Shown one piece after another: positions 1-33,874 of a stretch of 33,874 nt of DNA (the first letter of the stretch is position 1; every line of letters starts with the position of its first letter). The DNA comes from a virus. The stretch lies in the IMG/VR virus record IMGVR_UViG_3300027971_000010, positions 1-33,874 of that record. One strand, 5' to 3'. The notes under the pieces were generated by a model. The model had not been told where the DNA came from. It searched no databases and was given only the letters and a program-made list of their open reading frames with translations. The position numbers were made by a program, and so were the translations under genes.

Positions 1-127
1 AAGAAACGATTTAATCTTAGTTATGGAACAAACAAATTTGATACAGGGTTTGAATTTGCCAAAGAAGAAACAAGTGTTGATTTAATATTCTCATCAACAC
101 CTTTGGTTGGTTATGATGTAGGCGGCA
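1..127. repeat. Terminal direct repeat, left copy (circular-map overlap)
   Basis: Bases 1-127 are identical to 33748-33874. The repeat lies inside one continuous tail-protein reading frame that crosses the junction in phase. A length of 127 is a common largest k-mer size for short-read assemblers, so this is most simply an assembly overlap on a circular or circularly permuted genome rather than a biological terminal repeat (inference). Confidence 0.95.
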
Positions 128-630
128 AAGTTTATCCAACAATATTTAAAAGAACAGGTGATGTTGTTGGAACAGGTGAAGAAGCAATAGATCATAACAT
201 TAGAATCATGCAATCAAAACTTATTAGAAGTGTTTCATCTTATGAAATTAAAGATGGTAATTCAACACTTGCAACAAAAACTGAATATCCTTATGCAGGT
301 CATTTCAATGATCCGTACACACCAACGATTGACATTAATTATGCAATCCCTTCATTATTGTATTATCAACCAACAAACATTAACAGTATTGATGTGAATC
401 TGTTTACCCTGTATTGGATTCAATACATGTATGAAATCATTGACCAGGATTCACGTTTGCTGATTGCAAACTTCAGATTGAATGAACAGGACATTAATCA
501 ACTTGATTTTAGCAAGTTAATCTACATTCAAGGGGTGTTGTATAGGTTGAATAAAATCAATGATTACAATGCAACACAACGTGATACTTGCAAAGTTGAA
601 TTATTAAAAGTAATAAACAAAAATTATTAA
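1..630 (+). CDS. Large tail protein, C-terminal part (gene begins at 32017)
   Basis: The frame is open from base 1 and ends at the TAA at 628-630. It is the last 209 codons of a 786-residue protein whose start is at 32017. The first 127 bases repeat the window end with the codon phase kept (33748 is a first codon position), so the two pieces are one gene. This part is rich in aromatic and polar residues, as in beta-rich baseplate or tail-tip proteins, and has no recognisable catalytic motif. An internal ATG at 103 could be taken for the start, but the upstream frame is open and clearly coding. The tape measure gene follows 3 bases after the stop, which places this product in the tail. Calling it baseplate or tail-tip is an inference from position. 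Confidence 0.85.
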   Translation, partial: KKRFNLSYGTNKFDTGFEFAKEETSVDLIFSSTPLVGYDVGGKVYPTIFKRTGDVVGTGEEAIDHNIRIMQSKLIRSVSSYEIKDGNSTLATKTEYPYAGHFNDPYTPTIDINYAIPSLLYYQPTNINSIDVNLFTLYWIQYMYEIIDQDSRLLIANFRLNEQDINQLDFSKLIYIQGVLYRLNKINDYNATQRDTCKVELLKVINKNY

Positions 631-633
631 GAT

Positions 634-2772
634 ATGGCACAGGTTGAAATAGGCGCAAAAGTCACGGTTGATGCAGGTAATGCAGCATCAAGAGTATTAG
701 AATTGCAGCAATCAATTAAGCAATTAAATGAAGAATTTAAGAATACAAAGGACGGAACAGAAGAACAGAAACAAGCATTCTTGAATCTTCAACAAGCACA
801 GAATGAATTGAAGAAAGCAAACAAAGAACTTGGAAATTCTTTGAATGAAACATCAGGTGAAGCAAAGCAAAGCAGTGGAAGTTTTAGTAATTTAAAAGAA
901 CAGTTAGGATCAATTTCACCTGCTGCTGGGGGTGCTGCAGATGGTGCAAATAAATTCAATGCAGCATTAAATATATTAAGGGCAAATCCTATTATTGCCA
1001 TTATTGCAGTCCTTACTGCATTGATTGTTGCATTGGTTAACAAGTTTAAAGATATGGATGCAGCATCAGATAAAATGTCTGATGCAATGGGTGAATTAAG
1101 TTCAATATTTGACATGTTTATGAATGCAGTATTGACACCATTGATTGATGGGTTTGTAAAATTAATTGGATTTATAGTTCAGGCAGCGGAATTTATGGCT
1201 GATAAATTAGGGGTTAGTTCAAGAGAAACATCACAAAGATTAGGTGATTTAACAAAGGCAAATCGTGAACTTGATGAATCACAGAAAGCACAGGCGGAAT
1301 CACTTGCAACATCAAACAGAAAATTGCAAGAAGCAAGGGAAATTGCAGGTGATGCAAACAGACCAATTAAAGAAAGAATTGCAGCATTAAGGGAAGCAGC
1401 AAAAGAAGAAAAGGCACAACTTGACCAGGTGACGGAATTTAACAGGCAGAAACTGAAAGTTCAACTTGAACAATTTGCCATAGAAATGGGTGCAAGGGAT
1501 CAAGTAATAAGTAAGATTAAAGAAGGGACCATTGAATCATTGAAGGCAGCAAAGGCAGAATTGCTATCAATGAAGAATGTGAATGAAGACAAAGTTCAAG
1601 AATTATCAAAGTACATTATTGCTGCAGAAGAATCACAGGCACAATCTGCAAAAATCGGAAAGAAAACATCAACACAGATTGCAACACTTGAACGTGAAGA
1701 TGCATCAAGACGTGCAGAAGTAGCAAAGGCAGCAGAAGATAAAAGAAGACAGAAGAATGAAAATGATGCTGCTTATGCGGTAAGAATGGAGAAATTAAAG
1801 CAAGCGGAAATTCTTTCAACCATTACAAACCAATATGAAAAAGAAAGAAAGATTGCAGAATTCAAATTGAAAGATGACATCAGGATTGCAGAAGAAGATT
1901 TCAAGAATAAGAAAATCACAAACAAACAAAAAGTTGCATTGATTGAGCAATTAAAGAAAGATGAAATTGCAAAAATAAATGAAATCAATGCAAAGCAGGA
2001 AGCGGACAATGTAAAGAAAGAAGAAGAAGCAAAAAAGATTGAAGAAGAAAAGAGAAAGAAACAAGAAGCGGACAAAATAAAAGAAGCAGAAGACAAAGTA
2101 AAGAAAGAAAAAGATGATGCAAAAACTAAACTTGATTTATTAAAAACACAGGCAGATGATGAAAAATTAAAGGCAAATGAAAAACGTGCATTGCTTGATC
2201 AGCAAAGGGCATTGAATCAAGAATATTATGACAAAGGATTAATTGACCAGGCAACATATTTAAAGAATAGTCAAGACATTGACAAGGCAGATACAGAAAT
2301 TAAGAAGTCGGAAAATGAAGCAAAGAAGCAATTGCTTGATTCTTACCTGGGTGCATTGGACGGTGTGGCAAATGTTATAGGAAAACAGACAACAGCAGGC
2401 AAAGCAATTTCAGTTGCATCTGCATTAATCAGCACCTATGAAGGTATTGCAAAGGGTGTGAAACTTGGTTATCCGATGGCAATCCCTGCAGTAATTTCAG
2501 CAGCAACAACAGGTTTTGCAGCAGTTAAAAACATTCTTGCAGTTAAAGTTCCGAATGGTGGCGGTGGCGGTGGAACAGCACCTGCAGGTGTAACACCAAA
2601 CCTTGGTTCAGCACCATTGGTTCCACGTGAACAAACAACAACAACATCACTTACCGGACAAACACTGGCATCAATGAATGCAACGGCAGCACGTGCTTAT
2701 GTTGTTGAAACGGACATCACAAATGGTCAACAAAGAATGCAAAGAATTAACCGTGCTGCAAGGTTAGCATAA
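634..2772 (+). CDS. Tail tape measure protein
   Basis: This 712-residue protein sets tail length and is threaded through the tail tube. Its sequence is typical: an N-terminal region of Q/K/E-rich helices (about residues 20-80), a hydrophobic segment rich in I, A and L (about 107-137), a second hydrophobic stretch (about 165-190), a very long charged coiled coil of K/E/A repeats (about 220-570), and a small-residue hydrophobic C-terminus with a run of five glycines. By the usual rule of about 0.15 nm of tail per residue, a tail near 100 nm would be expected, which fits a siphovirus. The ATG at 634 is 3 bases after the preceding tail gene. No lytic transglycosylase or peptidase domain is visible. 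Family identity is confident from composition and position. Confidence 0.9.
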   Translation: MAQVEIGAKVTVDAGNAASRVLELQQSIKQLNEEFKNTKDGTEEQKQAFLNLQQAQNELKKANKELGNSLNETSGEAKQSSGSFSNLKEQLGSISPAAGGAADGANKFNAALNILRANPIIAIIAVLTALIVALVNKFKDMDAASDKMSDAMGELSSIFDMFMNAVLTPLIDGFVKLIGFIVQAAEFMADKLGVSSRETSQRLGDLTKANRELDESQKAQAESLATSNRKLQEAREIAGDANRPIKERIAALREAAKEEKAQLDQVTEFNRQKLKVQLEQFAIEMGARDQVISKIKEGTIESLKAAKAELLSMKNVNEDKVQELSKYIIAAEESQAQSAKIGKKTSTQIATLEREDASRRAEVAKAAEDKRRQKNENDAAYAVRMEKLKQAEILSTITNQYEKERKIAEFKLKDDIRIAEEDFKNKKITNKQKVALIEQLKKDEIAKINEINAKQEADNVKKEEEAKKIEEEKRKKQEADKIKEAEDKVKKEKDDAKTKLDLLKTQADDEKLKANEKRALLDQQRALNQEYYDKGLIDQATYLKNSQDIDKADTEIKKSENEAKKQLLDSYLGALDGVANVIGKQTTAGKAISVASALISTYEGIAKGVKLGYPMAIPAVISAATTGFAAVKNILAVKVPNGGGGGGTAPAGVTPNLGSAPLVPREQTTTTSLTGQTLASMNATAARAYVVETDITNGQQRMQRINRAARLA

Positions 2773-2773
2773 A

Positions 2774-2802
2774 TGACACAAAACGGGTTTGTCCATATTT
2801 AT
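2774..2802 (+). promoter_or_regulatory. Promoter-like motif, copy A (TGACACA-N14-ATATTTAT)
   Basis: TGACACA at 2774-2780 is followed after 14 bases by ATATTTAT at 2795-2802. Read as a sigma-70-like element it is ATGACA, 17 bases, TATTTAT. It sits in the short gap after the tape measure gene. The ATG of the protease gene is 5 bases after the motif, so a transcript starting at the usual distance would be nearly leaderless. The same motif with the same spacing occurs at 3532 and 5829. Promoter function is inferred. Confidence 0.55.
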
Positions 2803-2807
2803 TTAAT

Positions 2808-3530
2808 ATGGAAAAGAAAATCCCTACATATTTACTTATTATAGATGAAGAACTTTCATCAGAACTACAAGTGGACGCGGTGGCAATGGTCGACGCGCCT
2901 GCCATAGAACGTAATTTCCTACAGTTTAAAAATGAAACCGTTTCAGATTGTAACGGAAAGAAATTGTCTTTTGCTGTTAATGAAGACAAGCAAGAAATCT
3001 TCGGTCCAGCAATGCTTGCAGATGTTCCAATTTACAGAAACGATGGACAGTTGGGTGAATACAATGTTGTGTTTGATAAGGCAACAATTTACAAGATTGC
3101 ACAGAAGTTTTTTGAAAAAGATTTCAATAAGAATTTCAATTTGATGCATGATCCTAATCAGAAGTGTACAGGTGTTTATGCGTTTCAATCTTACATTGTA
3201 GATTCTACAGAAGGCAGACCAGCACCCAAAGGATATGAAGATGCAAAGGACGGATCATGGTTTCTTGGGGTTAAGGTTAACAATGCAGAAGTTTGGTCAA
3301 AGATTAAGTCCGGTGAAATAAAAGGATTCAGTGTTGAAGGGGTGTTCGAGTACAAGAAACAAGAACTTACAGCAAATGAAAATGTAACCTGTTCAAATTG
3401 TAATCACAGTTGGAACACATCTGATTCAAAAGAAGCGGACAAATATGTGTGTCACAATTGTGGATTTGACAATTCTGCAGAACAATTGTACAATCAAATT
3501 AAGAAGTTACTTCAAGAAGTTGATTCTTAA
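2808..3530 (+). CDS. XkdF-like prohead protease with C-terminal zinc ribbon
   Basis: This 240-residue protein resembles the XkdF-type putative phage serine protease family, which matures the capsid by cutting scaffold and other prohead proteins. Supporting features are the N-terminal DAVAMVDAPAIERNF segment (from about residue 24), a histidine in NLMHDP (H114) and a serine in GFSVEG (S175), the candidate catalytic pair by analogy with other prohead proteases. After the protease domain there is a four-cysteine zinc-ribbon pattern (C195-x2-C198 and C215-x2-C218). The gene is directly upstream of the scaffold-like and major capsid genes, as expected. The ATG at 2808 follows promoter-like motif A by 5 bases. 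The role of the zinc ribbon is unknown; it could bind a partner or the scaffold. Confidence 0.75.
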   Translation: MEKKIPTYLLIIDEELSSELQVDAVAMVDAPAIERNFLQFKNETVSDCNGKKLSFAVNEDKQEIFGPAMLADVPIYRNDGQLGEYNVVFDKATIYKIAQKFFEKDFNKNFNLMHDPNQKCTGVYAFQSYIVDSTEGRPAPKGYEDAKDGSWFLGVKVNNAEVWSKIKSGEIKGFSVEGVFEYKKQELTANENVTCSNCNHSWNTSDSKEADKYVCHNCGFDNSAEQLYNQIKKLLQEVDS

Positions 3531-3531
3531 A

Positions 3532-3560
3532 TGACACACAGAAAACAATTTGATATTTAT
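3532..3560 (+). promoter_or_regulatory. Promoter-like motif, copy B (TGACACA-N14-ATATTTAT)
   Basis: TGACACA at 3532-3538 and ATATTTAT at 3553-3560 are separated by 14 bases, as in copies A and C. The motif starts 2 bases after the stop of the protease gene and ends 24 bases before the scaffold-like gene. It could start a transcript carrying the scaffold and capsid genes up to the terminator at 5206. Function is inferred from the repetition and placement. Confidence 0.55.
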
Positions 3561-3584
3561 TATTGAAATCTAAAAAGATTATAC

Positions 3585-4199
3585 ATGAATTATCAAGAAA
3601 CAATAAACAAGATAAAAGCATTATTTGAAATTGGAATGCCTGCTGCACCTGATGCAACTGCAAATCCTGATGTTAGTGGTTTGACTGATTACATCTTACA
3701 AGATGGAACAAAGATCAGTTGTGATAAATTGGCAATTGGTGGTGTAGTTACAATCAACGGAACACCTGCACCTGATGGTGATCATTCACTACAAGACGGA
3801 ACAATCATTCAAACAAAAGGTGGTGTTATTGAAGAAATAAGTTCACCTGCAGAAGAAGCACAAGATCAGGAAGTAAATACAGATTTAAGTACAGATACAG
3901 CAGACAAGACCATGAGTACAGAAATGACAAAGAAGATGGAAGAAATGGCGGTGCATATGGCTGATATGAAAACAAAGTGTGCAGGTTACGAAAGCAAATT
4001 TGCTGAACATCAGGCAGCAATGACAAAGCAACAAGAAGCAATCAAGATGTTGACACAAATGATGGAAAAGATTGCAACAATGCCAGTTGATAAACCTGCA
4101 GCAATGGCAACAAATCAATTCACAGCACAAAAAAGTGAAGACAAAGAAGAAAGATTTCAACAAATGGTTGAAGCAATGAAAAAATTAAAAACCAATTAA
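3585..4199 (+). CDS. Putative capsid scaffold protein
   Basis: This 204-residue protein lies between the protease and the major capsid protein, the usual place for a scaffold. Residues about 30-85 are beta-rich, with two similar LQDGT segments (about 38 and 68). An acidic linker follows, then a long helical region (about residues 108-165) rich in M, K, E and Q and predicted to form a coiled coil, then a charged C-terminal helix. The helical, methionine-rich, low-aromatic composition is typical of scaffolds that are removed by the prohead protease. I do not recognise a named family. An alternative is a minor capsid decoration protein. It probably shares a transcript with the capsid gene. Confidence 0.55.
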   Translation: MNYQETINKIKALFEIGMPAAPDATANPDVSGLTDYILQDGTKISCDKLAIGGVVTINGTPAPDGDHSLQDGTIIQTKGGVIEEISSPAEEAQDQEVNTDLSTDTADKTMSTEMTKKMEEMAVHMADMKTKCAGYESKFAEHQAAMTKQQEAIKMLTQMMEKIATMPVDKPAAMATNQFTAQKSEDKEERFQQMVEAMKKLKTN

Positions 4200-4239
4200 A
4201 CAAACCGAAATAAATTATTAACCGTATAAATTTTAAACA

Positions 4240-5193
4240 ATGGCATTTAACGTAGGATCATTATCAGATTATACCATACAAAACGAAAAGTTGTTGGTAA
4301 CCAAATCTTTATTTGACGCAAAAACACAAAAGATCATTCAAGCATCTGGAAATGTTATGAGTTCAGTAAAGTCAGCAGAAACAATCAATGTATTGGACAC
4401 TGATGCTGTATTTCAAACAGGTGGAACATGTGGATTCTTATCAAGTGGATCAAGCACATTCACACAAAGAAGTTTGGCTGTAGGAAAGTTCAAAGTACAT
4501 GAGTCGTTATGTCCTAAGACACTTGAGTCGAAATATACCCAATTGGCTTTATTACCGGGATCAATAAACGAAGGTATTCCATTTGAACAACAATACACTG
4601 GCATGAAAGCACAGGTGATTGCTGAGCAATTAGAAACTGCATTATGGCAAGGTGATACAACATCAGCAAACGTAAACTTAAACAAGTTTGATGGTTTGAT
4701 CAAGTTGATTGATACTGCAGCAGTTTCTGCAAATGGTAATCCAACAGGTATTACAGTTGCAACAGGAATCACAGTTTCAAATGCATTCACAATTGTAAAA
4801 GGAATCAAGAACGCAATTCCTGCAAGAGTAAAAGGAAAATCAGATGTAAGATTGTATTGCGGTTGGGAAGTGTTTGATGTTATTGTTGATGCGTATGTGA
4901 ATGCAAACTTGTTCAACTATGGTGCATCACAATTGAATTACGAGAATGGTGAGTTCACAATACCAGGTACAGCATACAAGTTAACTGCTATTCATGGTCT
5001 TGATACAACAAACAGATTGTTTGCAATCAGAGATTCAAACCTTTACATGGGTTGTGACATCTTAGGTGAAGAAGACAAGTGGGAAATTTTCTATGCAAAA
5101 GAAGCAATGGAAGTAAGATTCGTAGCAGAATGGAAACTTGGAATTCAAGTTGCATTTCCTGCAGAAATCGTTTCTTTCAAATTAGTACCATAA
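4240..5193 (+). CDS. Major capsid protein
   Basis: This 317-residue protein follows the protease and scaffold-like genes and is followed at once by a strong terminator, the standard pattern for a highly expressed capsid gene. The sequence has an N-terminal arm, a region with FKVHESLCPKTLESKY (about residues 84-99) and a mixed alpha/beta body (for example LYCGWEVFDVIVDAYVNANL), and ends FPAEIVSFKLVP. It looks like the major capsid protein family carried by many Bacteroidota siphoviruses, presumably with an HK97-type fold (inference). Two cysteines near residues 65 and 90 are not obviously functional. It is the only protein in the head block with the right size and position. Confidence 0.85.
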   Translation: MAFNVGSLSDYTIQNEKLLVTKSLFDAKTQKIIQASGNVMSSVKSAETINVLDTDAVFQTGGTCGFLSSGSSTFTQRSLAVGKFKVHESLCPKTLESKYTQLALLPGSINEGIPFEQQYTGMKAQVIAEQLETALWQGDTTSANVNLNKFDGLIKLIDTAAVSANGNPTGITVATGITVSNAFTIVKGIKNAIPARVKGKSDVRLYCGWEVFDVIVDAYVNANLFNYGASQLNYENGEFTIPGTAYKLTAIHGLDTTNRLFAIRDSNLYMGCDILGEEDKWEIFYAKEAMEVRFVAEWKLGIQVAFPAEIVSFKLVP

Positions 5194-5205
5194 GAATTTG
5201 AAATG

Positions 5206-5236
5206 GTGACCACTGAAAATGTGGTCACTTATTTTT
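5206..5236 (+). terminator. Rho-independent terminator after the capsid gene
   Basis: GTGACCAC at 5206-5213 pairs perfectly with GTGGTCAC at 5221-5228 around a 7-base loop, followed by a T-rich run (5229-5236). It lies 12 bases after the capsid stop codon and should cut most transcripts after the capsid gene. Confidence 0.85.
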
Positions 5237-5258
5237 CATATAATTAAATAAAAATATC

Positions 5259-5771
5259 ATGCCGTGTAATTTAACGCAATCATACAACCTAGACTGCAGG
5301 GACGCAGTCGGCGGTTTAAAAGAAGTTTACTTTATGGAGTTAGGTAATTTAACTTCATTCACAGAAGCATCAGGTGTTGTGACTGCAATCACCAAAGCAG
5401 CAGGAAAGAAGTTCTACAAATACCAACTTGTAAAGCAAACAAGTAAGTTTGAAGATACATTGACAGTAAGTGAAGAAAATGGAACAGTGTATGCAGCACA
5501 AAAGTTGTCAATCATCTTGAACAAGTTGCAAGCAAATACAAGAAATGAAATCACATTGCTTGCACAGAATTTAATTGTTTGTGTTGCTGGTGATCGTAAC
5601 GGAAAGTATTGGTTATTAGGTGCAACAAATGGTCTTGTAATCAGTACAATCAAAGGTGAAACAGGAACGAAAATGGGTGACAGAAGCGGTTATACTTTAG
5701 AATTTGATGGTGCTGAACCAGCATTCGCACAGGAAGTTTCTTCAGGAATCATTGCAGGATTAACATCATAA
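5259..5771 (+). CDS. Putative major tail tube protein
   Basis: This 170-residue protein directly follows the capsid gene. It begins with a conserved-looking stretch: a cysteine at residue 3, then C-R-D-A-V-G-G-L-K near residue 13, followed by a tyrosine-containing beta strand. The rest is a compact alternation of beta strands with one helix, without catalytic motifs, as in tail tube proteins. Similar proteins with a C...C-x4-GG start occur next to capsid genes in Bacteroidota siphoviruses. The gene is isolated between two strong terminators (5206 and 5793), which suits a very abundant structural protein made in a controlled ratio to capsid. An alternative is a head decoration protein. Confidence 0.6.
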   Translation: MPCNLTQSYNLDCRDAVGGLKEVYFMELGNLTSFTEASGVVTAITKAAGKKFYKYQLVKQTSKFEDTLTVSEENGTVYAAQKLSIILNKLQANTRNEITLLAQNLIVCVAGDRNGKYWLLGATNGLVISTIKGETGTKMGDRSGYTLEFDGAEPAFAQEVSSGIIAGLTS

Positions 5772-5792
5772 AATCCTTAACCTTATAAAAAC

Positions 5793-5829
5793 AAAAATCT
5801 TCAACCTAATAAGTTGAAGATTTTTTTTT
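5793..5829 (+). terminator. Rho-independent terminator after the tail-tube-like gene
   Basis: A 13-bp stem (5793-5805 with 5813-5825) has a 7-base loop and runs straight into a T tract (5821-5829). The last T of this tract is also the start of the TTGACA element of motif C, so terminator and promoter-like motif are back to back. Confidence 0.93.
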
Positions 5830-5857
5830 GACACAAAACACAACTTTTGATATTTAT
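5829..5857 (+). promoter_or_regulatory. Promoter-like motif, copy C (TGACACA-N14-ATATTTAT)
   Basis: TGACACA at 5829-5835 and ATATTTAT at 5850-5857 are 14 bases apart. With the preceding T it reads TTGACA (5828-5833), 17 bases, TATTTAT (5851-5857), very close to a textbook sigma-70 promoter. It follows a strong terminator and precedes the next gene's ATG by 5 bases, exactly the geometry of copy A. A new transcript is needed here because of the terminator, which strengthens the promoter reading. Confidence 0.65.
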
Positions 5858-5862
5858 CATTA

Positions 5863-6246
5863 ATGATACAACTTATTAAAGGACAAAGCAAAGATGTGAT
5901 TGTTACATTGACTGAATTGACAACACTTGCGAATGCATTTTATTTATTCGTATTTACACACGAAACAACAAAAGAAGTGATCAATGTAATCAAGAATTCA
6001 AGTTCTGATTTAAGTCAATTCAAATACAGATACAACAAGTTCACATTTGCATCAGGATTGTTTGCAAATGCATCAATAGGCAAATACACTTATTCAGTTT
6101 TTGAACAACTGAGTTCAACCAATACAAATACAACAGGTTTAAATTTAATCGAATCGGGTAAAATGGATTTGAATGTATCAGCAACACCAGTTGATGTGTT
6201 CAATGAATATTCAGCACCAACAACATTTAGAACTTATGCAGGATAA
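5863..6246 (+). CDS. Small virion-associated protein, beta-rich
   Basis: This 127-residue protein has a beta-sandwich-like pattern: an opening LIKGQSKDVIVTLTEL strand pair, a hydrophobic YLFVFTHE strand near residue 28, and alternating polar/hydrophobic strands up to about residue 110. No catalytic residues are visible. Similar small proteins opening with K-G-x3-D/N-V/I-x-V/L-T-L-T-E are common in structural regions of Bacteroidota phages, but I cannot name a family. Its end overlaps the portal start by 11 bases, so the two are translationally coupled. It is likely a head, neck or tail accessory protein. Confidence 0.6.
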   Translation: MIQLIKGQSKDVIVTLTELTTLANAFYLFVFTHETTKEVINVIKNSSSDLSQFKYRYNKFTFASGLFANASIGKYTYSVFEQLSSTNTNTTGLNLIESGKMDLNVSATPVDVFNEYSAPTTFRTYAG

Positions 6247-8491
6247 CGTAATAATATTAAAGTTTGATGACAGCAAGATTCCAGAATTCAAAGAAGTTCG
6301 TGGAAAGCAATTTATTTCATTTGGTGAAGACAATGATTACCCGAATTATTTGGTAAAATTATTTAATAAGTCGGCAAAACACAATGCCATAATAAACAAT
6401 AAAGTCACGTATATTTTCGGCGAAGGTTTCTATTGTAAAGTAGATGATCCAATTGCGGACAGATTTATTTTTAAAGTAAATAGTGCAAATGAAAGTTTGA
6501 ATGACATTGCAAAAAAATGTGCAATTGACATTGAAATTTTTGGTGGTTTTTACTTGAATATTATTCCAAACAGAATTGGTGAAATTGCTGAAATATACCA
6601 TCTTGATTTTAATCGTGTTCGTGCAAATGAAGATTGTTCACAATTCTTTTATAAGAATGACTGGGTGTCAAATCGTGACAAACCAAAAGAATATCCTGCA
6701 TTTAATGAAGCGAAAATGGATAAGGCATCTATATTCCAATACAAGGAATACAGACCAGGTTTAAGAACTTATCCTTTGCCAAATTACATTGGTGCAATGA
6801 ACTATGTGGAAAGTGACATGGAAGTGAGCAAACACACACTTACAAATGCAAAAACAGGATTCAGTGCTACAAAATTAATAAACTTTTTTAATGGGGAACC
6901 AGCACCGGAAATGCAACGTGATATTCAGAAACGTCTTGAAAAGAAATTCACCGGTGCTGATGGATCAAAGATAATTGTTTCATTCAATAATGATCCTACA
7001 AAAGCACCAACGGTGATTGATTTGGGATCATCAGATTTGACAAAAGAAGATTTCCAAAAGGTTGATGCATTGATTACTGCAAACTTGATGGCAGGACATC
7101 AGATTACATCACCTGTTTTATTTGGCATAAGTGAACCGGGTAAACTTGGATCACGTAATGAATTGAAAATGGCTTATGACATTTTTAATAATACTTATGC
7201 AAGTTCAAAACAAAGAACACTTGAAAAGGTGTTTAACTACATTGCAAAGTTAAAGGGTATTAAGAATGAATTATTTATTCGTTCTGTTGATCCCGTTGGA
7301 ATTGAATTCACTGATGCATCATTAATTCAAGCAGCACCGAAATCTTGGATTCTTGAAAAGATGGGTGTTGATACTTCAAAGTATTTTGATACAACAGTTG
7401 CAGGTATTTCTACAATTTCACCTGATACAGATGTCAAATCACAGGCGCAAATTATCAGTGACAGCATAAATTCACTCTCACCACTGGTGGCGAACAAAGT
7501 GCTTGAATCAATGACTGCAGATGAAATCAGATCACTTGCAGGTCTTGCACCAAATCCATTGGTTAAGACACAAACAGAACAGACAACAGCAACTGCAGTT
7601 GCAACAACACCGGTTGTTGCACCTGATACAATGAAAGATGAATCTTCCATCAATAGTGTACTTACAAACTTAACAGGCAGACAATTACAGCAGATAAATA
7701 GGATTGTAAGGCAATACACAAAAGGTCAATTGACAATGGACCAGGCATCGCACATGTTAAAATCGGGATTTGGTTTCAAAGATGAAGATGTGAAAATGTA
7801 TCTTGGAACAAATGAAGCACAATTTTCAGAAGATCATAATGAAGTTGATGTGGCAAACATGCTGATTGAGAACGGTGAATTGCGTGAAAAATTCCATTTC
7901 ATTTATACGAATGAAGCAAAGTTTACATCAGATGCAGAAGTGAAATCATATGAAGATAGTTTTTATAAAAAAGAAGTATTTAGATTATCTGCAAATGTCA
8001 CTGATCTTGAAGCAAACATCTTGAAGATGATTCAAAAGAATCCAAATGTTCAAGTAAAGGATATTGCAATTGCCAACGATATTGAAGAAAGTTATGCATC
8101 AGAAGTTGTAACAAAATTAGAAACAGATGGTTACATTGCCAGTACAGAAACAACAGGCATTGGTGATGTATTAGTGACACGTAAATTGACAAGAAGTTTG
8201 ACATCAATACTTGGTGACATATCAACAAAGTTGCCTGAAATTCTTGTTCGTTATTCTTATGAAGTAAGACCAGGTGTTGGTCCTAAAATAATAAAAGGAA
8301 CACGTCCATTCTGCAGGGAAATGTTGGCAAAGGACCGTTTATTTTCACGTGTACAAATTGAAAACATTTCACAAAAACTTGGTTATTCATTATGGGACAG
8401 AAAGGGCGGATTTTGGAACCGTGGAAAGGGCAAAGGAATTTCTGCTGAATGCAGGCATATGTGGAAAACAAACATAGTAATAAAAAAGTAA
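6236..8491 (+). CDS. Portal protein with winged-helix-like insert and MuF-like C-terminus
   Basis: This 751-residue protein forms the DNA entry vertex. Residues about 1-440 are portal-like: the opening FGEDNDYPNYLVKLF with a following SAKHNAIINNKVTYIFGEGF is typical of Bacteroidota phage portals, and SEPGKLGSRNEL (about residue 297) is typical of the wing region. After a T/A/V-rich linker (about 440-465) comes a helical domain, then about residues 585-635 have the alternation of a winged helix-turn-helix. Residues about 672-751 contain a run of basic and aromatic residues with RPFCREML, GGFWNRG and a final CRHMW, like the end of Mu gpF-type head morphogenesis proteins. The ATG at 6236 is chosen over an in-frame one at 6173 because it gives an 11-base overlap and drops an atypical Q/H-rich leader. 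Confidence 0.82.
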   Translation: MQDNVIILKFDDSKIPEFKEVRGKQFISFGEDNDYPNYLVKLFNKSAKHNAIINNKVTYIFGEGFYCKVDDPIADRFIFKVNSANESLNDIAKKCAIDIEIFGGFYLNIIPNRIGEIAEIYHLDFNRVRANEDCSQFFYKNDWVSNRDKPKEYPAFNEAKMDKASIFQYKEYRPGLRTYPLPNYIGAMNYVESDMEVSKHTLTNAKTGFSATKLINFFNGEPAPEMQRDIQKRLEKKFTGADGSKIIVSFNNDPTKAPTVIDLGSSDLTKEDFQKVDALITANLMAGHQITSPVLFGISEPGKLGSRNELKMAYDIFNNTYASSKQRTLEKVFNYIAKLKGIKNELFIRSVDPVGIEFTDASLIQAAPKSWILEKMGVDTSKYFDTTVAGISTISPDTDVKSQAQIISDSINSLSPLVANKVLESMTADEIRSLAGLAPNPLVKTQTEQTTATAVATTPVVAPDTMKDESSINSVLTNLTGRQLQQINRIVRQYTKGQLTMDQASHMLKSGFGFKDEDVKMYLGTNEAQFSEDHNEVDVANMLIENGELREKFHFIYTNEAKFTSDAEVKSYEDSFYKKEVFRLSANVTDLEANILKMIQKNPNVQVKDIAIANDIEESYASEVVTKLETDGYIASTETTGIGDVLVTRKLTRSLTSILGDISTKLPEILVRYSYEVRPGVGPKIIKGTRPFCREMLAKDRLFSRVQIENISQKLGYSLWDRKGGFWNRGKGKGISAECRHMWKTNIVIKK

Positions 8492-8495
8492 AGCA

Positions 8496-9080
8496 ATGAG
8501 TAAAAATATATTAATGATCAGTGTTCAAATGTTAAAAGACAGAACTGCTGTTCATGACAACATAGATGAAAAACTAATCTTTCCGGAAATCAAAGCAGCA
8601 CAGGACATGTTCATTTTGCCTTTGTGTGGATCAGCATTGTTTAACAAGTTATTGACGGACATCAATGCAAATACACTTGCAGGCAATTACAAAGTTCTTG
8701 TTGATGATTACATCATTGATACACTTGCAAACTATGTGATCAGCGAATTGCCTTTGGGTTTGACTTATCAGTTTTGGAATAAAGGGGTTGCACAAAAGAC
8801 AACAGACAGTTCAATTGCACCATCAATGACTGATTTGTTTTCGGTTGCATCAAAGTACAAAAGAAGGGCAGAAGAATATGCACAAAGAATGCGTTTGTAT
8901 TTACGTGAAAATGCACCTATAATGTTTCCTGAATACATTAATCCAGGATCAGGTGTTGACACTGTTATTCCTGAAAGACAAGGATTTAGCAATCCAATTT
9001 ACTTGGGTGATGTATCACCATACAAAAGTGAGTATAAAACATACGAAGAAAAATATCAAAGCAATTTGCCACGTTTCTAA
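8496..9080 (+). CDS. Putative head completion/connector protein
   Basis: This 194-residue protein is mainly helical and follows the portal by 4 bases. Its N-terminal part (LKDRTAVHDNIDEKLIFPEIKAAQ, described by position 14-37, followed by ILPLCGSALFNKLL) looks like a conserved structural protein that occurs next to portal genes in Bacteroidota phages. The middle is a helix bundle and the C-terminus is an extended P/Y-rich tail. Position and helical content match adaptor proteins that sit below the portal. No enzyme motif is present. The family assignment is from memory of similar gene orders, so the exact role is an inference. Confidence 0.55.
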   Translation: MSKNILMISVQMLKDRTAVHDNIDEKLIFPEIKAAQDMFILPLCGSALFNKLLTDINANTLAGNYKVLVDDYIIDTLANYVISELPLGLTYQFWNKGVAQKTTDSSIAPSMTDLFSVASKYKRRAEEYAQRMRLYLRENAPIMFPEYINPGSGVDTVIPERQGFSNPIYLGDVSPYKSEYKTYEEKYQSNLPRF

Positions 9081-9083
9081 ATT

Positions 9084-9212
9084 ATGGGAAAAAATATAAA
9101 TAAAACAAACGAAGAAAAGTTAAAAGTTTTCTTACAGAAACAAAAGAAAAATGACACTAAATCAAGTAGTAAAAAAACTGGAACAACTTGCCTTAAGTCA
9201 TCAACAAATTAA
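9084..9212 (+). CDS. Possible 42-residue lysine-rich peptide
   Basis: A short frame (ATG 9084, TAA 9210-9212) fills the gap after the connector gene and overlaps the next gene by 62 bases in another frame. The product is very rich in K, N, T and S, with no hydrophobic segment. The gap before the ATG at 9151 is otherwise unusually long for this genome, which is the only real support. The overlapping part may simply be a shadow of the next gene. Confidence 0.25.
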   Translation: MGKNINKTNEEKLKVFLQKQKKNDTKSSSKKTGTTCLKSSTN

Positions 9213-9882
9213 CTATTTCTTTTTTGGTGAAATTGTTGAATGGCTTACAAATGGTGATTTACGTTATCCTTGTTGTTTCGTTGAGATAAACAAGTCGGAA
9301 ATAAATAAAGATGACAAGCAAACCAAATTCAACTTTGACATTTGGTTTCTTGATCTGCAGGATATTACAACAAATACAGATGCAAATCAAGTTGATTTGA
9401 TGTCTGATTTGACAAGTATTGCAGAAGATTTCCTTGCAATGTTAAACTATTCAGGTTATCAAGATGTGTGGACCATTACAACAAATTATGATCTTGAATA
9501 CTTTCGTGAAAAGTTTGAAGATTTAACCGTTGCTGTACGTACAAATGTGACAATAGGTGTTGATTATTTATCAGACAGATGTGCTGTTCCTGCAGATGAT
9601 GTAGTGTTTGAACCGGGATCACCATTTGAAACAATCACATTTAATCAGGATTCGGTGTTGAAATATGTGTATGTAGGAACAGCAAGTGAAACAACAACAA
9701 AGATTATTCCTGAATTGATTAATAAAACTTTGCTGCTTGTTTTTGTAGGACAGAATTTGTCCACACCATCAGGTTTGCCAGTTCCATCAATGCAAGAATA
9801 TTATTTTAATGCAGCAACAGGATCATTGACATTGCCATTAGAATTGCAGGAATTTCAAAAATTACAAATACTATACAGATAA
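9151..9882 (+). CDS. Putative tail completion/terminator protein
   Basis: This 243-residue protein starts with a helix (VVKKLEQLALSHQQINYFFF, residues 6-25) followed by strands with YPCCFVE (about 39-45), a pattern seen in a neck or tail-terminator-like protein of Bacteroidota phages. The middle has a strand-helix-strand layout like HK97 gpU/gp10-type joining proteins. The C-terminal 80 residues form an additional beta domain. It lies between the connector and tail fibre genes. No catalytic motif is visible. Assignment to the neck or tail end is an inference from position and secondary-structure pattern. Confidence 0.5.
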   Translation: MTLNQVVKKLEQLALSHQQINYFFFGEIVEWLTNGDLRYPCCFVEINKSEINKDDKQTKFNFDIWFLDLQDITTNTDANQVDLMSDLTSIAEDFLAMLNYSGYQDVWTITTNYDLEYFREKFEDLTVAVRTNVTIGVDYLSDRCAVPADDVVFEPGSPFETITFNQDSVLKYVYVGTASETTTKIIPELINKTLLLVFVGQNLSTPSGLPVPSMQEYYFNAATGSLTLPLELQEFQKLQILYR

Positions 9883-9883
9883 T

Positions 9884-12007
9884 ATGAAGCAATTAATTAC
9901 AATTTTACTTTGTTTATTTACTTTGTTTGCAGAAGCACAGGTGAACACGAATGACACAAACAAGTATTTCAAATCTTATGACTATGGTTTCAGTTATAAA
10001 AGATTACAGGCACGTGAAGCATTTATAATGCCTACAGATACGGTTATTAATAAACTTGGTGCTGTATCACTTAACGGAAATATTTATTTAGGTAATGGTG
10101 TTAAATGGACATCAATCGGTGGCGGAACAACAATTGACACAACATCACTTAGCAACAGAATCAACCAACGCATTGATTCATTAAGACGCAGAAGCGACAG
10201 TGTTTTTGCACGTAAAAATGGAGTGTTTGTATTTCAATACAAAGATAGTATTGGCGGAACAACAATAGATACAACAAGTTTAAGCAACAGAATAAATTTA
10301 AAAATTGATTCGTTAAAACGTAGCAATGATAGTGTTTATGCTTATAAAAATGGAACAAGAGTTTTTCAGTTTAAAGATAGTGTTGGCGGTGGTGGTGGAG
10401 ATTTTTGGAAAACAAGTGGGACAACTGATTTAACTAATAATGTAACAATTAGAAGTGATAATAAAATAAATTTTAATGGAATAGATGGAGAGACAAGAGC
10501 ATTTAATGTAAATGCTGATAGCATAGCTTTTACAACAACAAACAATTCTAATTATATTTATTTTACTGGATTAAATTATACAACTGACACAACAACATAC
10601 AAACCATTAGCAATTGATAATACTGGAAAATTAGCACCATTAGAATCTTGGGTAAGTGGTGGGGGTGGTCCTGCTATTGATACAACAAATCAATTTGTTA
10701 AAAGATTAACACGAACACCAGGCAAAGATTCAATAATTTATTTTGTAGGTGCAAATCGGTTTGCAATCAAAGACAGTGTTGGAACTAATCCTGCACCTGT
10801 TGGATATTATGGTTCGTTTTCAGATAGTACAACACAAACTGCGGCATTGATAAACACTGCTTATGGTGTAAAATTAGGAGTAACTGATTTATCAAATGGA
10901 GTAACAATTGCAAATAATACAAGAATAAAAATTGCAAACGCTGGAATTTACAACATACAATTTTCTTTGCAACTTGAAAAATCGGGTGGCAGTGGCAATA
11001 TGATTGCAGATATTTGGTTAAGAAAAAACGGTGTTAATTTAAACGGCACAACAGGGAAGGTTGTATTGACAGGTAGTGCAAATGCATCGCCTGTTATAGC
11101 AGCATGGAATTATGTTATTGCAGTTAGTAGTAATGATTCTTTGGAGTTGATGTGGGCAACAAGCAATGACAATGTTGTTATAAAAGCAACTGCTGCTACA
11201 TCCCCACACCCTTCAATTCCATCTGCAATTTTAACTGTTACACAACAAAGTGGAATAATGGCAGGAACAGGAGTAAGTCCATTAGATACAGCAAATATGC
11301 TTAGTCCATACATACGTACAAACGTTGCAAATGCATCAATTGCAACTAAGGTAAACATCAGTGATACAGCAAATATGCTTACAAATTATGCTCGTACTAA
11401 TACTGTAAATGCATCAATTGCAACTAAGGTAAATATTACAGATGCAAATCAAACTATTTCTGCATTTCAATATTTAGGCAGTTCAATAAAGTTTTTTCCT
11501 ATAGGTGTTAATTCATTTATTCAAGCAACAACTAACTTGCAATTTATTAATACTAGAATATTTCTAACAGCTATTTATGTACCAACAACAACAACTGTTA
11601 CAGGTGTAAAATGGATTACAGGTAGTGCTGGTACTGCTTATGTTGGTAATGCTAATTATAACGGTATTGCATTGTATAGTTATAATGTTGGTACAGGGTT
11701 ATGTACTAGAATTGATTCTACTGCATCTGATGCAAACACTTGGACAACAGCAGGTTTTAATTCGAAAGCATTTGTAACAACTGCATCATTATCTCAAGGA
11801 GTTTATTATTTGGCAGCAATATGTAATGGTACTGCAACAACCTTTCCATCTATTGTGCAAACAGTTCAACAATCAGCAAATACAACTTATGATTTTACAT
11901 CTCCTGCAAAATTAACAGGTAATTCAAATGGTACAGTTTCACCAGCATCATTTAATCTATCAACAGTAACAGTAACAACAAATACACCAGTAATCGCATT
12001 ATATTAA
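9884..12007 (+). CDS. Tail fibre / receptor-binding protein with N-terminal signal peptide
   Basis: This 707-residue protein begins with a clear signal-peptide-like sequence (K3, hydrophobic core, A-E-A|Q near residue 19). Then come two 44-residue repeats (residues about 80-167) with heptad-like RIDSL/DSVF segments, a glycine-rich hinge, a beta region, a C1q/TNF-like beta-sandwich (about residues 310-456, ending SAILTVTQQ), two 26-residue helical repeats (about 468-519), and a beta-rich C-terminal domain (about 530-707) ending in VIALY, the probable receptor-binding tip. Such multi-domain layouts are typical of fibres. A signal peptide on a virion protein is odd. Codon use shifts toward T-ending codons after about 10430, unlike the A-ending preference elsewhere, which suggests module exchange. 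Confidence 0.8.
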   Translation: MKQLITILLCLFTLFAEAQVNTNDTNKYFKSYDYGFSYKRLQAREAFIMPTDTVINKLGAVSLNGNIYLGNGVKWTSIGGGTTIDTTSLSNRINQRIDSLRRRSDSVFARKNGVFVFQYKDSIGGTTIDTTSLSNRINLKIDSLKRSNDSVYAYKNGTRVFQFKDSVGGGGGDFWKTSGTTDLTNNVTIRSDNKINFNGIDGETRAFNVNADSIAFTTTNNSNYIYFTGLNYTTDTTTYKPLAIDNTGKLAPLESWVSGGGGPAIDTTNQFVKRLTRTPGKDSIIYFVGANRFAIKDSVGTNPAPVGYYGSFSDSTTQTAALINTAYGVKLGVTDLSNGVTIANNTRIKIANAGIYNIQFSLQLEKSGGSGNMIADIWLRKNGVNLNGTTGKVVLTGSANASPVIAAWNYVIAVSSNDSLELMWATSNDNVVIKATAATSPHPSIPSAILTVTQQSGIMAGTGVSPLDTANMLSPYIRTNVANASIATKVNISDTANMLTNYARTNTVNASIATKVNITDANQTISAFQYLGSSIKFFPIGVNSFIQATTNLQFINTRIFLTAIYVPTTTTVTGVKWITGSAGTAYVGNANYNGIALYSYNVGTGLCTRIDSTASDANTWTTAGFNSKAFVTTASLSQGVYYLAAICNGTATTFPSIVQTVQQSANTTYDFTSPAKLTGNSNGTVSPASFNLSTVTVTTNTPVIALY
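10121..10384 (+). repeat. 132-bp tandem repeat (two copies) in the fibre gene
   Basis: The copies start at 10121 and 10253, exactly 132 bases (44 codons) apart. The proteins match closely (both open GGTTIDTTSLSNRIN and continue through DSV..F to FQYKDSI or FQFKDSV), while many codons differ synonymously. The duplication is therefore old and held by protein-level selection, probably for a coiled-coil shaft segment. Confidence 0.9.
11285..11440 (+). repeat. 78-bp tandem repeat (two copies) in the fibre gene
   Basis: The copies start at 11285 and 11363, 78 bases (26 codons) apart, and encode DTANML...NASIATKVNI units. A 22-base block around the NASIATK codons is nearly identical in both copies, so this duplication looks younger than the 132-bp one. 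It probably sets shaft length before the C-terminal tip. Confidence 0.88.
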
Positions 12008-12012
12008 TAATT

Positions 12013-12294
12013 ATGACAAACACAAGAAACATAACACCAATATCTGCATGGACTGCATCAGGTCAACAAACTGTAACAATGTTTAGCATTACAGATTTCT
12101 ATAATTATGGTTTTTTGCCATTTTGCGAGGGAACAGTTACCTATCGTTTATTTAACACTCAAAGTGAATCAGCAGAAGAATTAATTGTTGGAAGCTTGCA
12201 AATACCATCTGAAATAGTACAACAATGGGGTGCAGATGATGCAATTATATTTACTTATGTTGCTCAAAAATTAGGTTTCACAATTATAAATTAA
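12013..12294 (+). CDS. Conserved-looking small protein after the tail fibre
   Basis: This 93-residue soluble protein has mixed helix and strand and no signal peptide. It lies 5 bases after the fibre gene and 4 bases before a membrane protein gene. The central segment (EELIVGSLQIPSEIVQQWGADD, residues about 56-77) looks like a folded core. Small genes directly after a fibre often encode fibre assembly factors or minor tail proteins, but nothing in the sequence proves that here. I do not recognise a family. Confidence 0.6.
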   Translation: MTNTRNITPISAWTASGQQTVTMFSITDFYNYGFLPFCEGTVTYRLFNTQSESAEELIVGSLQIPSEIVQQWGADDAIIFTYVAQKLGFTIIN

Positions 12295-12298
12295 AACA

Positions 12299-12511
12299 AT
12301 GGACAACGCACAATTGACAAATGTATTGATGACAGCAATCTTTGCACTGGTTGCATTTGTAAGCAATATGTTTCTTAAAAAAATTGATCGATTTGAAAAA
12401 AAAATTGAACAGATATTGTTGTCTGATGTAGCCATTAATAAAGACATTGAAGTTATAAAAGACGATATTGTTGATCACGAAGTAAGAATCACCAATTTAG
12501 AAACCAAATAA
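12299..12511 (+). CDS. Small membrane protein with coiled coil, holin-like candidate
   Basis: This 70-residue protein has one hydrophobic segment (about residues 6-26, VLMTAIFALVAFVSNMFL), then an amphipathic, charged helix (about 28-70) with heptads of I, V and L. A single membrane span plus cytoplasmic coiled coil fits small class III holins or a holin partner. It starts the lysis region, 4 bases after the preceding gene, and is followed 10 bases later by a second membrane protein. Which of the two is the holin cannot be decided from sequence alone. Confidence 0.6.
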   Translation: MDNAQLTNVLMTAIFALVAFVSNMFLKKIDRFEKKIEQILLSDVAINKDIEVIKDDIVDHEVRITNLETK

Positions 12512-12521
12512 ACAAACAAAT

Positions 12522-12746
12522 ATGAACAGTACATTTTTAAATCTTAACACAACGGACTTTTTAAAAGGTCTTATTATGGCAGTATTGTCAACAGTAATTA
12601 CAATTGTTTATCAAACAGTTGAAGCAGGATCACTTGTATTTGATTGGAAGTCAATCGGCACAATGGCATTAACAACAGCACTTGCTTACATAATGAAGAA
12701 TTTGTTTACTAATTCAGCAGGTAAATTCTTTGGCAAAGAGAAGTGA
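12522..12746 (+). CDS. Putative holin (two transmembrane segments)
   Basis: This 74-residue protein has two hydrophobic helices: about residues 15-31 (LIMAVLSTVITIVYQTV) and about 46-62 (IGTMALTTALAYIMKNL), joined by a short acidic loop, and a basic C-terminus. This is the shape of class II holins. It lies in the cluster with a u-spanin-like lipoprotein and a lysozyme. Its last 17 bases overlap the TTG start of the phosphoesterase gene. Confidence 0.65.
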   Translation: MNSTFLNLNTTDFLKGLIMAVLSTVITIVYQTVEAGSLVFDWKSIGTMALTTALAYIMKNLFTNSAGKFFGKEK

Positions 12747-13728
12747 TATTGCTAGAGAATACAGGAAAAAATATCCTGATTATCCAACTTTAAAGTTGGC
12801 AAGGATAATGTATGTCGAAAATAAATTAAGCTTTACAAATGTTGAAGATAGCAGAAGTGCATTAAGGTATATTGAAGGTAAAAATGGTATTCGTTTGAGA
12901 AAATATGTAAATAAATCAGATTTTTTTATGAAAGAAAATAGACCAAAAAATCCTTACAATTTACCTGAATCTTATGAAGAACAACGTGAACCTTATATTT
13001 TGCCTGTACATTGCAACAATATTCTTCTTATTAGTGATCTCCATATTCCTTACCACAACATATCTGCGGTCACTATAGCATTAGATTATGGCAAAGCACA
13101 AAAAGTAAATACCATTTTTATCAATGGTGATTTAATCGACATGCACCAGGTGTCACGTTTCGAACACGATGTAAAGAAAAGAAGTATTAAGCAAGAATTT
13201 GATGCGACAAAAGAATTCTTAAAACAACTTAGAAAAGCATTTCCAAAGGCAACAATCTATTGGCTTAAAGGTAACCATTGCGTACGATGGGAAAAATTCT
13301 TGCATTCAAAAGTTCGTGAAATTTGGGACGATGATTATTTTTATCTTGAAGAACGTTTACAACTTAACCAGGTTAAAGTGACAATACTTGATGACAAAGT
13401 TCTTGTAAAAGCAGGGAAGTTGTCAATCACACATGGGCATCATATTTTCAAAGGAGTTTTCACACCTGTGAATCCATCACGTGGCGCATTCTTAAGGGCA
13501 AAACAATCGTTAATTGTCGGACATCTGCACAGACCGTCACATCACCCTGAAACGGATTTGGACGGCAATATTATCAGTTGCTGGTCCACAGGTTGTTTGT
13601 GTGAATTAAGGGCAGATTATTCACCATTGGTTGGTAACACAATGCATGGGTTTGCTCACATAGAAATTGAAAAGAATGGTGATTACACAGTTAAAAATTA
13701 TTCAATCATAAACGGCAAATTATGTTAG
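12730..13728 (+). CDS. Calcineurin-like metallophosphoesterase
   Basis: This 332-residue protein contains the full two-metal phosphoesterase signature: D103-x-H105 (SDLHIP), G-D134 (NGDL), G-N182-H183 (KGNHCVRW), H235 in THGHH and G-H265-L-H267. The N-terminal 95 residues are basic and helical (KYPDYPTLKLARIMYVEN, about residues 14-31), perhaps a DNA- or RNA-binding add-on. The start is TTG at 12730, overlapping the holin gene by 17 bases; the region from this TTG on looks coding and no better ATG exists before about 12809. The substrate is unknown: phosphomonoesters, cyclic nucleotides or nucleic acid ends are all possible. Its location inside the lysis cluster is unusual and unexplained. 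Confidence 0.88.
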   Translation: MAKRSDIAREYRKKYPDYPTLKLARIMYVENKLSFTNVEDSRSALRYIEGKNGIRLRKYVNKSDFFMKENRPKNPYNLPESYEEQREPYILPVHCNNILLISDLHIPYHNISAVTIALDYGKAQKVNTIFINGDLIDMHQVSRFEHDVKKRSIKQEFDATKEFLKQLRKAFPKATIYWLKGNHCVRWEKFLHSKVREIWDDDYFYLEERLQLNQVKVTILDDKVLVKAGKLSITHGHHIFKGVFTPVNPSRGAFLRAKQSLIVGHLHRPSHHPETDLDGNIISCWSTGCLCELRADYSPLVGNTMHGFAHIEIEKNGDYTVKNYSIINGKLC

Positions 13729-13961
13729 ATGAAGAAGTTGAATTTGAATATTTTGACAGAAGCGGTGAATACATTGCAGCAGCATTCAATTCACTTGGTG
13801 CAATTGATCTACTTGATACCGGGTTAATGAATGAAGATGAACGTGCAATAATTAACACAATAAAATTTCAGGCAATTTCCATAATTAGTGAATCTTTAAA
13901 TAATATCTACAATGAAATATTTGATACCAGTGTTGATGACGGTAATGATCTTGTCTTGTAA
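13722..13961 (+). CDS. Small acidic protein of unknown function
   Basis: This 79-residue, strongly acidic protein starts at an ATG overlapping the phosphoesterase stop by 7 bases and overlaps the next lipoprotein gene by 50 bases. It is mostly helical with no membrane segment or cysteine. The large overlap with the lipoprotein gene could couple their translation. I do not recognise a family. Confidence 0.55.
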   Translation: MLDEEVEFEYFDRSGEYIAAAFNSLGAIDLLDTGLMNEDERAIINTIKFQAISIISESLNNIYNEIFDTSVDDGNDLVL

Positions 13962-14409
13962 TCCGAGCAAGAAACTTGACAAATTAAATGAAAAACACCC
14001 CGAACTTCTTGCCAAATTCTGCAAGGATTCTTTCCCGTGTGTAATATCAAAAGTTGACACAATTACAACTTTTGATACTGTTTACACAGCCATTAAAATA
14101 AATGAATTTGAAGAAATTCCAAAGGACACAATATGGCTTGTAAAAAATAAAACAACACTAATCAATAGACCTGTAATTATCGGTCAAAAATACCCGGTTA
14201 AAACGATTGTGAAGGTGGTTAAAGATTCGGCTGAATTGACCAGTATAAAATTTGATTTAATTAAATGTAATGAAGAAAGTAATAAATATATTACCGAAAA
14301 CAGAAAACTGCAGAACAAAGTAACAGCAAAAAATCGTTGGATAATGTGGCTTATAATAGCACTTTTATGTTCGATATTGTGTAACGTATTACAACTTAAA
14401 AAATTATGA
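13912..14409 (+). CDS. Unimolecular spanin-like lipoprotein (u-spanin candidate)
   Basis: This 165-residue protein has a lipoprotein signal peptide with lipobox I-L-S-C16, a periplasmic middle of helices and strands (residues about 17-138), and a C-terminal transmembrane helix (about 143-160, IMWLIIALLCSILCNVLQL). A lipid anchor at one end and a membrane span at the other is the defining layout of u-spanins such as T1 gp11, which join outer and inner membranes and fuse them at the end of lysis. It lies directly before the lysozyme gene, overlapping it by 4 bases (ATGA). No acidic surface-export signal follows the cysteine (N-P-S-K-K). The role is inferred from topology and neighbours; family similarity to known spanins was not checked. 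Confidence 0.7.
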   Translation: MKYLIPVLMTVMILSCNPSKKLDKLNEKHPELLAKFCKDSFPCVISKVDTITTFDTVYTAIKINEFEEIPKDTIWLVKNKTTLINRPVIIGQKYPVKTIVKVVKDSAELTSIKFDLIKCNEESNKYITENRKLQNKVTAKNRWIMWLIIALLCSILCNVLQLKKL

Positions 14410-14855
14410 CAGCATCACAGAACTGCATCAACTTAATCAAGATGTTTGAAGGTTATAAACCGAAGGCATACTTGTGTCCGGCATCTGTAGTAACCATAGG
14501 TTTTGGTTCAACCATGTACACAGATGGACGCAAAATCAAGTTAGGTGATACGATAAATGAACAGCAAGCAAATGAATTATTGATGTGGGAATTAAAGAAC
14601 AAATCAATATCTTTGCATGGGTTAAATCTTAATCAAAATCAGTTTGATTCTTGTTTGTCATTTATCTATAATGTTGGCATCGGTGCCTTTACTAAATCAA
14701 CACTTAGAAAAAAGATATTGCTTAATCCAAATGATCCGACAATAAAAGATGAATTTATGAAGTGGAATAAGGCAACAGTCGGTGGCAAATTAACTGTGTT
14801 AAAAGGTTTAACCAGACGCAGAACTGCAGAAGCAGAATTATATTTTAAAGTTTAG
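14406..14855 (+). CDS. Endolysin, GH24 lysozyme
   Basis: This 149-residue enzyme of the phage lysozyme family cuts the glycan backbone of peptidoglycan. The catalytic triad pattern E-x8-[D/C]-x5-T is present as E15, C24 and T30 (the E-C-T variant). The family motif VVTIGFGST follows, and the C-terminal GLTRRRTAEAELY is the usual helix with the R-R-x-x-E signature. There is no signal peptide or SAR segment, so release needs a holin, which fits the two membrane proteins upstream. The start ATG overlaps the spanin-like gene by 4 bases. A strong terminator follows 42 bases later and ends the late region. Confidence 0.95.
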   Translation: MTASQNCINLIKMFEGYKPKAYLCPASVVTIGFGSTMYTDGRKIKLGDTINEQQANELLMWELKNKSISLHGLNLNQNQFDSCLSFIYNVGIGAFTKSTLRKKILLNPNDPTIKDEFMKWNKATVGGKLTVLKGLTRRRTAEAELYFKV

Positions 14856-14897
14856 TTTGTTTTCGTTTTATAGATTTTAGTTTAGTGAATGAAAGTT

Positions 14898-14928
14898 ATC
14901 CTGGTATGTCTATACCGGGATTTTTTTT
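14898..14928 (+). terminator. Rho-independent terminator at the end of the lysis/late region
   Basis: A 10-bp stem (14898-14907 with 14912-14921, one G-T pair) has a 4-base loop and is followed by a T run to 14928. It separates the late region from the early promoter at 15022. Confidence 0.92.
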
Positions 14929-15021
14929 GTATCTAATTTGCAAGGTTTGCGCTGACATTTGAGATATGAATAAAAATTTCTTTCCTTTACCACACTGCAT
15001 TTGGTGAGATTTAAAAAAATA

Positions 15022-15065
15022 ATTTGAAAAATGTTTTGCAGTTTCAAATATCTTTTATACTTTTG
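15022..15065 (+). promoter_or_regulatory. Early promoter P1, Bacteroidota type, with 20-base upstream element
   Basis: TTTG at 15035-15038, then 19 bases, then TACTTTTG at 15058-15065, a full match to the Bacteroidota -33/-7 consensus (TTTG and TAnnTTTG). The 20 bases ATTTGAAAAATGTTTTGCAG at 15022-15041 recur exactly at the second promoter (16458). A start near 15072 would give a leader of about 30 bases before the ATG at 15105. Confidence 0.85.
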
Positions 15066-15104
15066 AATTCTAAACGAAACAATTCAAAACTAAAACTAAA
15101 CAAA

Positions 15105-15311
15105 ATGACTTCAATTAAAACTTTATCAACTCGTTCAATTTGTGATCACAATTGTATTTTCACTGCTGAATTATTAGAAATCAAAGGAAACTTTGCAATC
15201 ATTTATTTTGATAAAAAAATAGTAAGAAAAAAAATAATGACAAGTTTTGATGGCAGAAAGTACATTTTTCCAAATGGCAAATATTCAATGTGTCCAACAT
15301 TTGATTTATAA
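15105..15311 (+). CDS. First early protein, 68 residues, unknown function
   Basis: This is the first gene after promoter P1, so it is probably among the earliest made and may act on the host. The product is beta-rich with SICDHNCIFTAELLEI near the start and a GKYSMCPTFDL end. Small proteins with a similar DHNC...F start and YSMxPxF-like end occur on Bacteroidota mobile elements as I recall, but no function is known to me. The ATG at 15105 is preferred over an in-frame TTG at 15024 because that TTG lies upstream of the promoter boxes. The leader ends in the A-rich motif AAAACTAAACAAAATG. Confidence 0.75.
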   Translation: MTSIKTLSTRSICDHNCIFTAELLEIKGNFAIIYFDKKIVRKKIMTSFDGRKYIFPNGKYSMCPTFDL

Positions 15312-15338
15312 TATTCTAAACTTACCAAAGACGTGGGG

Positions 15339-15357
15339 GTGCGACCAATCAACGCAC
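15339..15357 (+). other. Small GC-rich hairpin in the gap after the first early gene
   Basis: GTGCG (15339-15343) and CGCAC (15353-15357) flank a 9-base loop, preceded by a run of five G and followed by ATATTTTT. The stem is only 5 bp, so termination would be weak. It is notable because the surrounding gap (15312-15384) is much richer in G and C than neighbouring non-coding DNA. Confidence 0.3.
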
Positions 15358-15384
15358 ATATTTTTCAAACTAAATTAAACTAAA

Positions 15385-15627
15385 ATGAACACAAAACAAT
15401 TAGCAAAAGAAATCTTCCGTAAGCACTTTGAAATCGGTGCTGTTCTTGTCGATGAAGCACTACAATCGGCAATCATTACTGCTGAATATTTGGGCAATGA
15501 TGACCTTATGAATGAAATTAAATTGATGGCATCTGCAGAATTTGAACGGTCCAAAAACACAGCACTTGCAAAGTATTGGATTAGTAAACCTATTGAATCA
15601 ATAAACAATCAACTTCAACTTTTTTAA
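15385..15627 (+). CDS. Small early helical protein, unknown
   Basis: This 80-residue protein is almost entirely helical, with no cysteine or membrane segment. It ends immediately before the HNH gene (the stop at 15625-15627 touches the next ATG). Its leader has the A-rich start context TTAAACTAAAATG shared with other early genes. I do not recognise a family. Confidence 0.6.
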   Translation: MNTKQLAKEIFRKHFEIGAVLVDEALQSAIITAEYLGNDDLMNEIKLMASAEFERSKNTALAKYWISKPIESINNQLQLF

Positions 15628-16251
15628 ATGAAAAGAAACTTTTATACAGAACAAGAAATCAAATTTCTTACAGACAATTACAGCGACATGAAAACTGCAG
15701 ACATTGCTGCAATCATGAACAGACCAATTGGCAGTGTAAATGGCAAAGCATATGAATTGGGATTAAAGAAATCATTTAAGCACATGAAAGCACTGCTTGA
15801 AATTGAGGCAGAAAGATTAAGATCATCAGGTATAAGACATCAATTTAAGAAGGGACAACCGTCACACAATAAAGGCAAAAAAATGCCTGCAGAATTGTAT
15901 GAGAAAGTCAAGCGCACAATGTTTAAACCTGGTAATAAACCGGGTAACATCAAAAAGGTTGGTTCTATACGTATTGATCATGAAGGTTACACGTATGTAA
16001 AAATTGCTGATTCTGACTGGCGTTTAAAACATCGGGTTGTTTACGAAAACGTAAACGGTCCAGTTCCTGATAATCATGTTGTAATATTCAAAGACAACAA
16101 CATGAACAACTTTGACATCAACAACCTGAAGGTGATCAGTCAAGCAGACAACATGTTAAGGAACACCATTCATCAATACCCGGAACAAATACAAGAATTA
16201 ATCAAATTAAAAAACAAACTAAAAAAGAAAATCAATGAAAAACAAAATTGA
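15628..16251 (+). CDS. HNH endonuclease with N-terminal Myb-like HTH
   Basis: This 207-residue protein has three parts. Residues about 5-48 form a helix-turn-helix resembling SANT/Myb or NUMOD-type DNA-binding domains (TADIAAIMNRPIGSVNGKA). A basic linker has KGQPSHNKGKKM (about residue 75), as in NUMOD3-like segments. The HNH fold follows with H135 (LKHRVVYE), H150 in DNHVVIF, N158 in KDNNMNN and NNLKVIS. Such proteins nick or cut DNA and often occur as free-standing homing endonucleases in phages. It is not near the terminase, so a packaging role is less likely. It touches the previous gene and overlaps the next by 17 bases, so it is well integrated into the early operon. Confidence 0.85.
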   Translation: MKRNFYTEQEIKFLTDNYSDMKTADIAAIMNRPIGSVNGKAYELGLKKSFKHMKALLEIEAERLRSSGIRHQFKKGQPSHNKGKKMPAELYEKVKRTMFKPGNKPGNIKKVGSIRIDHEGYTYVKIADSDWRLKHRVVYENVNGPVPDNHVVIFKDNNMNNFDINNLKVISQADNMLRNTIHQYPEQIQELIKLKNKLKKKINEKQN

Positions 16252-16456
16252 AGATTTACGCAATCATTTATTTGCAGCACTGGAAGCATTATCAGACACT
16301 GAAAATCCAATGGAATTGGACCGGGCAAAAGCAATCTGTGAAGTTGGTCAAGTTATTATCAACAGTGCAAAGGTTGAAGTTGACTTTATCAACAAAGTTG
16401 GTGGGGTTGGAACAAACTTCATTCCACAGGAACAAAGGCAAAAACAAATTCAATAA
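16235..16456 (+). CDS. Small conserved phage protein, possible recombination accessory
   Basis: This 73-residue helical protein contains ERAKAICEVGQVIINSAKVE-like sequence (here DRAKAICEVGQVIINSAKVE, residues about 29-48), a pattern I recall from small proteins near recombination genes in many phages and prophages, including Mu-like ones. Its function is unknown to me. It overlaps the HNH gene by 17 bases. Its stop is 1 base before the 20-base element of promoter P2, so P2 begins immediately after it. Confidence 0.65.
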   Translation: MKNKIEDLRNHLFAALEALSDTENPMELDRAKAICEVGQVIINSAKVEVDFINKVGGVGTNFIPQEQRQKQIQ

Positions 16457-16457
16457 T

Positions 16458-16501
16458 ATTTGAAAAATGTTTTGCAGATTAAAAACATTACTTTACATTT
16501 A
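16458..16501 (+). promoter_or_regulatory. Early promoter P2 with the same 20-base element as P1
   Basis: The 20-base element at 16458-16477 is identical to that at 15022-15041. TTTG at 16471-16474 is followed by 19 bases and TACATTTA at 16494-16501, which matches TAnnTTTG at 7 of 8 positions. The downstream 24 bases differ from P1, so the shared block was conserved or copied on its own. It gives a second entry point into the early operon. Confidence 0.7.
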
Positions 16502-16540
16502 CACACTAAACAATTTTACAAAAAACTAAAACTATTTCAC

Positions 16541-16657
16541 GTGAAACAAAAAACTAACTATCAGAAAGAATCATTTACTTCAACACAGGCAACAGTCATT
16601 GTCATTATTTCATTATTGATTGCATTTATTGGACACAATATTATTAACCTATTTTAA
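16541..16657 (+). CDS. Small single-span membrane protein after P2
   Basis: A 38-residue product from a GTG start at 16541, with a basic N-terminus and one transmembrane helix (about residues 19-37, VIVIISLLIAFIGHNIINL). An in-frame TTG at 16460 was rejected because it lies upstream of the P2 boxes. As the first gene after P2 it should be made early; a role at the membrane, such as exclusion of other phages, is possible but unproven. Confidence 0.5.
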   Translation: MKQKTNYQKESFTSTQATVIVIISLLIAFIGHNIINLF

Positions 16658-16666
16658 ACCTAATTT

Positions 16667-16957
16667 ATGTTAATAGTAATTATAACTTTCATTATTGTTA
16701 TTGCAATTTATGTTTACACAATTGCAGTATTATTAAAAGAAGAAGCAATTAATTCAATACAATTTGACAACGAAGATGATGCATTTGCTTCAATACTGTC
16801 GCAAATATTCAAATCAAAAAATGAAGAAGAACTCAGAAACATTGTTAAATACATCTTTGCTTATGATGACCAGTTCAACAAGCAGGAAGATGTTGAATAC
16901 TTCATTGATATTTGGGACAAGCGAATGAAATCATTAAAACCTAATCAAACAATATGA
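16667..16957 (+). CDS. Membrane-anchored acidic protein, unknown
   Basis: This 96-residue protein has an N-terminal transmembrane helix (about residues 2-23) and a soluble, acidic helical domain (residues about 30-92) expected on the cytoplasmic side. There is no catalytic motif. Together with the preceding 38-residue membrane protein it forms a membrane pair right after P2. Its stop overlaps the next start as ATGA. Confidence 0.6.
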   Translation: MLIVIITFIIVIAIYVYTIAVLLKEEAINSIQFDNEDDAFASILSQIFKSKNEEELRNIVKYIFAYDDQFNKQEDVEYFIDIWDKRMKSLKPNQTI

Positions 16958-17139
16958 CAAACCAAAAACCAAAGCACGGTGGCAAACGTTCCAATTCAGG
17001 CAGAAAAAAACAAGCAGAAACAATCAGCACAGGATTCAGGATCAATGCAGAAAGTTTAATCACCTGCAGAAAAAACAACATCAAACTAAATTCAAAAATC
17101 AACGAGTTTGTAATTAACATTGCAAACGATTTGAAATAA
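16954..17139 (+). CDS. Small basic DNA-binding-like protein
   Basis: This 61-residue protein begins with a basic, glycine-rich arm (HGGKRSNSGRKK, residues 8-19) like those found before HTH or ribbon-helix-helix domains in phage proteins, followed by a segment of short strand and helices (FRINAESLITCRKNNIKLN). A ribbon-helix-helix-like regulator is plausible. It lies just before the Sak4-like gene, and the ATGA overlap couples it to the membrane protein gene. Confidence 0.55.
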   Translation: MTNQKPKHGGKRSNSGRKKQAETISTGFRINAESLITCRKNNIKLNSKINEFVINIANDLK

Positions 17140-17166
17140 CTTTTTTATTCACTAAATCAAAAAAAC

Positions 17167-18072
17167 ATGTTACGTCAAGCAACAAGAACAAAAGCAAAAA
17201 TCCGCCTTGGACTTTCAGCAGTATCAGGCGGTGGCAAAACTTATTCTGCAATACTAATTGCAAAGGGTTTGTCAAGTGGTGACTTATCAAAAGTCGCAAT
17301 AATTGATACAGAAAATGGCAGTGCTGATCTGTATGCACACATGGGTAATTACAATGTATTCACATTGAATGCACCATTTTCACCTGAACGTTATATTGAT
17401 GCAATTAAGACCTGTGAAGATGCAGGAATGAATGTGATCATCATTGATTCCATTACACACGAATGGGACGGTAAAGGCGGTTGTTTACAAATACAAGAAC
17501 AACTTGGTGGTAAATACCAGGATTGGGCAAAAGTAACACCACGTCATCAGGCATTTATTGATGCAATCCTACAATCAAAATGCCACGTTATTACTACCGT
17601 AAGACGTAAGCAAGATTATGAAATGACAAAGGATGCAGGCGGAAAAATGAAAGTTGAGAAAGCAGGATTGAAAGAAGTTACACGTGAAGGGTTTGAGTAT
17701 GAATTAACCGCTAACATCGAACTAGACATCAGACACAATGCAACTGCATTAAAAGACCGTACAGGGTTATTTATGGACCAGCCACAATTTGTGCCATCAG
17801 AACAAACAGGTAAGATGTTATTGCAATGGTGCGAGAATGGAACACCAACAACAGCAGAAAAGGTTGAATTGATTAAGACCAAACTTAACATGCAGGAAGT
17901 TACTGATGCATGGTTTTTAACTGATGATGTTAAAAAGGAAATCGAAACTCTTATCAAGAATTCAACACTTGAATCAGCACGTAAAACAGTTGCACGTAAG
18001 AGTTTAGCAACATGTGTAAACGATAAAATGGTTGATCATATTAGACAAGCACTTCTTAAATTTCAAAACTAA
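17167..18072 (+). CDS. Sak4-like RecA-fold ATPase (phage recombination)
   Basis: This 301-residue ATPase belongs to the phage AAA/RecA-like group that includes Sak4, which promotes single-strand annealing and recombination. The Walker A is at residues 18-25 (AVSGGGKT), a Walker B-like VIIIDSITHEWDG lies near residues 94-106, and a sensor-like HVITTVRRKQDY lies near 138-149. A C-terminal helical extension follows. The neighbouring ssDNA-binding protein and PD-(D/E)xK nuclease support a role in replication-coupled recombination, since Sak4 typically works with an SSB. The first Walker glycine is alanine (A18), which is tolerated in this group. The start at 17167 follows a 27-base gap. Confidence 0.82.
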   Translation: MLRQATRTKAKIRLGLSAVSGGGKTYSAILIAKGLSSGDLSKVAIIDTENGSADLYAHMGNYNVFTLNAPFSPERYIDAIKTCEDAGMNVIIIDSITHEWDGKGGCLQIQEQLGGKYQDWAKVTPRHQAFIDAILQSKCHVITTVRRKQDYEMTKDAGGKMKVEKAGLKEVTREGFEYELTANIELDIRHNATALKDRTGLFMDQPQFVPSEQTGKMLLQWCENGTPTTAEKVELIKTKLNMQEVTDAWFLTDDVKKEIETLIKNSTLESARKTVARKSLATCVNDKMVDHIRQALLKFQN

Positions 18073-18078
18073 AAAACA

Positions 18079-18552
18079 ATGGAAAACGTAAACTTACCGG
18101 TCGCCTTTGCCGGAATGACAAAGACACAAATCACAATTGCTGCAGATTTAATAGTTCAAAATGTTCTTGAAACAGGCAACATTCTTGAAGTAGTTGAACA
18201 GATTGCAGCATTGGAAGCATTCATCAAGCAAATTAAAAGCAATGATGAATTTAAATCTTATGCACTTGATGAAGTTGCAAAGTATGGCAAAGAATTCAAA
18301 TCACCATCGGGGGCAAAGATTGCACCGATGGAAACAGGAATTAGTTACACATTTGAATTCTGTGGTGATCCTGAACTGCATGAATTACTTGAACAACAAG
18401 AACAACTTGAAATCAAGATCAGTGACCGCAAAGCATTCCTAAAAACATTACCTGATTGTGGAATGGATATTTTAAAAGATGATGAAGTATGTAAAATATT
18501 TCCGCCATTCAAGACATCAACATCTACTTACAAAGTGACACTTGCAAAATGA
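18079..18552 (+). CDS. Recombination-module protein of unknown function
   Basis: This 157-residue protein follows the Sak4-like gene by 6 bases. It is helical in the first half, with a beta segment at FKSPSGAKIAPMETGISYTF (about residues 73-92) and a C-terminal FPPFKTSTSTYKV. Proteins of this size and pattern commonly accompany annealing ATPases in Bacteroidota phages, where they may be partners, but I cannot name the family. The leader has ACTAAAAAACAATG, close to the A-rich start context seen elsewhere. Confidence 0.65.
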   Translation: MENVNLPVAFAGMTKTQITIAADLIVQNVLETGNILEVVEQIAALEAFIKQIKSNDEFKSYALDEVAKYGKEFKSPSGAKIAPMETGISYTFEFCGDPELHELLEQQEQLEIKISDRKAFLKTLPDCGMDILKDDEVCKIFPPFKTSTSTYKVTLAK

Positions 18553-18731
18553 CAGGATATTTAACCATTGAATACAATGATGAAATAGTTGATGCACGTT
18601 ATTTCAAAGGCAAACACCGAATGAAGCAAGTGATTGAAATTTGGAAGAAACGTTATGCACACCTATATTATAAAGCAGAAATTTACATTACTTTACAATC
18701 AAAAATGAATCGTTTAAATTATGACTATTGA
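18549..18731 (+). CDS. Small basic protein, unknown
   Basis: This 60-residue protein has two short strands and a basic, aromatic-rich helix (EIWKKRYAHLYYKAE, about residues 30-44). It overlaps the preceding gene as ATGA and the following gene by 11 bases, so it is embedded in the operon. No family is recognised. Confidence 0.6.
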   Translation: MTGYLTIEYNDEIVDARYFKGKHRMKQVIEIWKKRYAHLYYKAEIYITLQSKMNRLNYDY

Positions 18732-18936
18732 CAATTCAACAACTTTAGCAGTGACACATGGTGGTGTCACTGCATTATTCACAACTTCAGAAACAGACAT
18801 TGAAACAATGTTTGTACTATTCAAAGCAGCACTAATCGCAATGACTTACCAGCAATGTACAATTGATGATGAAATCTTAAGAATAGCAGAAGAAATAAAC
18901 AATGATCAAAAACCTTTAACAAATCCCTTTAAATAA
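18721..18936 (+). CDS. Small protein, unknown, with a strong inverted repeat near its start
   Basis: This 71-residue acidic protein overlaps the preceding gene by 11 bases. It has a beta-turn-beta opening (LAVTHGGVTALFTT) followed by helices. The hairpin at 18748-18773 lies over codons 10-18 and encodes AVTHGGVTA, so the protein sequence is partly shaped by a nucleic-acid palindrome. No family is recognised. Confidence 0.6.
   Translation: MTIDNSTTLAVTHGGVTALFTTSETDIETMFVLFKAALIAMTYQQCTIDDEILRIAEEINNDQKPLTNPFK
18748..18773 (+). repeat. Perfect 10-bp inverted repeat inside a coding region
   Basis: GCAGTGACAC (18748-18757) and GTGTCACTGC (18764-18773) form a perfect 10-bp stem around ATGGTG. 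As RNA this is a stable hairpin within the first codons of the gene at 18721. As DNA it could be a binding site for a dimeric regulator. There is no T run, so it is not a terminator. Confidence 0.75.
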
Positions 18937-18943
18937 AAAAGAA

Positions 18944-19180
18944 ATGAAAAATCAAAATGGAAAGTTTGAAGACCTTATACAACTTCACAAAGATAAAGAA
19001 CTTACAACATTTGAAACCTTATTAATTCATGAATTAAGAAAGATTAATGAATCAATGAGTGAAAAGTTTGAAGGCGGAATAAATGATATGTTACAAAGAA
19101 TTTATGGATCAATTGATGATTTGTGTTCTGATTTAAATGACATGTTTGATGAATTAAAAGAAACAATTAAAAACAAATAA
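18944..19180 (+). CDS. Small helical coiled-coil protein, unknown
   Basis: This 78-residue acidic protein is almost all helix, with hydrophobic heptads (residues about 28-75, for example MLQRIYGSIDDLCSDLNDMF). It lies between an unknown gene and the SSB, 7 bases after the former. An oligomeric adaptor is plausible. No family is recognised. Confidence 0.6.
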   Translation: MKNQNGKFEDLIQLHKDKELTTFETLLIHELRKINESMSEKFEGGINDMLQRIYGSIDDLCSDLNDMFDELKETIKNK

Positions 19181-19211
19181 ACCTTGATCAGGTCAAAGAT
19201 CATCTTAGCAC

Positions 19212-19613
19212 ATGGAAATCAAATGTAAATTCAAACAACAGAATGATGTTGTAGAACGTGGCACATTCAAGTCACGTAAAGTATGGGTAATTGATGATGA
19301 AAATGCCGATTACCCGCAAACACTTGAAGTTGAAGTTGCACAGGACAAAGTAAATTTGTTCAATAACTTTCGACCTGGTCAACCATTGACAGTGTCAATC
19401 AATCTACGTGGACGTGAATGGACCAATCCACAAGGTGAAGTGAAAGTATTTAATACCCTGCAGTGTTGGAAAGTTACATCTGATGTTACTGATCAGCAGG
19501 AAGAAGAAGAAGCACCAACAATGAAAGTAGCACCAAAGAAGAAAGCAGGAAACATTGAAAAGAAGTTTGAAGAAGAATACATTAATTCACTTGGTGGTGA
19601 CTTACCATTCTAA
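19212..19613 (+). CDS. DUF3127-like single-stranded DNA-binding protein
   Basis: This 133-residue protein has the OB-fold-like pattern of the DUF3127 group found in Bacteroidota phages and bacteria: FKSRKVWVIDD, YPQTLEVEVAQDKVNLF, and the marker INLRGREWTNPQGEVKVFN (about residues 63-82). An E/K-rich linker follows, ending in the acidic tip GGDLPF, the same type of tail with which bacterial SSBs recruit partner proteins. It should coat ssDNA during replication and recombination and is a natural partner of the Sak4-like ATPase upstream. The assignment combines recognised sequence pattern and context. Confidence 0.8.
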   Translation: MEIKCKFKQQNDVVERGTFKSRKVWVIDDENADYPQTLEVEVAQDKVNLFNNFRPGQPLTVSINLRGREWTNPQGEVKVFNTLQCWKVTSDVTDQQEEEEAPTMKVAPKKKAGNIEKKFEEEYINSLGGDLPF

Positions 19614-19616
19614 CTT

Positions 19617-20117
19617 ATGACCTGGCAACAACGATACTACAAAGCACATGAAGAAGATTTTAAAAGGAAATACCCTTCTGCCTATTCATCAGGTCATTAC
19701 TTTCAACCTGCTTTACCAAAGTACAAAACAGCAAACGGATTGACAACATTAATCTGCAATGTCATGAAGTGGACCGGTCACCATGCAGAACGTACAAACA
19801 ACATGGGCAGACCAATAAAAAAGTATTTTGAAAAGTTTAATATCCTATCAGGCAAACTTGAAAGAATTGAAAACGGAATCGAATGGCAGAAGGGAACAGG
19901 TGACAGGGGAACATCAGACATCAAAGGACATTTCAGAAATAAAAACTTTGAATACAGCATTCCAATTTATATTGAAGTAAAAGTAAATAAAGACCGAATG
20001 TCTGATGATCAAAAGAAGTATGAAAAAAATGTCACCAGTTCAGGCGCGTTGTATCACATTGCAAAAACACCGGAAGATTTCTTTGAATTTTATGATTATC
20101 TGATTTCTTTAAAGTAA
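19617..20117 (+). CDS. VRR-NUC / PD-(D/E)xK nuclease-like protein
   Basis: This 166-residue protein carries the nuclease core: G-T-S-D101-I-K in the first strand, E120-V-K122 in the next (IYIEVKV), then a basic segment and DDQKKYE. This D...ExK...Q arrangement is typical of VRR-NUC-type and other PD-(D/E)xK phage nucleases, which may process branched DNA or recombination ends. The N-terminus is aromatic and basic. It follows the SSB by 3 bases and is the last gene before the terminator at 20131, closing the recombination module. Confidence 0.78.
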   Translation: MTWQQRYYKAHEEDFKRKYPSAYSSGHYFQPALPKYKTANGLTTLICNVMKWTGHHAERTNNMGRPIKKYFEKFNILSGKLERIENGIEWQKGTGDRGTSDIKGHFRNKNFEYSIPIYIEVKVNKDRMSDDQKKYEKNVTSSGALYHIAKTPEDFFEFYDYLISLK

Positions 20118-20130
20118 ATTCACAACTTTT

Positions 20131-20164
20131 AATGATGGCATTATTAATAATGCCATCATTTTTT
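20131..20164. terminator. Perfect 15-bp palindrome terminator between early and replication genes
   Basis: 20131-20145 is the exact reverse complement of 20146-20160, giving a 30-base perfect palindrome followed by TTTT (20161-20164) and preceded by AACTTTT. It could terminate in both directions. The primase gene begins only 14 bases later and I see no promoter in between, so read-through or antitermination must supply that gene. Confidence 0.88.
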
Positions 20165-20178
20165 ATCTAAACTAAACG

Positions 20179-21918
20179 ATGCAATCACTAAAAAATCAAA
20201 TCGAAATAATTAGTTTGATTGAACAATTTGTCAAACTAAAACGAACAGGATCAACTGCAGTTGGATTGTGTCCATTTCATCAAGAAAAAACACCTTCATT
20301 TAATGTATCAAATGACAAAGGTATTTACAAGTGTTTCGGTTGTGGCAGGTCCGGTGATGTAATCCAGTTCGTAATGGAACATAAAAACAAATCTTATTAC
20401 GAATCAATCAAATTCCTTGCAGAAAAATACAATATTGAACTTGAAAAGAATGATAAAAAATATGAACGTCCTGTTCAACGATTAACCAAACTATCAGAAA
20501 GCACCATAAAATACTTTGAAACACGTGGCATAAGCAATAACACCCTGTTACGTTTTAATGTCACAGAATCGTTTGAATGGATGCCGAAAGCACAGGCAGA
20601 AGTTACTGCAATATGTTTCAACTATTATCGTGATGAAGAACTCATCAACATCAAATACAGGGCAAAGGATAAGGATTTTAAACTTGCAAAGAATGCAGAA
20701 CTAATCTTTTACAACATCGATGCAATCAAGGACACACAATCAGTAATAATTGTTGAAGGTGAAATTGATGCACTTACATTGTATGAATGCGGATATTACA
20801 ATGTTGTATCTGTTCCAAATGGTGCAGGTAATAACCTGCAATATCTTGACAACTGTTATAAGTATTTTGAAAATAAAACAAGGGTAATGATTGCCACAGA
20901 CAATGATGATCCAGGCAATAACCTACGTGAAGAACTTGCAAGAAGAATCGGCAAAGAAAAATGTTACAAAGTTTTATATCCTGATGATTGCAAAGATTTT
21001 AATGATGTACTTGTAAAACATGGTAAGGCAATTGTGGCAAATGTTATTGAACTGGCAACGTGCTTTCCTATTGAAGGCATTCACACAATGGAAGACATGT
21101 ATGAAGATGTAAAAAACTATTATGAAAACGGTTATCCAAAAGGTTATGAATCACACATTCCTGTTCTTGATGAATATATTACATTTGCCGGCGGACAGAT
21201 CACAATGATAACAGGTGTTCCTGGATCCGGAAAATCCGAATTTCTTGATTACATTATGACTAAACTTACAATGCATCATCAATGGCATTGGGGGGTTTGT
21301 TCTTTTGAGAATCAACCATCTGCATTTCACGTCACAAAATTACAAGAAAAGGTGACAGGCAAATCATTTGCATTTAGAAAAAATGATTCACACAGATTGA
21401 ATAAAGATGAATTTGATTACAGCATTGGTGTTATTGATCAGTATTTTAGTTTTATAAACATTAATAAAGTTGATGTTACTGTTGATGGAATCATTGACAA
21501 GGCACGTGAACTGGTCCATCGTAAAGGAATCAAAGGTCTTATCATTGATCCTTGGAATTACATTGAACACAAAGTTCCACCAAACCAAACAGAAACACAA
21601 TACATCAGTGAATCATTAACAAAGTTTAAAGCATTTGCATTGCTTTCAAACATACATATTTTCATTGTTGCACACCCTACAAAGATTGCAAAAAGTAAAG
21701 ATACAGGTGAATATGAAGTTCCAACACTTTATAACATCAGCGGATCAGCGCATTTCTTTAATAAGACAGACAACGGTATCTGTATGTGGCGGTCATTTAA
21801 GAAAAATGAAGTTACATGCTATATTCAAAAAGTAAGATATTCGTGGCTCGGAAAGGTTGGAAATGTATCTTTTACATACAATGTTGACACAAGACAATAC
21901 ATACAAACAAATTTTTAA
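20179..21918 (+). CDS. DNA primase-helicase (T7 gp4-like)
   Basis: This 579-residue fusion makes RNA primers and unwinds the fork. Residues 31-55 are a CHC2-type zinc finger (C31-x2-H34, C52-x2-C55). A TOPRIM domain follows, with E193 in VEGEIDAL and D241/D243/D244 in ATDNDDPG. The helicase half is a RecA-fold with Walker A GVPGSGKS at 346-353 and a Walker B-like GLIIDPWNYIEH near residue 455. The order (zinc finger, primase, helicase) and length match T7 gp4-like enzymes. It directly precedes the origin-bearing replication gene by 2 bases. Expression depends on read-through of the terminator at 20131. Confidence 0.93.
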   Translation: MQSLKNQIEIISLIEQFVKLKRTGSTAVGLCPFHQEKTPSFNVSNDKGIYKCFGCGRSGDVIQFVMEHKNKSYYESIKFLAEKYNIELEKNDKKYERPVQRLTKLSESTIKYFETRGISNNTLLRFNVTESFEWMPKAQAEVTAICFNYYRDEELINIKYRAKDKDFKLAKNAELIFYNIDAIKDTQSVIIVEGEIDALTLYECGYYNVVSVPNGAGNNLQYLDNCYKYFENKTRVMIATDNDDPGNNLREELARRIGKEKCYKVLYPDDCKDFNDVLVKHGKAIVANVIELATCFPIEGIHTMEDMYEDVKNYYENGYPKGYESHIPVLDEYITFAGGQITMITGVPGSGKSEFLDYIMTKLTMHHQWHWGVCSFENQPSAFHVTKLQEKVTGKSFAFRKNDSHRLNKDEFDYSIGVIDQYFSFININKVDVTVDGIIDKARELVHRKGIKGLIIDPWNYIEHKVPPNQTETQYISESLTKFKAFALLSNIHIFIVAHPTKIAKSKDTGEYEVPTLYNISGSAHFFNKTDNGICMWRSFKKNEVTCYIQKVRYSWLGKVGNVSFTYNVDTRQYIQTNF

Positions 21919-21920
21919 TT

Positions 21921-22382
21921 ATGACAAAAGACACATTTTATTTCACACATGATTTTAATGCCAGGACCGATGTAAAGATAAAAAAATTGATACAAAAACA
22001 TGGTCTTTTAGGATATGGAATTTACTGGGCATTGGTTGAAGATTTATACAATAATGCGAACGCATTGCCATTGGATTGCGAATGCATTGCGTTCGATATG
22101 CGAACGCATTGCGACATAATTAAGAGTGTAATACATGACTTTGACCTGTTTATAATAGGTAAGAAAACATTTAAATCAAACAGCATAGAAAAGCGGTTAA
22201 ATGAAAGAAAAGATAAATCTATAAAAGCAAGTGAATCAGCGAATAAAAGGTGGAAAAATGCGAACGCATTGCGACCGCAATGCGAACGCAATGCTATAAA
22301 GGAAAGGAAAGGAAAGGAAATAAAAAAGAAAGAGAATGATTTTTCGCCTTCGGCTATTTTTCAAAAACCTATTGTTGTTTAG
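21921..22382 (+). CDS. DUF4373-like replication protein containing iterons
   Basis: This 153-residue protein starts with a pattern typical of the DUF4373 (Lin1244/Lin1753-like) N-terminal domain: YFTHDFNARTDVKIKKLIQK, then HGLLGYGIYWALVEDLY, a winged-helix-like domain found in phage replisome organisers. The rest is short compared with usual members (often over 200 residues): a basic K/R/E-rich linker and an end with no clear C-terminal domain. The gene contains five 22-bp-spaced repeats (22054-22119 and 22258-22301) that are read in different frames, so they are kept for DNA function. A replication initiator with its origin inside the gene, as in lambda O, is the best explanation (inference). 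It follows the primase-helicase by 2 bases. Confidence 0.8.
   Translation: MTKDTFYFTHDFNARTDVKIKKLIQKHGLLGYGIYWALVEDLYNNANALPLDCECIAFDMRTHCDIIKSVIHDFDLFIIGKKTFKSNSIEKRLNERKDKSIKASESANKRWKNANALRPQCERNAIKERKGKEIKKKENDFSPSAIFQKPIVV
22054..22119 (+). repeat. Iteron-like repeats, first cluster (three copies, 22-bp spacing)
   Basis: Copies of the core ATGCGAACGCATTGC start at 22054, 22076 and 22098, exactly 22 bp apart. The first and third are perfect over 15 bases; the middle one has two changes. An 8-bp inverted repeat (22088-22095 with 22101-22108) lies between copies 2 and 3. Because 22 is not a multiple of 3, the copies are translated in three different frames, so selection is on DNA. Confidence 0.9.
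22258..22301 (+). repeat. Iteron-like repeats, second cluster (two copies, 22-bp spacing)
   Basis: Copies start at 22258 (perfect core; 18 bases ATGCGAACGCATTGCGAC identical to copy 3) and 22280 (one change), again 22 bp apart. Between them CGCATTGCG (22265-22273) and CGCAATGCG (22276-22284) form a perfect 9-bp inverted repeat with a 2-base centre. Confidence 0.9.
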
Positions 22383-22420
22383 TTAAAATAAATTCATTAT
22401 TTTTGGTAAACACATTTTTT
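22301..22420. other. Purine tract and AT-rich region next to the iterons, candidate origin unwinding region
   Basis: Four tandem GGAAA units (22301-22320) follow the last iteron directly. The next 100 bases are strongly AT-rich and contain promoter P3. An iteron array beside an AT-rich stretch is the usual origin layout, as in lambda and iteron plasmids. Origin activity is inferred. Confidence 0.5.
22375..22405 (+). promoter_or_regulatory. Promoter P3 before the sigma-like gene, Bacteroidota type
   Basis: TTG at 22375-22377, then 20 bases, then TATTTTTG at 22398-22405, a full match to the TAnnTTTG -7 box. It overlaps the end of the replication gene. A start near 22412 leaves about 10 bases before the TTG start at 22422. 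It lacks the 20-base element of P1 and P2, so it may be used at a different time. Confidence 0.75.
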
Positions 22421-22421
22421 A

Positions 22422-22916
22422 TTGAAAAATAAAAACGATATTATTTCAGAACTTTATGTGAGCAAAGAAGTAAATGAATTGATTAAGAAAATTAAGCCAG
22501 TTGAACTGCAAGATGATCTTAAGCAATATGCATTCACCGTCCTTTGTGAAAAGTCACCTGAATTCATTATCGAACTGAACAGCAAAAAACAATTGAAATT
22601 CTTTTTGGTCAAGATTATTTCAAATTCAGTATTCAGCAACAGGTCCGGATTCTTAACACAACACAAACTAAATGATGAACTTAATGTTGATGTGATGGAA
22701 CAGCAAGTGGATTCGTCAGACAACTACCATGAACTGATTGACAAATGTGTAAACGAATCAAAGAATCTGTATTGGTATAATCAAGAACTGCTAAATCTTT
22801 ATTCAATACATGGATCATACAGGGCAGTATCTAACATAACCAAAATACCAGTGAAATCAATTTACAACGCAATCAAGAAAGCAAAACAACAAATAAAAAA
22901 ATCATTATGGAAATAA
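22422..22916 (+). CDS. Sigma-70-like / HTH transcription factor
   Basis: This 164-residue protein has a helical N-terminal region and a C-terminal helix-turn-helix: YWYNQELLNLYSIHGSYRAV, then SNITKIPVKSIYNAIKKAKQ (residues about 115-156), which resembles region 4 of sigma factors. Similar sigma-like proteins are carried by Bacteroidota phages. It is the first gene after promoter P3 and starts at a TTG (22422); no ATG gives a full-length product. It may direct polymerase to the TGACACA-N14-ATATTTAT motifs near head genes, though that link is an inference. It could instead be a late activator that binds DNA without being a sigma factor. Confidence 0.65.
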   Translation: MKNKNDIISELYVSKEVNELIKKIKPVELQDDLKQYAFTVLCEKSPEFIIELNSKKQLKFFLVKIISNSVFSNRSGFLTQHKLNDELNVDVMEQQVDSSDNYHELIDKCVNESKNLYWYNQELLNLYSIHGSYRAVSNITKIPVKSIYNAIKKAKQQIKKSLWK

Positions 22917-23131
22917 TCTATGCAGTTGCACTTTCATTTGTTTGGATTAACATTCTGCAAATGCCTTACCGATTCAAAGCAAAACTAAACTTTAAACCTT
23001 TAAACTGTCACACCTGCTTATCCGGTTGGATCACTTTGTTCCTTACCGGGTTTCATTGGGTTGCAATTCCTTACATGTGCCTGGCAATGATATTATCAAT
23101 CTTTGTTGACGGTGTAATCAGAAAATTATAA
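22907..23131 (+). CDS. Small two-span membrane protein with CxxC
   Basis: This 74-residue protein has two hydrophobic segments (about residues 2-18 and 40-70) joined by a basic loop with NCHTCLSGW (C34-x2-C37). Small phage membrane proteins with a C-x2-C-L-S-x-W motif occur in Bacteroidota phages as I recall, with unknown role. Metal or thiol chemistry at the membrane is possible. It overlaps the sigma-like gene by 10 bases. Confidence 0.6.
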   Translation: MEIIYAVALSFVWINILQMPYRFKAKLNFKPLNCHTCLSGWITLFLTGFHWVAIPYMCLAMILSIFVDGVIRKL

Positions 23132-23134
23132 CAC

Positions 23135-24142
23135 ATGAAAATAATTGGAATCATAAACCAACGTGCAGGATCATGTTACCATCGAGTGTACACACCATTG
23201 ATGAACATGGACCATGATACACACATTACCAATAAGCTTACAGAAGAAGCAATACAAAATTTCGGCTGTGATTTGTTAGTTTTTAACCGTTATGCAAACT
23301 TTAATCATGCAAAGAGAATCAATCAACTTCGTGTAAAATATGGTTTCAAAATTGCCATTGATATTGATGATTATTGGCACCTATCTGAAAATCATATCTT
23401 AAAACCACATTGGGATATTGATGGAGTTTCAAACGTGATTATAAACAATATGATTGATGCAGACATCATCACCTGTACACACGAAAGATTAGCAGATGCA
23501 ATCAAAGTTTATAATCGGAATGTTCATGTATTACCCAATGCTATACCAGGTGGATTCGAACAATTTAATCTTAATCGACAACAATGCCATAAAGTTCAAA
23601 TCTTGTATCAGGGATCAATTACACACAAAGATGATATTGAACTTTTGAGAAATCCAATGAAACGTGTGGCATCTGATTCGCAGCTGCTTAAAAAAGTTAA
23701 GACAACTTTCGGTGGTTATGTTGAAGATTTGCCGGAATCTAATATGATGCTATCTGCATTTACCTGTGGATTGAAGCTTGATCCATTGGTATTTCCTGCA
23801 ATGAAACCAACAGAATATTATCAAGTTTACAACAATGCTGACATTTCAATTGTTCCATTAATAGCAAACAAATTTAATTCGTATAAGTCAAACCTTAAAA
23901 TATTAGAATCTGCTTATGCCGGTGTTCCAGTGATTGCATCGCGTGTTGATCCTTATCTTGACTTTCCTGAAGATTGCGTGATGTATGTTGACAATCAAAG
24001 GGAATGGTATCAGCATATCAAACTTTTGACTGATTTTGATTACACACGTGAAATGTATGGCCGAAACTTAATGGAATATTGCAACGAGCATTACAACTTT
24101 AAAAACATTAACGAACAAAGAAAACAAATATATGAAAGTTGA
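23135..24142 (+). CDS. GT-B-fold glycosyltransferase (GT4-like)
   Basis: This 335-residue protein has the two-domain GT-B pattern. The N-terminal domain opens MKIIGIINQRAGSCYHRV and includes IAIDIDDYWHL (about residues 73-83) and VHVLPNAIP. The C-terminal domain has VQILYQGSITHKDDIELL (about 153-170), ADISIVPL, and the donor-site segment KILESAYAGVPVIAS (about 256-270), which is characteristic of GT4-like enzymes. It would transfer a sugar from a nucleotide-sugar donor; the acceptor is unknown (host surface glycan, virion protein or DNA). It lies between the sigma-like gene and the small terminase and overlaps the next gene by 11 bases, so it is an accessory gene set into a core region. Confidence 0.85.
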   Translation: MKIIGIINQRAGSCYHRVYTPLMNMDHDTHITNKLTEEAIQNFGCDLLVFNRYANFNHAKRINQLRVKYGFKIAIDIDDYWHLSENHILKPHWDIDGVSNVIINNMIDADIITCTHERLADAIKVYNRNVHVLPNAIPGGFEQFNLNRQQCHKVQILYQGSITHKDDIELLRNPMKRVASDSQLLKKVKTTFGGYVEDLPESNMMLSAFTCGLKLDPLVFPAMKPTEYYQVYNNADISIVPLIANKFNSYKSNLKILESAYAGVPVIASRVDPYLDFPEDCVMYVDNQREWYQHIKLLTDFDYTREMYGRNLMEYCNEHYNFKNINEQRKQIYES

Positions 24143-24419
24143 AAATAGACAATTCTTAGATTTCAATAGGTCGCATCATCATACACTGGTTGTTGCAGGA
24201 TTCCTTACAAACCTAACAAATGAAACAAGACAAACAATGCTTAACATCATTCGTGAAGAATTTAGTCCTGGTTATCTTTGTTGCCTGCATTGCAGTGCTG
24301 ATGTTGCACAAATGATAAAATATGTTTATAATCAATATGATGAACTATTGAAACGTGAAGCAGAACAAAAACCAATACCAAATGAAAAAGTTACAAAAAA
24401 ACGAACAAAGAATTCTTAA
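24132..24419 (+). CDS. Small cysteine-containing protein, unknown
   Basis: This 95-residue protein has a middle segment with YLCCLHCSADVAQMIKYVYN (residues about 53-72), where C55, C56 and C59 form a possible metal-binding cluster with nearby histidines (H16-H18). The C-terminus is basic. It overlaps the glycosyltransferase gene by 11 bases and the small terminase gene by 38 bases. No family is recognised. Confidence 0.6.
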   Translation: MKVENRQFLDFNRSHHHTLVVAGFLTNLTNETRQTMLNIIREEFSPGYLCCLHCSADVAQMIKYVYNQYDELLKREAEQKPIPNEKVTKKRTKNS

Positions 24420-24855
24420 ACTTGCTGATGAACTAGAAAAGCAGCAGTTGGATAATTCGTATAAAAATGAGAGCATTTGTGAAAAAATGAGAATGTCAAC
24501 TGCTACATTTCACAGATATAAACCTAAAGCACTCCTTGAGCTACAGAAACGTGCCGAATTTAAACAATCTTTAATAAATGAGGTAATCACACACGAAGTT
24601 ACTGAAGCGGCTAGAAACGGCTTAAAATCGGATTTAGAGATAGAACAGCAACTTTGTAGAATTGCATTTGGAGAAATAGATGTGATGGAAACAACATCAA
24701 CACCAGACGGATTGATTGAGTTTAACCGCAAACCAACACCAGGTGAAATGATTAATGCCATGAAAGAACTATGGAAGAAACGTGGGACCTACGCACCGGA
24801 TAAGATTGATGGAATTATTTCAGCATACAACGTAACACTAAACTTAAATAAATAA
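24382..24855 (+). CDS. terS: Small terminase subunit
   Basis: This 157-residue protein has an N-terminal helix-turn-helix (ESICEKMRMSTATFHRYKPK, about residues 32-51) for binding the packaging site, a central helical oligomerisation region, and a C-terminal part with RKPTPGEMINAMKELWKKRG (about 121-140) and TYAPDK, which I recall from small terminases of Bacteroidota phages. The role fits a phage that has a large terminase gene but no other HTH candidate near it. The start is placed at the ATG at 24382; an in-frame GTG at 24355 would overlap the preceding gene more. It is separated from terL by about 3.3 kb of accessory genes, which is unusual. Confidence 0.7.
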   Translation: MKKLQKNEQRILKLADELEKQQLDNSYKNESICEKMRMSTATFHRYKPKALLELQKRAEFKQSLINEVITHEVTEAARNGLKSDLEIEQQLCRIAFGEIDVMETTSTPDGLIEFNRKPTPGEMINAMKELWKKRGTYAPDKIDGIISAYNVTLNLNK

Positions 24856-25172
24856 TGAACTTCTCACAAAATACATTTAGTTTAGCAAAGGCACTGCATC
24901 ACATCAACAACGCAAAGGAATACTTCACTGATGTGAAACGTGATTGCAATTCAAGTATTAAGAATCAGTTCACACAGTACATTCATAAGTGTGACTTCAT
25001 CATTGATTCCATCACCTGCAAACTTACAGCACAGAATAAACTAATCCTTAAAAAAGAACTAGCAGATTCATTCCTGATTGAAGGAATCAACGATAAGTTG
25101 ATGTTGATGAACGAAGAACAGCGCAATCAGGTTGAAAACTATATTGATGAAATATTGAAACAAAAATCTTAA
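24855..25172 (+). CDS. Small helical protein after terS, unknown
   Basis: This 105-residue all-helical protein shares one base with the small terminase stop (TAATG), so translation is coupled. It contains two cysteines in HKCDFIIDSITCKL (about residues 44-57). There is no enzyme motif. The tight coupling to terS suggests a packaging-related role, but this is speculative. Confidence 0.6.
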   Translation: MNFSQNTFSLAKALHHINNAKEYFTDVKRDCNSSIKNQFTQYIHKCDFIIDSITCKLTAQNKLILKKELADSFLIEGINDKLMLMNEEQRNQVENYIDEILKQKS

Positions 25173-25188
25173 TTTTAAAACAAAAAAC

Positions 25189-25458
25189 ATGAAAGTAATT
25201 AAGAACTTATTCGGCATGGCATTCAGTATTGGATTAATCAATCCAATCTTCTTTCCCGATAATCAGTATTGGTTTCAAGGGTTTGCTGGTTTACTTGCTG
25301 CCTTCATTGGATCAGGATTAATCTTTGGGTTTAAGGATTATGCAGTTGGTCCACGTGATATTGGAAATGTAGGTGTAATGCCTAAGATTAATCAATCATG
25401 GATGTTCTTTTTTATCGGCGCTGTTGCCAACTTATTATGGGCAACACTTTATGTATAA
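25189..25458 (+). CDS. Small membrane protein, two to three spans
   Basis: This 89-residue protein has hydrophobic segments at about residues 6-22, 29-47 and 70-88, with a short loop containing DYAVGPRDIGNVG (about 50-62). The topology is typical of small phage membrane proteins of unknown function. It starts the block of small genes between the terminase genes and overlaps a tiny gene at 25451 by 8 bases. Confidence 0.6.
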   Translation: MKVIKNLFGMAFSIGLINPIFFPDNQYWFQGFAGLLAAFIGSGLIFGFKDYAVGPRDIGNVGVMPKINQSWMFFFIGAVANLLWATLYV

Positions 25459-25540
25459 GATAACAGTTATTATTATTTCCTATGAATTAGTTAAATGGGC
25501 AATAAGAAAGCTATTCGATAAAATTGTAAATAACGATTAA
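25451..25540 (+). CDS. Possible 29-residue membrane peptide
   Basis: The ATG at 25451 overlaps the preceding stop by 8 bases and the frame ends at 25540. The peptide has a hydrophobic stretch (ITVIIISYELVKWAI) and basic residues. It fills a gap otherwise left empty before the A-rich leader at 25537. Overlap geometry and membrane character give moderate support. Confidence 0.4.
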   Translation: MYKITVIIISYELVKWAIRKLFDKIVNND

Positions 25541-25550
25541 AACTAAACAA

Positions 25551-25787
25551 ATGAACGAAAAACCATTATTAGAAGAAGCAACATTTCATTTTAGTCAAGA
25601 AGCAAACTGCATGTCTGAAAATGATGGTGCTGAATTTTTAGAGATTAAATGCCTTTCTGATTTGGGTATTGATAGGGCAGAAAGATGTTTCTATGTTCTT
25701 AAAACAGAAGGTTGGAGTATAGATAACGGTGAAGATTTAAAACTGTTATTTGACAGAATACATAAAACACTTTTCCCTAATAATTAA
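25551..25787 (+). CDS. Small acidic protein, unknown
   Basis: This 78-residue protein is acidic, with helix and strand and two or three cysteines (C20, C34, C46). Its leader ATTAAAACTAAACAAATG is identical to that of the next gene (25798), which looks like a shared translation-start element. No family is recognised. Confidence 0.6.
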   Translation: MNEKPLLEEATFHFSQEANCMSENDGAEFLEIKCLSDLGIDRAERCFYVLKTEGWSIDNGEDLKLLFDRIHKTLFPNN

Positions 25788-25797
25788 AACTAAACAA

Positions 25798-26178
25798 ATG
25801 AAACTACATCAAGCATTAACAATTTTAACAACTTATCATGCATGGCGTATTGGTGATGACGAAGTTTACATGCAGAAACCATATGAAGTTACAAAGGCAA
25901 TTGAAACATTATTGAATTACCAAATTGTTTATGTCAATGAAATGGGTGAAACTGTTGTGCATTGTAACGTGTCGGAAAAACCGACAGACCATAAAGACAA
26001 GATAGTACAAAAAGTAATCGACAAGTTCAACCAACGTAGCGAAGTAGGCATCAAGAAGTATGGCACAACATTGGAACAGAATAACAATGATGATTACTTT
26101 ACACACCTGCAGGAAGAACTGATGGATGCAATCCTGTACATTGAAAAACTTAAATCAATCAAATATGCCAATAGATAA
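25798..26178 (+). CDS. MazG-like all-alpha NTP pyrophosphohydrolase
   Basis: This 126-residue protein has a C-terminal half typical of small phage all-alpha NTP pyrophosphatases: FNQRSEVGIKKYGTTLEQ (about residues 77-94), then a helix with E106-E107-L-M-D110 (HLQEELMDAILYIEKL), the metal-binding E-E-x-x-D pattern. Such enzymes turn (d)NTPs into (d)NMPs and pyrophosphate, adjusting nucleotide pools or countering ppGpp- or dNTP-based host responses. The N-terminal 60 residues are an extra domain of unknown role. The ATG at 25798 is chosen because it carries the shared A-rich leader; an in-frame TTG upstream lies inside the preceding gene. Confidence 0.72.
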   Translation: MKLHQALTILTTYHAWRIGDDEVYMQKPYEVTKAIETLLNYQIVYVNEMGETVVHCNVSEKPTDHKDKIVQKVIDKFNQRSEVGIKKYGTTLEQNNNDDYFTHLQEELMDAILYIEKLKSIKYANR

Positions 26179-26389
26179 ACAATACCATTTCATTGCAGGA
26201 TTATGCATCTACACAATTGCACAACTATTTATGCCTGCAATATGGGCAATGGTTCCAGTGGTTGCCATTGGGACTGCCAAAGAAGTTTGGGATTATGTAA
26301 GCATGGAAGGAACACCGGATATTAATGATCTACTTTATACAATCTACGGTGCAATGCCTGTTTTAATTCTTAAATTATTATTGATATGA
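26165..26389 (+). CDS. DUF2279-like small membrane protein
   Basis: This 74-residue protein has two hydrophobic segments and the pattern DKQYHFIAGLCIYTIAQ (about residues 4-20), GTAKEVWDYVSMEG (about 36-49) and DINDLLYTIYGA, which resembles membrane proteins of the DUF2279 type (D-K-x-x-H-F-x-A-G start, K-E-x-x-D middle, D-x-x-D-L end). The function is not known. It overlaps the preceding gene by 14 bases and the next by 4 (ATGA). An upstream in-frame start at 26126 lies inside the MazG-like gene and was rejected. Confidence 0.65.
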   Translation: MPIDKQYHFIAGLCIYTIAQLFMPAIWAMVPVVAIGTAKEVWDYVSMEGTPDINDLLYTIYGAMPVLILKLLLI

Positions 26390-26829
26390 AATTACTGATT
26401 ATTATTTTGTTGATGTCAACAACATGTTTTGCACAGGAATTCGAAGGCGGATTCATCAAAGTAAGAAGCACAGGCGGAACACCACCATTTACATATTCAA
26501 TTGATAATGGTCCGTATCAAAGAAAAGATACTTTCTTTGATGTACAACTAGGTGTACATACTATAAACACCAAAGATGCAAACAACTGCATTAAAACTTC
26601 ATCATGTACAATGTACAATACATTAAGCATGGTTGTATTAAGCACAACAATTAATTCTGTTACATTTAAAGCAACTGGAGGAAAGCCACCATATTCATTT
26701 AGCAGAAACTCAACTACAAGTTGGAGTTTAAATAAAACTAAATGGACTGAACTTCGCAGAAATACACCATATACATTCAGGGTTAAAGATGCACTTGGTT
26801 ACATTTACTACATCAACATAAAATTATAA
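26386..26829 (+). CDS. Secreted protein with two SprB-like repeats
   Basis: This 147-residue protein starts with a signal peptide (K3, hydrophobic core, T-C-F-A|Q near residue 16). The mature part has two repeats: residues about 28-73 (STGGTPPFTYSIDNGPYQ, then VHTINTKDANNC) and about 95-147 (KATGGKPPYSFSRN, then YTFRVKDALGY). These match the SprB repeat pattern (G-G-x-P-P-[YF]-x-[YF]-S) of large gliding-motility adhesins and other exported proteins of Bacteroidota. No C-terminal sorting domain of the T9SS type is visible, so Sec export to the periplasm or outer surface is likely. It lies just before a glycosyltransferase and a methyltransferase, which suggests a surface-related function. Superinfection exclusion is one possibility. 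Confidence 0.75.
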   Translation: MKLLIIILLMSTTCFAQEFEGGFIKVRSTGGTPPFTYSIDNGPYQRKDTFFDVQLGVHTINTKDANNCIKTSSCTMYNTLSMVVLSTTINSVTFKATGGKPPYSFSRNSTTSWSLNKTKWTELRRNTPYTFRVKDALGYIYYINIKL

Positions 26830-26830
26830 T

Positions 26831-27487
26831 ATGAAAGTTCTTGTTATTTTTTTGGATTACTCAAGACATGATTACACCAAACAATCATTGAAATCAATTG
26901 CCGATGCAGGTTATCCATTTGATTTGATTACTATTGATAAGTTTGGGATTGCAACCGCAACAAATGACGGTTTTGACTTTGCCAAAAAAAATGGATATGA
27001 TGCTATTGTGTATGCAGCAAATGACATTCAACTTCCAAATGATTGGTTAAAGCACATGGTCTATTATGCAGAAAGAATTCCAAACACTGGAATGTGTGGC
27101 ATTCATTGTGTTGAAGGTTTGGCAGATCAGATTGAAATGAATGGTTTAATGGTACACCCTACATACACTGCATTTGCAAATGTACTTATCCCGATGAAGG
27201 TAATTGATGACATTGGTTATATGAATGAAGACCATGATCCGTACGGAATGCAGGACAGCGATTATGCGTTAAGATTAAATAATAGTGGCTACATCAATTA
27301 CTACATACCAAATTTAACACAGCAACACATTGGACACGATGTTGGCAATGGTACTGAGTACCGAAAAATGAAAGATGAGGGATTATCATTGGCAGGTCAT
27401 AAGTGGGGTTATTGGGCAAAATACTATGAAGAAAATGGTTACAAAATAAATAACAGGCAAATCTTTAAAACCAAAAAAGCAATATGA
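26831..27487 (+). CDS. GT-A-fold glycosyltransferase (GT2-like)
   Basis: This 218-residue protein has the GT2 pattern: an opening strand VLVIFLDYSRHDYTKQSL (about residues 3-20), a donor-site region with AANDIQLPNDWL (about 62-73, N64-D65 in the place of the usual metal-binding D-x-D), and an acceptor/base region with NEDHDPYGMQDSDYALRL (about 138-155). The C-terminal part ends in a basic tail. It would add a sugar to an unknown acceptor. It overlaps the methyltransferase gene by 4 bases (ATGA), so the two are produced together and may modify the same substrate. Confidence 0.8.
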   Translation: MKVLVIFLDYSRHDYTKQSLKSIADAGYPFDLITIDKFGIATATNDGFDFAKKNGYDAIVYAANDIQLPNDWLKHMVYYAERIPNTGMCGIHCVEGLADQIEMNGLMVHPTYTAFANVLIPMKVIDDIGYMNEDHDPYGMQDSDYALRLNNSGYINYYIPNLTQQHIGHDVGNGTEYRKMKDEGLSLAGHKWGYWAKYYEENGYKINNRQIFKTKKAI

Positions 27488-28071
27488 AACAAGTAACAGG
27501 CAACTTCAATTACAAAAACATTCCGATTCAACAACATGAAAACATCGAAGATGCATTCTATAATTTGATTACATCTGCAAAACCTTCACAAATACTTGAG
27601 ATAGGAACTGCATCAGGTGGACTTACTTTGATGATAAGGGACATCTTAGATGATTTATCAATGAACACTACAATCAGAACTTATGATGTTGAAAAGAAAC
27701 ATTATCTAAATGAAGGACATGACATTGAAGTAATCATCAAGAATGTGTTTAATGATCAGTATGATGCATTGATTGACAATGATGTAAAAGATTACATCAA
27801 TAGACCAGGAACAACCATTGTGTTGTGTGATGGTGGTAATAAGATAAATGAATTTAATATCTTAAGTGAATACTTGAAAGATGGTGACATCATTATGGCA
27901 CATGATTATTGTTGCAATGCAGATGAATTCTTAAAAAACTACAAAGACAAGATTTGGAATTGGTTGGAAATTCAAGATTCTGATATTAGTAAAGCAGTTG
28001 ACAAATACAATTTAAAACCATACATGGAAGAATTCAAGAATGTTGTTTGGGTGTGTAAAATAAAATCATAA
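27484..28071 (+). CDS. Class I SAM-dependent methyltransferase (CmcI-like)
   Basis: This 195-residue protein has a Rossmann methyltransferase motif I at ILEIGTASGGLTLMI (residues 37-51), and later TIVLCDGGNKINEFN (about 114-128) and DGDIIMAHDYCC (about 135-146). This set is close to cephalosporin hydroxylase/CmcI-like methyltransferases, which often act on sugars in polysaccharide gene clusters. Its start overlaps the GT2 gene by 4 bases, which supports a joint glycan-modifying function. The substrate is unknown. Confidence 0.78.
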   Translation: MKQVTGNFNYKNIPIQQHENIEDAFYNLITSAKPSQILEIGTASGGLTLMIRDILDDLSMNTTIRTYDVEKKHYLNEGHDIEVIIKNVFNDQYDALIDNDVKDYINRPGTTIVLCDGGNKINEFNILSEYLKDGDIIMAHDYCCNADEFLKNYKDKIWNWLEIQDSDISKAVDKYNLKPYMEEFKNVVWVCKIKS

Positions 28072-28073
28072 TT

Positions 28074-28181
28074 ATGTGGCGTGTTTACTTATTTGAATTT
28101 ATTGTTGCTGTTGTCATTTCAGTATTGTGGGTGCATCTAATTGATAAATCAAAAGACAACAAAGAAGATGAAACAGATTAA
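28074..28181 (+). CDS. 35-residue single-span membrane peptide
   Basis: The ATG at 28074 starts 3 bases after the methyltransferase stop and the frame ends at 28181, overlapping the terL start by 14 bases. The product has one transmembrane helix (about residues 4-23) and an acidic, charged C-terminus (KSKDNKEDETD). The close spacing on both sides and the clean membrane topology support a real gene. Confidence 0.6.
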   Translation: MWRVYLFEFIVAVVISVLWVHLIDKSKDNKEDETD

Positions 28182-29358
28182 CTATACAAGACCATTCCTT
28201 TACGAATATCAGAAAGCAATCCTGAATTCAAATGCAAGATTCACAGTCACAGAAGCATCGACAAAGGTAGGTAAAACTGCCAGTCATATCATTTGGTTAT
28301 TTGAACAAGCATTGACATTAAAAGAAAATCAATCTGTTTGGTGGGTTGCACCTGTTTATTCACAGGCGGAAATTGCGTTCAATAGAATGAAAGCACAGGT
28401 GACGGATAAGAACTTCTTTAAAGCGAATGAAACAAAGTTAAAGTTAACACTGCCAACAGGTGCAATCATACAATTCAAATCTGCAGAAAAACCGGACAAC
28501 CTTTATGGTGATGACGTTTATGCCTGTGTATTTGATGAGTTTACCCGGTCACGTGAAGAAGCATGGTTTGCACTTCGTTCAACATTAACCGCCACAAATG
28601 GTTGGTGTAAGTTTATCGGTAACGTAAAGGGTAAAAAGAATTGGGGTTATCGTATGGCACAACGTGCAAAGCAAGGTGAACAGAACTTTGAACACTTCAA
28701 AATAACTGCTTATGATGCAGCACGTGAAGGTCTTTTGACAATGGAAGAAATTGAACAGGCGAAACGTGATCTGCCTGAATCAGTGTTTAAAGAATTATAC
28801 CTGGCAGAAGCAGCAGAAGATGGAAGTAATCCGTTTGGGGTTTCATTTATTCATCAATGTACATACCCGATGACATCAGGTCCTGCCATCTGTTACGGCA
28901 TTGACCTTGCAAAGTCAAGTGATCACACAGTGATTATTGGATTGGATAAGAACGGCAGTGTATGTGATTACAGAAGATTTCAAAAAGATTGGCGACAAAC
29001 TACGCAAGAAATACTTTCCTTACCAAATGCACAGATTGCAATTGATTCGACAGGTGTCGGTGATCCCATTGCAGAAGACATTGCAAGGGTTAAAGATGTT
29101 GAACTATTCAAGTTTACTTCATCGAGCAAACAACAGATCATGGAAGGGTTGGCACTTGCAATTCAACAAAGGCGAATCACATTTCCTGAAGGTCAAATCA
29201 AAGATGAACTTGAACAATTTGAATTTGAGTACACACGAACTGGTGTTCGTTATTCTGCACCTGTAGGTTTGCATGATGACTGTGTTTGTGCATTAGCACT
29301 GGCATGGCATAAATTCAGGACATCAGCAGGCATGTCCGGTCATTATGCAATAATTTAA
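28168..29358 (+). CDS. terL: Large terminase subunit
   Basis: This 396-residue motor packages DNA into the prohead. The ATPase half has Walker A ASTKVGKT (residues 30-37) and Walker B VYACVFDE with D123-E124. The RNase-H-like nuclease half has acidic residues D246 (CYGIDLAKSSDH), D293 (AIDSTGVGD) and H369-D370-D371 (LHDDCVCAL). The length is short but within the range of compact terminases. The ATG at 28168 is preferred over a TTG at 28141, which is inside the upstream small gene. It is followed by tail genes. The 127-base overlap and circular map suggest headful packaging, but the packaging type cannot be read from the sequence alone. Confidence 0.93.
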   Translation: MKQINYTRPFLYEYQKAILNSNARFTVTEASTKVGKTASHIIWLFEQALTLKENQSVWWVAPVYSQAEIAFNRMKAQVTDKNFFKANETKLKLTLPTGAIIQFKSAEKPDNLYGDDVYACVFDEFTRSREEAWFALRSTLTATNGWCKFIGNVKGKKNWGYRMAQRAKQGEQNFEHFKITAYDAAREGLLTMEEIEQAKRDLPESVFKELYLAEAAEDGSNPFGVSFIHQCTYPMTSGPAICYGIDLAKSSDHTVIIGLDKNGSVCDYRRFQKDWRQTTQEILSLPNAQIAIDSTGVGDPIAEDIARVKDVELFKFTSSSKQQIMEGLALAIQQRRITFPEGQIKDELEQFEFEYTRTGVRYSAPVGLHDDCVCALALAWHKFRTSAGMSGHYAII

Positions 29359-29375
29359 GAAACAAAACATCATAA

Positions 29376-30107
29376 ATGATATTTATTAATAGATTAAGAA
29401 TTCCAAAGTGGAACAAGATAACCGTTGAAATGTATCAGTACATAAACGAAATAAACGAAACGGATATGGACCAGGTTGATAAGGTTTTGTTTTCAATGGC
29501 ATTCTTAGTTGGTAAAAGTGAACAGGAATTTGACAAGATCAACAAGTATAAATTTGCACAACTGCAAAGGCAGTTTAAGCAAAGATTTGAACAACTGAAT
29601 ATGCAAGGCAAAGAAACTGAACGAATAAAGGATTTCAAGTTCAACTTTGATATTCGTAAAGTAACACTTGGACAGTTCATTGAAGTGCAACATTTTTACA
29701 AAAACAATTACTTGAATAATCTTCATTTAATTGCTGCATCATTTTCAACATGCGATAAATTGTCACACGTTGAACGTGCTGATAAAATATTGAAGATGCC
29801 ATTGTTGCCAGTGCTGTATAATGTCACAAAGTTTCTTGAAGTGATTAAAAAATTAAGTGATGAATACGGCGGTTTGTTTGGGATTGAAGATATGGAACAA
29901 GAAGATTTGAAACCATTATCAAACGGATTTAATGAACAATATGGTTGGATTTATTCAGCAAAAAAGGTAGCAGAATTTGAAGGAATTAAACTTGATGAAG
30001 CGTATGATCTGCCGATAATACAAGCATTCAATGACTTGTCTTATTTGAAAGCACATCAGGAATATGAAGCAGAAATAAACAAAAGAAATATCGATGCAAT
30101 CAATTAG
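29376..30107 (+). CDS. Putative tail assembly chaperone-like protein
   Basis: This 243-residue mainly helical protein follows terL by 17 bases. The C-terminal half contains FNEQYGWIYSAKKVAEFEGI (about residues 188-207), a pattern I recall from proteins of Bacteroidota phages found upstream of neck and tail genes. Its helical nature and position before the tail genes resemble tail assembly chaperones, but no translational frameshift signal or partner frame is visible. The function is therefore an inference. The final 14 bases overlap the next gene. Confidence 0.45.
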   Translation: MIFINRLRIPKWNKITVEMYQYINEINETDMDQVDKVLFSMAFLVGKSEQEFDKINKYKFAQLQRQFKQRFEQLNMQGKETERIKDFKFNFDIRKVTLGQFIEVQHFYKNNYLNNLHLIAASFSTCDKLSHVERADKILKMPLLPVLYNVTKFLEVIKKLSDEYGGLFGIEDMEQEDLKPLSNGFNEQYGWIYSAKKVAEFEGIKLDEAYDLPIIQAFNDLSYLKAHQEYEAEINKRNIDAIN

Positions 30108-30750
30108 TATGACCAGGCGGCAATTAGATGTTATAAATAATAGAACCATTGATTTAAACAGTGACCTGGCATCTGATTACACAACGTTTCAAGGCAAAGC
30201 ACTGGAAACAGCATTGTATAATATTGCAGTTGAATTTATCAATTCTGCAGTTGACAATCTTGCTGCTGCTGATCGTGTATCAACAGGCGGTTTATCTGAA
30301 TCAATTAAACCATCAGAAATTATGGTGATGGGTAAAAAGATGACAATTGAAATCAGTGTTCTTGATTATTATAAGTTTATTGACAAGGGTGTCAAAGGTT
30401 GGCAATCAGGCAATCCATCAGATTCACCTTATTCATTCAAACCGCCTGCAGGTAAAAGCGGAAAGAAGTCATCTGAAATGGTGACAGCAATAAGGAAATG
30501 GTTGATTAAAGAAGGGTTGAAAGCAAAGGCAACAAGTAAGAATCCAAAGAACGCAATAAGTGCAAGAGAATCAAGAAGGCAGAAGATAACAGATACAGCG
30601 ACATCAACAGCAATAATGATTGCAGGGATTGTAAGAAAGCAAGGTTTAAAGAAAACAAACTTCTGGACCGATGCAGAAGCAACTGCAGCAAAGTTTGCAG
30701 AAAAGGAATTTGAAACAGCATTAACAATATCAGTAATAAACAGTTTATAA
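30094..30750 (+). CDS. HK97 gp10-like neck/tail component
   Basis: This 218-residue protein fits the HK97-gp10 type that joins head and tail. Features are a helical N-terminal part with STGGLSESIKP (about residues 67-77), a strand with VLDYYKFIDKGVKGW (about 88-102), PYSFKPPAGKSGKKS (about 110-124), and a final helix with a GLKKTNFW segment (about 187-194). The start at 30094 gives a 14-base overlap with the previous gene; an alternative ATG at 30109 begins 2 bases after that gene's stop and is also plausible. Confidence 0.65.
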   Translation: MQSISMTRRQLDVINNRTIDLNSDLASDYTTFQGKALETALYNIAVEFINSAVDNLAAADRVSTGGLSESIKPSEIMVMGKKMTIEISVLDYYKFIDKGVKGWQSGNPSDSPYSFKPPAGKSGKKSSEMVTAIRKWLIKEGLKAKATSKNPKNAISARESRRQKITDTATSTAIMIAGIVRKQGLKKTNFWTDAEATAAKFAEKEFETALTISVINSL

Positions 30751-30751
30751 A

Positions 30752-32014
30752 ATGGCATTAGTAACATCAAATTTTCCTGTAATTTATTCATCAGCAAATG
30801 ATGATCTTGTTTGCACGTGTCTTGAATCATCATTGTACAGTCAAACAAATTTCAAATACATCTGTGACATTTATATCGGTGGTGTAAAGGTTGCACAATT
30901 GAAATCATTTCCGAATCCTGCTACAAATTATGGTGTGTTCAACATTGGTAACGTGGTGCGTAACTATGTGAATTCAAATTTGACTTATCTGCCATTAGTT
31001 GCAGGAATACGAGTTGACATATTTTCAAACCATACAAGATTGGTTGAATGTAAATTTGGGTATGAATATGGAACAAATGTTGCACAATTCTTGAATATTG
31101 AAACAAGATCAAGCAGTTATTCAAATTCGTATAATAAAAGAAGGGTATTTAATATTACATCAACACCGACAATGTCTTATAAATCAGACAAGTTTGCGAC
31201 AAATAGACCTGCAACAAGAACAAATGTATTTCTTCCTGAATCAGGTGCTTCTGCAGCACCTGTGCTGATTCCGTTTTATTCAATTACAGTTTATCCATCT
31301 TCACCGCAAAATCTTGTTTTTAGGGTTAACAGATACAGTAAAGATGGAACTTACACATTATCATCGGCAATCACATCAACAAATGCAAGGATTGATAACA
31401 CAATGACTCAATACGATATGTCTGCAAGGTCATTGAATGCAGCACTTGGATCAACATTTATTGATGATAACACTTTGTATTACTATGTTGAAACAACTAT
31501 TGAATTTGCTGCAGGTCAATCTTATACAGCACAAACACCAAACTTTTATCCTTATTGTGAATCAAAATATGAAGTGTTTACACTTGTTTGGTTAAATCAA
31601 TATGGTGGATATGATTCATATCAGTTTTCAAAGAAATCAAAGAGGTCTTATGCATCAGAAAAGAAATCATTTGAAAGAATTCCTTACAATATAAATCCGG
31701 CAAATGGTGTGATGAATTATGTTCAAATGTCAGGATCAACATCATCAAAGGTGTTTGTTGAAAATCAAATTGTGTATGACAGCAAGTTCAAAGAATCAAT
31801 GTCATTCAATACAGACATCATTGATGAAGCAACTTATGACTGGTTATCTGAATTGATAATCAGTCCATGTGTATTTCTTTATATAAATGATTCATTTGTT
31901 CCTGTAATCATAAAAGATTCAAATTATGATTTTAAGAAAAGAGTGAATGATAAGGTGTTCAATCTTACTGTCAATATAGAATTACAACAACAAATGAACA
32001 CACAATACAGATAA
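30752..32014 (+). CDS. Tail/baseplate structural protein
   Basis: This 420-residue protein is beta-rich, polar and aromatic, without signal peptide or enzyme motifs. It begins MALVTSNFPVIYSSANDDLV and ends in a segment similar in style to the adjacent large tail gene (repeated strand patterns around NDSFVPVIIKDSNYDF). It starts 1 base after the neck gene stop, and the next tail gene starts 2 bases after it. A distal tail (Dit-like) or baseplate hub role is suggested by its place between the neck protein and the large tail protein, but I cannot assign a family. Confidence 0.6.
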   Translation: MALVTSNFPVIYSSANDDLVCTCLESSLYSQTNFKYICDIYIGGVKVAQLKSFPNPATNYGVFNIGNVVRNYVNSNLTYLPLVAGIRVDIFSNHTRLVECKFGYEYGTNVAQFLNIETRSSSYSNSYNKRRVFNITSTPTMSYKSDKFATNRPATRTNVFLPESGASAAPVLIPFYSITVYPSSPQNLVFRVNRYSKDGTYTLSSAITSTNARIDNTMTQYDMSARSLNAALGSTFIDDNTLYYYVETTIEFAAGQSYTAQTPNFYPYCESKYEVFTLVWLNQYGGYDSYQFSKKSKRSYASEKKSFERIPYNINPANGVMNYVQMSGSTSSKVFVENQIVYDSKFKESMSFNTDIIDEATYDWLSELIISPCVFLYINDSFVPVIIKDSNYDFKKRVNDKVFNLTVNIELQQQMNTQYR

Positions 32015-32016
32015 AT

Positions 32017-33874
32017 ATGATAACAGAATTATTTGTTGAAAATTATCAGGTTGACATTACATCGGACGTTGATGCAATGATCAGTTATGCCATTGATGAC
32101 ATTAAAGATTTCAGCGCACGCAATACATCATTCAGCAAGACAATTGTAATACCAGGGACCGCAAACAACAATAAGATATTTGGCAATGTGTTTGATCCTA
32201 ATCAATCAAACTATAGTGATCCTAATCAACCGAATATCAACTACAACTTTGACATTTCACGTTCTGCATCTTGCATATTGTTTCAGGGAAATATGCAGGT
32301 GTTTAAAGGCATCATCAGAATCATGCAGATTGTAATTGACAAAGATAATATACAATATGAATGTTCACTATTCGGTGAACTTGGTGGTTTAATTCTTGCA
32401 CTTGGAACAAAGAAAATTGAAGAACTTGATTTTAGTTTGTATGATATTGTTTATGACATCAATACAATTACAAATTCATGGAATCCTGCAAATCAATCTT
32501 ATCCAATTGAATCTGGTCCATTTAATATTGACTATGTAAACTTTACATTGATATTAATTGGTCAAGATATAACACCATATTTAGCAATTGGTGATGTTCT
32601 TGGCATTTCTTCAAGTGATGTTCCAACAAATAATGGAACAAAAACAATTGCATCATTTTCAACAAATGGAGTAAACACAACAATTGTTTTTACAACAGCA
32701 TTTGCAACTAATAGCAATGGATCAGGAACAATAAGTGTAACAGGAAAACAAGGTCTTGGATTATACTTTCCTTTAATTGATTACGGAACATATTCTACAA
32801 ATAAAATTGATTGGGATTATAGGACATTTAGACCTGCATTATTTGTTTGGGAGTACATCAAAAAAATATTTGAAGGATTATCATACAAGTATGATGCACC
32901 ATTTTTTAATCAAGCATTTTTCAAAACATTAATAATTCCACACAATCAAAAAGTTCTTAGTGGAACAAAGACAAATATATTTAAGGGTGGCAAAACTGCA
33001 TTGACATCTATAACCATACCAGGTAGTACGACATCAGTCAATGGCATAAAAATGCAGTATAAATCAACAACGGTTACAACATCGGACAATATTATTTTCA
33101 CTTATAATGGAATAGGATCAAGATTTAATTTGCATTTCATTGAAACTTATAATGTTCAACCATCAGGAACACCATTGAGTGGTGGTAAATTAAGAGTAAA
33201 TGTTTACAGACGTGTAAGCGGTGTTGATACATTGGTCGGTCAATCAGTGCAATACGATTATATTATAGGACAATTTCTTTATCCGTTTGATTTTACTGCT
33301 GAATTTGATCTTGCAACATCACAACAATTTTTCTTTGGATTAGAAATTGTAAATAATGTTGGTTCAAGTAGATCAATTCTTTACAAATCACAATACAATC
33401 AGTTATCAATTAGCATTGATTCATTAACACCAATTGTTCAACCATTGGTTGCTAGTGATATAATTACAATCAATGATACTATTCCAAAGAATATAATGCA
33501 GAAAGATTTCTTGTCATCAATAATGAAAATGTTTAATCTTTATTTATACGAAGACAGCACACTGCAGAAGATGATTAAAATCAAACCTTATGTTGATTTT
33601 TATGACACAAATGTAAACAATGCACTTGATTGGACTTACAAGATGGACGTAGGAAAACCATTGATATTGAAACCGATGTCTGAACTAAACGCAAGATATT
33701 ATCTGTTTAAATACAAAGATGATTCTGATTACTACAATGAGCAGTATAAGAAACGATTTAATCTTAGTTATGGAACAAACAAATTTGATACAGGGTTTGA
33801 ATTTGCCAAAGAAGAAACAAGTGTTGATTTAATATTCTCATCAACACCTTTGGTTGGTTATGATGTAGGCGGCA
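32017..33874 (+). CDS. Large tail protein, N-terminal part (continues at base 1, ends at 630)
   Basis: The ATG at 32017 opens a frame that reaches the window end without a stop. The last 127 bases equal bases 1-127 and the frame is in phase, so the full product is 786 residues ending at 630. It starts MITELFVENYQVDIT and has a region with DISRSASCILFQGNMQVFKGI (described by position, about residues 80-100), followed by many beta strands. A repetitive low-complexity N/T/S stretch lies near residues 180-245. It is followed by the tape measure gene after the junction. Its size, beta-rich composition and position fit a tail-tip or baseplate protein; the exact type is an inference. The gene is interrupted only by the choice of map origin. 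Confidence 0.8.
   Translation, partial: MITELFVENYQVDITSDVDAMISYAIDDIKDFSARNTSFSKTIVIPGTANNNKIFGNVFDPNQSNYSDPNQPNINYNFDISRSASCILFQGNMQVFKGIIRIMQIVIDKDNIQYECSLFGELGGLILALGTKKIEELDFSLYDIVYDINTITNSWNPANQSYPIESGPFNIDYVNFTLILIGQDITPYLAIGDVLGISSSDVPTNNGTKTIASFSTNGVNTTIVFTTAFATNSNGSGTISVTGKQGLGLYFPLIDYGTYSTNKIDWDYRTFRPALFVWEYIKKIFEGLSYKYDAPFFNQAFFKTLIIPHNQKVLSGTKTNIFKGGKTALTSITIPGSTTSVNGIKMQYKSTTVTTSDNIIFTYNGIGSRFNLHFIETYNVQPSGTPLSGGKLRVNVYRRVSGVDTLVGQSVQYDYIIGQFLYPFDFTAEFDLATSQQFFFGLEIVNNVGSSRSILYKSQYNQLSISIDSLTPIVQPLVASDIITINDTIPKNIMQKDFLSSIMKMFNLYLYEDSTLQKMIKIKPYVDFYDTNVNNALDWTYKMDVGKPLILKPMSELNARYYLFKYKDDSDYYNEQYKKRFNLSYGTNKFDTGFEFAKEETSVDLIFSSTPLVGYDVGG
33748..33874. repeat. Terminal direct repeat, right copy (circular-map overlap)
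   Basis: Identical to bases 1-127. The true circular length is therefore 33,747 bases. The overlap lies in the middle of one tail gene, where a natural terminal repeat would be unusual. Confidence 0.95.

Follow-up and report, generated by a model that had tools for sequence, protein, structure and literature searches.

A probable replication origin embedded in the DUF4373 initiator gene of a phage, with palindromic arrays phased at 11 bp

Replication origins embedded in the gene of their own initiator are known in kind from lambda O, SPP1 gene 38 and pSK41 rep. The lambda origin, in gene O, is made of dyad-symmetric iterons followed by an A+T-rich region that has nearly all its purines on one strand (PMC6022878, PMC5043065). 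In SPP1, oriL lies within gene 38, which holds direct repeats and an A+T-rich unwinding element and encodes the origin-binding protein gp38 (PMC6316719). In the case of pSK41 rep, the N-terminal winged helix of the initiator binds boxes situated in the middle of the gene, the origin DNA encodes the linker, and the C-terminal domain contacts the host machinery (PMC5703833). We found no described origin for the DUF4373 family: a literature search, which left most subscription journals outside its coverage, returned no paper linking DUF4373 or Lin1244 with replication or an origin.

The stretch analysed here, called the window, is the 33,874 nucleotides of the IMG/VR virus record IMGVR_UViG_3300027971_000010. 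We propose, as a very likely reading in which both the origin activity and the binding are inferred, that it contains a replication origin lying inside the gene of its own initiator, where a DUF4373 protein binds arrays of GCAWTGC palindromes and the adjacent purine-biased DNA opens. The closest known architecture is that of pSK41 rep: as in the pSK41-type RepA_N initiators, a winged-helix initiator gene carries the sites inside its own coding sequence. Unlike pSK41, the window gene has two clusters of sites, one of them over the HTH-coding part, an 11-bp phase and a 5-bp purine array, and its protein has neither a C-terminal domain nor a match to PF06970. The presence of iterons and of an A+T-rich, purine-biased region inside the initiator gene would also fit, by analogy, a lambda-O-like architecture; lambda has four iterons with inverted repeats of 18-19 bp bound by O dimers, whereas the window has 7-bp palindromes at 11 bp, two clusters and another protein family. 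The likeness to SPP1, in which another origin, oriR, lies about 13 kbp away, is architectural and involves no sequence comparison. The genes concerned are:

20179-21918, + strand: primase/helicase gene (CHC2 zinc finger, Toprim, DnaB_C), directly upstream of the initiator gene with a 2-bp gap
21921-22382, + strand: initiator gene, 153 aa, with the DUF4373/Lin1244_N winged helix at about residues 18-85
22422-22916, + strand: 164-aa ORF of unknown function, 3' of the proposed origin, without Pfam or PHROG match

The initiator protein meets the membership of DUF4373/Lin1244_N with the Pfam profile (PF14297, E 9e-10, 39.6 bits against a curated cut-off of 25) and matches PHROG 2562, 'replication initiation protein', with E 2e-13; membership of RepA_N (PF06970) is not met, a Pfam scan at E 0.1 giving no match. 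The AlphaFold2 model, built from 61 sequences (mean pLDDT 84.9), contains a helix (18-44), a helix-turn-helix (53-60 and 64-73), a strand and a long helix (87-112) that ends in S-A-x-x-R-W, followed by a low-confidence tail (113-153, mostly 58-77). A Foldseek comparison of this model with the PDB gave no match below E 1e-3, the insignificant matches being mostly to winged-helix proteins with GntR, CodY and Crp types as the nearest folds, and no relative was found when solved structures were searched by sequence. Short as it is, the window protein has no counterpart to the C-terminal region of its longer relatives; with this region absent, the route by which it would recruit the helicase is not evident and remains unclear. 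The order of primase/helicase followed by DUF4373 gene is kept in close relatives. In other DUF4373 phages a helicase or helicase loader gene adjoins, and in EF62phi and L130 the DUF4373 gene itself carries a C-terminal DnaB_2 replication domain. The family can be multi-copy in chromosomes, as seen in a genome from a Bacteroidota sample (G246) with seven DUF4373 matches above the cut-off.

The elements of the proposed origin are:

22054-22112, + strand: iteron cluster 1, 11-bp units from 22054, with GCATTGC cores at 22062, 22084 and 22106
22258-22294, + strand: iteron cluster 2, GCAWTGC cores at 22266, 22277 and 22288, 11 bp apart
22295-22302, + strand: TATAAAGG junction, beginning 7 bp past the first base of the last core
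22298-22320, + strand: AAAGG 5-bp array of 4.6 copies, within the purine-biased 22298-22339

A sequence-only reading of this DNA had described five copies of a repeat, at 22054, 22076, 22098, 22258 and 22280, with steps of 22 bp within each cluster. The copies are present as described: the 15-mer has exact copies at 22054, 22098 and 22258, a copy with two mismatches at 22076 and a copy with one mismatch at 22280, and all seven matches with at most three mismatches in the window fall inside the initiator gene (0.87 expected by chance; none of 100 shuffles reaches seven). The 22-bp steps are real, but the basic unit is 11 bp, so that 22 is twice 11; Tandem Repeats Finder assigns a period of 11 to each cluster, and pairs of GCAWTGC spaced 11 bp occur eight times in the whole window, always inside the initiator gene, against 0.74 expected. 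The 22-bp unit was accordingly replaced by GCAWTGC palindromes one helical turn (11 bp) apart, in two clusters separated by about 150 bp, cluster 1 having additional degenerate cores at 22073 and 22095. Both inverted repeats reported earlier, TGCGTTCG-ATATG-CGAACGCA and CGCATTGCG-AC-CGCAATGCG, were recovered. Hairpins do fold in single-stranded DNA (z -2.1 and -4.2), a reading that we rejected, the phased and the noncoding arrays being better explained by protein sites; as to an RNA element, no Rfam match was obtained. Elsewhere in the window, a 132-bp tandem duplication (10120-10389, two copies, 73% matches) lies within the ORF 9884-12007.

Cluster 2 leads at a fixed distance into TATAAAGG and the AAAGG array, and the extended junction pattern has a single match in the window. 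The stretch after the repeats had been called AT-rich; it is (75% A+T against 66% for the window), but its more striking property is strand bias, no other 42-nt window of the record being as purine-biased as 22298-22339. A GC-skew analysis, suggested for a genome taken to be circular, gave no informative switch at the site; the record is classed 'linear' and nothing in the analysis points to circularity.

Could selection have acted on the protein instead, on a repetitive Asn/Ala/Lys/Glu linker, with the DNA likeness of the repeats as a by-product? Cluster 2 encodes the start of the low-confidence, probably disordered tail, and the peptides NANAL and KERKGKE recur. In the winged helix, the turn and helix-turn-helix are encoded by cluster 1. 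The copies in the window are read as NANAL (22054 and 22258), MRTHC (22098) and CERNA (22280), which is the frame difference originally claimed, and the reading of one DNA word in three frames, as NANAL, MRTHC or QCERN, contradicts a protein-level cause. Two tests on relatives stand against it as well. These relatives were fetched from viral contigs and genomes, with only the N-terminal 42 residues as queries after the first search; because these queries exclude the repeats, the relatives so fetched were not selected for them. In 87 dereplicated genes, most of them from the N-terminal queries, the self-match at each lag was compared with a protein-preserving shuffle of synonymous codons, and only lags 5/10/15/20/25 and 11/22/33 clearly exceed this null (mean z 1.6, 1.6 and 1.1 at lags 5, 10 and 15; 1.5, 1.3 and 0.8 at lags 11, 22 and 33; little elsewhere). 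A second sample of 27 loci obtained with the Pfam profile, nearly all from Bacteroidota chromosomes and including distant members and one doubtful locus (L405), has the same lag peaks; 200 neighbouring control genes have none, all their means lying between -0.1 and 0.2. Codon entropy, expressed relative to background over 139 close relatives (about 43 effective), is 0.35 for the iteron codons against 0.89 for the other codons (p 6e-13). Given also the arrays in noncoding DNA described below, selection on the protein is scarcely credible as the source of the repeats.

The earlier claim that the repeats are kept as DNA and not as protein is therefore upheld: the relatives hold the repeats and their 11/22-bp phase, while other synonymous sites and the encoded residues vary, and the same arrangement is found in relatives from several bacterial phyla. 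The opposite pattern, amino acids kept with repeats or spacing lost, would have refuted the claim and was looked for in the relatives. Among dereplicated relatives carrying the junction, its spacing of 7 bp from the first base of the last core is kept in 30 of 32 with G-type sites and 10 of 13 with A-type sites (types defined below). An embedded origin should have phased repeats inside the initiator gene that are conserved as DNA, which is met, and an adjacent A+T-rich or strand-asymmetric region, which is met as sequence only. In-frame and other variants were also seen in the family: the DUF4373 tail of L156 and L157 has GCAATGC cores 12 bp apart instead of 11, and ATCGCCACCC-, TTCAACCACAG- and GTCATGAC-like repeats occupy the same place in L084 (a gut phage), L097 and the Vibrio loci L087/L088.

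The examination of phages sharing the same primase for their DUF4373 gene revealed two arrangements. In the five close relatives checked (L414-L418), the gene lies 3' of the primase with the arrays inside. In the sister set, the gene is located upstream of the primase, stops shortly after the RW and contains no array; the syntenic place is instead occupied by noncoding DNA with 11-bp arrays of a third type (GTTATAAC, with Met as residue 107), about 2 kb from the start of the initiator gene. The Met-107 members (15 loci, several near-identical) have TTATAAC-like sites at most 480 bp after the primase gene, members with other residues at 107 mostly lack them there, and nearly all GTTATAAC copies over the loci checked fall in this post-primase stretch. 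L444 has six GTTATAAC cores, grouped in two clusters with steps of 11, 22 and 23 bp, in a stretch that has stops in all three forward frames.

These sister phages also bear on the possibility that the arrays are bound by a protein but serve as a transcription operator, for the initiator operon or the 164-aa ORF, and not as an origin. The nearest folds, insignificant as they are, belong to winged-helix regulators, and the noncoding array of L444, which has no in-gene array, is followed by a homologue of the 164-aa ORF, so that an array stands just upstream of homologous ORFs in both L444 and the window. Arrays located inside or after genes, and at the distance from the initiator start found in the sister phages, are however ill-suited to autoregulation; the downstream gene differs in other DUF4373 phages, where it is a helicase loader or a helicase, and a fixed purine array beside the iterons suits an origin better. 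We regard the operator as unlikely.

The main evidence that the initiator protein would read the arrays comes from the covariation of the sites with one residue:

22239-22241, + strand: codon 107 (Ala); throughout the family, this residue predicts the type of site

The relatives carry GCAWTGC ('G') or GTAWTAC ('A') sites, and their consensus has matching changes in both halves of the palindrome with TATAAAGGAAAGG unchanged. The typing was based on counts of 5- and 7-mers in those 226 of 260 unique genes in which the RW landmark is present and the sequence suffices for scoring; 'mixed' calls for cluster 1, some of which arise because weak words such as TACGA occur there, were kept apart and not forced. 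For clusters 1 and 2, 26 genes are A/A, 125 G/G, 32 mixed/G and none A/G or G/A, the remaining scored genes being mixed or without a callable type in at least one cluster. When 173 G and 29 A sequences (about 42 and 14 effective) were compared column by column, the types were told apart by residue 107 with a Jensen-Shannon divergence of 1.0, the next non-iteron column reaching 0.40; by weight, G-type proteins have Ala (95%), Ser (2%) or Leu (2%), and A-type proteins Val or Ile. The best tree, from which the iteron codons and residue 107 were left out, has 12 changes of site type, and residue 107 fits the type in all 12 independent pairs; only one of these pairs is forced by well-supported branches, and a single origin of the A-type is rejected (AU p 0.002). 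The proximity of codon 107 to cluster 2 means that joint inheritance helps to maintain the pairing, but it does not explain a recurrent switch with the same residues. The rule is incomplete, since L488 (Gly-Ala) has GTTATAAC-like sites. In the absence of binding data, this covariation supports a recognition of the arrays by the DUF4373 protein, as cis-acting DNA, without demonstrating it.

The sequence 3' of the array varies greatly among relatives, so the array marks a module boundary, and one may ask whether it is a recombination or packaging site, or a hotspot at which C-terminal domains are swapped between phages. Such a function would leave the match between residue 107 and the sites, and the purine array at a fixed distance, without explanation; as to packaging, the terminase gene of the window lies away from the arrays, at 28141-29358. 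We consider this very improbable and retain the origin.

The DUF1376 proteins, such as those of Acinetobacter phiAC-1 and Vibrio 1.052.A, resemble the DUF4373 proteins in having 11/22-bp lags and, in several members, the same ATGCGAACGCAWTGC sites, and differ from them by their Pfam family (PF07120) and by a downstream array of 7 bp instead of 5 bp. Ten phage DUF1376 genes have lags of 7/14/21 and 11/22/33; several have ATGCGAACGCAWTGC sites in two clusters together with an SAxARW or similar motif, and a helicase, loader or replication protein P gene lies 3' of several. The 11/22-bp lags were seen in L089 (2412-3236), L366, L367, L374 and others from Vibrio and Acinetobacter phages, and the units of the 7-bp array are CCCAATA, ACCAAGA and similar words. 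We suggest tentatively, with slightly less than even confidence, that the DUF4373 and DUF1376 proteins make up a class of phage initiators that is widespread and undescribed. These proteins would read 11-bp-phased palindromes through a helix ending in S-x-x-x-R-W, residue 107 alone would switch their specificity (Ala for GCAWTGC, Val/Ile for GTAWTAC, Met for GTTATAAC), and their origins would be mobile between coding and noncoding positions, with interchangeable opening arrays of 5 or 7 bp.

In the model that we propose for the window, the DUF4373 protein, by its winged helix and the helix ending in S-A-x-x-R-W, would bind the GCAWTGC palindromes of the two clusters. The bound array would strain the adjacent purine-biased TATAAAGG/(AAAGG)n DNA, thereby provoking its opening, and the opened DNA would provide the loading place for the phage primase/helicase encoded just upstream. 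The opening at the AAAGG tract, the loading of the helicase and the firing of the origin are inferred by analogy only. The initial suggestion of a lambda-O-style origin in a DUF4373-type initiator gene gains support from the PF14297 and PHROG 2562 matches, the adjacent primase/helicase, the conservation of the repeats and the noncoding arrays, the origin activity itself being undemonstrated.

In conclusion, our observations provide a testable origin and initiator for many phages and prophages, above all of Bacteroidota but also of Bacillota and Gammaproteobacteria. In these phages and prophages the proteins often bear no annotation beyond a domain of unknown function. The sister phages with coding and noncoding arrays constitute a natural experiment on dual coding. 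If one residue does predict the site, the compatibility of initiator and origin would become predictable from sequence.
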